From: Yersinia proxima
GTDB lineage: Bacteria; Pseudomonadota; Gammaproteobacteria; Enterobacterales; Enterobacteriaceae
Length of the DNA: 64,000 nt
Reading direction: 5' to 3'
Assembly: GCF_902170785.1 (NCBI RefSeq)
Contig: NZ_CABHYG010000004.1
Span: forward strand, 62,001-126,000
Positions within the stretch are counted from its first letter, which is position 1. Each line of letters starts with the position of its first letter. The notes under the pieces were generated by a model, which was not told the origin of the DNA, ran no database searches, and worked only from the letters and a program-made list of their open reading frames with translations. Shown in pieces: positions 1-64,000 of this stretch. The translations under genes were made by a program, and so were the position numbers.

Positions 1-819
1 ATTATAAGGCGTTGGCGTATCTAAGTCTTTACGACTAATGGTGCCATTATAGCTATCCCCCATGCCGTAAATAACCGTCGGGTCCGTTTGCAGTCGCATA
101 CCAATACGTAAACGGTTGATAAACACCGACGCCACTTTGGTTCGCTCTTCATTGACCGCCGTTTCTTTTTCGATGATTGACGCCATAGTCACCAGGTCGC
201 CTGGGGTTTTGTAAGGCAACGACTTATCACGCCCCTGCCAAATTTCATCGACAGTTTTTTCCATCTTCACATGGGCACGTTTGAGTAATGCCAGGTCAGT
301 GGTTCCGGCAGTATATGAATAGGTATCTGGATAAAGCCACCCTTCGGGATGTTCGCTGTCCTTTAATCCCAGTAATACCGCGATTTCGGCATCACTCTTC
401 CCATCCAATACATGCTTTATATATTTTGATTGTTGTAATTCATCCATCCAATCACGCAGCCGCTTGCCTTCAATGAAACGCACGGTAAATTGGGCTTCTT
501 TACCGCTGGCGAGCAGCTCCAGCATGCCGCGCACTGTCATCCCGGGAGTAAAGCGATAGGTTCCCGCCTTAAATTTGGCTAACTCGGGTTCAAGGCGCAG
601 CAGCCAGGGGAACCAGCGAGTATTTTTAATCAGGCCGTCGCGTTGCAGCAAATTCTCCAGTGCCACTCGCCCCGTCCCCGCCGGAAGTTTAAAGATGGTC
701 TCTTGCTGGATAGCCAACGGCCTATCAGCAAAGTGTTGTACTCTCTGGTAACCCAACAGCAGCAATCCCAAACAGATAGCGACAAAAAGGATTAATGCTT
801 TGGTGCTTTTTATTTTCAT
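1..819 (-). CDS. mltG: Endolytic murein transglycosylase MltG (3' end outside the window)
   Basis: This inner-membrane lytic transglycosylase cleaves nascent peptidoglycan strands and helps set glycan length. The frame reads from an ATG at 819 to the window edge, giving 273 codons. The E. coli protein (YceG) is about 340 residues, so roughly the last 65 are missing. A short cytoplasmic N-terminus (MKIKSTKA) is followed by one hydrophobic anchor at about residues 9-24. A LysM-like region follows, then the YceG core with the IIEKET segment that carries the catalytic glutamate. It lies 52 bp downstream of pabC on the same strand, as in E. coli, where tmk and holB follow. The truncation is only the window boundary. 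Confidence 0.93.
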
Positions 820-871
820 CGGGCAGCCATCTTCATATTAAAGGTAGTCATAGGTACAAAAATCAAAATCC

Positions 872-1705
872 TCATGCAGCCTTTACTTCGCAGCAATGAA
901 GATTTAAGAAATCAAATAACTGGCGCGAATGGTAAATCCACGGTTCGGCGCGATTTACCGGCTCAATCCTATTCACCGAGAGTAGCGGCATCAGCGCGTT
1001 ACAAACGATAACTTCATCTGCATCGGCCAACACGTCCACTGGCTGTGACACAATTGCCACCTGCTGACCATGGGTGGCCAGGCAGTTAATAATTCGCTGG
1101 CGCATTATGCCATCTACACCAGACTGGCGCAGATCTGGGGTAAATACTTTATCCCCCTTACGCCAAAATAAATTAGCCGCACAGCATTCCACCAGCATAC
1201 CTTGAGTGTCAAGCACCAGCGCCTCATCTGCGGCTGTCTGGTCAAGATGCGCGCGAATCAACACCTGTTCAAGGCGGTTCAAGTGTTTAACACCCGCCAG
1301 CAATGGGCTGCGTGCTAGCGATATCGGGCTGAGTGCCAAAGAAATCCCCCGCTCACGCCAATTATCATAATGAACTGGGTAATCACTGAGAGAAATAATC
1401 CGTGTCGGGTGCTGACATGCCGTGCCACTGTAGCCTCGTCCGCCGCTTCCCCGACTGATAATAACCTTCAACACCCCGTCTTCAGTATGGTTTGCCGCCT
1501 CAACCATTTCCTTGATCAATGCATTCCAGTTTACTGCGGGCATTAAGAGTCGTTCAGTCGCCTGCCGCAAGCGTGAGATATGCATATCCAGCCACACGAC
1601 TTGCCCGAGATAAACCCTGGCGGTAGTAAAGCAGCCATCGCCAAACTGCACAGAGCGGTCTGAAGCTGAAATCAAATTTTGTTCAACACCATTAATCCAG
1701 AACAT
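872..1705 (-). CDS. pabC: Aminodeoxychorismate lyase PabC
   Basis: PabC is a PLP enzyme of fold type IV that converts 4-amino-4-deoxychorismate to p-aminobenzoate plus pyruvate in folate synthesis. The 277-residue product has the usual family start (MFWINGVEQNLI, then DRSVQFGDGCFTT). The PLP lysine is expected in the VKHLNRLEQVL segment, and the conserved class-IV run DEALVLDTQGMLVECCAANLFW is visible. An AAGAGA ribosome site lies just upstream of the ATG. It sits between fabF and mltG, which is the standard enterobacterial order and ties folate synthesis to the fatty-acid cluster. Confidence 0.95.
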   Translation of the reverse strand: MFWINGVEQNLISASDRSVQFGDGCFTTARVYLGQVVWLDMHISRLRQATERLLMPAVNWNALIKEMVEAANHTEDGVLKVIISRGSGGRGYSGTACQHPTRIISLSDYPVHYDNWRERGISLALSPISLARSPLLAGVKHLNRLEQVLIRAHLDQTAADEALVLDTQGMLVECCAANLFWRKGDKVFTPDLRQSGVDGIMRQRIINCLATHGQQVAIVSQPVDVLADADEVIVCNALMPLLSVNRIEPVNRAEPWIYHSRQLFDFLNLHCCEVKAA

Positions 1706-1886
1706 TCAGATTCTCTTTAAATGGGAGTATTGGTTTTATATTCAGTTGAGCAAGCAGGATTGCCCATAAATATAAATTGTACCTGCTGACAGTATCAGAT
1801 TTAAACCCGTGGCTGTTTTCAGATTTGTCTCTTATTGAGACAATTATTATGGAGGGATATGAAGACTAATGCAGGGAAAACGAGTA

Positions 1887-1910
1887 AAGACCCGGAAGAC
1901 CGGGCCTTTT
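1887..1910 (-). terminator. Stem-loop after fabF
   Basis: A CCCGG-AAGA-CCGGG hairpin lies about 30 bp past the fabF stop, between fabF and pabC. Read on the minus strand it is followed by TCTTTACTCGTTTT, a broken U-tract. It is therefore a weak or partial terminator at best, and some read-through to pabC is likely. Confidence 0.5.
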
Positions 1911-1936
1911 GAGCAGTTGGAACTTAGCGGCCAAGG

Positions 1937-3178
1937 TTATACTTTGCGGAAAACCAAAGAACCGTTAGTGCCACCAAAGCCGAAGGAGTTACACAGGGTG
2001 TACTCCAAACCCTTTACCTGGCGAGCTTCGTGCGGAACAAAATCCAAATCACAACCTTCATCTGGATTATCCAGGTTGATGGTTGCTGGAATGGCCTGAT
2101 CACGCAGAGCTAAGATAGTAAAGATAGATTCAACTGCACCTGCTGCACCTAGCAAGTGCCCAGTCATGGATTTGGTGGAACTGACCATCACTTTATAGGC
2201 ATCTTCACCAAATACAGACTTAACTGCCTGCGTTTCGGCTTTATCGCCAGCAGGAGTTGACGTGCCGTGGGCATTGATATAGCCGATTTGAGACGTGCTC
2301 ACACCCGCATCACGTAATGCATTTACCATTGCCAAAGCTGCTCCAGAGCCGTTTTCCGGTGGAGAGGTCATGTGGTAAGCATCACTGCTCATCCCAAAAC
2401 CAACAACTTCTGCATAGATTTTTGCGCCGCGTTTTTTGGCGTGTTCATACTCTTCCAGCACCATCATGCCTGCGCCGTCGCCCAGAACGAAACCATCACG
2501 GTCTTTATCCCATGGGCGGCTTGCCGCTTCTGGATTATCGTTCCGAGTCGATAATGCGCGAGCGGCACCAAAACCACCGACACCCAATGGTGTACTGGCT
2601 TTTTCCGCACCACCCGCCAGCATGACATCAGCATCATTGTAAGCAATGATACGCGCTGCGTGGCCAATGTTATGCACACCAGAAGTACATGCCGTGGCGA
2701 TAGAAATGCTTGGCCCACGCATCCCATACATAATGGTCAAGTGGCCAGCAATCATATTAACAATGGTTGATGGTACGAAGAATGGGCTAATTTTACGTGG
2801 CCCACCATTCACCAGTGCGGTGTGGTTTTCTTCAATCAGACCCAGCCCACCAATACCAGAACCGATAGCGGCACCGATACGGGTAGCATTGGCTTCAGTG
2901 ACTGCAAGCCCGGAGTCTTGCATAGCTTGCATACCAGCAACAATGCCGTACTGTATGAATGCGTCCATCTTGCGCGCATCTTTACGCGGAATGAACTCAT
3001 CACAATTAAAATCTTTCACTAAGCCAGCAAATCGAGTTGCATAGGCACTAGTATCAAAATGGTCGATCAGGCTGATGCCACTCTGCCCGGCAAGAACAGT
3101 TTTCCATGTGGATTCGACTGTATTACCGACAGGAGACAACATGCCCAGTCCAGTCACAACAACTCGACGCTTAGACAC
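1937..3178 (-). CDS. fabF: Beta-ketoacyl-ACP synthase II FabF
   Basis: FabF is the condensing enzyme that elongates acyl-ACP with malonyl-ACP, including the palmitoleoyl to cis-vaccenoyl step. The product is 413 residues, normal for KAS II. The active-site cysteine is Cys164 in TACTSG. The two catalytic histidines lie in NAHGTST and [12 protein letters not shown], and the C-terminal NSFGFGGTN loop is intact. The start is GTG ([10 protein letters not shown]) with a strong GGAGG six bases upstream. That Shine-Dalgarno is half of a CCTCC-AA-GGAGG palindrome. An attenuator-like terminator separates it from acpP. Confidence 0.97.
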
Positions 3179-3213
3179 GGTTGTCCTCCAAGGAGGGAAA
3201 ATAACACTTAGGA

Positions 3214-3247
3214 CAAAAAAAACTTAGGCGGTCGAGTGACCGCCTAA
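3214..3247 (-). terminator. Terminator/attenuator between acpP and fabF
   Basis: A perfect 10-bp stem (TTAGGCGGTC/GACCGCCTAA, loop of four) is followed on the minus strand by an eight-base U-tract. It lies 26 bp past the acpP stop and 36 bp before the fabF start. It should let acpP be expressed far above fabF, which fits the very high demand for acyl carrier protein. Confidence 0.88.
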
Positions 3248-3272
3248 CTATCAAAACTTAAAGCATGTACGC

Positions 3273-3509
3273 TTACTGCTGGTTAGCGTTGATAAAATCA
3301 ATAGCTGCCTGAACAGTAGTGATTTTTTCTGCTTCTTCGTCTGGAATCTCAGTATCAAACTCTTCTTCCAGAGCCATTACCAGCTCAACGGTGTCCAGAG
3401 AATCCGCGCCAAGATCTTCAACGAAAGAAGCACTGTTCTTCACTTCGTCTTCTTTAACACCCAGTTGTTCAACGATGATTTTCTTAACGCGTTCTTCGAT
3501 AGTGCTCAT
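3273..3509 (-). CDS. acpP: Acyl carrier protein AcpP
   Basis: AcpP is a small acidic carrier whose 4'-phosphopantetheine arm holds growing acyl chains for fatty-acid, lipid A, lipoate and AHL synthesis. It has 78 residues. The DSL phosphopantetheinylation motif is in GADSLDTVE, with Ser37 counting Met. The sequence is essentially that of the E. coli protein ([12 protein letters not shown]). It lies between fabG and fabF. It is also the acyl donor used by the YenI synthase encoded 42 kb away in this window. Confidence 0.98.
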
Positions 3510-3662
3510 ACTCTTAAATTTCCTATCAAAACTCGCTTTCGCGATGGTTTTCGTAGTGTATAAAATGTTGAAAAAGATGCAACTAAATCTAGGCTGGTCA
3601 AACCACGATTTTACGCTATTTTGCGGTTTTTACCTCAAATAACGCAAATACTTTCGTGATTT

Positions 3663-4397
3663 TTAAATCATATACATGCCGCCATTGACATGTAACGTTT
3701 CACCAGAGATGTAGCCGGCCTCATCAGAGGCTAAAAATGCAACAGCGCTGGCGATTTCTTTTGCTTCCCCAAGCCGGCTAGCTGGTACTTGGGCTAAAAT
3801 GCCTGCGCGTTGATCATCTGTCAACGCCTTAGTCATGTCTGTCTCAATAAAGCCAGGTGCGACAACGTTGACAGTAATGCCACGTGAAGCAACCTCACGC
3901 GCCAAAGACTTGCTAAAACCGATCAGACCCGCTTTAGCTGCCGCGTAGTTAACCTGCCCTGCATTGCCCATTGTCCCAACTACAGAACCAATGGTGATGA
4001 TACGCCCAAACCGCTTTTTCATCATAGCTCGCAATACCGCTTTTGACAGACGGAATACAGAAGTCAGATCGGTGTCAATAATATCTTGCCACTCATCATC
4101 CTTCATACGCATCAGCAGGTTATCACGCGTAATCCCTGCATTATTCACTAAAATGTCGACTTCTCCAAATTCCGCACGAATCGTTGCCAGAACTGACTCG
4201 ATTGACGCGGGGTCCACGACATTCAGCATTAAACCTTTACCCTGGTCACCCAAATAGGCGCTGATGGCTTCAGCACCCTTTTCACTGGTCGCCGTACCAA
4301 TAACACGGGCACCGCGCTCAGCCAATAATTCTGCAACCGCACGGCCAATACCGCGACTCGCGCCAGTTACCAGCGCAATTTTTCCTTCGAAGCTCAT
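3663..4397 (-). CDS. fabG: 3-oxoacyl-ACP reductase FabG
   Basis: FabG is the NADPH-dependent short-chain dehydrogenase that reduces beta-ketoacyl-ACP. The Rossmann motif TGASRGIG starts near residue 12, NNAGIT follows, and the Ser-Tyr-Lys triad lies in GSVVGTMGNAG and NYAAAKAG. The start chosen is the ATG of MSFEGKIALV at 4397. It gives 244 residues, exactly the E. coli length, and has AGAGGG seven bases upstream. An in-frame ATG eight codons earlier overlaps the fabD stop and lacks a good ribosome site. Confidence 0.96.
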   Translation of the reverse strand: MSFEGKIALVTGASRGIGRAVAELLAERGARVIGTATSEKGAEAISAYLGDQGKGLMLNVVDPASIESVLATIRAEFGEVDILVNNAGITRDNLLMRMKDDEWQDIIDTDLTSVFRLSKAVLRAMMKKRFGRIITIGSVVGTMGNAGQVNYAAAKAGLIGFSKSLAREVASRGITVNVVAPGFIETDMTKALTDDQRAGILAQVPASRLGEAKEIASAVAFLASDEAGYISGETLHVNGGMYMI

Positions 4398-4410
4398 GTT
4401 ACCCTCTTTC

Positions 4411-5340
4411 TTAGTTTTCAAGCGCGCTGGTCAGCGTAGCGACATCGTTTACCGGTGCTGCGGCCAAAGTATCCACGATACGCTTGGTCAAACCAGTCAA
4501 GACCTTACCCGGCCCAACTTCTAACAGCAGCTCAACACCTTCTGCTGCCATAAATTCAACACTCTCAGTCCAACGTACCGGATTATACAACTGACGCACC
4601 AATGCGCTACGAATCGCCTCTGGTGATACTTCAGTTTTCACATCTACGTTGTTGACGACAGGGAATAACGGTGCCTGGAATTCAATTTCGTCCAGAGCAA
4701 TGGCCAGCTTATCTGCCGCAGGTTTCATCAGCGCACAATGAGATGGCACACTAACAGGCAATGGCAAGGCACGCTTTGCACCAGCGGCTTTACAAGCAGC
4801 GCCAGCGCGTTCTACCGCCTCTTTATTACCAGCAATAACCACCTGACCCGGTGAATTAAAGTTAACTGGCGAGACAACCTGCCCAAGGGCTGAATCCTCA
4901 CAGGCTTTGGCGATGGATTCATTATCCAAACCAATAATCGCGTACATGGCACCAGTACCTTCAGGTACTGCTTCTTGCATCAATTTGCCGCGTAATTCAA
5001 CCAGACGAATCGCCTGTGTGAAATCGAGCACACCAGCGCATACCAGAGCGGAGTATTCACCCAAGCTATGGCCCGCCATCATCGCAGGCAGTTTACCGCC
5101 TTGATGCTGCCAAACACGCCAGATAGCAACAGATGCCGCCAATAGAGCCGGTTGCGTCTGCCATGTTTTATTCAATTCTTCAGCCGGACCTTGTTGTACT
5201 AGCTGCCACAGGTCATAACCCAGTACTGATGAGGCTTCACTGAAAGTCTCTTCAACTATCGGAAATTGTGCGGCCAAATCGGCCAGCATGCCAAGGGATT
5301 GAGAACCCTGGCCTGGAAATACCATTGCAAATTTCGACAT
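4411..5340 (-). CDS. fabD: Malonyl-CoA:ACP transacylase FabD
   Basis: FabD transfers malonyl from CoA to AcpP, feeding every elongation cycle. The product has 309 residues. The nucleophile is Ser92 in GHSLGEYSA, the N-terminal GQGSQ oxyanion loop is present, and the conserved histidine lies in VPSHCALM near residue 200. It sits between fabH and fabG with short spacers, consistent with an operon that continues from plsX-fabH. Confidence 0.97.
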   Translation of the reverse strand: MSKFAMVFPGQGSQSLGMLADLAAQFPIVEETFSEASSVLGYDLWQLVQQGPAEELNKTWQTQPALLAASVAIWRVWQHQGGKLPAMMAGHSLGEYSALVCAGVLDFTQAIRLVELRGKLMQEAVPEGTGAMYAIIGLDNESIAKACEDSALGQVVSPVNFNSPGQVVIAGNKEAVERAGAACKAAGAKRALPLPVSVPSHCALMKPAADKLAIALDEIEFQAPLFPVVNNVDVKTEVSPEAIRSALVRQLYNPVRWTESVEFMAAEGVELLLEVGPGKVLTGLTKRIVDTLAAAPVNDVATLTSALEN

Positions 5341-5377
5341 TTTGCTTTCCTGTTAAACCAAAAAAGGTCCTGTTAAA

Positions 5378-6331
5378 TCAGAAGCGAACCAGCGCTGAGC
5401 CCCAGGTAAAGCCGCCGCCAAACGCTTCCAGCAGCACTAACTGCCCACGTTGAATTCGCCCATCTCGTACTGCTTCGTCAAGTGCCGCAGGTACGGATGC
5501 CGCAGAGGTGTTGCCATGACGATCGAGCGTGATCACCACTTTATCCATCCCCATGCCTAATTTTTTAGCCGTTGCGCTAATAATACGCAGATTAGCCTGA
5601 TGCGGCACCAACCAATCCAGCGCTGAGCGATCCAGATTATTGGCCTGCAATGTCTCATCCACAATGTGGGCAAGCTCAGTGACCGCAACTTTAAACACTT
5701 CATTGCCCGCCATAGTGACATAGGCTGGCTGTTCTTGGTGTTGGCGATCCTGATATGGCAATTTGAGCAATTCACCATAGCTGCCATCTGCGTGCAAATG
5801 AGTAGAGAGAATGCCCGGCTGCTCTGATGCACCTAACACCACGGCACCGGCACCATCGCCAAACAGAATAATGGTGCCGCGGTCTTCTGGATCCAGTGCA
5901 CGAGAAAGTGCATCAGAACCAATGACCAGCGCATATTTGACTGCACCACTTTTCACGTACTGATCAGCAACACTAAGTGCATAGGTAAAACCAGCACAAG
6001 CTGCGGCCAGATCGAAAGAGGCAGCATCTTTGATCTCTAGCATTTGCTGCACCTGGCAGGCCGAACTTGGGAAAGCATGGCTTGACGAGGTGGTCGCTAC
6101 GATAATCAGCCCGACATCATCTTTTGCAATACCGGCCATCTTCAGCGCTTTTTCAGCCGCCTTGAAACCCATAGTTGCAACAGTTTCATCAGGGGCAGCA
6201 ATACGCCGTTCACGAATACCTGTCCGGGTGACAATCCACTCGTCCGACGTATCCACCGTTTTTTCTAAATCAGCATTAGTGCGCACTTGTTCGGGCAGAT
6301 AACTCCCCGTACCGAGAATCTTAGTATACAT
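5378..6331 (-). CDS. fabH: Beta-ketoacyl-ACP synthase III FabH
   Basis: FabH starts fatty-acid synthesis by condensing acetyl-CoA with malonyl-ACP. The product has 317 residues. The Cys-His-Asn triad is visible: Cys112 in AAACAGF, His in VPHQANLRI, and Asn in GNTSAAS. The gene begins six bases after the plsX stop, so it is translationally close to plsX. The family and order are those of E. coli. Confidence 0.97.
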
Positions 6332-6337
6332 GTACGA

Positions 6338-7372
6338 TCAGTCACTCTTGGGTAAAACCGCTTCAAGGCGCGCGGCAATCCGTTGTGGGACTTGCCGCTG
6401 CACCGCCTGCACAGCCTGTTCGATGGCAACGGCGAATGCGCGTTGATTCGCAGCGCCATGGCTCTTGATTACGATACCCCGTAATCCTAACAGACATGCG
6501 CCATTATACTGGTCTGGGTTCAAATGACCGAACCGCTTAGCCACACGTTTTTGCAGCCAACGGCCAATAAGTTTAAGCCACCATGACTGTTTTTTGCTTT
6601 CGCCCGATGATTTGAGCAGTGACAAGAACATTCTTATCACACCTTCCATAGTCTTTAGAGTGACGTTACCCACGAAGCCGTCACAAACCATCACATCAGT
6701 CTTGCCTGTCAGCAAATCATTGCCTTCCAGATAACCAATATAGTTGATAGCCGGTGTATTTTTTAATACGGCGGCGGCTTCGCGGATATTATCCAATCCC
6801 TTGGTTTCTTCTTCGCCAATATTGAGCAAAGCAACACGCGGGTTTGTTATGCCGACAACTTCTTCTGCCATCACCGAACCCATGACGGCAAATTGCACCA
6901 GCATCGTACTGTCACATTCAACATTAGCCCCTAAATCCAGTACCACAGTTTTACTGCGCTGCTGATTTGGGATGACCGTCATCAATGCCGGGCGCTCTAT
7001 TCCATCCAGTGGCTTAATCATCATCTTCGCCAACCCCATCAATGCCCCCGTATTACCTGCACTCACACAGGCTGCTGCGTCACCGTTTTTGACAAGCTCC
7101 AATGCAATACGCATTGAAGTGCCACGACTGGCACGGATCGCTTGTGAGGGTTTAGCATCGCCGGCAATAACATGCTCAGCGGGGATTACCTGTAACCTTT
7201 CCAGCAACAAAGGATCGGCATTAACAAGTAACGAAGTGATGGTGTCGGGGTTCCCGACCAGCAGGAGTTTTAGTTTTGGATTAGAGGCCAGTGCCTGCAA
7301 TGAAGCAGGCACTGTGACGTGGGGACCGAAATCCCCACCCATTGCATCTAACGCTAGGGTTAGACAAGTCAA
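6338..7372 (-). CDS. plsX: Phosphate acyltransferase PlsX
   Basis: PlsX makes acyl-phosphate from acyl-ACP for the PlsY route to lysophosphatidate, at the cytoplasmic membrane face. The product has 344 residues with the family start ([12 protein letters not shown]) and the conserved GNTGALMG and DLGANVEC segments. It lies between rpmF and fabH on the same strand, the classic rpmF-plsX-fab arrangement that links ribosome and membrane synthesis. Confidence 0.96.
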
Positions 7373-7408
7373 GGTATCGCCTTGCTAAAGAAGATTAGCA
7401 AGTACTAC

Positions 7409-8112
<704 letters not shown>

Positions 8113-8253
8113 AGGGCGCGCATATTAACTTTGTAACGACATAGAGTCAAAGAAAAAGGCCTTTTTACCGCACCTTTCACCAATATTCGCTTCCGAAGCG
8201 ACAGACAGTTTAAAATGCCTGATTAAATTACGCCACGGTTTATGGAAAATATT

Positions 8254-8835
8254 ATGCCGCAATTAGTTCTGGCCTCAACATCATCATACCGCCGCGCATT
8301 GCTGGAAAAACTGCAATTGCCTTTTATCACTGCTGCACCACAAACCGATGAAAGCCCATTGCAAGGCGAAAGCGCGGGTGCGTTGGTGCAACGGTTAGCG
8401 CAAGCAAAGGCCCAGGCGCTGGCCGCTCATTACCCACAACACTTGATAATCGGCTCTGATCAAGTGTGCGTTATCAACGGTGCCATCGTCGGAAAACCCC
8501 ATAATCATGCCAATGCGGTCAAGCAATTAGAACAAGCCAGCGGGCAATGTGTCACTTTTTATACCGGGCTGGCACTGCTCAATACAGCAACAGGTAGCCA
8601 TAATTGCCTCTGCGAAACATTTGATGTTTATTTCCGCAAATTAAATAGCGCAGAAATTGAGGGTTATTTAGTGCGAGAACAACCGTGGAATTGTGCAGGC
8701 AGTTTTAAAAGTGAAGGGTTGGGCATCACTTTATTTGACAAGTTATCGGGCCGTGATCCGAATACTCTCATCGGCCTGCCGTTAATCGCCCTCACTCAAA
8801 TGTTAATTGAGCAAGGGGTCAATCCCTTACTTTAA
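8254..8835 (+). CDS. yceF: Maf-family nucleotide pyrophosphatase YceF
   Basis: YceF is a Maf/HAM1-fold house-cleaning pyrophosphatase; the E. coli enzyme prefers m7GTP. The Maf signature [15 protein letters not shown] begins at residue 5, and the catalytic aspartate lies in IGSDQVC. The [15 protein letters not shown] segment is typical. The ATG at 8254 (MPQLVLAS) gives 193 residues, matching the E. coli start. An in-frame ATG four codons earlier at 8242 is possible but less family-like. It is divergent from yceD, as in E. coli. Confidence 0.93.
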
Positions 8836-8885
8836 AATGCGGATAACTTTAAAATACGGATAGTTTTAAAACAGCTAGCCGCATT

Positions 8886-9845
8886 TTAAATCGCCGCTTT
8901 CTTACGTAATACCGCCAGGCAATGGCGCAATTGATTATCCAAAGGGGCTTCAATGCGCATGGTTTCACCGGTATTCGGATGTTCAAAACGTAAAGCGGCG
9001 GCATGCAGGAATAAGCGATGTAACCCTGTCCCCTGCAATTGGCTATCAAATTCTCGGTCACCATAGCGATCATCAAATGCGATCGGGTGGCCGGCATGTA
9101 GGGCGTGCACGCGAATCTGGTGTGTACGGCCCGTTATCGGGCTGGCTTTCACCAAAGTTGCATGCTCAAAACGCTCTTCTATTTTAAAGCGCGTTTCAGA
9201 TGGTTTACCCTCACTACTGACTTTCACCATACGCTCGCCACTTTGCATAATATTTTTCAGCAACGGCGCTTGCACCGCTTTGCAATGGGATTGCCATTGC
9301 CCGCGCACCAAAGCCAAATAATCTTTTTGCATCCCTTTCAAGCGCAGTTGCTCATGTAAAGAGCGCAAAGCCGAACGTTTTTTGGCCACCAACAAAACAC
9401 CGGAAGTATCGCGGTCAAGGCGGTGAACCAATTCCAGGAAACGCGCTTCAGGGCGAAGTGCGCGTAATGCTTCAATCACCCCGAAACTTAAACCGCTACC
9501 GCCGTGAACAGCTGTACCAGAAGGTTTGTTTAACACTAAGAGATAATCGTCTTCAAATAGAATGCAATCAGCCAGCGCAGCCACTTTATCAAGTTTAGCT
9601 GATACCTGAATCTCTTCGCGCTCGGCAACACGTACCGGTGGTACACGTACCACATCACCGTCAGCCAGTTTATATTCTGGCTTAATGCGCCCTTTATTAA
9701 CACGAACCTCACCTTTGCGGACGATGCGATAGATCATACTCTTTGGCACACCTTTCAATTTCGTGAGCAAAAAGTTATCGATCCGCTGACCCGCTTCGTC
9801 GGCAGAAATGGTGATTAATTGTACTGCTGGATTATTCGTTTTCAT
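8886..9845 (-). CDS. rluC: 23S rRNA pseudouridine(955/2504/2580) synthase RluC
   Basis: RluC isomerises three uridines of 23S rRNA near the peptidyl-transferase centre. The 319-residue protein has an N-terminal S4 RNA-binding domain (about residues 14-75, with [17 protein letters not shown]) and the RluA-type catalytic domain. The active-site aspartate is in HRLDRDTSG. It is convergent with yceF and divergent from rne, as in E. coli. Confidence 0.96.
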
Positions 9846-10060
9846 GGGGCGCGATTCTAATTACACCGAGGAATTAGCGCCACCCCTTTTTCTGTGCTTA
9901 ACTGTCATTCTGGCTATTTAAAGATAACGTTTGCGTGCATTTATTGTTTAATAAGACAACGATAGCCGCCAACACTGTGAATACAGTAAAAGAATCTTTA
10001 CGTAGACAGGTAAAGTCATCTTGCTATATCAGTGTCAGCAATGGAATAATGTGATTAATT

Positions 10061-10421
10061 CTGCGTTGATTCTCGTTAGACCAAGAGACTTGTGGAATAA
10101 TAAACTTTGCCTGATAACACAAAAACGCAGCAATGGCGTAAGACGTAATGTGAAATCAAGCAATTAGCGGGCTGCGGGTTGCAGCTTGGTCGGCAAGTGG
10201 GTCAGGCTCTGTTGTCTTATATTCAGAAGCTACCCTTTATATAAAAAGCGCTGTTTTTCAGAAAGAAACACAGGCTTACCGAAATAATGCGCCCCTATGC
10301 AGGCGACAACCGTGAGGTTGACGGCTTTGCTAGAAGACTCGGGGTCATCGGTTTACCCGACCATAGAGGTTATTTTGCCCGCAGTTCTAACGCCAATGTA
10401 AAAAAAACGAGTAAGTTAAAG
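10061..10421 (+). promoter_or_regulatory. rne 5' leader (rne5-type autoregulatory element)
   Basis: The 576-bp rluC-rne gap holds the rne promoter region and long leader. Short blocks next to the start codon match my recollection of the E. coli rne leader, for example GTGAGGTTGACG at about 10311, TTATTTTGCCCGCAGTT at about 10369 and ACGCCAATGTAAAAA at about 10389. In E. coli this roughly 361-nt leader folds into hairpins that RNase E itself cleaves, limiting its own mRNA. The 5' boundary given here assumes the E. coli length and is approximate. Confidence 0.75.
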
Positions 10422-13400
10422 ATGAAAAGAATGTTGATTAACGCAACTCAGCAAGAAGAGTTGCGTGTTGCCCTTGTAGATGGACAGCGGCTGTATGATT
10501 TGGATATTGAAAGCCCAGGTCATGAACAGAAAAAAGCGAATATTTACAAAGGTAAAATCACCCGAATCGAACCCAGTCTGGAAGCCGCTTTTGTTGATTA
10601 CGGCGCTGAACGACATGGTTTTCTCCCATTAAAAGAAATCTCTCGCGAATATTTCCCTAGTAATTATTCCTCTCATGGCCGCCCAAACATCAAAGATGTG
10701 CTGCGCGAAGGCCAGGAAGTTATTGTTCAGGTTGATAAAGAAGAACGCGGTAATAAAGGTGCCGCACTCACGACTTTCATCAGCCTGGCAGGTAGTTATT
10801 TAGTTCTGATGCCTAATAACCCACGTGCTGGTGGTATTTCTCGCCGTATCGAAGGTGATGACCGCACTGAACTGAAAGAAGCCCTATCCTCCCTGCAATT
10901 GCCTGATGGCATGGGTCTGATTGTTCGTACCGCCGGTGTTGGTAAATCTGCTGATGCGCTGCAATGGGACTTATCATTCCGTCTAAAACACTGGGATGCG
11001 ATTAAAAAAGCCGCTGAAGGCCGCCCTGCACCGTTTCTGATCCATCAGGAAAGTAACGTGATTGTCCGTGCTTTCCGTGATTATCTGCGCCCGGACATCG
11101 GCGAAATCCTGATCGATAATCCTAAAGTTCTCGAACTGGCTAAAGAGCATATCGCAGCACTTGGCCGCCCGGATTTCAGTAGCAAAATCAAATTGTATAG
11201 TGGCGAAATCCCATTATTCAGTCACTACCAGATTGAGTCACAAATTGAATCTGCGTTCCAACGCGAAGTACGTCTGCCTTCCGGTGGTTCTATCGTTATC
11301 GATACCACTGAGGCCCTGACAGCAATTGATATCAACTCCGCCCGAGCAACTCGCGGTGGTGATATCGAAGAAACGGCATTCAATACCAACCTTGAAGCCG
11401 CCGATGAAATCGCTCGTCAGTTACGCTTACGTGACTTGGGTGGTTTGATTGTCATCGACTTTATCGATATGACACCGGTACGCCATCAACGTGAAGTAGA
11501 AAACCGCTTACGTGATGCCGTTCGTCAAGACCGTGCGCGCATCCAGATTGGCCGCATCTCTCGCTTCGGTTTACTGGAAATGTCCCGCCAGCGCCTCAGC
11601 CCATCACTGGGTGAGTCAAGCCACCATGTGTGCCCACGCTGTAGCGGTACAGGTACTGTTCGTGACAACGAATCTCTGTCACTTTCTATTTTGCGTTTGA
11701 TTGAAGAAGAAGCGCTGAAAGAGAATACCCATGAAGTTCACGCCATTGTGCCGGTACAAATTGCATCGTATCTGCTGAACGAGAAGCGTGAATCTGTTAA
11801 TGCCATCGAAAAACGCCAGGGCGGTGTGCGTGCAGTGATCGTGCCAAACGATCAGATGCAAACGCCGCATTATTCCGTGCTGCGCGTGCGCAAAGGCGAA
11901 GAAGTCCCTTCCCTTAGCTATTTGCTGCCGCAACTGCATGAAGCAGAAATGGCACAACCGCAAGAAGAAGCGACTATCGAGCGCAAACGTCCAGAGCAAC
12001 CTGCGCTGGCGACGTTCTCTCTGCCAACAGAAGTACCACCAGAAACTGCCCCTGCTGCAAATGTTAAACCAACAGCCGCACCACAGGCCGCAACAGCTGT
12101 GGTGGCAGAACAACCTGGTTTCCTTAGCCGCCTGCTCAGTGGGCTGAAAGGTCTCTTCGGTGGTTCAACAGAAACCGAAGTGAAACCGGTTGAAGTTGAA
12201 AAAACTGAAACCAACGAAAACCGTCGTAACGATCGCCGTAATCCTCGCCGCCAGAATAATGGCCGCAAAGACCGTGGTGATCGCACACCTCGTGAAGGCC
12301 GTGATAATAATAGTCGCGACAATAATGCTCGCGATAACGGCAACCGTGACAATGCTAACCGCGATAATAGCAATCGCGAGGGTCGTGACGATCAGCGCCG
12401 CAATAATAGACGCCCGGCGCAACAAGCAACGGCACCACAGGCACAGACTGAAGTTGTTGAAGCGGATAAAGCACAGCGTGAAGAACAGCCAGCCCGTCGC
12501 GGTGATCGCCAACGTCGTCGTCCACAAGATGATAAACGCCAGGTATCACAAGACGTTAAAGCTAAAGTTGATGCGGATATCGTCACAGCTGTAGTCGAAG
12601 AAGCGCAACCTGAGCAAGAAGAACGTCAACAGGTGATGCAGCGCCGTCAACGTCGCCAATTGAATCAGAAAGTCCGTATTCAATCCGCGAATGATGAGCT
12701 AAATGTTCTGGAAACACCTGTTAGCGAGCCGGTTTCCCACATTGCTGCACCAGTAGTGCAGGAAGAAGTGAAATTGCTGTCGCAAACAAGCTCACAGGCC
12801 GATGATGAAGCATCGAACGATCGTAATGGCAACAATGAAAATGGTATGCCACGTCGCTCTCGCCGCTCACCTCGCCACCTGCGTGTCAGTGGTCAACGCC
12901 GTCGCCGCTATCGTGATGAGCGCTACCCAACCCAGTCAGCTATGCCGCTGGCGGGTGCTTTCGCCTCACCAGAAATGGCATCAGGTAAAGTGTGGGTGCG
13001 TTATCCAGTAGCTCAACCGTTTGAACCCGCCTTTGTGGAAAATCCGGTTGAAGAACAACAACCCGTTGAGTACGTGCAGGAAGTTACTGCTGTAGTAGAA
13101 CAAGTTGCTGTTATTGCAGCACCTGTTGTCGTTGCTGCACCTGTTGTCGTTGCTGCACCTGTTGCTGCTGCCGTCGCTGAAACTGTCGCGCCGACTCCAG
13201 CCCCGCAACACAAACCAGGTGGTTCTTCATCATCTGCAGCTGCTGTACCGGGCCGTGCGCCGGTTGTTGTGGAAACAGCAATAGTGGAAACCGCAATTGT
13301 AGAAACGGTAACTGTCGCGCCAATCGTTGAAACCCATGCTGTTGAAGAACCTACTCAGGTAACTGACATTGCACCAGCAGCAGAAACTATCACAGCAGTC

Positions 13401-13922
13401 GAGCCAGTAATTGAAGACGCTGTGGCAACAGAAACTGTGGTTGAAGCGACAATCGAACCCGTCGCTGTCGTGGAAGAAGCCGTAACCCAAGAGCCTGTAG
13501 TTGAAGAAACAGCAGCTGTAGTTGAAGACGCGACAGTCACTGAAGAAGCTGTAGTTGAAGAAGTTACAGTTGAAGAAGTTACAGTTGAAGAAGCGGTGGT
13601 TGAAGCACCAATCGTGGCGGAAACAGTGGTTGAAGATTCTGTGGCAGAAGAAGCTACGGTAACTGAATCACCAACCGACACAGCTCCTGTTGCCGTTGCA
13701 CCGCAGCAGCCAGTTGTTGCTCATCCTGAAGGTGTGTTATTCAAGCACTATGCTTCAGCGCCAATGACCAAAGCACCAGCACCTGATTACGAACCAGCAT
13801 CGCCAAGCCAAGGCCATTGGGAACGTCCAGCCTTTGATTTTGCAGGTAAAGGTTCTGCGGGTGGTCATGCGGCAGCAACTAAAGCAACAGCACCAGCAAC
13901 AAAGCCACAATCGGTTGAATAG
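10422..13922 (+). CDS. rne: Ribonuclease E
   Basis: RNase E is the essential single-strand endonuclease and scaffold of the RNA degradosome. The start is the ATG of [14 protein letters not shown], giving 1,166 residues. That is about 100 more than E. coli, and the extra length is in the C-terminal half. The S1 domain is at about 35-125. The 5'-sensor is in [10 protein letters not shown]. The catalytic aspartates are in AIDINSA and VIDFIDM, and the zinc link is CPRCSG. After about residue 500 come the membrane amphipathic helix, Arg-rich RNA-binding regions ([11 protein letters not shown], then DNNARDNG-type repeats), a long Val/Ala/Glu low-complexity region with AAPVVV and VEEVT repeats, and the PNPase-binding tail ([15 protein letters not shown]). 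A 45-codon in-frame upstream extension lies within the leader and is not used. Confidence 0.97.
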
Positions 13923-13950
13923 TAGCAATATCGTTCGGCCCTAATAGTGT

Positions 13951-13977
13951 AAAACCCGCCATTTGGCGGGTTTTTTA
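13951..13977 (+). terminator. rne terminator, probably bidirectional
   Basis: A perfect AAAACCCGCC/GGCGGGTTTT stem with a four-base loop runs into TTTTTT. It starts 29 bp past the rne stop and can also serve the convergent ABM-domain gene on the minus strand. Confidence 0.93.
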
Positions 13978-13991
13978 TTGAGCAAAGATTA

Positions 13992-14279
13992 TCACGCGAT
14001 TTGCTTCACTTTCTTTATCTCAAGGCTTTCCAACTTGCCTTCAATAGCTTTGACAAACGCTTTGAAGTGCTCGGTTTTATTATGTTTTTCTAATGCATCT
14101 TCAGATGCCCAGCGCTCAAAAAACACAAAAGAGCCTTTTTGGTCGCTTTCAGCATGGAGATCATATTGCAGATTCCCCTTCTCTTCACGACTCGGTTCGA
14201 TAACCTGATGAACTGCGGCGGTAACCTCAGCAATAAACTCAGGTTTCGCCACTAAACTGGCAATAACACGAACTTCCAT
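13992..14279 (-). CDS. Antibiotic biosynthesis monooxygenase (ABM) domain protein
   Basis: This 95-residue single-domain dimeric alpha/beta-barrel protein belongs to the ABM superfamily. The family pattern runs from VRVIASLVAKPE through CxY-like LQYDLHAESD to FVFFERWASEDALEKHN and EHFKAF. Relatives include the quinol monooxygenase YgiN and heme-degrading enzymes, so the substrate cannot be assigned. It sits alone between rne and pyrC, where E. coli carries the flagellar genes. AGATGGGAGAATAACT precedes the ATG and is a good ribosome site. Confidence 0.85.
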   Translation of the reverse strand: MEVRVIASLVAKPEFIAEVTAAVHQVIEPSREEKGNLQYDLHAESDQKGSFVFFERWASEDALEKHNKTEHFKAFVKAIEGKLESLEIKKVKQIA

Positions 14280-14505
14280 AGTTATTCTCCCATCTGTACA
14301 TTTAATTAGCGTATTTGACGATAAATCAATCGCTCACCCACTTGGGCAATTTTTTCGAAACCTCTCTATAAAAGCCCCTTTTTGCATTGTTTTCAACTTA
14401 GCCGTAACAATCAGATGCATCCGGAGCACTTTCCGCTTATCCTTAGACCCCGCCGGAAACAGCACAAAACCCCCGATATCTCATCATGACTGCGGAGCCC
14501 GTTGA

Positions 14506-15552
14506 ATGACTGCACAACCCCAAACCCTGAAAATTCGCCGCCCCGATGACTGGCATATTCATTTACGTGATGACGAAATGCTCAGTACCGTGCTGCCCTA
14601 TACTTCCGAGGTGTTTGCTCGGGCTATTGTCATGCCAAACCTGACACCCCCGATAACCACAGTTGCCAGTGCCATTGCCTATCGGGAACGTATTTTGGCG
14701 TCAATTCCTTCAGACCATAAATTCACACCGCTAATGACGTGCTACCTGACCAATACTCTGGACGTCAATGAACTGACTCTCGGTTTTGAACAAGGTGTGT
14801 TTACCGCCGCCAAGCTCTATCCGGCCAATGCCACCACCAACTCAACCCATGGTGTTTCTGATATTCCAGCAATTTATCCGCTGTTTGAACAGATGCAGAA
14901 GATAGGTATGCCGTTACTGATCCACGGAGAAGTCACTGACGCGGCTGTGGACATTTTTGATCGTGAAGCGCGCTTTATTGACCAAATCCTGGAACCGATA
15001 CGCCGTCAATTCCCGGAGCTGAAAATTGTCTTTGAGCATATCACCACCAAAGAGGCAGCCTGTTATGTGCTGGAAGGCAATCGTTTCCTTGGTGCGACCA
15101 TCACCCCTCAGCATTTGATGTTCAATCGTAATCACATGTTGGTTGGTGGAATTCGCCCTCACCTGTTCTGTTTGCCGATCCTAAAACGCAGTACTCATCA
15201 AGAGGCCCTACGTCAAGCGGTTGCCAGTGGCTCTGAGCGCTTCTTCCTCGGAACTGACTCAGCACCACATGCCAAACATCGTAAAGAGTCATCATGTGGC
15301 TGTGCAGGTGTGTTCAATGCCCCGTCGGCACTTCCAGCGTATGCCTCGGTGTTTGAAGAGATGAACGCACTGCAACATTTGGAAGCATTCTGCTCTTTGA
15401 ACGGCCCACGTTTCTATGGTCTGCCCGTTAACGAAGATTTTGTTGAATTGGTTCGGGTTCCTTTCCAACAACCAGAAGAAATCTCACTCGGAAACGAATC
15501 TATTATTCCTTTCCTTGCCGGCCAGACCATCAACTGGTCAGTTAAAGTTTGA
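14506..15552 (+). CDS. pyrC: Dihydroorotase PyrC
   Basis: PyrC is a zinc amidohydrolase that cyclises carbamoyl-aspartate to dihydroorotate in pyrimidine synthesis. The product has 348 residues, the E. coli length. Metal ligands are visible: His17 and His19 (DWHIHLRDD), the carboxylated lysine in [12 protein letters not shown], histidines in LIHGEVT and FEHITTKEA, and the aspartate in [14 protein letters not shown]. The 226-bp upstream region contains a CATCCGG...CCGCCGG-type leader, reminiscent of the hairpin that controls E. coli pyrC. I did not establish the fold. Confidence 0.96.
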
Positions 15553-15627
15553 TAGCTATGGCGGTAGAGCGCGCTTTTCTCTACTGCCTCAAATTTTTTT
15601 ATCCGCCAGTTGCAGTCCGAATATTTA

Positions 15628-15647
15628 TACTGTATAAATAACCAGTA
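15628..15647 (+). promoter_or_regulatory. LexA (SOS) box of dinI
   Basis: The 20-bp site TACTGTATAAATAACCAGTA matches the LexA consensus (TACTG-N10-CAGTA) in both half-sites. It ends 21 bp before the dinI start, so bound LexA would block the promoter. DinI is a classical SOS gene. Confidence 0.93.
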
Positions 15648-15668
15648 TGAATATTCGGAGGGCTAAAT

Positions 15669-15914
15669 ATGCGTGTTGAAGTCAGTATTGATAAAAAAAA
15701 TCAGTTACCCGCAGGTGCTATCGAAGCACTCACCAATGAATTGAGTAAACGACTGAATACTAAATTCCCGGATATCACTACCGCAGTACAAGTGCGTTAT
15801 GCCGGGGCCAATAATCTTTCTGTTTTAGGCGGTGCCAAAACCGATAAAGATCTCATCTCTGAAATATTACAAGAAATATGGGAAAGCGCAGACGACTGGT
15901 TCGATGCAGAATAA
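15669..15914 (+). CDS. dinI: DNA damage-inducible protein I
   Basis: DinI is a small acidic protein that binds RecA, stabilising RecA filaments and modulating co-protease activity during the SOS response. It has 81 residues, with the family start MRVEVSIDKK and the acidic C-terminal helix EILQEIWESADDWF that mimics DNA for RecA binding. A LexA box overlaps its promoter, and CGGAGG sits just before the ATG. An ERIC element lies between the stop codon and the nearest terminator. Confidence 0.96.
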   Translation: MRVEVSIDKKNQLPAGAIEALTNELSKRLNTKFPDITTAVQVRYAGANNLSVLGGAKTDKDLISEILQEIWESADDWFDAE

Positions 15915-15934
15915 ATTACAATAAAAATATGTTG

Positions 15935-16135
15935 TATACCCTAAATAATTCAAGTTGCAGGAAGGCGGCAAGTGAGAGACAAATTGGTTGCAAACCATGT
16001 TGAACAGCGCTGGCGCTGGCCCGCAGGGTGAGCCTCTGATGAGGCTCATAATCCCGATGAGCTTACAGTGTCGTAAGTGATTCGGGTTATTGAGTGTAGC
16101 CAACGCACATACAGCTTGAAGTATGACGGGTATAG
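15935..16135. repeat. ERIC element, long (201-bp) variant
   Basis: The ends are those of a standard ERIC (TATACCC...GGGTATA), with the conserved blocks TAATTCAAGTTGCAGGAAGGC and CAGCTTGAAGTATGAC. An extra stretch of about 70 bp starts after CAAGTGAGA (about 15974-16048). It contains inverted pieces CAGCGCTGGCGCTGG and GAGCCTCTGATGAGGCTC. The central TAATCCC...GGGTTA stem is retained. ERICs with internal insertions are known in Yersiniae. It lies 20 bp past dinI and before dinI's probable terminator. Confidence 0.92.
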
Positions 16136-16149
16136 ATAAATGCTGTTTT

Positions 16150-16176
16150 GCCGGGGAATCGCTCCTCGGCTTTTTT
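16150..16176 (+). terminator. Probable dinI terminator, downstream of the ERIC
   Basis: GCCGGGGA and TCCTCGGC pair (one G-U) around a five-base loop and run into six T's. Because the 201-bp ERIC lies between dinI and this site, the dinI transcript probably includes the ERIC. Confidence 0.8.
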
Positions 16177-16346
16177 CATTTTAATCTTCGCTTAATTAAT
16201 CATCAGAAAATAAATAATTTGTAAAGATCTGTTGATAATCTCCACATTCACCAGCGCTTGCGTATACTAAAAAAGTTCACTTAGTATTGAGTCGCATTGA
16301 TCCTCGTTAGTCACTCCAGTTAGTAACTACTATATAAGGGGTCTTT

Positions 16347-16601
16347 ATGGACAGAAATGATGAAGTTATCCAGACTCACCCGCTCGTAGGTTGGGATATC
16401 AGCACTGTAGATGCATATGACGCGATGATGATACGTCTTCATTACCTGTCTTCCATGGATCAACCGCCTGAAGATGCGCTGGTTGATAGAACGCTCTGGC
16501 TGACGACTGATGTTGCACGCCAATTAATAAATATCTTAGAAGCAGGCATTGCCAAAATTGAGTCATCAGAATACGAAGATTTGGACCACCGTAAGCATTA
16601 A
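16347..16601 (+). CDS. bssS: Biofilm regulator BssS (YceP)
   Basis: This 84-residue cytoplasmic protein of the BssS/YceP family modulates biofilm formation and indole/AI-2-linked signalling in E. coli. The N-terminal half (NDEVIQTHPLVGWDISTVDAYDAMMIRLHY) and the TLWLTTDVARQ...ILEAGIAKIES core are very close to the E. coli protein. The family is known mainly from phenotypes, and its mechanism is unclear. AAGGGG lies upstream of the ATG. The gene lies between dinI and solA, as in E. coli. Confidence 0.93.
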   Translation: MDRNDEVIQTHPLVGWDISTVDAYDAMMIRLHYLSSMDQPPEDALVDRTLWLTTDVARQLINILEAGIAKIESSEYEDLDHRKH

Positions 16602-16633
16602 TTATCACCAACAATTAATTTCTCAAAGCTCAT

Positions 16634-16669
16634 AAAAAGGCATCAGTGAATATCACTTGATGCCTTTTT
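16634..16669 (+). terminator. bssS terminator
   Basis: A long perfect stem (AAAAAGGCATCA/TGATGCCTTTTT, with an inner GTGA/TCAC) ends in five T's, 33 bp past the bssS stop. Confidence 0.93.
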
Positions 16670-16864
16670 ATTAACCGTTCCCACCATAATATCGCTAACA
16701 TCCCTTTTGCTCTCCCTGACCCCGTGCTATTACTATCGTTTTAATTTTTATCGCAACTTGCCGCCTTTCATTTAAAACATTCTGTTTATTATCAGGATAA
16801 GACTGCGTTACAAATCAAACAGTGTTAAATAAGGCTAGCGATGATATTCACCAAGGTGAAAAAT

Positions 16865-17989
16865 ATGGATTATGATTTGATTGTCATTGGTAGTGGCTCC
16901 GTCGGTTCCGCCGCAGGTTACTACGCCTCACAAGCTGGTTTAAAAGTGCTGATGATTGACAGCGCAATGCCCCCTCACCAGGCAGGTAGTCACCACGGCG
17001 ATACCAGAATTATTCGCCATGCATACGGTGAAGGCGAAAAATATGTGCCATTAGTATTGCGCGCACAAGCACTGTGGGATCAGCTCTCCACTCAGACCGG
17101 TGAAAAATTGTTTCAGGCCAGTGGTGTACTCAATTTGGGGCCTGATGATTCGACTTTCCTGAAAAATACACAACTCAGCGCGCAACAATATAATTTACCG
17201 GTCGACATTTTAAATGCAGCGCAGGTTCGTGAGAAATGGCCAGTATTTACTGTGCCAGATAATTATATTGGTGTGTTCGAACCACAATCGGGTTATCTGC
17301 GCTCAGAACTGGCGATAAAAACACTGATCAAAGCCGTCACTGAGGCTGGTTGCGGTATTTTATTTAACTGCCCGGTTACCGCGATTGAACCCTTGGATAA
17401 TGGGGTTGATGTCGTGACCATTGATGGTACCTACAGCGCCAGGAAAGTGGTGGTCACCGCCGGAACCTGGGTGAAAGAGTTACTACCGCAATTACCCATA
17501 ACAGCCATACGCAAAGTCTTCTCCTGGCACCATGCCGATGGTCGCTACAGTGAAGGGAATCATTTCCCGGCATTTACAGTAGAAACTCCGGATAACATTC
17601 ATTACTACGGTTTTCCCTCACAAAATGATGAACTTAAGCTGGGTAAGCATGATGGTGGTCAACCGATAGAATCAGCCGCACAACGTAAGCCGTTTGGTGC
17701 TTATGCTGAAGATGGTACCGAAGTATTTGCCTTTTTACGTCATTTCTTGCCCGGTGTCGGTGTATGTCTGCATGGTGCTGCATGCACTTATGATATGAGT
17801 CCTGACGAAGATTTCATCATTGATACTGTGCCAGATAACACCAATATTATGGTTGTAACGGGTTTAAGTGGTCATGGCTTCAAATTTGCCCCTGCACTGG
17901 GTGAAATTGCGGCATTTTTTGCCCAAGATAAATCATCCCCTATTGATATCTCGGCATTCTCTCTGGCCCGGTTTACTCACTTAGAGTAA
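16865..17989 (+). CDS. solA: N-methyl-L-tryptophan oxidase SolA
   Basis: SolA is an FAD flavoenzyme of the monomeric sarcosine oxidase family that oxidatively demethylates N-methyl-tryptophan (and sarcosine weakly). The FAD-binding [10 protein letters not shown] is at residues 9-18. [15 protein letters not shown] and the covalent-flavin cysteine region ([20 protein letters not shown]) match the family. The start chosen (MDYDLIVIG) gives 374 residues, close to E. coli (372), and has AAGGTG eight bases upstream. The in-frame ATG eight codons earlier is not needed. Confidence 0.94.
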
Positions 17990-18017
17990 ACAAACTTACA
18001 ATTGACACATGACATTT

Positions 18018-18057
18018 TTGCCAATGACTATTCATATTTCAAACGAATCATTGGCAA
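18018..18057 (+). terminator. Stem-loop after solA
   Basis: TTGCCAATGA and TCATTGGCAA pair perfectly over a 20-base loop, followed by TTAATTTATAT. This is a plausible terminator of solA, though the T-tract is interrupted. Confidence 0.55.
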
Positions 18058-18245
18058 TTAATTTATATTGCTTACGGTTTATGTTTAGTATAAAAAACTA
18101 TAAGTATAATAATTAGTAGAAAGTTAGCTCGTAAAACCCGTCAGTAAACATCGCAAATCCCGAATTGACGCCTTGGTCGTCAGAGGATTACCTTATCCTT
18201 GTATGCAGTCAGGTATGGTTGCTATTAGACAAGGATGTATGTCAC

Positions 18246-18860
18246 ATGAAAATATTAATTATTGACGAATGTTTTTATACCCGTTCCGGTGTAAATACTT
18301 ATCTAAACAATTCGGCATCTCTTAATTTAATGGATGTTCCTACGGTTGAACAGGCAACATTCGCCATCCACAATTTTAATCCTGAGATAATAATTGTCAA
18401 TCTGACGCAATATTGTCGCTTTGGGGGTCATTGCCCATTATTAGCTCAATTTATCAGTTGCTGCGCTCAGGCAAAAGTTTATATTTATCTTGATGCCTCA
18501 TATCCATTCAGCGAAACGCCAATTCCGTTAACTGAAACCGTTTCAATTCTGGCTAAAAAGCATCTACCCGAACTGCTGAAAAGTTTATCAAGAGCTTCAG
18601 ATGATAATAGTGGTAATAGTGGTAATAGTGGTAATACATGTAACTCACATCATTCATGCCATTCATCTCTGTTCAGCCCACAAGAACATAAAGTCATGTG
18701 CTATTGGATGACAGAAATGCCGAACTATCGCATAGCCAGAAAATTGAACATCAGTGATAGCACTGTCTACTCACACAAACGCCATATCACTGAGAAAATA
18801 AAAGTTAGAAACCGGTTGGAGTTATGTTTTATTTATAACGTATTTAAATATTTATACTAA
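18246..18860 (+). CDS. RcsA/BglJ-like LuxR-type regulator with a repeat-bearing linker
   Basis: This 204-residue protein has a receiver-like N-terminal domain (MKILIIDECFYTRSG) without a clear phospho-acceptor aspartate pocket, as in RcsA and BglJ, which act as unphosphorylated partners of RcsB. The C-terminal LuxR-type helix-turn-helix runs from FSPQEHKVMCYWM through IARKLNISDSTVYSHKRHITEKI. Between them is a linker GNSGNSGN encoded by a 9-bp unit repeated three times (18613-18639), then a His/Cys-rich HHSCHSS stretch. The chosen ATG has AAGGATG nine bases upstream. There is no such gene at this locus in E. coli. Target genes cannot be named. Confidence 0.78.
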   Translation: MKILIIDECFYTRSGVNTYLNNSASLNLMDVPTVEQATFAIHNFNPEIIIVNLTQYCRFGGHCPLLAQFISCCAQAKVYIYLDASYPFSETPIPLTETVSILAKKHLPELLKSLSRASDDNSGNSGNSGNTCNSHHSCHSSLFSPQEHKVMCYWMTEMPNYRIARKLNISDSTVYSHKRHITEKIKVRNRLELCFIYNVFKYLY

Positions 18861-19033
18861 CGCTTAATTTAGCGTTAGTATAAATATTACTTTAAGGTTT
18901 TAAAAAAGAAGATAATCGTACAGATTAATTATATGTTTTACATAGCAAAAAATATTAAATTGACGGTTAAGTTATTGTTTATCTAATTTAAAACACCTAC
19001 AATGAGCGATTGTTTTAGCCGCAGGCAGTCAGC

Positions 19034-19147
19034 ATGTTAAATAAATTGCTTTCTATAGTTATCAATAATGTAAGAGAGCACCTAATACTCTATATCTGTT
19101 TGTGGCTCACATTGTTGGCTCTGGATATTTATTTCTTTTTCTATTAA
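19034..19147 (+). CDS. yceO: Small membrane protein, YceO family
   Basis: This 37-codon gene, too short for most gene callers, reads MLNKLLSIVINNVREHLIL followed by a single membrane span (YICLWLTLLALDIYFFFY). It matches my recollection of E. coli YceO (46 residues) in the INNxREHLxLYxxLW block. It lies on the same strand as solA between solA and trhO, which is yceO's place in E. coli. A stop codon just upstream excludes a longer start. A strong terminator follows 34 bp later. Its role is unknown. Confidence 0.8.
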   Translation: MLNKLLSIVINNVREHLILYICLWLTLLALDIYFFFY

Positions 19148-19181
19148 TTCACTGTCCGTACCATACCTTTCACGTTGAGTT

Positions 19182-19221
19182 GGCCAGCAGATATAGAACT
19201 CACCTGCTGGCCTCAGATTTT
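19182..19221 (+). terminator. Terminator after yceO
   Basis: GGCCAGCAG and CTGCTGGCC pair perfectly and are followed by TCAGATTTTT. The terminator is oriented for the small upstream gene, which supports that gene being expressed. Confidence 0.85.
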
Positions 19222-19225
19222 TAAG

Positions 19226-20287
19226 TCAGGATATTGGTTTTTCCGGCTCAGTTTGGGCAGGTTTACCGTCACTCAGTAACACCGCAAACTTATAGCCAGC
19301 AGGCGTTAATTCCAGTGCGATCTTGGCAATAATGGTTAAAGGTACTGAAAGCAACATACCTATCGGCCCCAATAGCCAACCCCAGAAAATCAATGATAAG
19401 AATACCACCAACGTTGATAACCCCAAGCCGCGCCCCATCATGCGCGGGTCAATAATGTTACCGCCAATCAAGTTGATAAGGATGTAACCACCAGTTACGG
19501 CGAATGCGTCGGCAAAACCGTTAAATAACAGAGCCTGGATAATGGGTGGAATGGCGGCTAATACTGACCCGATATTGGGAATATAATTGAGAACAAAAGC
19601 TAATAATCCCCACAGGAATGCAAACCTGACGCCCATTGCGGCCAAAAATAGCCAAATAACAATCCCTGTCGCGATACTAATAATGGTCTTAATCACCAGA
19701 TAATGCGTCACGCCATTCAGCGCACGTCTGAGAATCGCATTCCCTTGTTCTGGATTATCAAACATCAACTGCATTTTATAAGGAAGGCGCTCAACTTCGA
19801 AGAGCATAAATACGACTGTCATTAATAGCAGGAAGGTGCTGGCCATTGCTCCAGAGAGATGGCTAAGCAGGCGGGTAACAAAGTTCATCGCCGTGCTGGG
19901 ATCGACATGTTTCATAATGTCATCCACTGAAAACTCGATATTAAAGCGCATAGCAAACTCTTGCAGATCGCGCATTTTTTCCAGCATCATTCCGCGATAT
20001 TGCGGTAATGAACGGGCAAATTCATTTAATGAAGATCCTAAGCGGCTAAACAGTAATGCCATCAGTAAAACAATAATGGTTACCAGTAAGACGATAGCCA
20101 GTGTGCGGGGGATTTTTATTTTTTCGAGTAATTTTACCAACGGGTTTAAAACAATGGCGAGAAATATTGCCAGTAAAAAGGGAACCACAATAGGCGATGC
20201 CGCCTTGATCCCAGCCATAATCACGACCAACATTGCCAGCATCGCAACTAAGCGCAACCCTTGGCCACTTACCACAGGTTTTGTCAT
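19226..20287 (-). CDS. tqsA: AI-2E family transporter TqsA
   Basis: This inner-membrane protein of the AI-2E (PerM/TqsA) family is implicated in export of autoinducer-2 in E. coli. It has 353 residues with about seven to eight hydrophobic segments. The strongly conserved block [24 protein letters not shown] and the [24 protein letters not shown] region are nearly identical to E. coli TqsA. The start ([10 protein letters not shown] at 20287) has AAGGATT six bases upstream. A nine-codon longer reading is possible but not supported. It replaces the yceI-yceJ pair found at this position in E. coli. Confidence 0.9.
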
Positions 20288-20387
20288 TATCAATCCTTGT
20301 ATTGGAACCGCCACGGCTCAAAATGGCAAAAAAAAGACGTTACCGGATAAAATAACCGACAACGCCTTATTTTAATAGCACCAGATA

Positions 20388-21452
20388 TTACTTATCTATG
20401 CCCTTTTCCGGCATGGGAATATGCATCGTTGTTTGCAGTAACCCCTTAGACTTATTAAATATCTTAATGCCGTTTTCACGTCCTGCCCGGCGAGCACGTT
20501 GCTCTTCTTGAGGTAGCTTCAGTTCTTCCTGACAAATCGGGCTACAGCAACCTTCAAATTTTGCAGCACAAGCGGGGCACTGAATAAATAGCAAGTGGCA
20601 GCCATCATTCTTACAGTTAGTATGTGTGTCGCTCGGTGTGCCACATTGATGGCAATGCGCGATAACATCATCCGAGATCCGCTCACCCATCCGCTCATCA
20701 AAAACAAAGTTTTTACCTATAAATTTAAGTGGCAAACCTTGTTCTTTGGCTTTGCGGGCATATTCGATAATCCCGCCTTCGACGTGATAGACGTTTTTAA
20801 AACCATTATGCAACATATAGGCACTGGCTTTCTCACAGCGAATCCCACCAGTGCAATACATAACAATATTCTTCTCTTTGTCATGTTGTAGCATATCAAC
20901 TGCCATCGGCAATTGTTCGCGGAAAGTATCCGAAGGAACTTCTATCGCATTTTCGAAATGGCCTACTTCATATTCATAATGATTACGCATATCGACGAAC
21001 AAGGTATCGGGGTCATCAATCATCTGATTAACCTGATCGGCCTTCAGATAGTGCCCGACGTTACTGGGATCGAAACTGTCATCATCGATGCCGTCAGCCA
21101 CAATGCGCTCGCGGACTTTCATACGCAGCACCCAAAATGACTTGCCGTCATCTTCATGCGCGACATTCAGCCGCACCTGGTCCAGCGCAGGATGTGCGGC
21201 AAACAGTGCCACTTTAAATTCATCATAACGGTTGGCAGGCACACTAATTTGGGCGTTGATGCCCTCTTTGGCCACATAAACCCGGCCGAAAACGCCGAGC
21301 TTAATAAATTGGCTATAGAGGTTATCGCGGAAGGCTTTGGCATCTTCCAATATGAAATATTTATAAAAAGAAACTGTGGTGCGCGGTTCGGTTTCAGCCA
21401 ACATGCGCGCTTTAAGTTCCTCATTAGAAATTCGGTTATGTAACACTGGCAT
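20388..21452 (-). CDS. trhO: tRNA uridine(34) hydroxylase TrhO (rhodanese family, YceA)
   Basis: TrhO makes 5-hydroxyuridine at position 34 of certain tRNAs, using O2. The 354-residue protein has an N-terminal acylphosphatase-like domain, a rhodanese domain with the active-site cysteine in [14 protein letters not shown], and a C-terminal cysteine cluster ([19 protein letters not shown]). It is the YceA ortholog, normally adjacent to lpxL. Here the ttr locus separates the two. Confidence 0.95.
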
Positions 21453-21629
21453 GGTGTACTTTCCTGTCTTTCAGAGAGGTTACTGATAAATATTTAATTA
21501 CTGCTCAATGGGTTACGTAAGTCATTCGACTGCTAACCAGGGTAAATCATCGCGCAATAGAACTGATGTTTTGGCACCGGTCACCCCGTGCGGCGCATAT
21601 AATACCTGAAACACCGACAGGGCACATCT

Positions 21630-21788
21630 TTAGCGGCAATTTCGATCGGTAAAAGCGGAGAGAACGATGCCGGTAAGTAAAGTAACTCCAGCGGTAATCA
21701 GTAACGTTTTGCTCTGCCAATCGGCACCGAAATAACCCAATATGCCCCCGACGACCAATAATCCCGCACTGAGTTTTGCAGCTGTCAT
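21630..21788 (-). CDS. Small two-span membrane protein of unknown function
   Basis: This 52-residue product starts MTAAKLSAGLLVVGG and has two hydrophobic spans (about residues 6-20 and 29-46) separated by a short polar turn (ADWQSKT). GGAGAG lies eight bases upstream of the ATG at 21788. An 11-codon longer reading from 21821 lacks that support. It lies alone between trhO and the end of ttrA, on their strand. I do not recognise the family. Confidence 0.6.
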   Translation of the reverse strand: MTAAKLSAGLLVVGGILGYFGADWQSKTLLITAGVTLLTGIVLSAFTDRNCR

Positions 21789-21866
21789 CGACGGCTCTCC
21801 GATAAGAATGAATAACACCACGTAAGTGACTAACCAATAAATACACCAGCACTATCATAACGCAGA

Positions 21867-21900
21867 AATAAAAAATCCCTCTGCAAGTGAGAGGGATTTA
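21867..21900 (-). terminator. Terminator of the ttrBCA operon
   Basis: AAATCCCTC and GAGGGATTT pair perfectly over a nine-base loop. Read on the minus strand this runs into TTTTTTATTT, about 30 bp past the ttrA stop. Confidence 0.9.
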
Positions 21901-21928
21901 TTTATTCTTCGGTTTAAATTGTCGTGTA

Positions 21929-24900
21929 TTAGCTTATTCGTTGCAATTTAGCCGGTAGCCCCTGCCTGACTGCCGCACCACTCACCCAATCGAGCCAGGT
22001 GTTGGGGACTTCTCTGGTGGGATCAGTAAAACCGAGATCATTCAAATTGCTTCCCTGGCCGATTCGTGGGTCTGACGCCATCACTACGCCATCCAGTGTG
22101 TGGGTTCTGGCGCCCATTTCGCGATGACCATAACCATGTTCAATGGCAACAACACCAGGCATAACGCCATCCAATAGACTGACTTGCACCTCCATCTGCC
22201 CTCCTGGGGTCATTAACCGCACAATATCACCATGTTGAATACCATTGCGCTGCGCATCTTGCGGGTTGATCGCCACCAGATTGGTGGATTTGACCGCACG
22301 TAGACGCTCAATCATCGCCGTTGAGCTGCTCATCAGATGAGATTTAAATGACATCAAGCGTAATGGCCAGTCGGCTGCCGGATAATGCTGGAACACATCT
22401 GAGCCGTCCGCCAGGCGCGGCGGATACCAGGTCGGGCAGCCGCTGTAGCGCTCGCCGGTAATGGCATGGTGATGTTTCGCCACATTTTCATTCCAGATTT
22501 GTAGTGGTTTTTTCCATTGCGGCCCGGTAGCGTCACCGTTCCAGCTTTTCTCATACGGCGCAAACCGCCCACCACGCGCCAGCAAATAAGCCACACGCCG
22601 CTGCTCGTCTTGGTACAAACTACGCTGAAGTGCAGGCCATAGACGATCGACGCCCGTTAGGCGCAATTCGTCATCAGCAGCCGCTGGCAGCGGCTTTTCG
22701 CCACCATAGGCAATATTGGCCGCCGCGCGTAAGTAATAATCTTCCGCGCGATCCAGCGACAAACTATTCCCCTCACTGTCCTGCATGGCATTGGCCCCAA
22801 ACCCTGGTAGCTTCATCGCCTTGGCAACAGCAATCAAGAAACTCTCCATTGCCACCGGTTCACCTTGTGCGGTGCGGGCGGTGCGTGGTTCCACCACTGG
22901 CCAACGAGCGGTGCTGGCCTTCACTAGCACACCAGCCCACGGCGCACTGAACCCCCAACTCTCAAAATTATGCGTGTCCGGCACGATATAATCTGCCAAC
23001 GCGGTGGTTTCATTCATAAAAGCATCGATAGCGATGAATAAGGGTAACTGACGGGGGTCTTGCAACCGCTCTTCAATGAGATTGCGTAGACCCGCCACCC
23101 CATACAGCGGGTTGGTCATATGGCTTATCCAGGCTTTCAGCGGATAGGGGTAACCCGCCAGCGCTGGGGCTAATTGTTCGGTTAACTGCCCGCCAACAAA
23201 CGGATACCACGGGCCACGGGCCGGATAACCTGATTGCCCTTGTTGGATTTTCTGCTGATATTCTTCTGACTTTTCATAAGGCTGTTTACTGCGCGATAGC
23301 GGTAGTCCCTTTGGTTTAACCATGCCGACAAAGGTGGCTAACTGGTAACGTGGCCCATCAGCAAAACCATCAAACTTACCACCGCCGACCGACACGCCGC
23401 CTTTCAGGTTGAGATTACCAATCATGGCATTCAACATCATGACTGCCCAGGTGGTGTAAAACCCGTTGCCCCCCATCATACCGCCATGTGAAATCACCGC
23501 AGCCTGACGCTGATAAGCAGTGAACTCGCGGGCTAAACCAATAATTGTTGCCTCCGGCACGCCGCATTGCTGACTGTATTCGGCCAGCGTAAAGCGCGCG
23601 GCGGCTTGTTGCAGGCATGTCATACCCGATTGCACTTGTACCTTTTGACCATCATGCAAGGTGACGTCTTGGGTGACGAACAATTCGGCCTGTAACATCT
23701 GAGCGGCGGGTTGTAGCGCTCCATCGATGGCTTGCGCTAATACCGGGCCTTCTTCTCCCTCAGCGACGGGTTCGCCACTCAACATATTGGCGCGTAAAAA
23801 CTGCCCCGCCAGCGGATGGGTTTCTGTGGTGATAACCAAATGGCTGGCATTAGTCCAACTGCGCTCCCCGGCGGCTTGCATCGCCATTTCTCCAGGAATG
23901 GCAAGATAAGCGTGGTTAAACCGATGCTGTTCGATAATCCAGCGGATGATTCCCATCGCCAGTGCGGCGTCGGTTCCCGGCAGCACCGGAACCCAGCGGT
24001 TATGCTGATTGGCCAGTGTGGTGGTCAGCGGCAAAGCAGGAGCGACCACTACATAATTGAAATCATCCCGTTGGCGGGCATTGGCTAACTGTCGCCCCTG
24101 ACGTTTAAACGGGTTACCCGATTGCGCCGGTGAAGTTCCCAAAAACAGGGCGAAACGGACGTTATCCCAATCAGGCTTAACATGGGCATTTTTGTCCAAA
24201 TCCCCCATCAACGCACCAGAACCGGCACGGTAGGCCAGCCCACAATAAGCACCGTGACTACCCAAGTTTTTGGTGCCAAATGCCTGATTAGCAAAGCGCT
24301 GAATAAAAGCATCTCGCCCATCATCACCGGCATTGGTTACCAGCAATTGGTTAGCTTTCGGGCCTAAAGAGGGCTGCTTAGCATCAATCGGTGTAGCCAG
24401 ATCACGGATAGCGCGCAGCCCCTCAACCGGCCCCTCACCAAATAAATCGCCGCCCTCGGTCACCTCGGCGACTAATTGTTCAAAACTGATACGCTGCCAT
24501 TTACCACTACCGCGCGGCCCCACTCGCTTCATCGGTTCCGTGATGCGGTAAGGACTATCGACACCTTCCAACAGGGTTGCCCCGCGGGCACAAGCGGTTG
24601 AGCGCCCGGTCATGCCCTGCTCACCGCCAAGACGTTGCAGCGCTTCGCCTACCGGTAATTGATAGGGGAAGTGGTGGTCATGAGATAAGGGGTGGTAAGG
24701 GTTACCAGCGATGCGCAGGATCTTGTTCTGCTGGGTATCGACCCGCACCCGTAAGCCGCATAGCGTCCAACAGCCAAAACATTGTGTCATGGACACAGCC
24801 TGCTGAGGATTGGCTTGCCACTGTGGTCCGACTCGTCCTTCTGTTGGCAAAGCATTACCACTGATGGGGTCAAGTGTCAGTTTGCCCGCACTGCCGTCCA

Positions 24901-25012
24901 CCAATCCAGCCAGTGTTTTGCGCGCGACCGCATGGTAGCTGGCACCAAACGCCATTACGCCACCCAAGGCTAAGCTGCCCTTTAACCATTGACGCCGTGT
25001 AGACTTAGCCAT
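21929..25012 (-). CDS. ttrA: Tetrathionate reductase catalytic subunit TtrA
   Basis: TtrA is the periplasmic molybdopterin (bis-MGD) subunit of the DMSO-reductase family that reduces tetrathionate to thiosulfate. The chosen start (MAKSTRRQWLKGS) gives 1,027 residues and exposes a canonical twin-arginine signal (TRRQWLKG) with a hydrophobic run. The N-terminal iron-sulfur motif is CFGCWTLC plus a distant Cys in TACARGA. The likely molybdenum ligand is the cysteine of GSHGAYCGLAY. The gene overlaps the ttrC stop by eight bases, so translation is probably coupled. A 10-codon longer reading would disrupt the signal layout. Confidence 0.95.
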   Translation of the reverse strand: MAKSTRRQWLKGSLALGGVMAFGASYHAVARKTLAGLVDGSAGKLTLDPISGNALPTEGRVGPQWQANPQQAVSMTQCFGCWTLCGLRVRVDTQQNKILRIAGNPYHPLSHDHHFPYQLPVGEALQRLGGEQGMTGRSTACARGATLLEGVDSPYRITEPMKRVGPRGSGKWQRISFEQLVAEVTEGGDLFGEGPVEGLRAIRDLATPIDAKQPSLGPKANQLLVTNAGDDGRDAFIQRFANQAFGTKNLGSHGAYCGLAYRAGSGALMGDLDKNAHVKPDWDNVRFALFLGTSPAQSGNPFKRQGRQLANARQRDDFNYVVVAPALPLTTTLANQHNRWVPVLPGTDAALAMGIIRWIIEQHRFNHAYLAIPGEMAMQAAGERSWTNASHLVITTETHPLAGQFLRANMLSGEPVAEGEEGPVLAQAIDGALQPAAQMLQAELFVTQDVTLHDGQKVQVQSGMTCLQQAAARFTLAEYSQQCGVPEATIIGLAREFTAYQRQAAVISHGGMMGGNGFYTTWAVMMLNAMIGNLNLKGGVSVGGGKFDGFADGPRYQLATFVGMVKPKGLPLSRSKQPYEKSEEYQQKIQQGQSGYPARGPWYPFVGGQLTEQLAPALAGYPYPLKAWISHMTNPLYGVAGLRNLIEERLQDPRQLPLFIAIDAFMNETTALADYIVPDTHNFESWGFSAPWAGVLVKASTARWPVVEPRTARTAQGEPVAMESFLIAVAKAMKLPGFGANAMQDSEGNSLSLDRAEDYYLRAAANIAYGGEKPLPAAADDELRLTGVDRLWPALQRSLYQDEQRRVAYLLARGGRFAPYEKSWNGDATGPQWKKPLQIWNENVAKHHHAITGERYSGCPTWYPPRLADGSDVFQHYPAADWPLRLMSFKSHLMSSSTAMIERLRAVKSTNLVAINPQDAQRNGIQHGDIVRLMTPGGQMEVQVSLLDGVMPGVVAIEHGYGHREMGARTHTLDGVVMASDPRIGQGSNLNDLGFTDPTREVPNTWLDWVSGAAVRQGLPAKLQRIS

Positions 25013-26069
25013 GATGTATTTCCCCTTCCACTCGGTTTGCACCTGTTACTTTTTGTTCAAGCCATTTGACACCTTCGCGGATAGCAATGATTGCTGCGAC
25101 CCATAATCCGAAAGTGCCAATAATTGCCAGCAATCCTTCGCTGCCCAACGGCAAGGTGTAAGGGTTGGCTAACACATTGTATTTAGGCAAGGTTTGCGTT
25201 TGCATCAGTAGCAACCAGCGCACTGACCAGCACAATGTCAGTGCGATCAATGCCTGAGTTGCTATCACGGGAGTGGATAATGTTTTTCTGCCATTGAATA
25301 GAGCCAACCCGAATAACAGCAACCACAGCACCAGCGGAAATAGTGCGATGAATGGCGACTGAACAGCCCAATGGCGCAGAGCTTGGGCGGAAGGGTTATT
25401 ACCGCTGGCCCATAGCAGCGTAACTAATGCCAGCGCCCCTAAACTGATCAGTTGCCAGCGCGCCAGCGGGCGTTGATATTGCGGTTCACGCCATAGCCAT
25501 AGCGCCAACAAAGAGGGAATGGCTTGACAGGCAGTCAGGAAAATAAACAGCGGTAACCACCAGCTAAACCACAGCGGTTGGGCGCGTAATATCGATACCT
25601 CTCGCCCGGTGTAAAGCAAAATGCTGATGGCGGAAAGCCCACAAAGCAGTGCCAACCCGGCCAGCAGCCGTGGCAAAGGTTTGGCCTTTAACCGGCTATA
25701 AATCAGCGCCAGAAAATAGCCCATAACCAACAGGCTAAACAGCGGCAAAAAAATGGAACCCCATGACATCCACGACCATGGGGTGAAATGCGCATAAAAA
25801 TGCCAAACACGAGCCGGTTGATGAAGATCCGCATTTAGCGCCAGAGGGGCAACTATAACGGTGGTCACCGCCAGCATCAGTGCGGCGAACTCCCATTGAC
25901 TTTGCTGCGCGGACAACTTTCCTTGACGGGCGCAGATGCGCTGCCCGCCCGCAAACAGCACCGCGCCGCACGCCAGCCCAATAAAGAAGAAATATTGCAC
26001 GGCCCAAGGTAGCCAGGCGATATCCTGCGGGCGAGCCAGAATTTCACGGATCATCGTTTCCTGGATCAT
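25005..26069 (-). CDS. ttrC: Tetrathionate reductase membrane subunit TtrC
   Basis: TtrC is the integral-membrane quinol-oxidising anchor of the NrfD/PsrC type that passes electrons to TtrB and TtrA. Its 354 residues contain about nine hydrophobic spans, starting with WLPWAVQYFFFIGLACGAVLF. The start overlaps the ttrB stop in an ATGA, and its end overlaps the ttrA start by eight bases. All three genes therefore form one translationally coupled operon in the order B-C-A, as in Salmonella. Confidence 0.93.
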   Translation of the reverse strand: MIQETMIREILARPQDIAWLPWAVQYFFFIGLACGAVLFAGGQRICARQGKLSAQQSQWEFAALMLAVTTVIVAPLALNADLHQPARVWHFYAHFTPWSWMSWGSIFLPLFSLLVMGYFLALIYSRLKAKPLPRLLAGLALLCGLSAISILLYTGREVSILRAQPLWFSWWLPLFIFLTACQAIPSLLALWLWREPQYQRPLARWQLISLGALALVTLLWASGNNPSAQALRHWAVQSPFIALFPLVLWLLLFGLALFNGRKTLSTPVIATQALIALTLCWSVRWLLLMQTQTLPKYNVLANPYTLPLGSEGLLAIIGTFGLWVAAIIAIREGVKWLEQKVTGANRVEGEIHHG

Positions 26070-26800
26070 GCATGAACCTCCTGCCAGAGCGCTGGTTGGC
26101 CTGGTAATGGCTGAGTAAACACCTCGTTTAGTCCGAGATAAAACACCTGTGGATGGGTACCTTGCTCCGGCTTCAATACTTTGATGTCAGCGGCATGCTC
26201 CAATAGCATGTTGCGCAATGTGCTGTTGCCATCACGCAAGTCACCAATAATCCGCGCCCCACCGACACAGGACTCCACGCAGGCTGGCAATAATCCGGCA
26301 TCAAGGCGGTGAACACAGAAAGTACATTTATCTGCCGTTTGAGTGCTGTGATTGATAAATCGCGCTTCATAAGGGCAAGCCTGCACACAATAGGCGCAAC
26401 CTACGCAGCGGGTATTATCAATTACCACAATGCCGTCTTGCCGCTGATAAGTGGCTTGTACCGGGCAGACCGGCACACAAGGCGGGTTATCACAGTGATT
26501 ACATAAACGAGGCAGTAATACGTTAGTGACACTTTCTGCCCCCGATAGCGCAATCTGATACTGATTAACAGTGGTGCGGAACTGGCCTTGCGGCAGTTGG
26601 TTTTCAATGGCGCAACTGACGGTGCATGCCTGGCAACCAATGCAGCGGCGTAAATCAATCAACATGGCATAGCGCCGTTTGATATCACCTTGTTTGCGCA
26701 CCGGCTCCATCTGCCAACCCGCATCAGCTAATGGCACCAGTGCGGTTCCGGCTGTTAACACCCCCAGACGCTGTAGAAATGCTCTCTTCCCTTGATCCAT
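26066..26800 (-). CDS. ttrB: Tetrathionate reductase iron-sulfur subunit TtrB
   Basis: TtrB is a periplasmic electron-transfer subunit with four 4Fe-4S clusters. The 244-residue protein has cysteine clusters in CIGCQACTVSC, CNHCDNPPCVPVC, CVGCAYCVQAC and CTFCVHR...CVESC. The N-terminus is MDQGKRAFLQRLGV followed by a hydrophobic run. It is a Tat signal in which the first of the two arginines is lysine. The same natural KR exception has been reported for Salmonella TtrB. It is the first gene of the operon, divergent from ttrS. Confidence 0.95.
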   Translation of the reverse strand: MDQGKRAFLQRLGVLTAGTALVPLADAGWQMEPVRKQGDIKRRYAMLIDLRRCIGCQACTVSCAIENQLPQGQFRTTVNQYQIALSGAESVTNVLLPRLCNHCDNPPCVPVCPVQATYQRQDGIVVIDNTRCVGCAYCVQACPYEARFINHSTQTADKCTFCVHRLDAGLLPACVESCVGGARIIGDLRDGNSTLRNMLLEHAADIKVLKPEQGTHPQVFYLGLNEVFTQPLPGQPALWQEVHA

Positions 26801-26886
26801 TTTTTCTCACCCTCTTCTTGATACAGGGAGTGTAGAAATCGATGAGCAGAAGCCCTATTGTGGTTTTCCACATTCCCTTTAGGGAC

Positions 26887-26900
26887 TTGATCCAGGACAA
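26887..26900. promoter_or_regulatory. Possible FNR site in the ttrB-ttrS divergent promoter
   Basis: TTGAT-CCAG-GACAA has a perfect left FNR half-site and a degraded right half (3 of 5). It lies in the 138-bp divergent region, 87 bp from ttrB and 39 bp from ttrS. Salmonella ttr expression is known to need anaerobic FNR together with TtrRS. This is suggestive only. Confidence 0.4.
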
Positions 26901-26938
26901 TTGCACCCTGCGACGGGGATCATAAAAAAGGAACATGC

Positions 26939-28699
26939 ATGTATTTCAGAGTGCTGGCGATAATGCTGTTTGGCTGTATTTCTGCCGCCCACGCCCATGA
27001 TTGGACGATTGGTGTGCTGGCACTGCGCGGCGATGCTCAGGCACAAGCACATTGGCAACCGTTGGTCGATAATTTGAATCAACAACTGCCGGATCAGCAT
27101 TTTCAGTTATTGCCGCTGGACTTACATGCGATGAAAAACGCCGTGGCGCAGAATCGAATTGATTTTCTGCTCACCAATCCGGCGCAATATGTGCAGATTG
27201 ATAGCCACTTTCCGCTGCGTTGGTTAGTGTCTTTGCGCTCAAGTCATGAGCCAGATGGCACCAGTCGCAATGTGATTGGCAGTGTCATTTTGGTGCGGGC
27301 TGACAGTGATATCCACTCACCACTGGGGCTGACAGGCAAACGTGTCGGCGCGGTGTCACCTGAGGCTTTTGGCGGTTACTTATTGGGATACAAAGCATTA
27401 CGCGACGCAGGGTTACAACCTGAACAGGATTTCAAGCTGCATTTTTCTGGCTTTCCGGTAGATGCACTAATTTATTTGCTGCGTGATCGCGCCATTTCTG
27501 CAGCTATTGTCCCCACTTGCTTGCTGGAAGATATGCAAGCTGAAGGGTTGGTGCATGCCCGCGATTTTCGGCCATTACTGGCAAAACAAGCCACTATCCC
27601 CTGCCTGACCAGCACCGAGTTGTACCCAAACTGGTCATTTGCCGCGCTGTCACATGTGCCAGATCAGTTAGCCGATAATGTGACGCGAATTTTGCTCAAC
27701 CCCGCTGACAGCAAGGCCCCACAGTGGGGCGCCCCCTCCTCTACCAGCCAGGTTGAAACCCTGTTGCGCTCGGTCAATCAGCACCCGCAACAGCCCTATT
27801 TCTGGCAACAAATTCTCGATTGGGCGCAGCAGCACCGGCTGTTGATTGCCGCCATTGCGCTGATTCTGCTGCTGCTCGGCGCTAATCATATTTGGGTCGC
27901 CTTTCTGGTGCGCCGCCGCAGTCGCCAGCTTGAACAACTACACCAGCAACTCAGAATCAAGGAGGGCGCATTGGAACAAGCCCAACGGCTGAGTATTCTG
28001 GGCGAAATGGCATCGGGCTTTGCTCATGAACTGAACCAACCGCTTTCTGCTATTCAACATTATGCCGACGGCTGCGCTATTCGCCTGCAACGAGAGCAAG
28101 CGGATCATCCGTTATTACCCATTCTCGGGCAGATCAGTCAGCAGGCTCAACGCGGGGCCGATACCATTGCTAACTTGCGCTTGTGGGCAGGGAAATCCCC
28201 CACATCTGACAGGGCGACCACCAGCCAGCCGCTGCCAGAACTGCTGTTGCATCTGTGGCAATTATTAGGGGCAGAGCAACATCAACCGCCTTGCCAGCTA
28301 CATACCGATATTGACCCACAGATCGCGCTACATTTACCGCCGACCTTACTGGATCAGGTGTTATGCAACCTGATAACCAATAGTTTGCAAGCAGGTGCGC
28401 GGCAGTTATGGTTTAGTGCTCATCAGCAAGCTAACGCGGTGACACTGACATTGCAAGATGATGCCGGAGGATTGACCTCAGAGCAACTCAGCCAACCTTT
28501 TGCCCCTTTCCGCTCCAGCAAAAGTGAAGGCCTCGGCCTGGGTCTGGTGATTTGCCAGCGGCTAATAAACAGCCAGGGCGGAAATCTGACATTACGCAAT
28601 CAGGTTGCCACCAATGGCTATATGGGGTTGCATGTCATCGTGACGTTGCCACTTAACCCAAGCAAGGAGTTTAGTTTTGTCACTGATTCACCTGGTTGA
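26939..28699 (+). CDS. ttrS: Tetrathionate sensor histidine kinase TtrS
   Basis: TtrS is the membrane sensor that detects tetrathionate and phosphorylates TtrR. The 586-residue protein has a signal peptide (about residues 1-19, ending AHA) and a periplasmic PhnD-like binding domain (about 22-280; cysteines near 194 and 222). A single membrane span follows at about 302-323. The cytoplasmic kinase has the H-box at His363 (GFAHELNQPLS), an N-box in DQVLCNLITNSLQAG and a glycine box in GLGLGLVICQRL. It overlaps ttrR by 23 bases and is divergent from ttrBCA. Confidence 0.94.
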   Translation: MYFRVLAIMLFGCISAAHAHDWTIGVLALRGDAQAQAHWQPLVDNLNQQLPDQHFQLLPLDLHAMKNAVAQNRIDFLLTNPAQYVQIDSHFPLRWLVSLRSSHEPDGTSRNVIGSVILVRADSDIHSPLGLTGKRVGAVSPEAFGGYLLGYKALRDAGLQPEQDFKLHFSGFPVDALIYLLRDRAISAAIVPTCLLEDMQAEGLVHARDFRPLLAKQATIPCLTSTELYPNWSFAALSHVPDQLADNVTRILLNPADSKAPQWGAPSSTSQVETLLRSVNQHPQQPYFWQQILDWAQQHRLLIAAIALILLLLGANHIWVAFLVRRRSRQLEQLHQQLRIKEGALEQAQRLSILGEMASGFAHELNQPLSAIQHYADGCAIRLQREQADHPLLPILGQISQQAQRGADTIANLRLWAGKSPTSDRATTSQPLPELLLHLWQLLGAEQHQPPCQLHTDIDPQIALHLPPTLLDQVLCNLITNSLQAGARQLWFSAHQQANAVTLTLQDDAGGLTSEQLSQPFAPFRSSKSEGLGLGLVICQRLINSQGGNLTLRNQVATNGYMGLHVIVTLPLNPSKEFSFVTDSPG

Positions 28700-29261
28700 T
28701 GACGATATTGCTGTTACTGATGCCTGCCGTTTTTTACTGGAAAGCCTCGGCTACAAAGTGAAAGTGTGGCATGAGGGCGACCGTTTTCTGGCACAAGCCG
28801 ATTTATATCAGCCCGGCGTAGTATTGCTGGATATTCGCATGCCATTGCTTGATGGCACTGAGGTTTATGCCCGGATGCGCCAGTTAAACAGTACTCTGGC
28901 GGTGATATTTCTCACCGCGCACGGTGAAGTGCCACAAGCGGTCGAGCAAATGAAATTAGGAGCCGTCGATTTCCTACAAAAACCGGTCGCTACGGCACCG
29001 TTAATCGCAGCGTTACAACAGGGTTTTGTGCAATCGGAACAACTTGTCACCCGCCGACAGGTACAACTGCGTTATGCCTCACTGACCCCACGGGAGCAGA
29101 TGATCGCCCAATGGGTAATGCAAGGTTTGATTAATCGCGATATCGCGGATAGAGCCTGTGTCTCCGTTCGCACCGTCGAAGTCCATCGCGCCAAAGTGAT
29201 GGAAAAAATGGCCGTCAATAGTCTGGCCGAATTAGTCAGCCTATTAAATCCGATAAAATAG
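28677..29261 (+). CDS. ttrR: Tetrathionate response regulator TtrR (TTG start)
   Basis: TtrR is a FixJ/NarL-type response regulator that activates ttrBCA. The 194-residue protein has a receiver domain with the acidic pocket DDD at 8-10 and phospho-acceptor Asp52 in LLDIRMP. The conserved Thr is in FLTAHG and the Lys in LQKPV. A LuxR helix-turn-helix follows (LTPREQMIAQWV...RTVEVHRAKVMEKM). The start is TTG at 28677 with AAGGAG seven bases upstream, inside the 3' end of ttrS, so the two are translationally coupled. Confidence 0.94.
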   Translation: MSLIHLVDDDIAVTDACRFLLESLGYKVKVWHEGDRFLAQADLYQPGVVLLDIRMPLLDGTEVYARMRQLNSTLAVIFLTAHGEVPQAVEQMKLGAVDFLQKPVATAPLIAALQQGFVQSEQLVTRRQVQLRYASLTPREQMIAQWVMQGLINRDIADRACVSVRTVEVHRAKVMEKMAVNSLAELVSLLNPIK

Positions 29262-29493
29262 CCGAATTGACCTTGGTCATATAACAATCAAACAGGTAAT
29301 TAATCTGATGAAAACTTCAACAAAAGGGCATAAAAATGGCTTTTTGGTGCGGTCTTTTTTCCTGTAAGCCGCTAAAAATGCCACAATAGTCTACCTTAAA
29401 ACGACAGATAAACAGGTTGGTACAGGGCCTATTGAGGTTCTTTTATGAACTCTAGTGCACCATCAATAGCTGTCCGAACGAATAACAAGGACG

Positions 29494-30426
29494 ATGAAAA
29501 CAGATATGCAAGTTCCCTCTTTTAATCGCTCACTACTACATCCACGTTATTGGCTGACCTGGCTCGGCCTCGGTATTCTCTACCTGCTGGTGCTACTCCC
29601 CTACCCGGTGATTTATGCTATGGGCACCTCCCTTGGCCGCTTTTCCATGCGATTTCTTAAGCGACGCAAGCGCATTACGCAGCGCAATCTGGAGCTGTGT
29701 TTCCCGGATATGCCCAAAAGTGAACGAGACGAACTGCTGGTGAAGAATTTTGAATCCGTCGGCATGGGGCTATTTGAGACCGGTATGGCATGGTTTTGGC
29801 CCAATTGGCGTATTGAGCGTTGGTGCAGTGTTAGCGGGCTGGAACATATCCAAAAAGCGCGCGATGAAGGTAAAGGGGTTTTGTTAATAGGATTGCATTT
29901 CCTGACGCTGGAGCTGGGGGCGCGTATTTTTGGCATCTACAATCCAGGGATTGGTGTCTATCGGCCACATGATAATAAAGCGATGGATTGGATGCAGACT
30001 TGGGGCCGGATGCGCTCCAACAAAGCCATGCTGGATCGCAAAGATCTCAAAGGGATGATCCGCAGCCTTAAACAGGGTGAGATTATCTGGTATGCACCAG
30101 ACCATGATTACGGCCCACGCAGCAGTGTGTTTGTGCCGCTGTTTGCCGTTGATCAAGCCGCCACCACCACCGGGACTTATCTGCTGGTGCGCATGGGTAA
30201 ACCGGCCATTATTCCTTTCACCCCGCGCCGACTACCGGATGGGAAAGGCTATCAGCTGCTTTTACAGCCAGCGGTGGATAACTTCCCTCTGGATAATGAA
30301 GTCGAAGCTGCAGCATTTATGAATAAAGTGGTCGAGAAAGAGATTGAACGCGCGACGGATCAATACATGTGGCTCCACCGGCGTTTTAAAACCCGGCCAG
30401 AGGGCGCTCCTTCGCTATATGAGTAA
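29494..30426 (+). CDS. lpxL: Lipid A lauroyl acyltransferase LpxL (HtrB)
   Basis: LpxL is an inner-membrane acyltransferase that adds a secondary acyl chain from acyl-ACP to Kdo2-lipid IVA. The product has 310 residues with one N-terminal span (about 20-40). The HX4D/E catalytic motif is in GLHFLTLE, and [19 protein letters not shown] and [15 protein letters not shown] are intact. The cold-induced paralog LpxP is very similar. Position next to mdtG and (apart from the inserted ttr locus) trhO argues for LpxL. The start is ATG at 29494 right behind AAGGA; the alternative ATG at 29506 would give exactly the E. coli length of 306. Confidence 0.88.
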
Positions 30427-30455
30427 TTAGCTTAGATCAAAATAATATAACCAAT

Positions 30456-30474
30456 GATAATGAGAATTAGTTTA
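30456..30474. promoter_or_regulatory. Fur-box-like site upstream of the doxX gene
   Basis: The 19-bp stretch beginning GATAATGAGAAT matches the Fur consensus GATAATGATAATCATTATC at 14 of 19 positions, including the first eight. It lies 30 bp past the lpxL stop. The only downstream same-strand gene is the DoxX protein at 30725, with an ERIC element in between. Confidence 0.45.
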
Positions 30475-30570
30475 CATCAGTTTTTTTGATACAATCTGTC
30501 AGTATTATCCAATAGAAATATAGTACTAGTCTGACGATACTGAGTTAATTTCTCTGAGTTATTTTCTGGA

Positions 30571-30698
<128 letters not shown>

Positions 30699-30724
30699 GT
30701 TTCTTGATAAGGATATATCTATAT

Positions 30725-31159
30725 ATGCTGGCAACTCTCAACCTCTGGTTCACACGGCTTACGGATCACCCGAACGGCGGCAAACTGTTATTACGCCTTA
30801 CGTTCGGTGTTTTAATGTTATTTCATGGTGTGGCAAAAATTCAGCACGGCACCAGTTGGATCGCCGCGTCTTTACAGGAACAGGGCATTCCCGGGTTTGT
30901 CGCTTATGGTGTTTACATTGGCGAGATTGTGACCCCGATTCTGATTATTCTTGGTCTGTTTACCCGCCCAGCCGCATTTATTTATGCGGTTAACCTGCTG
31001 GTGGCAGTATTGATGGTCGGTACTGGTAAGTTCTTCACCCTGACCCAAGTGGGCGCATGGGGTTTGGAAAACGAAGCGATGTACTTCCTCGGCGGCGTCG
31101 CTATTATGCTGCTGGGTAGTGGTCGTTATTCCGTCACCAAAAATGAAGCCTATCGCTGA
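30725..31159 (+). CDS. DoxX family membrane protein
   Basis: This 144-residue protein has four hydrophobic spans and the DoxX/YphA pattern (GKLLLRLTFGVLMLFHGVAKI, then PGFVAYGVYIGEIVTPILIILG). Family members are poorly understood and some associate with redox or detoxification systems. The chosen start (MLATLNLWF) has AAGGAT 12 bases upstream. A 13-codon longer reading would begin at an ATG inside the ERIC element. A Fur-like site further upstream suggests iron regulation, which is only inferred. The gene is followed by a terminator. Confidence 0.82.
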   Translation: MLATLNLWFTRLTDHPNGGKLLLRLTFGVLMLFHGVAKIQHGTSWIAASLQEQGIPGFVAYGVYIGEIVTPILIILGLFTRPAAFIYAVNLLVAVLMVGTGKFFTLTQVGAWGLENEAMYFLGGVAIMLLGSGRYSVTKNEAYR

Positions 31160-31200
31160 TAACCAACATCACTCTGCTGATGTGATAAAAAAGCTGCTGC

Positions 31201-31225
31201 GCCACTGGTGCAGTGGCCTTTTATT
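31201..31225 (+). terminator. Terminator of the doxX gene
   Basis: GCCACTG-GTG-CAGTGGC runs into CTTTTATT, about 42 bp past the stop. The stem is perfect and GC-rich. Confidence 0.8.
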
Positions 31226-31453
31226 CCATTATCACCAAATGGAATAAGTATATCTCCACATTTCAAACCCTCTTTCCATTTTAATAAAAACTAACATTCA
31301 TCTCATTGATGTGAATGCTCTATAAGCGCATACTTATCAAGCTAACTGTTTTATTCTTGTACTTTGTTGCCCCTTCAAACGCCCCTATTGACGAATAAAG
31401 AGACGCAAAGTGATCAGCTTTTGAGAAGCAATCCCTTGCTTAATCGGTAATTT

Positions 31454-32698
31454 ATGACCCCGGCACCACTACCTGTTAACTGGAAAAGAAACCTGTTTGT
31501 CACCTGGTTAGGCTGCTTTTTAACCGGTGCAGCATTTAGTTTGATCATGCCATTCTTGCCACTGTATGTGGAGGAATTAGGGGTGAGCGGCCACCAGTCA
31601 TTGAACATGTGGTCGGGTCTGGTGTTCAGTATTACGTTCCTGTTTTCAGCCATTGCCGCACCTTTCTGGGGTAGCCTTGCCGACCGTAAAGGCCGGAAAA
31701 TCATGCTACTGCGATCGGCTCTCGGCATGGGGATTGTGATGGTGCTGATGGGGATGGCGCAGAATATTTGGCAGTTTTTGGCCTTACGCGCCCTGTTGGG
31801 GTTGTTGGGCGGATTTATTCCTAATGCCAACGCGCTGATTGCCACCCAAGTGCCGCGCAATAAAAGTGGCTGGGCGCTAGGTACACTCTCAACCGGCGGA
31901 GTCAGTGGCGCATTAATCGGGCCACTGATTGGTGGGCTGCTGGCAGATAATTATGGATTGCGACCGGTATTCTTTATTACCGCCGGGGTGTTATTCGCCT
32001 GCTTTGTTATGACCTGGTTCTATGTCAGAGAGCAGTTTGCTCCGGTGTTGAAAAAAGACATGCTCAATGGGCGGCAGGTATTTAACTCACTGAAAAACCC
32101 TAAGTTAATCCTTAGTCTGTTTGTCACCACCATGATCATTCAGATTGCGACCGGTTCGATTGCGCCCATCTTGACACTGTATGTACGTGAACTGGCCGGA
32201 GACATTCATAATCTGGCCTTTGTCAGTGGCATGATTGCCTCAGTACCCGGAGTAGCTGCATTAATAAGTGCACCTCGATTAGGCAAGCTGGGAGATAAAA
32301 TCGGGCCAGAGCGCATTTTGATCGCCATGTTGGCATTATCTGTGCTGATTCTTATCCCGATGGCCTTTGTTCAAACCCCGCTACAACTGGGTATTTTGCG
32401 CTTTTTATTAGGTGCAACAGATGGTGCATTGTTGCCTGCAGTGCAAACCTTGCTAATTTATAACTGTACCAATCAGGTCGCGGGACGAATTTTCAGTTAT
32501 AACCAATCATTCCGTGATGTAGGTAATGTCAGTGGCCCATTGCTCGGTGCGGCGGTATCTGCCAGCTATGGTTTTCGCGCGGTATTTTGTGTCACGGCGG
32601 GGGTCGTGCTGTTTAACGCCCTTTACTCTTACTGGTGTCTACAACGCCAACCATTAAAAGCTCAGCAGCGCGAAGTCCAACAGCGGCAAGATAGTTAA
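31454..32698 (+). CDS. mdtG: MFS multidrug efflux protein MdtG
   Basis: MdtG is an inner-membrane drug:H+ antiporter of the DHA1 family (YceE); the E. coli protein gives fosfomycin and deoxycholate tolerance. The product has 414 residues and about 12 spans. MFS motif A is in [10 protein letters not shown], and the [29 protein letters not shown] stretch is nearly identical to E. coli. It lies downstream of lpxL, as in E. coli, but the small msyB gene found beside it there is absent. Confidence 0.94.
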
Positions 32699-32983
32699 CC
32701 CCACCGTACAGAAACCACGCATTATTCTTAATAAAAGCGCCTATGCTTGTGCGTTTTTTCAGCATAAAAGCCCCAAAAACACACATAATAACAGCGAAAA
32801 GAACCATCAGATTCAGTTTAAACTGATTGATAATTGTAATGCGTATCGACTTTTCATCTAAAAATACGATATAACCCCCGGTGGAAATTAAAAAATGACG
32901 TTATTATTGCGTTAAATTCTACTGTAACGCGTGTTAATTCAGACCACTGGCAACGCGCCAATGAGATAGCACTCGATGATAAT

Positions 32984-33109
32984 TACACTCTAAATAATTC
33001 GAGTTGCAGGAAGGTGGCAATTGAGTAAACCTGCAGGGACTTACATCAGTAAGTGACTGGGGTGCGCGAAGGCGGCCACGCACATGCAACTTGAAGTATG
33101 ACGGGTTTA
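32984..33109. repeat. ERIC element with degraded ends
   Basis: The copy is recognised by TAAATAATTCGAGTTGCAGG, the central CTTACATCAGTAAGTGACTGGGG and the CAACTTGAAGTATGACGGG end. The terminal TATACCC/GGGTATA have decayed to TACACTC/GGGTTTA. It occupies the right part of the 447-bp mdtG-to-POT gap; the left part (32699-32983) shows no recognised gene. The ATG at 33098 in its right end is in frame with the transporter gene that follows. Confidence 0.93.
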
Positions 33110-33145
33110 TTCGCTCATTTTAAGGCGATTCTATGGGAAGACTTT

Positions 33146-34681
33146 ATGCAAACCTCTATTAACACCCCTGGCGGTCGTACGTTCTTTGGGCACCCTTATC
33201 CGCTCAGTGGACTATTTCTTTCCGAGATGTGGGAGCGTTTCTCGTTCTACGGCATCCGTCCTCTCTTAATTCTTTTTATGGCTGCCACCGTTTTTGATGG
33301 TGGTATGGGTCTGCCCCGCGAACAGGCTTCAGCTATCGTCGGGATTTTTGCCGGGAGTATGTATCTGGCAGCATTGCCCGGCGGTTGGTTAGCGGATAAC
33401 TGGTTGGGCCAACAGCGCGCAGTTTGGTACGGCTCGATTCTGATTGCATTGGGACATCTGTCCATTGCCCTCTCGGCCTTCTTCGGCAATGACCTGTTCT
33501 TTGTCGGTTTGGTGTTTATTGTTCTGGGTACCGGCCTGTTCAAAACCTGTATCTCGGTTATGGTCGGCACCCTCTATAAGCCGGGTGATGCCCGTCGCGA
33601 CGGTGGTTTCTCACTGTTCTATATGGGTATCAATATGGGGTCGTTTATCGCACCGCTACTCTCTGGCTGGTTGCTGCGTACTCACGGCTGGCATTGGGGC
33701 TTTGGTATTGGCGGGATTGGGATGCTGGTGGCATTACTTATCTTCCGTGGTTTTGCCATACCGGCCATGAAGCGCTATGACGCAGAAGTGGGTCTGGATT
33801 CAAGCTGGAATAAACCGACCAACCAGCGTCAGGGTGTCGGCAAATGGGTTACCGCCATTATGGCGGTGGTGGTAGTGATTATTGCGCTTATTTCACAGGG
33901 CGTTATCCCCATTAATCCGGTGATGATTGCCAGCTTGCTGGTGTATGTTATTGCCGCCTCCGTAACACTCTATTTTGTCTATCTGTTCGCTTTTGCCAAA
34001 ATGAGCCGTAAAGATCGCGCCCGTTTATTGGTGTGTTTCATCCTGTTAGTCTCTGCGGCCTTCTTTTGGTCTGCCTTTGAACAGAAACCCACCTCATTTA
34101 ACCTGTTTGCCAACGACTATACCGACCGTATGGTGATGGGTTTTGAAATCCCGACAGTCTGGTTCCAGTCAATTAATGCGCTGTTTATCATTCTGTTAGC
34201 ACCGGTATTCAGTTGGGCGTGGCCAGCACTGGCGAAGAAAAAGATTCAACCCAGCAGTATCACTAAATTCGTGATTGGTATTTTATGTGCTGCGGCAGGT
34301 TTTGCCGTGATGATGTACGCCGCACAACATGTTCTCAGCAGCGGTGGCGCGGGTGTTTCACCATTGTGGTTGGTGATGAGTATTCTGCTGCTGACATTAG
34401 GCGAATTGTGCCTTAGCCCTATCGGGCTGGCGACGATGACCTTACTGGCACCAGACAGAATGCGCGGTCAAGTGATGGGGCTGTGGTTCTGCGCCAGTTC
34501 ACTGGGCAATCTGGCAGCGGGCTTGATTGGGGGTCATGTTAAAGCGGATCAACTTGATATGCTGCCAACCCTGTTTGCCCGTTGCTCCATTGCATTGGTT
34601 ATCTGTGCCGCGGTATTGATATTGCTTATCGTGCCTATTCGCCGGTTGATGAACAACACTCAGGGCCAGCAAACCGCCTGA
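33146..34681 (+). CDS. POT family proton-dependent oligopeptide transporter
   Basis: This inner-membrane di/tripeptide:H+ symporter has 511 residues and about 14 spans. The PTR2 signature ExxER is in SEMWERFSFYG near residue 28, and GxWLADxxLG and FSLFYMGINMGSFIAPLLSG are present. It is related to E. coli DtpA-D but is not clearly one of them, so no symbol is given. The start (MQTSINTPGGRTF) follows GGGAAGA at a normal distance. A 16-codon longer reading would start inside the ERIC element just upstream and would add a tail unlike the family. Confidence 0.9.
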   Translation: MQTSINTPGGRTFFGHPYPLSGLFLSEMWERFSFYGIRPLLILFMAATVFDGGMGLPREQASAIVGIFAGSMYLAALPGGWLADNWLGQQRAVWYGSILIALGHLSIALSAFFGNDLFFVGLVFIVLGTGLFKTCISVMVGTLYKPGDARRDGGFSLFYMGINMGSFIAPLLSGWLLRTHGWHWGFGIGGIGMLVALLIFRGFAIPAMKRYDAEVGLDSSWNKPTNQRQGVGKWVTAIMAVVVVIIALISQGVIPINPVMIASLLVYVIAASVTLYFVYLFAFAKMSRKDRARLLVCFILLVSAAFFWSAFEQKPTSFNLFANDYTDRMVMGFEIPTVWFQSINALFIILLAPVFSWAWPALAKKKIQPSSITKFVIGILCAAAGFAVMMYAAQHVLSSGGAGVSPLWLVMSILLLTLGELCLSPIGLATMTLLAPDRMRGQVMGLWFCASSLGNLAAGLIGGHVKADQLDMLPTLFARCSIALVICAAVLILLIVPIRRLMNNTQGQQTA

Positions 34682-34740
34682 TAGCCAAGACTTAATCTGT
34701 CGCATTTCTCAACCCGCCCCAGTGGCGGGCTCAGAATTCG

Positions 34741-34853
34741 GACAAACCCCGATAACTCGATCTTGCAAGGTGAAGGCAGGCAGAGGAGTAAAGCGTCCGC
34801 GCCAGGGATGGCGCGGCTCGAGCCCCCAAGGATGGGTTTACGGCGTCTTTACG
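34741..34853. repeat. Dispersed intergenic repeat, long copy (113 bp)
   Basis: This is an inverted relative of 42062-42150. Shared blocks are ACTCGATCTTGCAAGGTGAA, AGTAAAGCGTCCGCG and GGGTTTACGGCGTCTTTACG. This copy has about 24 extra bases in the middle that form hairpins (CGCGCCA-GGGA-TGGCGCG, then CTCGAG). It lies in the 262-bp gap after the POT gene. A CCCGCC/GGCGGG stem at 34713-34729 just before it may terminate that gene. I do not know a name for this repeat. Confidence 0.8.
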
Positions 34854-34943
34854 ATCTGCCTGTTTTCCCCGATACGGGCACTTTCTCATTAACTTCAACC
34901 CGCCCCTGTAGCGGTTATTTTCATTCAGGATACCACCTGAACC

Positions 34944-35378
34944 TTACACAACCCACTCACGTTGCTGTAGCACCACTCGATAACCATCGATATCTTCAAA
35001 GGTTTTGCCGCTCACATCCCAATACGGGTTATAAGACGCCACCTGACAAAAACCCGCAGCACACATTTGCTGACACTGACTGTGCCATTGCTTCTCGTCT
35101 GGCAGATAAAATACTAATAGGTTATCCGACGTCGGCGCCCGCCCTACCTGAACACCACGATGATGAGTGAACTCCAGATGGTACACGTGATGTGGGTGTC
35201 CCAAAATGACACCGTCAAATCCCTGATGATCGGCAAAACTGCCTAGTTCAGAAAAACCCAGACCTCGGCAATACATCTCACTGATTAATTTAAGGTTATC
35301 AGTAGGCCTGGCGACGCGCATCACTGAGGTTGCTGGCAAAACAGATGAGTCGAGCGATTTGGCGGGTTGAGATGGCAT
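34944..35378 (-). CDS. VOC (glyoxalase/bleomycin-resistance fold) family protein
   Basis: This 144-residue protein has two beta-alpha-beta modules typical of the vicinal oxygen chelate superfamily (VARPTDNLKLISEMYCRGLGF...HVYHLEFTHH, and LVFYLPDE...YNPYWDVSGKTFEDIDGYRVVL). Histidine and glutamate residues at the usual metal positions are present. The substrate is not predictable. It lies between the POT gene and yceK; E. coli has no counterpart at this locus. Confidence 0.82.
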   Translation of the reverse strand: MPSQPAKSLDSSVLPATSVMRVARPTDNLKLISEMYCRGLGFSELGSFADHQGFDGVILGHPHHVYHLEFTHHRGVQVGRAPTSDNLLVFYLPDEKQWHSQCQQMCAAGFCQVASYNPYWDVSGKTFEDIDGYRVVLQQREWVV

Positions 35379-35394
35379 CAGAGGTCACCTGCTG

Positions 35395-35622
35395 TTATTC
35401 ATAGGGGCCGTGATGAGCGTCAATCGGCAGCATAAAGGTATCAACAATCATTGATAATGGGACATCAATAACCGTGACATATTTCCATGGCCCGGCGCGC
35501 ATATCCCATTGCACACCGGGGTAATATTGGTGTCCATGCCCCTGTCCCGGCACGATGCGACTGATAATACTGCCGCAGCCGGATAACAACATAATCCCGG
35601 CCCCGAGGATGATAATGCGCAT
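35395..35622 (-). CDS. yceK: YceK-family lipoprotein
   Basis: This 75-residue membrane lipoprotein of unknown function starts MRIIILGAGIMLLSGC, with a lipobox (LLSG-Cys). The family core SIISRIVPGQGHGHQYYPGVQW and the end LPIDAHHGPYE follow. From this ATG the length equals E. coli YceK exactly. Longer in-frame starts at 35655 and 35715 exist, but the furthest would translate a tandem duplication. It lies just downstream of opgGH, as in E. coli, but beyond a terminator, so it is transcribed separately or by read-through. Confidence 0.88.
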   Translation of the reverse strand: MRIIILGAGIMLLSGCGSIISRIVPGQGHGHQYYPGVQWDMRAGPWKYVTVIDVPLSMIVDTFMLPIDAHHGPYE

Positions 35623-35670
35623 CAAGGAATGCCAGCGGTGGATCAAGGTAGACATGGATTCAATCGGCTC

Positions 35671-35705
35671 TTCATATTCACAGAAAATTTCATATTCACA
35701 GAAAA
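35671..35705. repeat. 17-bp tandem duplication upstream of yceK
   Basis: TTCATATTCACAGAAAA occurs twice with an 18-bp period, between the opgH terminator and yceK. The second copy merges with the terminator's A-tract. Confidence 0.85.
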
Positions 35706-35731
35706 AATGGGCCATCCCTCAGCCCATTTTT
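35703..35731 (-). terminator. opgGH terminator
   Basis: AAAAATGGGC and GCCCATTTTT pair perfectly over a nine-base loop, with a U-tract on the minus strand, 18 bp past the opgH stop. The symmetric A/T flanks could also make it work in the other direction. Confidence 0.92.
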
Positions 35732-35748
35732 CTATTTTGACCTACCCG

Positions 35749-38331
35749 CTATTTCGCGGCGGGGAGGGCCTTCAGATTATGCGCCAGTTGGCGATAATGG
35801 CCGTTCCAAATTGGGTACTGTTCCGGCTGCTGCCAAACTTGCTGGTGCAAGCGTGAAATCATGACCGGGTCGCTCAGCAATTCTAAGCGCTGCAATTTGG
35901 CCAATTTCTCCGGCCCTAACTGAAGCGCTTGTGCCACCCGCTCGGCACGATATTGTTCAATAATCGCACGCGTGTGATGACGAGCCGTTGCCATCGCGCT
36001 GACTAACGCGTTATAGGATGGGTTCATCACCGCATGGAAGAAACCGTCGCTGAGCGCTCGCTGATGGTTAAGTTTCAGATACTCTTCTGTCGCGACCAAT
36101 TCCCTTGGCGGATTATATTCCTCAGGGATCAGGAATAATTTCGCCCGTTTGCTAGCCAATCCCAAGGTACGGCGGCTGGACAGAACCGAAACCACCGGAG
36201 ATAAGATCAGCGAGAAAACGATGGGCGATAACCACCACAAGAAACGCAAATCCAGCCAGGCCACACCACTGGCCCAAACCACACCTAGCATCAACTGTGG
36301 CCCGTGGCGCACCATAGCTTCACTCCACGGCGTAGCATCATCATCGCGTTGCGGTGAATTCCACTGCACTGACCAGCCGAGGAAGGCACTCACCACAAAA
36401 ACCGTGTGGAAAAGCATTCGAACCGGTGCCAGTAATACGGAGAACAGCATTTCCGCCAGCATTGACAGCAACAAACGAATCGGCCCACCGTACTCTTTCG
36501 ACCCTTTGGCCCAGATAAGAATGATACTGAGTAACTTAGGCAAAAACAGCAGCACTAAAGTGGTGGAGAACAGACCAATCGCCAATTCCGGCCGCCACTG
36601 AGGCCATACCGGGAACAGCTGGCGCGGTTGCAGGAAGTACTGCGGCTCCATCAGAGTATGCACCGCTTGCAGCGCGGTACATAACACCAGGAACATAAAC
36701 CACAACGGTGCTGATAAGTAGGACATAACGCCAGTAAGGAACACCGCCCGATGTACCGGATGCATCCCCTTAACCAGGAACAACCTAAAATTCATCAGGT
36801 TGCCGTGACACCAGCGGCGGTCACGTTTTAACTCATCAAGTAAGTTAGGCGGCAATTCTTCATAGCTGCCCGGCAGATCATAGGCAATCCACACACCCCA
36901 TCCGGCACGGCGCATTAATGCCGCTTCGACAAAGTCATGAGAGAGAATGGCACCGGCGAATGAGCCTTCACCTGGCAATGGTGCCAGTGCACAGTGCTCG
37001 ATAAACGGCTTCACCCTGATGATGGCGTTATGGCCCCAATAATGGGACTCGCCCAACTGCCAATAATGCAAACCGGCAGTGAACAGTGGACCATAAACAC
37101 GGGTCGCAAATTGCTGGATTCGGGCATACAGCGTATCCATACCGGATGCTTTCGGTGCAGACTGAATGATCCCGGCATTCGGATTGGCTTCCATCAGCCG
37201 CACCAGCCCGGTCAAACACCCACCACTCATCACGCTGTCGGCATCCAGAATCACCATATAGCTATACTGGCTGCCCCAACGGCGGCAAAAGTCATCAATA
37301 TTACCACTTTTGCGTTTTACCCGGCGGCGGCGGCGGCGATAGAAAATACGGCCATGCCCATCAACATCACGACACAATTCCAGCCAGGCTTTTTGCTCCG
37401 CCACACAGATATCAGGGTCATAACTGTCGCTTAGCACATAAATATCAAAGTGCTCAAGCTGCCCCGTGGCCGCTACCGACTCATAAGTCGCGCGCAAACC
37501 CGCAAATACTCGCTCCACGTCCTCATTACAAATAGGCATAATCAGCGCCGTCCGATGTGCCGGATTTAACGCTTCATCCCCTTTGATAGTGGAAGAAATG
37601 CTGTATTTATCTTTACCAATCAGTAATTGCAGGAACCCCATCAGCGCGGTCCAGAAGCCAGCGGAGACCCAACAAAACAGCACAGCGAACAAAATGAGAA
37701 TGCCGGTTTGCAGTAAGTAAGGCAGCAACTGCATGACCGAAACCTGCCAGTTTTGTTTCCAAATTTCGAACGGATCGATTAATGCCCAGCCCTGATAAGG
37801 CAGAATGGTCTTCATATAGCTGGTCGCAATGGCGGTTTGCAACACAATCAATATCAGCAAGATATAGCGGCGCAGAGAACCGACGCTACGCCATTTTTTC
37901 TCGGCAAGAGCCTGTTCATGTGTTTGTGCACGTGAAACAGGGCTGCGGCCCAGTAATGAATCCCAAAAACGCCCAACTGGATTGGTACGCCAGGCCTGCG
38001 GTGCCATGCTGGTGCGTTTGATCGGTGGCGTGGCATGAATAACTGTGCGCCCTTCGTCGTCTTGCGCCAATAGCTTGCCATCATCCAACGCATCAGGCCA
38101 TGCAGCTTGCAAACGGGCATTGACCGAAGCCAATGCACTGTCTTGCTCACTGAATTTTACACTGTCAGCAGTGCCAGCCGCCAATTGTTGATGAACCCGA
38201 GGGATCGCATCAGGTGTGCTGGTCAGCAGCAGATCCTCGGGTAAAGCATCGCGCAACGCCCCTTGCTGCTGCGCAGTCAGGGGCAAGTTGGCAATATAAT
38301 CCTGTACAGGAGATTGATTTGACTTATTCAT
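35749..38331 (-). CDS. opgH: Glucans biosynthesis glucosyltransferase H
   Basis: OpgH is an inner-membrane family-2 glycosyltransferase that makes and exports the beta-1,2-glucan backbone of osmoregulated periplasmic glucans. In E. coli it also senses UDP-glucose to delay division. The product has 860 residues and about eight spans. The GT2 acidic residues are in [11 protein letters not shown], and the QxxRW-like motif is in [10 protein letters not shown]. The start overlaps the opgG stop by eight bases, giving tight translational coupling. Confidence 0.96.
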
Positions 38332-39910
38332 CGGCAGGTAGCTGATAGCTCCAGGTTTCAGTCAGGGTTTTATCGCCGTTAACCAGCGCAGCGCGCATTT
38401 CTATTGGTTTCTTGGCATCCTTAACTTTTAGCCGCAGTGTCAAACGCCAGCCTTTGGTCACTGGGTTGTAACGAACACTGTTTTCGATCAACTCACCGTT
38501 GTCATCGATACTGACCTGCGAAGCCAGTGGCGCATTTTCATCGAGTGATTTCAACACCGGGCCAACAAAATCAACCAGGAAAGCGACACTACCGTCTGGC
38601 TCACGAATCAGATTCGACTGTTTCACATCACCGGTTGAACGCAGAGTTTGTTTTACATAAGCCACATCTGGTGAATGTAATTTCTCTTCATCACGAGTGA
38701 AATGCAGACGGTAATTCAGATCAAGCGAAGTTTTAGCATCCGGCAGGACATCCGGAGTCCAGAACGCTACGATGTTATCGTTGGTTTCATCTGCCGTCGG
38801 AATTTCCACCAGCTCAACTTTACCTTTACCCCAATCGCCACGTGGTTCAACCCAGGCACTTGGCCGTAAATCGTAACGGTCGTCCAAATCCTCATATTGA
38901 GCGAATTCACGGCCACGTTGCAGCAAACCAAACCCTTTCGGATTTTCAATAGTATAAGTGCTGACTGACAAGTGTTTAGGATTGTTCAGTGGTCGCCAAA
39001 TCCATTCACCATTACCAGCATGAATAGAAAGGCCGTTGGAATCATGCAACGCTGGGCGATAGTTCAGCACCGCAGATGGCTGGCTTGGGCCAAACAGGAA
39101 CATACTGGTTAATGGTGCAATCCCAAGTTTCTCAACTTTATCGCGCAGAAAAACTTTCGCCTGCACATCAATAGTGGTGTCACGCCCCGGATAGATAATG
39201 AATTTATAAGCGCCAGTTGCACGCGGGGAATCCAGCAATGCATAGATAACTAAATGTTTATCATTAGGCTTTGGTCGTTCAATCCAGAACTCGCGAAAAC
39301 GAGGGAACTCCTCACCGGAGGCCAATGCCGTATCAATTGCCAGCCCGCGCGCAGAAAGACCATAAACCTGGCCCTTACCAATCACACGAAAATAACTGGC
39401 GCCCAACATACTGACGATTTCGTCTTTTTTATCCGCTTTGTTAATGGGATATAGCACTTTGAAACCGGCAAAACCCAAGTTCTTCACTGACTCAGGATCA
39501 TGCTTGACCGAGCCAAAGTTAAAATAGTCTGGACTATAATTGATAGGTTTCACACTGGTGGCCGTAACTTCATTGATTTGCACCGGTGTGTCGAAATACA
39601 TCCCTTGGTGATAAAATTCTAACTTGAACGGCGTATCCAGTTTGTTCCAATACGATTTGTCATGGTTAAACTGAATCTGCTGGTAGTCGGCAAATTTCAT
39701 TTCACGAAATTGTGATGGAAGATTACTTTTCGGCGCTTCGAAACTTTTCCCCGCCAGGGCTTGTGCCTGCTTAGCCACATCATCTAACGAGAAAGCCATG
39801 GCCTGAGAAGTGAATAATGACAGCAAGAGAGTGACCCCCAGCCATCTGACGCTGATCGCGCGTGACCCTTTTGACATTCTATTGACGTTCGACAAAATAT
39901 TAACTCCCAC
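38324..39910 (-). CDS. opgG: Glucans biosynthesis protein G (periplasmic)
   Basis: OpgG is a periplasmic protein needed for branching of osmoregulated periplasmic glucans. The 528-codon frame starts at a GTG (39910) behind AGGGGGAG. Other possible starts are a TTG five codons later, with GGGAG eight bases upstream, and the ATG of [12 protein letters not shown] at codon 12. All precede the signal peptide ([17 protein letters not shown]), cleaved before [11 protein letters not shown]. The core ([17 protein letters not shown]) is close to E. coli OpgG (511 residues). Confidence 0.94.
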
Positions 39911-40208
39911 ATCTCCCCCTAAATCGCAACAGCCAAATTATTGACGGTTTATCCAGCAGGTCAAGCAGATAAATCCAGATTATTGTTTAACCTGAAGTGA
40001 CACTGCGAGCTCATTGTTTAAACCAGTGGCTAAGCCACAAGCCAGCCTAAAATAGGCTATGGAAAATCATTAACCCTTATAGTAGTGTTTCTCGTCACAC
40101 TGATCCATTGATAACGTATATAGTTACCAATGAATAATTACGATAATAAAACATTCTGGGAAAAATCGGATACATTATTCTAATTCCGAGAATAACTAGC
40201 GAATATGT
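39911..40208. other. Divergent opgG/opgC promoter region
   Basis: This 298-bp, A/T-rich stretch lies between the two divergent glucan genes. It must hold promoters for both opgGH and opgC. I see no clear operator, repeat or small gene in it. Confidence 0.5.
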
Positions 40209-41348
40209 ATGAAAAAAAACACTAACCAACGGGAGTACTTTTTAGACGCCATCCGCGCCTATTTGATGTTACTCGGCATTCCTTTTCATCTTTCTCTTAT
40301 ATACTCCAACAATCATTGGGCGGTGAATAGCAGCCATCCTTCATTAGCATTTACCCTACTGAATGATTTTATCCATGCTTTTCGCATGCAGGTTTTTTTT
40401 GTTATTTCCGGCTATTTTTCGTTCATGTTGTATCAGCGCTATGAGCGCCGGCGCTGGCTTCAGGTGCGCCTGGAACGCGTGGTTATTCCTCTCGTTACCG
40501 CTATTCCACTCATTACTATCCCCCAATTCTTCTTACTTAAGAATTACACCAATAAATTACAAGATTGGGATTCATTTACAATTTATCAAAAAATAAATAT
40601 TGCTATTTGGGAAGTTGTTTCTCATTTATGGTTTTTGTTAACGCTCGCATTGTTAACTGCCATCTGTTTTTATCTGTTTCAGAAAATGAAGAATAAACAG
40701 CATTCAATTCCTGCTCTGATAAAAGGAATGAATAACATAGGAAAAATCTCACTATCATTGTTTGTGTTTGTGTTCGTTTATTCGCTCATCCGGAGAGTAA
40801 TATTTCTTCTTAACCCTGAAATACTTTTTAATAGCCTCTTCAATTTCTTTTTTATGGAAACACTGTTTTATCTGCCCTTCTTTCTTTTGGGGGCTTATAG
40901 CTTTATTTATCCACCACTCAAGCAGATATTCCTCACTTTCTCACCGGGTGCATTAGTGGCTTCAGTGCTATTGTTTGGCGCTTACTATTTAAATCAACAT
41001 ATTAATACTGCTGAGTTTTTTGCCTTTGAATTGGATCTCATCATCAAAGCATTAATCGGTGTGACCATGACCAACGTAGTCTATTCTCTTGGGCATCGAT
41101 TACTCAACTACCCTTCTGCGCGGGTGACTTATCTGGTCAATGCCTCTCTTTTCATCTATCTGGTTCATCATCCTTTGACGTTAGTTTATGGTGCTTTCGT
41201 GACACCACAAATTGACAATAACGGACTGGGTTTCATACTAGGAATGGTCTTTGTTTGCCTGGTTTCGTTTATGTTGTATGAGGTACATCGCCGTATTCCT
41301 TTACTAAAATTCTTATTTTCAGGCAAGCCGCAGCAGCAAACGGCGTAA
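40209..41348 (+). CDS. opgC: Glucans biosynthesis protein C (succinyltransferase)
   Basis: OpgC is an acyltransferase-3 family membrane protein that adds succinyl groups to periplasmic glucans. The 379-residue protein has about ten spans. The family start REYFLDAIRAYLMLLGIPFHLSLIYS carries the conserved His, and FRMQVFFVISGYFS follows. It is divergent from opgGH, as in E. coli. Confidence 0.95.
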   Translation: MKKNTNQREYFLDAIRAYLMLLGIPFHLSLIYSNNHWAVNSSHPSLAFTLLNDFIHAFRMQVFFVISGYFSFMLYQRYERRRWLQVRLERVVIPLVTAIPLITIPQFFLLKNYTNKLQDWDSFTIYQKINIAIWEVVSHLWFLLTLALLTAICFYLFQKMKNKQHSIPALIKGMNNIGKISLSLFVFVFVYSLIRRVIFLLNPEILFNSLFNFFFMETLFYLPFFLLGAYSFIYPPLKQIFLTFSPGALVASVLLFGAYYLNQHINTAEFFAFELDLIIKALIGVTMTNVVYSLGHRLLNYPSARVTYLVNASLFIYLVHHPLTLVYGAFVTPQIDNNGLGFILGMVFVCLVSFMLYEVHRRIPLLKFLFSGKPQQQTA

Positions 41349-41503
41349 TCAAAGTATTATCCAAATGAATAATGTTATTGCTAATCGATTGATTCATCCG
41401 CATACCGTTTTGGTCATAAAACCGCTACACTGTCAGGCCATCATGTGGATGCGGGATGGCAAATGCCTCACTGTGCGCTCTACTTTCAGAGCAACTATCC
41501 TGT

Positions 41504-41630
41504 TATACCCTAAGTAATTCGAGTTGCAGGAAGGCGGCAACTGAGTAAATCCCCAGGAGCTTACATAAGTAAGTGATTGGGGTGACCGAAGGCAGCCAAC
41601 ACACATGCAGCTTGAAGTATGACGGGTATA
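41504..41630. repeat. ERIC element (127 bp)
   Basis: This is a full copy, TATACCC to GGGTATA, with the central TCCCCAGGAGCTTACATAAG. Its right end is 52 bp before the start of the small gene at 41683. Here the terminal ATG (41619) is out of frame with that gene. Confidence 0.97.
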
Positions 41631-41682
41631 TTCCTTATCAGGATTTGTTTCACTTGCAGTGACAACAAAAAGAGGAATTGTG

Positions 41683-41928
41683 ATGAGTAAGCAAGAATCT
41701 ATTGAGAATAATCCCACATCTGATACTACGCCAGTCACCGAGTTCAGCACCTTATTTGCTTTGGTGAGTCGCCTTAGCGGTGCACTGGATAGCGCGATCA
41801 CCGGCAAAGATCGCAGTGTATTAGTCAATGAGCTTTCACAACTTTCTGTCAATAGTCTTCCTGAACAAGAAAAATCAGTGACGGCTGAAGCCCTGAAAAG
41901 AGCATTGGCAACACTAAAACGCGACTAG
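41683..41928 (+). CDS. Small conserved-looking protein of unknown function
   Basis: This 81-residue soluble protein starts MSKQESIENNPTSD. A polar disordered start is followed by helical segments (FSTLFALVSRLSGALDSAI, then EKSVTAEALKRALATLKRD). AGAGGAATTGTG gives a strong ribosome site. The general shape (short helical protein ending in a conserved-looking helix) recalls the YcgZ/YmgA/AriR connector proteins, but I cannot support that assignment. It stands alone between opgC and cvrA, directly behind an ERIC. Confidence 0.65.
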   Translation: MSKQESIENNPTSDTTPVTEFSTLFALVSRLSGALDSAITGKDRSVLVNELSQLSVNSLPEQEKSVTAEALKRALATLKRD

Positions 41929-42061
41929 TTTTCATCCAACGCTCACCCTTGATTCCCCGCTGGGCAATGAAAGGTGAGCGAACTGGCCATACCTCTCTAT
42001 CCTCTCCTATATACAACAGCTATAGCTTTGAGGTTAATGACAAAGTGTCTGTCATAGTGAA

Positions 42062-42150
42062 CGTAAAGACGCCGTAAACCCTTCCCTGACGCGGACGCTT
42101 TACTCTTCTACCTACTTTCACCTTGCAAGATCGAGTCCTTAGGGTTTGTC
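42062..42150. repeat. Dispersed intergenic repeat, short copy (89 bp, inverted)
   Basis: The reverse complement matches 34741-34853 over its length, except that the central hairpin-forming 24 bases are absent. It lies in the 340-bp gap between the 81-residue gene and cvrA, which holds nothing else I can identify. Confidence 0.8.
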
Positions 42151-42268
42151 AGCAGTCTGATAGTTTTATTTAACACATTGAATTAGGTCATCTCTTCCCA
42201 TCGACACCTCTAAATCTGTGTATAATATTTCGGCCTATCCGCTTTTTCACATCAGGAGATCTCCCACA

Positions 42269-43996
42269 TTGGACGCCATCACTATTAACAGCCTTTTTTT
42301 GATTGGCGCAGTGCTGGTGGGAGCCAGTATTTTACTGAGCTCACTCTCTTCACGATTGGGCATACCCATCTTGGTCATCTTTTTGGCCATTGGCATGTTG
42401 GCGGGCACCGATGGCATCGGTGGAATTGCCTTCGATAATTATCCTGTCGCGTATCTGGTCAGTAACCTGGCATTGGCCGTCATTCTGTTAGACGGCGGTA
42501 TGCGTACCCGAGCATCCTCCTTTCGCGTCGCATTGTGGCCTGCCCTGTCGCTGGCAACCATAGGTGTGTTGATCACTGCCGGCCTGACCGGTTTGGCAGC
42601 AGCCTGGTTGTTTGATTTAGATATTATTCAGGGCTTATTGATTGGTGCAATCATAGGTTCAACCGATGCAGCAGCCGTTTTCTCACTGTTAGGCGGCAAA
42701 GGCCTCAACGAGCGGGTCAGTGCCACTCTGGAGATAGAATCAGGCAGTAACGACCCGATGGCCGTATTTCTGACCATTACTTTGATTTCTATGATTTCCG
42801 CCGGTGAATCCAGCCTGAGCTGGATGTTTTTGGTGCATCTAATTCAGCAATTTGGTTTGGGGATTATCATCGGGTTGGGTGGAGGTGGTTTGCTGTTGTC
42901 GCTTATCAACCGGATAGAATTACCCAGCGGTTTATACCCATTACTGGCAGTCAGTGGCGGTATTTTGGTGTTTTCACTCACCACCGCGATGAATGGCAGC
43001 GGTATTTTGGCGGTCTATCTCTGTGGATTGATGCTTGGCAACCGCCCCATCCGCAACCGCGCGGGTATTTTACAGACCTTCGATGGGTTAGCGTGGCTCA
43101 GTCAAATTGGCATGTTCCTGGTGTTGGGGTTATTGCTCAATCCAAGCGAGTTGTTGCCGATTGCCATTCCGGCATTGATTCTCTCTTTGTGGATGATTCT
43201 ATTCGCCCGGCCACTGTCAGTGTTTATCGGCTTACTTCCCTTCCCCAGTTTTAATCTGCGCGAACGTATCTTTATTTCATGGGTCGGTTTACGCGGTGCT
43301 GTTCCGGTTATTCTGGCAGTATTCCCCATGATGGCCGGTATTCCCCATGCGAATTTATTCTTCAATGTCGCTTTTTTTGTTGTGCTGGTCTCACTGCTAT
43401 TACAAGGCACCAGTTTGTCATTTGCTGCGCGCAAAACAAAATTGGTAGTGCCACCTGCTCTCGCTCCAGTGGCGCGTATTGGTTTAGACATTGATAAGAA
43501 TAACCAGTGGGAACAGTTTATTTACCAACTCAGCTCCGATAAATGGTGTATCGGCGCAGCGTTGCGTGATTTAAAAATGCCGCAGGAAACCCGTATTGCG
43601 GCACTGTTTCGAGGTAAAGACTTATTACATCCCAACGGTAATACCCGCCTGAAAGAAGGCGACATTTTGTGCGTTATAGGTCAGGAACACCACCTGCCCA
43701 CATTAGGAAAACTATTTAGTCAGTCACCCAGTATCCAGTTGGATGAGCGCTTCTTTGGTGACTTTATTCTCGATGCAGATGCAAAACTTGACGATATCTC
43801 CCAGATTTATGGCCTTAATCTGGAACAGGGAATCGATAAGCAGCAAACTCTCGGTCAGTTCGTGCTCTATCTCTTCGGTGGTGAACCGGTTATTGGTGAC
43901 CAGATAGAGTGGGATGGACTGACGTGGACCATTGCCGAAATGGAATCTGACCGCGTGAGCCGGGTCGGGGTTAAAATAGTGACCGATAAGGCCTGA
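42269..43996 (+). CDS. cvrA: K+/H+ antiporter CvrA (NhaP2), TTG start
   Basis: CvrA is an inner-membrane CPA1 cation/proton antiporter for K+ and volume regulation. The membrane domain (about 12 spans, residues 1-390) contains [21 protein letters not shown] and [10 protein letters not shown], with ion-pathway aspartates. A TrkA-C regulatory domain ([24 protein letters not shown]) and a C-terminal CorC/HlyC-like domain follow. The start is TTG at 42269 ([10 protein letters not shown]), with AGGAGA nine bases upstream, giving 575 residues against 578 in E. coli. The ATG 17 codons earlier has no ribosome site and adds an unrelated tail. Confidence 0.94.
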
Positions 43997-44024
43997 TAAT
44001 TACAGTATTCATTATTACCAGATG

Positions 44025-44063
44025 GGTGTGCTAACCAATATTTATTTACCCGATTAGCACACC
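44025..44063. terminator. Stem-loop between cvrA and the convergent EamA gene
   Basis: GGTGTGCTAA and TTAGCACACC pair perfectly over a 19-base loop. There is no clear T-tract on either strand, so termination activity is uncertain. Confidence 0.45.
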
Positions 44064-44100
44064 ACTATTACCACCCAGATATCTGGTACAACCACAATAT

Positions 44101-45066
44101 CTAACTTCTGCCCTGCTTAATTCTGTTAACTAACACAATACCCACACATACCAACACCAGTGCAATAGCATTTTTCCATTCCAAAATACTTTCATTCAGG
44201 AAAATAGCCGATAACACCGCGCCAGAAACCGGGATAAGGAAATTGAATGGGGCCACCATGCCGACCCGATTATATTTAAGCAGTAAACTCCAAAGTGCAA
44301 AAGCTGCCGACGATAACAGCACCAGATAGGCCAGTAGTAATAAAGCCTGCCAACCAAAATCACTCAAATGTCCGCCAAACAGATAACCGCCCAGCGTTAA
44401 AACCAGACCACCAATGGCTAACTGATAGCCGGTCATTACAGTGGTATCCATGGTTTGCGAAATACGTTTACCATAAATACTGGCGGCAGATAGGATGAAA
44501 GCGGCCAACACAACACAGCCCTCTCCCATCAGGGAAAAATTGAAGTCCATCAAGTCTGAGCCAAAATTGACCACCATGACACCGGCAAACCCCAAAGCAC
44601 ATCCAATGATTTTATTGAAAGTCAGTCGGTCATTTTTATAAATATAATGCGCCAACAGGACACTGAAAAATGTACCGGTCGCATTCATGATGGAGCCTTT
44701 AACACCAGTGGTGTATGCCAGGCCAATATAGAAAAAGACGTACTGCAATGTTGTCTGTGTAAGTCCTAAAATAGCAATTTGCTTATATTGGCCCTTCTTA
44801 AGGCGACCAATAGCCTTACCGCTGGCTACAGCAAAAAGTAGTAATACCAAACCTGCCAATAAAAAACGATACCCGGCAAACACCATTTTGCTCGGAATAT
44901 CATCAGCTGCAATATGGAACAGTGCATAGCCATTTTTTATGGCGGGATAGGCACTGCCCCAGAGCAGGCAACAAAACGTTGCGACGAGGAAAACAAATTT
45001 TTTATTAGTAAACAGCGGAGGACTCCGGTCCACGTCAACATCCTTTTTAGAGAAGAAATGAAACAT
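44101..45066 (-). CDS. EamA/DMT family transporter
   Basis: This 321-residue inner-membrane protein has ten predicted spans in two EamA repeats (LLWGSAYPAIKNGYALF near residue 35; AFILSAASIYGKRISQ and PVSGAVLSAIFLNESI in the second half). It probably exports a small metabolite, perhaps an amino acid or its derivative. The substrate is unknown. It is divergent from yenI and shares a 266-bp promoter region with it. Confidence 0.88.
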   Translation of the reverse strand: MFHFFSKKDVDVDRSPPLFTNKKFVFLVATFCCLLWGSAYPAIKNGYALFHIAADDIPSKMVFAGYRFLLAGLVLLLFAVASGKAIGRLKKGQYKQIAILGLTQTTLQYVFFYIGLAYTTGVKGSIMNATGTFFSVLLAHYIYKNDRLTFNKIIGCALGFAGVMVVNFGSDLMDFNFSLMGEGCVVLAAFILSAASIYGKRISQTMDTTVMTGYQLAIGGLVLTLGGYLFGGHLSDFGWQALLLLAYLVLLSSAAFALWSLLLKYNRVGMVAPFNFLIPVSGAVLSAIFLNESILEWKNAIALVLVCVGIVLVNRIKQGRS

Positions 45067-45191
45067 TGTTTCGTTATAACCATTTATTGTATAAAAATCC
45101 TGTTTAATGTCACTTTTCTCCTAAAAAGATCCCGACAATTCTATTGCCTCGCACCTATAGCTTATCGTGATCCAAAAATCTTTAAACACGA

Positions 45192-45225
45192 CCCTCTGTT
45201 TGTATAATAAACGTACAATACAGGG
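45192..45225. promoter_or_regulatory. Dyad and -10 element upstream of yenI
   Basis: CCCTCTGTTTGTA and TACAATACAGGG form an imperfect inverted repeat around TATAAT (45203-45208), about 108 bp before the yenI start. It could be a regulated yenI promoter. No good -35 is seen, and the dyad does not match the 20-bp dyads near yenR. Confidence 0.35.
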
Positions 45226-45332
45226 AGAGTGGGTATGTTATTACTCCACTCACTAAGTCTCGTTCAATGTTTGCACTCATAGATAGAGATCGTGTACGAT
45301 GTTGTTTTAATTAAATAACTTTGGTTTTTATT

Positions 45333-45983
45333 ATGTTAAAACTCTTTAACGTAAATTTTAATAATATGCCTGAAAGGAAGTTAGATGAGATCTTCTCACT
45401 TAGAAAAATAACATTTAAAGATCGACTGGACTGGAAAGTAACCTGCATTGATGGCAAAGAAAGCGACCAATATGATGATGAGAACACTAATTATATATTA
45501 GGAACAATAGACGATACTATTGTTTGCAGTGTTCGATTTATTGATATGAAATATCCAACCATGATTACAGGACCATTCGCACCTTACTTTTCTGATGTGA
45601 ACTTACCTATTGATGGTTTTATTGAATCCAGCCGATTCTTTGTTGAAAAAACATTAGCAAGAGATCTGGTAGGCAATAACAGCTCCCTCAGTACAATACT
45701 GTTTCTTGCTATGGTGAATTACGCCAGAGATCGTGGGCATAAAGGGATACTCACGGTAGTCAGCCGAGGAATGTTTATACTACTGAAACGCTCGGGTTGG
45801 AATATTACGGTATTGAACCAAGGTGAGTCAGAGAAAAATGAAGTTATTTATCTTTTACACCTGGGTATTGATAATAATAGTCAACAACAACTGATAAATA
45901 TAATATTAAAAATACATCAGGTTGAACCAACTACTCTCGAAACCTGGCCAATGATTGTCCCTGGTATTATTAAACAGGTTTAA
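45333..45983 (+). CDS. yenI: Acyl-homoserine-lactone synthase YenI
   Basis: YenI is a LuxI-family synthase that makes N-acyl-homoserine lactones from S-adenosylmethionine and acyl-ACP; the Y. enterocolitica enzyme mainly gives C6 and 3-oxo-C6 signals. The product has 216 residues from the ATG of MLKLFNVNF. The conserved Arg, Phe and Trp in [13 protein letters not shown], the acidic [10 protein letters not shown], the SVRF arginine and the [11 protein letters not shown] glutamate/arginine are all present. It is convergent with yenR and overlaps its 3' end by 14 bp. No strong ribosome site is visible, which leaves room for post-transcriptional control. Confidence 0.97.
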
Positions 45984-46707
45984 TTAATTTCAATTCTATG
46001 CCAAGCCTTATTGCATGCTTGGCATTTAAAACGCCCAACTTTCTAACAACATTGCCAATATGGAATTTAACTGTACTTCTTTTTATTCCCAATATAATTG
46101 AAATTTCGGCATAGGTTTTACCGACACTGGCCCAGTATAGAATTTCATTTTCCCTTGGCGAGAATATGTATCGTTGTTCTATCTGTATGTTCCGATTATC
46201 ATTCTTATCATTGTTACTCTGGTAAAGACCTAACATCTTTTCATGTGTGAAGATAAGTAACATTTGAATTTTTTCTTTATTTATTTCAATGCGTTCATCA
46301 AAAGAGATGCTGTCGTCGCTTACATTGGAAATATTTAACGTTGCCATATTATTACTATTATCATGGAGCACAAAAGTGTAACCATTAACAATATTATATT
46401 CTCTGGCCAACTTAAATACTGCAGAGTCCGTTGATTTTTTATTGATGACAGAGTTATCGTCCCAGGAAAAGGGGGCAACTTTGTCTTTCGCCGTCAAAAT
46501 AACAGGATCAATAAGATGATAACTGTTCTTTTTATATTTTTTTACCCACTCTAATGGGTAATTAGAAATGATTGTGGGATGCAGAGGGGTTTTCTTATTC
46601 ATGACTAAATAAGAATAACGAAGATCACCATAGGCCTTTATTCTGCGTTGAATATAGTTCTTTATGTCTTCATTAATACTTTCGTTATCAAAATAGTCAA
46701 TTATCAT
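45970..46707 (-). CDS. yenR: LuxR-family AHL receptor YenR
   Basis: YenR is an autoinducer-binding transcription factor. It belongs to the subclass that binds DNA without the signal and is released by AHL. The 245-residue protein has an N-terminal ligand domain (about 10-165; [20 protein letters not shown]) and a C-terminal LuxR helix-turn-helix ([22 protein letters not shown]...[17 protein letters not shown]). The tail-to-tail overlap with yenI is typical for this family. Two 20-bp dyads lie 128-173 bp upstream of its start codon, pointing away from it. Confidence 0.96.
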
Positions 46708-46834
46708 AATAGGCCAATTCTACTCTATGTATAATATAACAATACAATTTTATCGCATTGTTTTCAATAGAAAATGCGGTATAACATACCCTCACAAACA
46801 TTTCTTATATAAAATTGATGCCCGATAACAGAAA

Positions 46835-46854
46835 ACCTAGACCAAAGTATAGTT
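46835..46854. promoter_or_regulatory. lux-box-like dyad 1 (candidate YenR site)
   Basis: ACCTAGACCAAAGTATAGTT is an imperfect 20-bp dyad with outer arms AACTAT/ATAGTT-like. It is identical to the second dyad, 25 bp away, at 15 of 20 positions. The size and symmetry are as expected for LuxR-family operators. YenR as the ligand is inferred. Confidence 0.55.
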
Positions 46855-46859
46855 TAGAT

Positions 46860-46879
46860 AACTAGACCTAAGGCTAGCT
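46860..46879. promoter_or_regulatory. lux-box-like dyad 2 (candidate YenR site)
   Basis: AACTAGACCTAAGGCTAGCT is a 20-bp dyad with CTAG at both ends of the symmetric core (12 of 16 positions symmetric). It lies directly upstream of TATTATTATA (46879-46888), a likely -10. This places it in the -35 region of a rightward promoter, the usual position for activation by a LuxR-type protein. Confidence 0.6.
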
Positions 46880-47000
46880 ATTATTATACCCCTATGTTAA
46901 TTAAACTGTTTTTGCTTTATAGAATTCGTTTTAAATATACAAGAGCTAGTATCTTAGCGCAGTAGCGTCAAGAAAGTTAGTCTACAAAGAATATATTTTC

Positions 47001-47399
47001 GCCAACACCAGGGCACTTCTCACCGTTCATCAAGAACAATTCCACCCTGCCATCTGGATGGCTTTACATTCAGATGGCTATCAATCCCGTGCATAGTTCC
47101 ATCACCTTCGTATTACCCTATCTGATTCTTATGGCTTGCAAGTCACCTTGTTGGACAACTTAGGCAACTCTAACGATATGAACACAACTTGATTCTGGCC
47201 TTGCTGCTCTAATGCCAATTACCCCACTTCACCACTTATAAAGAACATGAATTTCAATAAAAGCATAAAAAATATTCTTTAAAGACATATAAACATTAAA
47301 CATATTAATGTAATTTTGATAAACTTGACTTAAGTCATGTCAGTAACCTAAATTAATCGTATGATAAATAAACGGTTATAATGTTTCCCTGGTGTTGGC
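47001..47399. repeat. 13-bp inverted repeats 399 bp apart
   Basis: GCCAACACCAGGG at 47001-47013 recurs as its exact reverse complement at 47387-47399. The right copy lies just before the strong terminator. The pair could be the remains of a small mobile element or a long-range stem in the proposed RNA. No transposase is recognisable between them. Confidence 0.6.
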
Positions 47400-47410
47400 C
47401 GAATTGGCAT

Positions 47411-47444
47411 CCCTTACCAAATGAGATTGGTAAGGGTTTTTTTT
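47411..47444 (+). terminator. Strong terminator without an annotated upstream gene
   Basis: A perfect 10-bp stem (CCCTTACCAA/TTGGTAAGGG) with a six-base loop runs into eight T's. The nearest upstream plus-strand gene is yenI, 1.4 kb away and separated by the opposing yenR. Confidence 0.93.
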
Positions 47445-47619
47445 GCCTGATATGTGGGCCTGGCCCTGGTTTTCCAGGATAACTGCTGCTCCACTCGCGG
47501 TGAGGTGAGGTAAAAGTACTTATCTAAAATAGGGTTATTATCTAACCCAACTAATATGTCAAAATGCTCCATTAACTGAGCAGAATTCATATTATCGGCC
47601 TAAAAAGGAATAAGGAATC

Positions 47620-48210
47620 GTGACCACTGCAGATATCAAGCCACAATCGCTCACCAAAAGCCGTGTTTTAGCTGCCGCAAGAACCTGTTTTGCTAAAGAT
47701 GGTTTCCACGGCGCATCAATGAAAAGTATCTGTAAAGCCTGCGATATGAGTCCCGGCACCCTTTATCACCATTTCCCCAGTAAAGAAGCCTTAATTCAAG
47801 AAATCATCCTGGAAGATCAGAGCCGAGCCTTTGCGCGCTTCGCAGAGGAGACATTAGGCGATAATATTGTCCAGAAAACTATCGACAATATGATTGCAGT
47901 GTTAGAAGAGGATCGTACCCAACGTTCATTGGTGTTGGAAATTATGGCTGAAGGAATGCGCAACCCCGTGGTCGCCGCTATGTTACATCGCAAATACGAC
48001 GCCATTATCGAGTTGATAATATCCCATCTGAAAATCAGCCAGCAACAAAGCATTATCGGCCCAGATGTCGATTTGAACGCGGCCTCCGGATTACTGTTAT
48101 CACTGACTTACGGCATACTCGCAGATACCAATCTGAGTACAAATACCACACCAGAGCAACTGAGAACAACGCTCACAGCAATGATGAATGGTCTGCTGAA
48201 TATCAAATAA
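47620..48210 (+). CDS. uidR: TetR-family repressor UidR (GTG start)
   Basis: UidR represses the glucuronide operon and is released by glucuronides. The 196-residue protein has an N-terminal TetR helix-turn-helix (RVLAAARTCFAKDGFHGASMKSICKACDMSPGTLYHHF, about residues 15-52), followed by the ligand domain with the EIMAEGMRNPVVAAML block shared with E. coli UidR. The start is GTG at 47620, with two overlapping AAGGA sites upstream. It is colinear with uidABC. Confidence 0.92.
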   Translation: MTTADIKPQSLTKSRVLAAARTCFAKDGFHGASMKSICKACDMSPGTLYHHFPSKEALIQEIILEDQSRAFARFAEETLGDNIVQKTIDNMIAVLEEDRTQRSLVLEIMAEGMRNPVVAAMLHRKYDAIIELIISHLKISQQQSIIGPDVDLNAASGLLLSLTYGILADTNLSTNTTPEQLRTTLTAMMNGLLNIK

Positions 48211-48264
48211 TTCAATTTGTTAGGTGCTAATTTCAGTATCTTTTTTTTACGAACACAACTAGAA

Positions 48265-48274
48265 CGAACGTTCG
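48265..48274. promoter_or_regulatory. Palindrome, possible UidR operator
   Basis: CGAACGTTCG is a perfect 10-bp palindrome in the uidR-uidA gap, of the kind often bound by TetR-family repressors. Its location 234 bp before uidA makes UidR the obvious candidate, but this is inferred. Confidence 0.45.
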
Positions 48275-48421
48275 ATTGGGTATTTTGCATTCAATGTCAA
48301 CCTACGTATTTCACGGTCGTGACCTGTCGCGTCTTTCCGGTGATTGAGAATTAACTTTTATGATCCACACAGCACTCTGAGACTGACCCGTTATCGCTCC
48401 TACCCGCTGCATGATATTTGT

Positions 48422-48453
48422 TAAACCAATTAGACCAATTTGGTTTACCTGAT
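48422..48453. promoter_or_regulatory. Second UxuR/ExuR-like site
   Basis: TAAACCAA and TTGGTTTA form an inverted repeat over 26 bp. AATTTGGTTTACCTGAT (48437-48453) matches the UxuR/ExuR-type core TTGGTATACC at 9 of 10 positions. It lies immediately upstream of the stronger palindrome. Confidence 0.5.
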
Positions 48454-48477
48454 GACAAATTGGTTAACCAGTTTGTC
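48454..48477. promoter_or_regulatory. UxuR/ExuR-type operator at the uidA promoter
   Basis: A 24-bp palindrome, symmetric at 22 positions, contains AAATTGGTTAACCAGTTT. As recalled, the UxuR/ExuR consensus is AAATTGGTATACCAATTT. It ends 30 bp before the uidA start. E. coli uidA is known to be controlled by UxuR as well as UidR, so hexuronate and glucuronide signals probably meet here. Confidence 0.72.
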
Positions 48478-48504
48478 ATTTCATCAACGGAACGGAGTAA
48501 ATAA

Positions 48505-50313
<1,809 letters not shown>

Positions 50314-50319
50314 TATAAA

Positions 50320-51717
50320 ATGAAGAATAGCCTCACATGGAAAAACATTGTGGGCTATGGTTTAGGCGATGTTGCTAACAACTTCGCCTTTGCTATGGGC
50401 GCTATGTTTTTATTAAATTACTATACCGATACTGCGGGAATTAATGCCGCAGTAGCGGGAACTATGTTATTACTTGTCAGGGTGTTTGATGCTGTTGCTG
50501 ATGTGATTGTTGGCCGTGTTGTCGACAGTACCCAAACTCGTTGGGGTAAATTCCGCCCCTTCATTTTATTTGGTGCAGTCCCACTGATGACATTCAGCGT
50601 TTTGGTTTTCTCAGTTCCATCATTCCTTAATGATAGCTATAAAATATTCTATATTTATTTAACTTATATGGGGTTGGGTGTCGCTTATTCCTTGGTGAAT
50701 ATTCCCTACGGTTCATTATCAACAGCCATGACGCAACACCCTGAGGAACGTGCGAAATTAGGTGCCGCCCGTACTATCATGGCCTCATTAACCTATACGC
50801 TACTGGCATTTGTCATTGCTCCGGCAATTAATGATACCAGTGGCCATCATCAGGCAACTTACACAACTTATACTATTGGTTTGGCCATCGTTGGCGTAGC
50901 GTTATATTGGATCTGTTTTGCTTCCACCCAGGAAAACATTACTCGGGTAGTCAAGCAGCCCTCAATGAAACTCAGTATGAAGACGGTGAAAAGCAACAAA
51001 CCACTATTAATCCTTTGTATCGTGGCTATTTTCACCCTGACAGGTACATTCTCATTAAGCGCTGCTGGCCTGTATTATGTGCGTTATATCCTCAATGACA
51101 TGAGCTATTTCAGTACACTGATTTTTATTCAAACCTTCCTCGGTGCTATTTTAGCAGCCCCGCTGGTTCCCAAAATGGTGAAAAGCTACGGCAAGAAAAC
51201 GACTTTTATTATTGGTACTATTATAGCTTCCGTCAGTTATCTTATTTTGTTCTTTTTCCTCGACAAATCTGTCTATACCGCATTCGCTCTGTTTGCCTGT
51301 GCATCATTCGGGGCCAGCCTATGCATGACTGTCATGTGGGCGCTCGAAGCAGATACCGTAGAATATGGCGAATATAAAACCGGCATCCGAATAGAAGGGT
51401 TAACTTATTCACTATTTTCATTCACCCGCAAATGCGGTCAGGCGCTGGGTGGTTCACTACCGGCATTTATTCTGGTTGCCTCCGGTTACGTTTCAAATCA
51501 AGTACAAACACCTGAAACGATTACTGGAATAAAACTGGCGGTAGCCATAGTTCCTGCGTTATGTATGTTTCTGGCCTTTTTAGGAATGTGTTTATATCCA
51601 CTCACAGAAAGACGTTATCAAGAAATTGTCAGTGAAATAAATAAACGCAAAGCTAATAGCGAAGAATTCCTGGATTCCTTACATGAGATAAATATCTACC
51701 GTAAAAAAACCGAATAA
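50320..51717 (+). CDS. uidB: Glucuronide transporter UidB (GusB)
   Basis: UidB is a GPH-family (MelB/XylP-like) inner-membrane symporter for glucuronides. The 465-residue protein has 12 predicted spans. Family marks are SLTWKNIVGYGLGDVANNFAF at the start, RPFILFGAVPL, and the EYGEYKTGIRIEGLTYSLFSFTRKCGQALGG block. It begins seven bases after the uidA stop, so it is in the same operon. Confidence 0.94.
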   Translation: MKNSLTWKNIVGYGLGDVANNFAFAMGAMFLLNYYTDTAGINAAVAGTMLLLVRVFDAVADVIVGRVVDSTQTRWGKFRPFILFGAVPLMTFSVLVFSVPSFLNDSYKIFYIYLTYMGLGVAYSLVNIPYGSLSTAMTQHPEERAKLGAARTIMASLTYTLLAFVIAPAINDTSGHHQATYTTYTIGLAIVGVALYWICFASTQENITRVVKQPSMKLSMKTVKSNKPLLILCIVAIFTLTGTFSLSAAGLYYVRYILNDMSYFSTLIFIQTFLGAILAAPLVPKMVKSYGKKTTFIIGTIIASVSYLILFFFLDKSVYTAFALFACASFGASLCMTVMWALEADTVEYGEYKTGIRIEGLTYSLFSFTRKCGQALGGSLPAFILVASGYVSNQVQTPETITGIKLAVAIVPALCMFLAFLGMCLYPLTERRYQEIVSEINKRKANSEEFLDSLHEINIYRKKTE

Positions 51718-51743
51718 CACTCTATTTTGGATAATAAATACCA

Positions 51744-53015
51744 ATGAAAAAAATTCCGATAAATATTATATTGTCTGGGGTCGTTTTCTTATTATCTTAT
51801 CAAGTGGTAGCAGCTTCTTTTTATGATGAAGAAGATGCATTAAGATTGCGGTTAAGGAATGATTTCCGTCGCGCAGAAAGAGCCAGCGCAGGTAGTGAAA
51901 AAGATATTTATGCTTGGGTGCAAGGTGCAGCACTAGAATATAACAGCCGTTATTATCAAGATCTTATTGGTGTGGATATTGGTGGTTTTTACGTTTATAA
52001 ATTAGGTGCTCGCGATAATTGGAGTACCCGTTGGTATCTCGACGGGCATGATAGTTTTGGCCGTTATACTGCGGCGTTGAAATTAAAGTTTTCAGAAAAA
52101 CTATCAATTAAAGCAGGTAGAATGGTCACCGACTCGCTTTATAGTGGTCAGGAAGATCTACCGATTATTAATGCATCATCTCAACGCACCGTTCCAACAT
52201 TGTCCGATGCTGTATTAATGAAATACAGTATCGATAAGAATTACGATATTTATGCGATGTACCGCTATGGTGTATATTATTATTCCGATGTCGCGGAAGG
52301 TGTTCACCGAACCGGCCCAATAGATCCAACCAATTATCAGCACAATCTTTTTCGTCCACAATATATAACGTCACTGGTATTTCATGATTCATGTCATTAT
52401 TACGCCACCAGTGGCTCATGGCAGGAAGATGTCGCCATGCAGTTAATGGCTAAAACCGCAACATGCTTGCCACTTGATTCGGGGCGAAAAGATAAGTTTA
52501 AAGCTGAATTTACCGCTTTTTATGCCAATCTGGATGGGATAACTGCTGCGTTAGATGGGCCGAAGGACACCTCATTACTCAGTGGGCAACTTAGCTATAT
52601 CCACCCTGCTGGCTCATTATTTTTGGGGATAGGAAAAACAGGAGGTAAATTAAACCGGCTTGCGGGGATTGATACTGATCTGGGATACCCTTTTGATCTC
52701 AGTATCGACCGTAATCATAGCGATATGTGGTCTTATCAATTAGGAGCAACACTTAATCTACCCGGCAATTCTTTTATTGGTATTGCCGAAACCTTAACCA
52801 ATGGCTATGAGACCTATCAACATGATGTACAGATACGTGGTGCTGGCACGAACCTGCTTTTTGGCTGGCAAGCTGCTCAAGGGAAATTACAGGGGCTAAA
52901 AGTATTTGTCGCACTTAACCGTGCTCGGGAACATCGTAATGGCAGCGTATTGGGTGATCGCTTGGATTACTACGATAGCAAAGTGAATATTCAGTATGAT
53001 TTTATAATGAAATAA
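51744..53015 (+). CDS. uidC: Outer-membrane glucuronide porin UidC (GusC)
   Basis: UidC is a predicted 18-strand OprD-like outer-membrane porin that aids glucuronide uptake. The 423-residue protein has a signal peptide (about residues 1-23, ending VVAA, before SFYDEEDALRLRLRNDF). Alternating aromatic strands follow, ending in a typical outer-membrane strand (YYDSKVNIQYDFIMK). Two cysteines, in HDSCHYYATS and TATCLPLDS, could form a loop disulfide. It starts 26 bp after uidB and completes a full uidRABC set. Confidence 0.92.
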   Translation: MKKIPINIILSGVVFLLSYQVVAASFYDEEDALRLRLRNDFRRAERASAGSEKDIYAWVQGAALEYNSRYYQDLIGVDIGGFYVYKLGARDNWSTRWYLDGHDSFGRYTAALKLKFSEKLSIKAGRMVTDSLYSGQEDLPIINASSQRTVPTLSDAVLMKYSIDKNYDIYAMYRYGVYYYSDVAEGVHRTGPIDPTNYQHNLFRPQYITSLVFHDSCHYYATSGSWQEDVAMQLMAKTATCLPLDSGRKDKFKAEFTAFYANLDGITAALDGPKDTSLLSGQLSYIHPAGSLFLGIGKTGGKLNRLAGIDTDLGYPFDLSIDRNHSDMWSYQLGATLNLPGNSFIGIAETLTNGYETYQHDVQIRGAGTNLLFGWQAAQGKLQGLKVFVALNRAREHRNGSVLGDRLDYYDSKVNIQYDFIMK

Positions 53016-53046
53016 ACGTTTGGTGTATCACTGGCAATTTTATGAT

Positions 53047-53090
53047 GCGGCTTCCGAATCGGGTCATCATATCGCCCCCTCGGAAGCTGC
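53047..53090. other. Large stem-loop after uidC
   Basis: GCGGCTTCCGA and TCGGAAGCTGC pair (one G-U) over a 22-base loop, 32 bp past uidC. There is no T-tract, so it is perhaps an mRNA-stabilising or Rho-assisted end. Confidence 0.5.
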
Positions 53091-53232
53091 TATTAGTGCC
53101 GATGTTGTTATTCGAAGAAGCGGCAATCTAATGAGACAATCCAGTTAGCTCTGCTAGAGATAGTTGACATCACGGATAAAACGAATGATATGAGGTTATG
53201 CGCTAAAAAATAGGAAATACTATATGAGAAGA

Positions 53233-53320
53233 TGGCGGAGGAGGAGAGATTCGAACTCTCGAACGGTTTCCCGTCGACGGTTTTCAAGACCGTTGCCTTC
53301 AGCCACTCGGCCACCCCTCC
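53233..53320 (-). tRNA. serT: tRNA-Ser (UGA anticodon)
   Basis: The minus strand reads GGAGGGGTGGCCGAGTGGCT at the 5' end, with the anticodon loop CTTGAAAAC (anticodon TGA). A long class-II variable arm (CGACGGGAAACCG), the T-loop GAGTTCGAATCTC and an encoded CCA follow. The acceptor stem is 7 bp with one G-U. The length is 88 nt. It decodes UCA and other UCN codons. Its place beside tusE matches E. coli serT. Confidence 0.97.
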
Positions 53321-53563
53321 GCAACGAGCCGAACTATAAACAGACCACCGCCGCTTGTAAAGCTCGTTTGTGTTTAATCGGCTAAAAAGACATCATCTGA
53401 TTATTGAATGCTGAATTAATCATCATGATGATGACTCACTGTACAATAGCCCTTTGCTAAAGTCTTTAGCCCATCTCCCCCATGGGGCTTCAGACTTGTT
53501 TGGGATACAGACAAATGTTTGCTAAATTAGCAGCCGTTTGATTGATAGGATAACTGAGGTTGT

Positions 53564-53893
53564 ATGTTGGAGTTTGAAGGACGCACGATTGAAACCGACG
53601 CGCAGGGTTACCTGAAAAACAGCGCTGACTGGAGCGAAGCTCTGGCCCCAATACTGGCTGAACAAGAGAGTATCACACTCACCGAACCTCACTGGGAAGT
53701 GGTACGTTTTGTGCGTGCATTTTATCAGGAATTCAATACGTCACCGGCAATCCGTATGCTGGTTAAAGCTATGGCGCAGAAATACGGTGAAGAAAAAGGC
53801 AATAGCCGCTATCTCTATCGTCTATTCCCTAAAGGGCCGGCAAAACAGGCCACAAAAATTGCCGGATTGCCCAAGCCGGTGAAATGTATTTAA
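53564..53893 (+). CDS. tusE: Sulfurtransferase TusE
   Basis: TusE is a DsrC-like protein that takes sulfur from TusBCD and hands it to MnmA for 2-thiouridine synthesis in tRNA. The 109-residue protein keeps the essential penultimate cysteine (KPVKCI). The N-terminal [19 protein letters not shown] and [26 protein letters not shown] are family-typical. It is convergent with yccX. Confidence 0.95.
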
Positions 53894-53920
53894 TACTGAT
53901 GCGCCCTGCTGGTTAGTCAT

Positions 53921-54199
53921 CTAATAGCGAATTTTGAATGTCTCAAATGGAGTGGCCGGATAAGGCTCAGTCAGCAGGCGATCAACTCTCGCGCCGCGTG
54001 GCCCGCCCTGCTTAATCCACTCCATCAATTGCTCAACCGCTTGTTGTTCGCCATAAGCCACAACTTCTACACTGCCGTCATCACAATTTCTGGCATACCC
54101 TGTGACCCCTAACGCCAATGCCTGGCGTTGCGTGCTATAGCGAAACCCCACACCTTGAACAACGCCATATACATAAGCAGCAGTGCATACTTTTGCCAT
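53921..54199 (-). CDS. yccX: Acylphosphatase YccX
   Basis: This 92-residue acylphosphatase hydrolyses acyl-phosphates such as acetyl or carbamoyl phosphate. The catalytic arginine is in [12 protein letters not shown], and the asparagine is in [13 protein letters not shown]. It also has the usual GPRGARVDR segment. It is convergent with tusE, as in E. coli. Confidence 0.95.
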
Positions 54200-54218
54200 A
54201 TCAGTTCCTCATCTTTTG

Positions 54219-54584
54219 TTACTTTTTCCCATGGTGCGCGCTGGCGTTGGCAAAATTACTTTCCGCCGACTCTAACTCTTTAGACAAGAAGTAATTAAGG
54301 AATGTTCGTATAACAGCAATGATGGCCAGCTTGATCAACTCCTCCATGCTAGGGTTAATTGTCGTAGCCAGGATATCAGCCGCTAATTGGAACTCCAGTG
54401 CCAATGCCAGCCATGTGCCAAAACGAGTTCTCATTAAGTGGAGTATGGACTGATTCTTAAAATTTGTTATTGCAGTAGGCAGTGACTTTACTAACCCGAC
54501 AAAAACACAAATAACAGACAAGAATTCCAATAAAAGCTGTAATGACTGAGAGAGATAAATGATGATTTCTTTTATGCTTTCCAA
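54219..54584 (-). CDS. DUF1622 family membrane protein
   Basis: This 121-residue protein has two to three hydrophobic segments. The DUF1622 core is FGTWLALALEFQLAADILATTINPS followed by IIAVIRTFLNYFL. The function of the family is unknown. It begins 12 bp after the 69-residue gene upstream and ends 19 bp before yccX, so the three may be cotranscribed. It is not present at this site in E. coli. Confidence 0.85.
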   Translation of the reverse strand: MESIKEIIIYLSQSLQLLLEFLSVICVFVGLVKSLPTAITNFKNQSILHLMRTRFGTWLALALEFQLAADILATTINPSMEELIKLAIIAVIRTFLNYFLSKELESAESNFANASAHHGKK

Positions 54585-54596
54585 CTGGATTTACCT

Positions 54597-54806
54597 CTAT
54601 TTCTCGCTGTTTTTTTGCTTCAAATGGAACGAAAAACGCGACTGGAAATAGGATTTAAGATGTTCTTCCATCGAATGAATTTTTTGGTCAATAGTGTTAC
54701 ACAGAAACTCGTCACTATTCATGGCATCAACCCGCTGTAGCGCAATTAAATCAATTTCTTCTTTTTGCTTTTCGGTGAGTTCTACGTGAGTTTGCTTATT
54801 CGTCAT
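54597..54806 (-). CDS. Small charged protein of unknown function
   Basis: This 69-residue, highly charged helical protein starts MTNKQTHVELTEKQKEEIDL and ends in a basic/aromatic stretch (LKSYFQSRFSFHLKQKN). An AGGAGTCACATT site precedes the ATG. It stands first in a likely operon with the DUF1622 gene. I do not recognise the family. Confidence 0.68.
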   Translation of the reverse strand: MTNKQTHVELTEKQKEEIDLIALQRVDAMNSDEFLCNTIDQKIHSMEEHLKSYFQSRFSFHLKQKNSEK

Positions 54807-55062
54807 AATGTGACTCCTGTTATAAAGAAAGTTTGAACCAAGAAAGTAATTATAGCTCTATGAATATGTTAGTGAAAAAAATTTCAGCCTTTCTATCGAA
54901 TGTGAATGAGTAACCGATAAGAGGCTAAGCCGCCTACGTGAGTGCCTGGTATCAAGACAGTCGTGGTAGTGAGTGACATGATATTGCTATATCATTGTGT
55001 CCTTCTTTTGATTGGTAATGACTTGTCAATCTTAACTATTTGATCTTAAAAAGAATATTATA

Positions 55063-56247
55063 ATGCACCTATTTCTTGCCAAAGGACGTGAAAAATCCTT
55101 ACTCCGTCGACATCCGTGGATCTTCTCTGGGGCAGTGCAACGTCTTGAAGGCAATGCAAGCGCTGGTGAAACTATCGATATTCTTGACAGCCAAGGGAAA
55201 TGGCTGGCTCGCGCTGCCTATTCACCTGAGTCACAAATTGTGGCGCGAGTTTGGACATTCCAACAAGATGAAGTTATCGACAGCGAGTTCTTTGTGCGCC
55301 GTCTACAGCAGGCGCAGAGCTGGCGGGACTGGCTGGCACAACGTGATGGCTTAAATGGCTACCGTCTCATTGCCGGTGAGTCCGACGGTTTGCCGGGAAT
55401 TACCATTGACCGTTTCCAAAACTTCCTGGTATTGCAGTTGCTGTCGGCAGGTGCGGAATATCAACGTGCAGCGTTAGTCAGTGCATTGCAACAGTGCTAC
55501 CCGGAATGCTCGATTTATGATCGCTCCGATGTTTCAGTACGGAAAAAAGAAGGCCTGGAGCTGACCCAAGGTACTGTCTGTGGCGAGGTGCCTCCAACAC
55601 TGTTACCTATCACTGAACACGGAATGAAATTGCTGGTGGATATCCAGCATGGTCATAAAACGGGCTTTTATTTAGACCAGCGAGATAGCCGCCTGGCGGC
55701 GCGTAATTATGCCGATGGCCGCCGTGTTCTAAACTGCTTCTCGTATACCGGAGCCTTTGCTGTTGCAGCGCTGATGGGGAATTGCCAACAAGTTATCAGT
55801 GTTGATACTTCACAATCCGTGTTAGATATCGCTAAACAAAATGTTGAGCTAAACCAGTTAGACCTGAGCAAAGCAGAGTTCATCCGTGATGATGTATTCC
55901 AATTGCTGCGCAACTATCGCGCACAAGGGGAAAAGTTTGACATGATCATTATGGATCCACCGAAATTTGTGGAAAATAAAAGCCAACTGGCCAGTGCTTG
56001 CCGCGGCTACAAAGATATCAATATGTTGGCGATACAGCTTTTACGTCCAGGCGGTATCTTATTAAGTTTCTCTTGTTCTGGTTTGATGCCAACCGACTTA
56101 TTCCAGAAAATTTTAGCCGATGCTGCGTTAGATGCAGGTCATGATATACAATTTATAGAACAGTTCCGTCAGGCAGCGGATCACCCGGTTATCGCGACAT
56201 ACCCTGAAGGTTTATACCTGAAAGGATTTGCGTGTCGGATAATGTGA
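55063..56247 (+). CDS. rlmI: 23S rRNA m5C1962 methyltransferase RlmI
   Basis: RlmI methylates C1962 of 23S rRNA using SAM. The 394-residue protein has an N-terminal PUA domain (about 1-75; [21 protein letters not shown]) and a Rossmann methyltransferase domain. The SAM loop is in [16 protein letters not shown], motif IV is [10 protein letters not shown], and the C-terminal catalytic cysteine is in [10 protein letters not shown]. The gene is the E. coli yccW ortholog and lies next to hspQ. Confidence 0.95.
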
Positions 56248-56308
56248 CTTGAAATGCCCTGCGCTGCCCTCATATAGAAAGCAGCGTAATAGTTTCCCAG
56301 GAGGTTAT

Positions 56309-56626
56309 ATGATCGCGAGCAAATTCGGTATCGGGCAGCAGGTTCGCCACCGCCTCCACGGCTACTTGGGTGTAGTGATTGATATCGATCCTGAATATTC
56401 GCTTGAACCACCCGCACCTGATGAAGTTGCAAACAACGACACGTTGCGTTTTTCCCCTTGGTATCACGTGGTGATTGAAGATGATGAGGGGCAACCGGTA
56501 CATACTTATCTGGCAGAGGCACAGCTAACTTATGAAGATATGGATGCCCATCCTGAACAACCTTCATTAGATGAACTGGCAGCCTCTATCCGTCATCAGT
56601 TGCAGGCTCCGCGTCTGCGCAACTAG
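56309..56626 (+). CDS. hspQ: Heat shock protein HspQ
   Basis: HspQ is a YccV-family protein that in E. coli binds hemimethylated DNA and acts as a specificity enhancer and substrate of Lon. The 105-residue product ([16 protein letters not shown]...) has the same length as E. coli HspQ, with an identical QLQAPRLRN end. CAGGAGGTTAT is an excellent ribosome site for this ATG. A longer in-frame start at 56249 overlaps the rlmI end and is not needed. Confidence 0.95.
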
Positions 56627-56644
56627 ACGTTAAAATTTCTTGAT

Positions 56645-56673
56645 AAAACCCGGCACTGGTTGCCGGGTTTTTT
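56645..56673 (+). terminator. hspQ terminator
   Basis: AAAACCCGGCA and TGCCGGGTTTT pair perfectly over a five-base loop and run into TT, 19 bp past the stop. It is probably bidirectional and also protects the convergent yccU. Confidence 0.92.
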
Positions 56674-56708
56674 ATAGGGGAAATTTAAGACTATTGATGC
56701 CCAAAATA

Positions 56709-57125
56709 TTACTCTTTCTCTAATCCCAATCGCGGAATTTCAATTTTAGGGCAGCGATCCATAACAACCTTTAACCCGGCATCTGCGGCTAATGTTGCAG
56801 CCAGCTCATTGATAACGCCGATTTGCAGCCACAACACCTTGGCTCCGATAGCAATAGCTTCCTGCGCAACCCCATATGCCGCATCAGCATTGCGGAATAC
56901 ATCAACCATATCAATTGGATAAGGAATATCGGCCAATTCAGCATAAACCAACTGACCCAGTAACGTCTTTCCAGCCAGTTTAGGGCTGACGGGGGTTACC
57001 TGGTATCCCTGCTCTAGCAGGTAATTCATCACGCGGTAACTGGGTCGCGCGGGATTATCGCTGGCTCCCACTAATGCAATCGTCTTCACCTGTTGGAGAA
57101 TGTCAGCAATGTCTTTATCGTGCAT
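56709..57125 (-). CDS. yccU: CoA-binding protein YccU
   Basis: This 138-residue CoA-binding (Rossmann-like) single-domain protein of unknown role has the family run [33 protein letters not shown] near its start and [33 protein letters not shown] near its end. It is convergent with hspQ, as in E. coli. Confidence 0.92.
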
Positions 57126-57440
57126 TTGTCAGTTCCTCTGATGCGCTAAAAGAATATTCCAATCCATCTGTATCCGGATGGATTTACCAATATTAGGCGA
57201 CATCTCAGCGTATATCACTCGGAAAACCGATGATAAACGCCGCCTAATTGATTTGGTGTAATAGTTATGGCAGTAATAGCTGTTAGATTGACTTCTTTAT
57301 CTTTAAAATTCATTAAGATAACAGCAGCACATTTATACCGAATGTTTCAGAAAGTAAATAAATATGGGCAACCGGAAAGACTTTGACACATAATCTAGCG
57401 TGTCTGACAATGTAAGTGGATATCACCTCAGGAGTAACAC

Positions 57441-58124
57441 ATGAAATTTGGTCTGGTGGTCGCAGGGATTTTGGCCGTTTGCTGTAGTACTTCAGCTATA
57501 GCCACGACCTTAAAACTCGCGCCGGAAATTGACCTGTTGGTGGTCGATGGCAAGAATATGTCAGGTTCTTTACTCAAAGGGGCTGATAGCCTGGAGCTGA
57601 ATAGCGGCCAGCATCAAATTCTATTCAAAGTTGCCAAACCTCTCCCGACTGACCCAAAAGTGTTGTATTCCTCCCCGCCATTAGTGGTGGTGTTTAACAC
57701 CCGCAATATCCGGTCAGTGGCGATAAAATTACCCGCAATCGAGACTGAGAGGGATGGTAACAAGTTTTCTAAAAATCCGTCATATCAGCTAATCGGCGAT
57801 AATGGGCGGCCATTATCGGTACGCCACGATGTATTGCATCAGGATAATCTTAATACTGCTGCAACCCTGGAAACAGCCATGGCAACTTATAACGTTGGCC
57901 AATTCAGTGCTTCGGTTCCCTCTTTTGCTACCATCCCCCCCTCACCGGTGAGCGCAGTGCCGGGAACCACTATTGCAGTTGCAGGAACGAATTCCCCACA
58001 AAAAACCACCAATTTACAGGGTGAAAATGTAGCAGAACAGATGCTGCAATATTGGTTCTTGCAAGCCGATACAGAGACTCAACAACGTTTTTTGCTGTGG
58101 GCTAAAAAACAACCTGTGAAGTGA
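57441..58124 (+). CDS. yccT: YccT (DUF2057) periplasmic protein
   Basis: This 227-residue protein has a signal peptide (about residues 1-21, ending SAIA) before [17 protein letters not shown]. The DUF2057 pattern [21 protein letters not shown] follows, as does a C-terminal [22 protein letters not shown]. The E. coli homologue has been linked to curli export control. The 315-bp upstream gap is A/T-rich, with a TTGACT at about 57288 that may belong to its promoter; I see nothing else there. Confidence 0.9.
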
Positions 58125-58243
58125 CAGATTTAGCCGGAGATCGTTCTTAAACATCGGCTTATGCTTGTTTCCTCGCATTTCTTTACGTTATTGCTATGCA
58201 CTAAAACGCCATTTCAGTAATCTGTTTGCATACCACTGGCATT

Positions 58244-58370
58244 CATACCCTAAATAGTTCGAGTTGCAGGAAGACGACAACTGAGTAAATCCCCAAGAGC
58301 TTACACAAGTAAGTAATTGGGATGAACGAAGGCAACCAACGCCCATGCAGCTTGAGATATGACGGATACA
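58244..58370. repeat. ERIC element, diverged copy (127 bp)
   Basis: All ERIC blocks are present, with substitutions (CATACCC...GGATACA ends; TCCCCAAGAGCTTACACAAG centre). The right end is 15 bp from the mgsA start, and its terminal ATG (58359) is in frame with mgsA. Confidence 0.95.
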
Positions 58371-58385
58371 TTGAAGGAAAAGTTG

Positions 58386-58844
58386 ATGGAACTCACCACC
58401 CGCACTATTGCGGCGCGCAAGCATATTGCCCTGGTTTCCCACGACCATTGCAAAAAGTCACTGCTCGACTGGGTCATGCAGAATAAAGATCTGTTGTCAC
58501 AACACGAACTTTATGCGACAGGCACCACTGGAAACCTGGTACAAAAGGCAACAGGCATTGATGTCCACTGCCTGCTCAGTGGCCCAATGGGGGGGGATCA
58601 AGAGGTGGGAGCGCTGATATCTGAGAAGAAAATTGATATTTTGATTTTCTTCTGGGATCCACTCAATGCCGTCCCACATGATCCTGATGTCAAAGCCCTG
58701 CTACGCCTGGCAACTGTCTGGAACATTCCGGTTGCGACTAACCGCTCTACCGCCGATTTTTTGATTGGCTCCGACTTATTTAGCAGTGAAGTGACTATTG
58801 CTATCCCGGATTACGAACGCTATTTACAGCAACGCTTGAAATAA
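58386..58844 (+). CDS. mgsA: Methylglyoxal synthase MgsA
   Basis: MgsA converts dihydroxyacetone phosphate to methylglyoxal, bypassing glycolysis when phosphate is short. The 152-residue product from [11 protein letters not shown] has the E. coli length, with the phosphate loop ATGTTGNLV, catalytic Asp in [10 protein letters not shown], and [29 protein letters not shown] sits just before the ATG. A nine-codon extension starting at an ATG within the ERIC is in frame and open but less likely to be used. Confidence 0.96.
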
Positions 58845-58849
58845 TGATA

Positions 58850-58887
58850 AAACCCGGAGTGATAATACCTCCGGGTTTCGTTTTGCA
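58850..58887. terminator. Bidirectional terminator between mgsA and helD
   Basis: AAACCCGGAG and CTCCGGGTTT form a perfect stem with a nine-base loop, followed by CGTTTTG on the plus strand and TATCATT on the minus strand. Confidence 0.82.
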
Positions 58888-58906
58888 CAAAATCGGCCCA
58901 TGTTGA

Positions 58907-60961
58907 CTAGGGTTTACGTTGGATAGGCACCCCTAACTCACTAAGTTGGTTAACAAAAATAGAAGGGTTGGCTGTATCTTGCAGTAACCAAACTTGATGT
59001 TTTGCCCGCGTCATGGCGACATAAAGTAAGCGCCGTTCTTCCGCATCTGGGAAATCTTCTGGGGCCGGTAACAACACATCCTCCAAAATTGACTCCCGCG
59101 CTACTGCCGGGAAACCATCATTCCCTTCATGTAAACCAGCAATAATCACATAGTCGGCCTGTTGACCTTTGCTGGCGTGGATCGTCATAAAATCAATGGT
59201 TAATTTTGGCCAACGAGTGGCTGCTTTTTGCAAAATTTCGGGTCGCAAATGGTGATAACGAGCTAAAATAAGAATTCGCTCATCATTCTTAACAAACCCA
59301 CTTAACTTATCCAACAGCGATTCAAGTTGCTCATTCGGCAAGATGACGACCGATTTTTTATTACCTTTACTCAAGCTATTCAGGGGCTTCTTCAACTGGT
59401 AGGGGTTTTGCTGAATAAATCGGTTCGCAATCTCACCAATCCTGTCATTAAATCGATAGGTAGTATCCAATGCACATTCAGCGCCCTCGCCAAAATTCTG
59501 ATTGAAAGCGGTGGTGAGTGAAAGTTCTGCGCCACTGAAACGATATATCGCCTGCCAGTCATCACCCACGGCAAACAGGCAGGTCTGCTTATTTTGTTTG
59601 CGTAAAGCGGTCAGCAACATGGCACGCTGTGGCGAAATATCCTGAAACTCATCAACCAGAATGTGTTTCCACGGGCTGATAAAGCGCCCTTTTTCCAGCA
59701 AATTGACGGCTTGATGAATCAGGCCGGAGAAATCAACCGCGCCTTCTTCTTTTAGCGCTGATTTCCATGCTTTTAATAACGGAGCCATGAGCCGTATACG
59801 TTTCTGGAAGAGATCACGCACTTCTTCATCAGCCTGCTCAATCATTTCAGCCTGACTCCCCCCATGCATTCGCATCAAACCTAACCAGCGTTCGAGCCGC
59901 CCGGCTAATCGGGCTGCGAGCTTCGAGTCACGCCAAAATTCGCCATCATCAATGTCCCATTCAAGCTCGTCGGTTAACCACTCGCGCCACCCTTTGGCTT
60001 GTGCCTTTTTCTCGCTGCACTGCTGTTGCCAATGTTTGATAAGCAGCGACCGCCTGGCCTGGCTGTCTGACTCCAGTTTGCTTATCACCGGAGTTTTACG
60101 GCTACCTTGCTGAATTATCTGCAAGGCAAGCGCGTGGAAAGTTTTGGCTTGAATATCATCCACACCAAGGCGCTGCTTGATGCGGCTGTTCATTTCATCC
60201 GCGGCCTGGCGACCAAAAGCGAGCAGTAAAATCTGCTCAGGCAGAGCTTCGTTGCGACGCAGTAACCAACCCGCTCGCGCAACCAATACAGAAGTTTTGC
60301 CACTGCCAGCACCGGCCAACACCAATACCGAATCCTCGCCGTTGACGACGGCCCGACTTTGCGACTCATTTAGCGGAGAAGTTTCAACGCTCTGGAAGAA
60401 ATCCCGATGTTCCTCCAACATGCGATGAGTCCATTGCTGATTGCGGCGGTCAACACTTCGGTTGCCATGCTCCAGCCAACGCAAACAAAGTTCATAATCT
60501 GCGCGACAAGAGTCAAATTCGATTAAACGCTGAACCGGCATCGGCAGTGAGGTAAAAGCCTCATGGATAGATGCTTGCACCTGTGTTAACTCGCTGCGTT
60601 TAAACCATTTATCCTGTTGTTCAATTCGCTTAATCAGTTCAATTTGTTTATGCAAAACGTCAACACACACCCGGCTCATCTCCTCACTCCATTGTTGCCA
60701 GATGCCCAGTAAATAATGATAAAAACGCTGAGTTTCCTGCCATTCGGTGCCATGTAAACGCACAACTTGCTGATTCGGAAGCTCAAATTCCATCTCGCCC
60801 CAAACAATACCGCGCTTACATTGAATGTTAACCAACTGGTTAAAAGGAATCAGGTATTGATGTTTATCACCGCATACTTCGATGCCCGCATTCAGCAAGC
60901 GCACCCGGTTATAGGGGTGCTGAGCCAAATGCTTGCCAAAAGATGTCGCTTTAAGTTCCAT
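58907..60961 (-). CDS. helD: DNA helicase IV (HelD)
   Basis: HelD is a UvrD/Rep superfamily-1 3'-to-5' helicase with a role in recombination in E. coli. The 684-residue protein carries an N-terminal extension (about 1-190), Walker A GAGSGKTSVL, motif II DEFQDISPQR, motif III GDDWQAIYRFSG, and the C-terminal ATRWPKLTIDFMTIHASKGQQADYVI and VAMTRAKHQVWLL motifs. It is convergent with mgsA and divergent from yccF, as in E. coli. Confidence 0.95.
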   Translation of the reverse strand: MELKATSFGKHLAQHPYNRVRLLNAGIEVCGDKHQYLIPFNQLVNIQCKRGIVWGEMEFELPNQQVVRLHGTEWQETQRFYHYLLGIWQQWSEEMSRVCVDVLHKQIELIKRIEQQDKWFKRSELTQVQASIHEAFTSLPMPVQRLIEFDSCRADYELCLRWLEHGNRSVDRRNQQWTHRMLEEHRDFFQSVETSPLNESQSRAVVNGEDSVLVLAGAGSGKTSVLVARAGWLLRRNEALPEQILLLAFGRQAADEMNSRIKQRLGVDDIQAKTFHALALQIIQQGSRKTPVISKLESDSQARRSLLIKHWQQQCSEKKAQAKGWREWLTDELEWDIDDGEFWRDSKLAARLAGRLERWLGLMRMHGGSQAEMIEQADEEVRDLFQKRIRLMAPLLKAWKSALKEEGAVDFSGLIHQAVNLLEKGRFISPWKHILVDEFQDISPQRAMLLTALRKQNKQTCLFAVGDDWQAIYRFSGAELSLTTAFNQNFGEGAECALDTTYRFNDRIGEIANRFIQQNPYQLKKPLNSLSKGNKKSVVILPNEQLESLLDKLSGFVKNDERILILARYHHLRPEILQKAATRWPKLTIDFMTIHASKGQQADYVIIAGLHEGNDGFPAVARESILEDVLLPAPEDFPDAEERRLLYVAMTRAKHQVWLLQDTANPSIFVNQLSELGVPIQRKP

Positions 60962-61154
60962 ATCTGCGCGCCATAACTCGTATTAAGTGAATTGAAATAA
61001 CATGATGGAGTGTAAATAAAATAATTGAGTTTAAACAACAGGTATCCGATAGTTAACAAAGGAAACTAACCGGCGCTATAGGTATAGAATAGATAGCACT
61101 TGTTATCACTCATCCGCATTGCGGTTTTTTATTCAGCTAGGCAGATTAATCACT

Positions 61155-61607
61155 ATGCGTACTGTACTGAATATTCTTAATTTTGTTTTAGGCGGTTTTT
61201 TCACCACATTAGGCTGGCTATTGGCAACCGCGGTCAGCGTCATCCTGATTTTCACCTTACCATTAACGCGCTCTTGCTGGGAGATCACCAAGTTATCATT
61301 TCTCCCTTATGGCAATGAGGCGATCCATGTCAATGAATTATACCCAGAAAAAAGTAATGCTCTGCTTTCCGCTGGAGGTTCTTTACTGAATATCGTCTGG
61401 TTTATTTTATTTGGTTGGTGGCTATGTTTATCACATATTGCAACAGGAATTGTGCAATGCATCACCATAATTGGGATTCCAGTTGGGATCGCTAATTTTA
61501 AGATTGCTGCTATCGCATTATGGCCAGTGGGTCGCCGTGTCGTTTCTGTAGAAATGGCACAACAAGCGAGAATGGCTAACGCTCAACGCCAGTATCAGCA
61601 ACGCTGA
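61155..61607 (+). CDS. yccF: YccF inner-membrane protein
   Basis: This 150-residue protein consists of two YccF domains, each with hydrophobic spans (LNFVLGGFFTTLGWLLATAV; LLNIVWFILFGWWLCLSHIATGIVQCITIIGIPVGIANFKIA). The function is unknown. The start MRTVLNIL equals the E. coli start; a 12-codon longer in-frame reading lacks support. It is followed 24 bp later by yccS, so the two are likely cotranscribed. Confidence 0.92.
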   Translation: MRTVLNILNFVLGGFFTTLGWLLATAVSVILIFTLPLTRSCWEITKLSFLPYGNEAIHVNELYPEKSNALLSAGGSLLNIVWFILFGWWLCLSHIATGIVQCITIIGIPVGIANFKIAAIALWPVGRRVVSVEMAQQARMANAQRQYQQR

Positions 61608-61631
61608 ATTTTCTGTTTTTAGAGGTTTTTT

Positions 61632-63767
61632 GTGCTCACTTTCGTCACTGGTTTACGTCGTTATATCTACAATAGCAGCCTGCTTTATCATGTTCGTATA
61701 TTTATCGCGTTGGTAGGTGTAACGGCGGTTCCATGGTGGATTGACCAACCTAAATTGACAATCCCTTTGACACTGGGAGTTGTAGCCGCAGCACTAACAG
61801 ACCTTGATGACCGCCTGGCTGGGCGGTTACGCAACTTATTCATTACACTGATATGTTTTTTTGTCGCATCAGCTTCTATTGAACTGTTATTTCCTTATCC
61901 TTGGCTTTTTGCCCTTGGTCTAACCTTTTCAACCTGTGGCTTTATTCTGCTCGGTGCATTAGGCCAACGTTATGCCACTATCGCCTTTGGCGCATTATTA
62001 ATTGCCATCTACACCATGTTAGGTACATCTATGTACCATATTTGGTATCAGCAACCCCTGTTACTGATTCTCGGTGCCGTTTGGTATAATGTTCTGACCC
62101 TTTGTGGGCACCTTATTTTCCCTATCCGCCCTTTGCAGGATAATCTGGCCCGCTGCTACCAACATCTGGCCCAATATCTTGAAGCAAAAGCCAATTTATT
62201 TGATCCCGACATAGAATCAGATGTAAATCAACCGCTTATAGACGTTGCAATGGCTAACGGTACATTAGTCTCTACATTGAACCAAGCCAAAACCTCACTT
62301 GTTACACGGTTGAAAGGTGATCGTGGTCAGCGCGAAACCCGGCGCACCCTCCACTATTATTTTGTCGCGCAAGATATTCATGAGCGCGCCAGTTCATCAC
62401 ATGTTCAATATCAGGTATTGCGAGAAAAATTCCGCTACAGCGACGTATTGTTCCGCTTTCAACGTTTACTGAGCATGCAGGCTCGCGCCTGTAGGCAACT
62501 CTCTCAATCCATTCTGATGAGACAGAAATACCAGCACGACCCGCGTTTCGAACGAGCATTCACATTTTTAGATGCTGCATTGGCTCGGGAATTAGCACAA
62601 AATGAGAATGTACCGCAAGTCAAGGCACTGTCTCATCTCCTCAAAAACCTTAGAGCTATTGATGCTCAACTGGCTGGCATTGAATCAGAACAAGTATTAG
62701 CTGAAGGCCCACAGCCTGAAAGTCGCTTATCCGACGACCGCCTCACTGGATGGAGTGATATCAAGTTACGCATCAGCCGTCATTTAACCCCTCAATCAGC
62801 GCTCTTCCGTCATGCTGTGCGCATGTCCGTTGTGCTTTGCGTGGGTTATGCGTTTATTCAACTTACCGGCATGCGCCATGGTTATTGGATCTTATTGACC
62901 AGCCTTTTTGTCTGCCAGCCCAACTACAATGCAACAAAGCGTCGTCTGGCATTACGTATCATTGGCACCTTGGCTGGTATCCTTATCGGACTACCCATCC
63001 TGTATTTCGTGCCTTCCATTGAGGGCCAGTTAATCCTGATAGTCATTACTGGCGTACTATTTTTTGCTTTCCGCAATGTTCAGTATGCTCACGCGACAAT
63101 GTTCATTACTTTGTTGGTTTTATTATGTTTTAACTTGCTCGGGGAAGGATTTGAAGTTGCCGCGCCGCGGGTGTTTGACACGCTGCTGGGTTGCGCTATT
63201 GCCTGGGTCGCGGTGAGCTTTATCTGGCCTGATTGGAAATTCCGCCAACTTCCTGCCGTGGTTCACAAAACACTTAATGCGAACTGCCGTTATCTGGATG
63301 CTATTTTAGTGCAATATTATCAAGGTAAAGATAATAGCTTGCCATACCGTATTGCCCGGCGTGATGCACATAATTGCGATGCTGAATTGGCCTCTGTTAT
63401 TTCAAATATGTCAGCGGAGCCGAAGAACGACAAAGCAACACAGGAGGCGGCATTTCGCTTACTTTGCCTCAACCACACCATGCTGAGTTATATTTCTGCA
63501 TTAGGTGCTCACCGCGAAAAACTGACCAATACAGCCACGCTGAATTTACTCGACGATACTATTTGTTATGTTGAAGGTGCTCTTGAGCAAGGACAACCCG
63601 ATAGTACAAAAATGGCACAAGTATTAGCGAGCTTATTAACCCGGCTACAGAGCTGTAATCCTGAGCCGGAGAGCAAAGATCAATTGGTTTTACAACAGAT
63701 TGGCTTATTGCTCGAATTATTACCTGAGTTGAGTGAACTGAATAAACGCATTCGCCAGACTGGCTAA
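61632..63767 (+). CDS. yccS: YccS, FUSC-family inner-membrane transporter
   Basis: This 711-residue protein (E. coli 717) of the aromatic acid exporter/FUSC type has two membrane blocks of about six spans each (about residues 15-160 and 395-530), separated by a cytoplasmic helical region. A C-terminal soluble domain (LPAVVHKTLNANCRYLDAIL) follows. The start is GTG at 61632 (MLTFVTGLRRYIYNS). The substrate is unknown. It lies between yccF and sxy. Confidence 0.92.
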   Translation: MLTFVTGLRRYIYNSSLLYHVRIFIALVGVTAVPWWIDQPKLTIPLTLGVVAAALTDLDDRLAGRLRNLFITLICFFVASASIELLFPYPWLFALGLTFSTCGFILLGALGQRYATIAFGALLIAIYTMLGTSMYHIWYQQPLLLILGAVWYNVLTLCGHLIFPIRPLQDNLARCYQHLAQYLEAKANLFDPDIESDVNQPLIDVAMANGTLVSTLNQAKTSLVTRLKGDRGQRETRRTLHYYFVAQDIHERASSSHVQYQVLREKFRYSDVLFRFQRLLSMQARACRQLSQSILMRQKYQHDPRFERAFTFLDAALARELAQNENVPQVKALSHLLKNLRAIDAQLAGIESEQVLAEGPQPESRLSDDRLTGWSDIKLRISRHLTPQSALFRHAVRMSVVLCVGYAFIQLTGMRHGYWILLTSLFVCQPNYNATKRRLALRIIGTLAGILIGLPILYFVPSIEGQLILIVITGVLFFAFRNVQYAHATMFITLLVLLCFNLLGEGFEVAAPRVFDTLLGCAIAWVAVSFIWPDWKFRQLPAVVHKTLNANCRYLDAILVQYYQGKDNSLPYRIARRDAHNCDAELASVISNMSAEPKNDKATQEAAFRLLCLNHTMLSYISALGAHREKLTNTATLNLLDDTICYVEGALEQGQPDSTKMAQVLASLLTRLQSCNPEPESKDQLVLQQIGLLLELLPELSELNKRIRQTG

Positions 63768-63803
63768 TGAAGTCCAGGGCCAGTTTCCATTAATGGCCCT
63801 GCT

Positions 63804-64000
63804 CTAGATTGTTTCATATTGCGCGACATCCGCCGACCGAATGTGTATTTCAAACCATTCAATCAGCTCGCTCCGCATCATTAGCGGCAACACTGCACAG
63901 TGATGGCCACTGATCGCCCCCGCAAGTGCCAATAATACATTGACGCCTAATGTGCGCCTTAATGCGCGTAGCTTCAGATAACAACGCTTAGCTCCCTCAA
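63804..64000 (-). CDS. sxy: Sxy/TfoX competence regulator, C-terminal part
   Basis: The minus strand is open from the window edge to a TAG at 63804-63806, giving the last 65 codons. The product includes LKLRALRRTLGVNVLLALAG and AISGHHCAV, the C-terminal TfoX domain. Sxy co-activates CRP-S competence promoters. The neighbour yccS on one side is as in E. coli, where sulA follows. The N-terminal part lies outside the window. A GGCCA/TGGCC stem (63781-63800) lies in the 36-bp gap to yccS. Confidence 0.88.
   Translation of the reverse strand, partial: EGAKRCYLKLRALRRTLGVNVLLALAGAISGHHCAVLPLMMRSELIEWFEIHIRSADVAQYETI

Follow-up and report, generated by a model that had tools for sequence, protein, structure and literature searches.

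The Quorum-Sensing Small RNA YenS of Yersinia Carries a Complement of the ArcZ Seed and Adjoins the Gene of a Predicted Short ArcZ-Like RNA

Enterobacterial sponge RNAs, such as SroC acting on GcvB, pair with the working part of another small RNA, and ArcZ is a broad post-transcriptional regulator. This breadth of ArcZ is partly described in the sections of PMC7883899 and PMC6749038 on which we draw. The closest described system to the locus analyzed here is the small RNA YenS (RF02374), whose lengths are given in reviews as 165/169 and 105 nt (PMC3493969, PMC4773443) and whose gene is activated by AHL-free YenR (PMC6027161). Its published target is yenI; it also has a yenI-independent effect on motility, for which the relevant sections of PMC3493969 and PMC4773443 give no mechanism. 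The sections on YenS in these three papers mention neither an ArcZ-seed complement nor a downstream ArcZ-like RNA. In Pantoea ananatis, pPAR237 and pPAR238 are Hfq-dependent small RNAs beside eanIR that are partly antisense to each other; the abundance of both is high at low cell density and drops strongly at high density (Shin et al. 2019, PMC6749038). The part of that paper concerned with these RNAs draws no link to the ArcZ seed. In Pantoea stewartii, AHL-free EsaR switches on PesaS, the divergent promoter of esaS (PMC13365800). This promoter resembles that of YenS in being divergent from a LuxR-type gene and driven by an AHL-free receptor. No description of a relation between YenS and ArcZ was found in the literature searched, which is not proof of its being unpublished; the ArcZ2 of PMC10168573 is, in the part of that paper dealing with it, an allele.

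The window analyzed here is a stretch of 64,000 nucleotides from Yersinia proxima. At the locus of interest, the convergent genes yenI and yenR are followed by a non-coding stretch, a TetR-family gene, and a beta-glucuronidase gene. The features are as follows.

45333..45983, plus strand: yenI, AHL synthase (PF00765, 213.6 bits)
45970..46707, minus strand: yenR, LuxR-type AHL receptor (PF03472 and PF00196)
46835..46854, no strand assigned: first lux-box-like site, 15/20 identical to the second, within a conserved block
46860..46879, no strand assigned: second lux-box-like site, 7/10 symmetric pairs, 15/20 identical to the first
46914..47083, plus strand: small RNA YenS (RF02374, 122.4 bits, cut-off 80, full model 1-169)
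47001..47013, plus strand: antiseed GCCAACACCAGGG in YenS, exactly complementary to 47387-47399 and to the ArcZ seed
47049..47078, plus strand: 3' hairpin of YenS, no T run after it
47325..47338, no strand assigned: TTGACTTAAGTCAT dyad, FNR/CRP-like, at about -41 of the predicted start
47360..47365, plus strand: -10 element TATGAT of the ArcZ-like RNA
47372..47444, plus strand: ArcZ-like small RNA of about 73 nt, with the predicted start set by the -10 element and the end by the terminator (conservation; model R1)
47384..47399, plus strand: ArcZ seed TTTCCCTGGTGTTGGC, 16 nt
47398..47408, plus strand: small GCC..GGC hairpin
47411..47444, plus strand: intrinsic terminator of the ArcZ-like RNA

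Elsewhere in the window, Rfam places Ysr224 (RF02770) at 34790-34896 on the minus strand (105.5 bits) and the RNase E 5' UTR element rne5 at 10057-10396 on the plus strand (316.4 bits). Several copies of Ysr224 occur in Y. ruckeri, according to the portion of PMC12112432 that treats it.

A preliminary description of this DNA, made from its letters, had named yenI and yenR, and the Pfam matches uphold both identities. It had raised but not settled the question of whether an RNA beside yenR is YenS; the RF02374 match settles that it is, and the sequence, the length, and the place beside yenR are those of the known RNA. YenS is divergent from yenR and lies 3' of the conserved lux-box-like sites. 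The same description had placed a terminator about 520 bp beyond these sites with no plus-strand gene between. The terminator is indeed there, as a 10-pair stem followed by eight T, but the interval before it contains YenS and a second small RNA gene. As for the two 20-mers 25 bp apart that were described as dyads, their 15/20 identity is confirmed and the symmetry of both is not, 7/10 pairs being reached by 46860-46879 only. The offset pair at 46833/46858 is likewise 15/20 identical, and when the 912-nt region was shuffled 100 times by mononucleotide, 10 of the shuffles held some pair (offset 20-39) with at least 15/20 identity. Mean column identity across 17 Yersinia loci is 90% at 46830-46890 versus 48% for the spacer at 47084-47310, and such column conservation is better evidence for lux-box-like sites than the dyad identity. 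Finally, the sequence TATTATTATA, which had been called -10-like, is present at 46879-46888. It lies 35 to 26 nt 5' of the Rfam-defined start of YenS, so that it would occupy a -35 rather than a -10 position if that 5' end holds.

RF02374 was found in 18 of the 25 Yersinia-genus genomes, in 17 of them over its cut-off, and in none of the 35 genomes from outside the genus. The conservation and pairing sets comprise 17 of the 18 YenS loci and leave out L018, where the YenS region is largely replaced (32.5 bits). In that genome (G002; loci L018 and L057), yenR and yenI are present as fragments only, and the ArcZ-like RNA and the uidR-like gene are intact. At L009 (G009), the yenR homologue lies in two separate pieces and is apparently broken. 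In YenS of Y. frederiksenii (L003), a second, partial antiseed follows soon after the first; by eye, it is degenerate in L008, and L016 has a deletion there.

The terminator at 47411-47444 ends a second, predicted RNA and not YenS. The unit to which it belongs consists, in order, of the TTGACTTAAGTCAT dyad, the -10 element, the ArcZ seed, the GCC..GGC hairpin, and the terminator. The 17 loci have a mean column identity of 96% over 47372-47444, versus 48% for the spacer that separates it from YenS. The ArcZ family model RF00081 matches 47323-47422 at 19.7 bits, below its cut-off of 66, with the seed exact; the unlinked ArcZ of this genome, at 57.3 bits, is also under that cut-off. No Rfam family exceeded its cut-off for the ArcZ-like RNA in the window and 20 loci scanned. 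ArcZ and the ArcZ-like RNA have the 16-nt seed and the 3' terminator in common, and ArcZ is without the GCAGTATTCGCGCACC-type segment that follows the seed in the ArcZ-like RNA. The locations also differ. The ArcZ-like gene sits between yenR/YenS and the TetR-family gene, whereas the ArcZ locus is next to arcB, and the unlinked ArcZ copy (L076) lies between reading frames that appear by eye to be ElbB- and ArcB-like. The TTGACTTAAGTCAT dyad resembles FNR/CRP sites. Its spacing to the -10 element is 35 nt in 21 of 21 members, presumably the spacing of a class II activator; FNR control of this promoter would be a guess. Covariation in the small hairpin amounts to one both-sided change in 87 cells, and 125 of 500 shuffles did as well, which is too little for support.

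The exact seed 16-mer occurs in all 25 genus genomes, with at least two copies in 24 of them, and a reversed-seed control gave zero matches across the same 25 genomes. Searching these genomes with RF00081 yields a second, weak match beside YenS in 17 of the 18 YenS-bearing genomes, and 17 of the 18 YenS loci, all but that of Y. similis (L017), have a seed downstream of YenS in the same orientation. The ArcZ-like RNA also persists in five Yersinia genomes that lack both YenS and an intact yenR of the window's type. Besides G002, these are G004, G017, G022, and G023, which have either a 47-49% yenR homologue elsewhere or none. In these last four, the unit comes after a gene that, judged by eye, corresponds to the EamA-type transporter encoded at window positions 44101-45066, and in G004, G017, and G023 the next gene resembles, by eye, the TPR gene beside nrfF in L002, where NrfF is over its cut-off and the NrfG model far below its own. 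This persistence without YenS or yenR indicates that the ArcZ-like unit is an independent gene and not the tail of YenS.

Yersinia also holds further ArcZ-like copies. Those at L047 1522-1597, L060 1990-2067, L062 1924-1998, and L063 (seed near 2096, minus strand) have a GGGAACG(T/A)TCCC dyad upstream, which is a different promoter type, and no yenR homologue in the fetched stretch. Those at L061 1963-2037, L065 2000-2067, and L067 2028-2094 come from three genomes in which YenS was not matched, and each immediately precedes a 48-49% yenR homologue that is convergent with a yenI homologue. At L072 (G252), an exact seed 16-mer without a terminator occurs near 2557 on the minus strand, just outside two transport-like reading frames, and the strand opposite that seed would bear an ArcZ antiseed.

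Given the exact complementarity of antiseed and seed, we predicted pairing in 20-nt windows with accessibility taken into account. In the window, the predicted duplexes are -18.5 kcal/mol for YenS with the ArcZ-like RNA and -17.7 kcal/mol for YenS with ArcZ. Under the same conditions, 25 shuffled YenS sequences average -7.7 kcal/mol (sd 2.3, lowest -13.4) against the ArcZ-like RNA and -7.8 kcal/mol (sd 1.8, lowest -11.9) against ArcZ. When YenS and ArcZ are taken from each genome, all 17 genomes tested have their best duplex at the antiseed (-9.8 to -19.5 kcal/mol), with a mean of -16.5 versus -7.1 kcal/mol for shuffled YenS; the weakest are G018 (-9.8) and G013 (-13.4). The complement of the ArcZ seed in YenS exceeds chance in these shuffle comparisons, as looked for in a sponge RNA. 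This candidate sponge differs from those of the SroC type in being under a quorum-sensing receptor. The windowed prediction replaced whole-molecule duplex folding, which gave long gapped structures and in which the best shuffles reached energies no higher than those observed (YenS:ArcZ -62.6 versus a lowest shuffle of -62.8; YenS:ArcZ-like RNA -41.4 versus -47.0). Across the species the complement is 11 to 15 nt long, with G-U pairs or one mismatch in some. The variants GCCAATACC and GCCAACGCC give G-U pairs, G009 and G018 have a mismatch, and G013 is truncated. Wobble-compatible changes are weak evidence, since most transitions in the antiseed keep a pair. Across the whole genome, the exact 13-mer that pairs with the antiseed is found at ArcZ, at the ArcZ-like gene, on the strand opposite YenS, and at one further place, opposite a reading frame of 517 codons.

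Pairing with yenI, the published target, was predicted in the same way. The best YenS:yenI prediction in the window is weak (-6.4 to -6.7 kcal/mol), and in seven other loci (seven of the eight given, L111 being left out) the values range from -6.9 to -13.4 kcal/mol with no shared place. The ArcZ-like RNA has a predicted site upstream of yenI at -11.4 kcal/mol (ArcZ, -9.4), which is stronger than the YenS site. No strong seed site was found in the flhD leaders, which leaves a link to the motility effect of YenS unsupported.

We then compared relatives through their YenR homologues. The search gave 78 loci, of which L077-L143 (67) were used and L144-L154 (11 weak or partial matches) left out. 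In named genomes, complements of the seed lie upstream of luxR-type genes, and a seed-complement score of at least 34 is reached in 30 of the 67 loci versus 0 of 1340 shuffles. Reading both strands, we found that in several genera the complement is the reverse strand of an ArcZ-like gene oriented in the luxR sense; such loci occur in Serratia, Mixta, Edwardsiella, Arsenophonus, Dickeya, and a second Y. massiliensis locus. The idea that the antiseed upstream of many luxR genes marks a cross-genus sponge was dropped for this reason, since in many of these loci the antiseed lies opposite an ArcZ-like gene that has a terminator itself, and a sponge reading is kept for YenS and, by way of the published work, for pPAR238. 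To describe the ArcZ-like RNAs themselves, model R1 was built from an alignment (A1) of 29 sequences that omits near-duplicates and Pectobacterium copies without a clear terminator. Its automatic structure has only 4 pairs, so R1 acts mainly as a sequence model; it scores 47371-47444 at 74.5 bits, that sequence having itself been part of the model. R1 gives 81 matches at E <= 0.001, in 63 of 392 family genomes and 29 of 154 genera. Measured against the genes with an AHL-binding domain in the same 63 genomes, 60 of the 81 matches lie within 2 kb of an AHL-receptor gene where about 0.17 would be expected by chance. R1 may lean to such loci, 12 of its 29 sequences having entered through the YenR search, but it contains no flanking genes. 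The chance figure used 137 receptor genes; a recount gave 135 and leaves it unaffected. Of these 60, 38 are upstream in the sense orientation (136-275 bp from the domain), 15 are divergent (347-718 bp), and 7 are placed otherwise; the other 21 matches show no such linkage or sit on a different contig. At divergent-class loci from outside Yersinia, TTGACA-like and -10-like motifs are seen by eye closely 5' of the seed, and none of 11 loci has an antiseed between luxR and the ArcZ-like RNA.

In Pantoea, all eight primers for pPAR237 and pPAR238 map to L073/L172 with 0-1 mismatch, and they make pPAR237 the seed strand and pPAR238 the antiseed strand beside the LuxR-type gene eanR. The Pantoea pair is partly antisense, whereas YenS and the ArcZ-like RNA are in tandem on one strand.

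The two RNA genes are thus present, conserved, complementary, and linked in Yersinia, and we think it probable that they encode two separate plus-strand small RNAs and that YenS and ArcZ-family RNAs pair with and titrate each other. AHL-free YenR would activate YenS, as the literature has it, and the ArcZ-like RNA would be made from its own promoter with the FNR/CRP-like site at about -41. The YenS antiseed is predicted to pair with both the unlinked ArcZ and the adjacent ArcZ-like RNA. Most likely, YenS would dominate at low AHL and sequester ArcZ-family RNAs at low cell density; as AHL accumulates, YenS would fall and ArcZ activity would be released. The same logic may operate in Pantoea as a cis-antisense pair beside a luxR-type gene, where both strands are expressed at low density (PMC6749038, in its section on the two RNAs). 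Several observations speak against this reading. The ArcZ-like element is under the ArcZ cut-off, G018 and G009 have mismatches and G013 a truncation, the antiseed ranks only 9th in conservation among 158 13-nt windows of YenS, whole-molecule energies do not separate YenS from the best shuffles, and 0 of 11 divergent-class loci outside Yersinia have an antiseed between luxR and the ArcZ-like RNA. In addition, the papers name yenI as the target of YenS, and the ArcZ-like RNA has the stronger predicted site there.

A serious rival, although we judge it unlikely, is that regulation runs in the opposite direction, with the ArcZ-like RNA (and ArcZ) removing YenS, which would be the target and not the sponge. 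An active promoter of the ArcZ-like RNA, perhaps without oxygen, would then lead to titration of YenS, freeing of yenI, and more AHL. The adjacency of the two genes in 17 of 18 YenS loci and the promoter dyad, spaced as for a class II activator in all 21 members, accord with this proposal, the pairing predictions suit either direction, and the reported 105-nt form of YenS would have its 3' end 5 nt beyond the antiseed, which is what cleavage after pairing might leave. Against it, Y. similis keeps the antiseed where the single exact seed copy is ArcZ itself, the ArcZ-like RNA is retained where YenS is gone and so has other work, and both Pantoea RNAs are abundant at the same low density.

It is rather improbable that YenS acts on yenI alone, that its antiseed is left over from an ArcZ-like gene once present on the opposite strand, and that the downstream RNA is an unrelated neighbor. 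In relatives the antiseed often faces an opposite-strand ArcZ-like gene, several genera carrying such genes on the luxR-sense strand upstream of luxR, so the Yersinia antiseed could be a slowly decaying relic; some Yersinia antiseeds are truncated or lack a pair, and other windows of YenS are better conserved. Yet no terminator was seen opposite YenS in the window sequence, 17 of 17 predicted duplexes beat the shuffle mean, and the predicted YenS:yenI pairing is weak in the window and differently placed in the seven other loci. Although the missing T run after the YenS 3' hairpin makes read-through conceivable, one long transcript from the YenS promoter to 47444, in which antiseed and seed fold within one molecule and which would be the single unit of about 520 nt from dyads to terminator presumed earlier, is highly improbable given the reported lengths of YenS, the 48% conservation of the spacer, and the fit of the terminator to a separate ArcZ-like RNA that has a conserved promoter of its own and is retained where YenS is absent.

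Returning to the preferred reading of mutual titration, YenS is most simply the Yersinia form of an RNA that is made under an AHL-free receptor and carries an ArcZ antiseed, and we infer that YenS and the Pantoea antiseed RNA descended from a common RNA. More tentatively, and with doubt somewhat outweighing confidence, we propose that a module found across the Enterobacterales connects AHL receptors of the YenR/EsaR type to the ArcZ regulon. Short RNAs mimicking processed ArcZ would be encoded beside the receptor gene, and a receptor-activated RNA with the exact antiseed (pPAR238 in Pantoea, YenS in Yersinia) would titrate ArcZ-family RNAs when cell density is low; in Yersinia, this antisense RNA would have become a free-standing trans sponge. 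A search of a plasmid collection gave no match.

YenS is already known, and the short ArcZ-like RNA behind it is unregistered. The latter defines a family of short ArcZ-like RNAs that is strongly linked to quorum-sensing genes and that Rfam did not match at cut-off in the window and the 20 loci. The conserved complement of the ArcZ seed provides a concrete candidate for a second partner of YenS besides yenI, and it offers a common reading for the antisense small RNA pair beside eanR in Pantoea. A quorum-controlled antagonist of ArcZ would couple cell density to the broad regulation exerted by ArcZ. From sequence comparison, these results suggest that cell-density signaling and ArcZ control may be wired together by RNA pairing.
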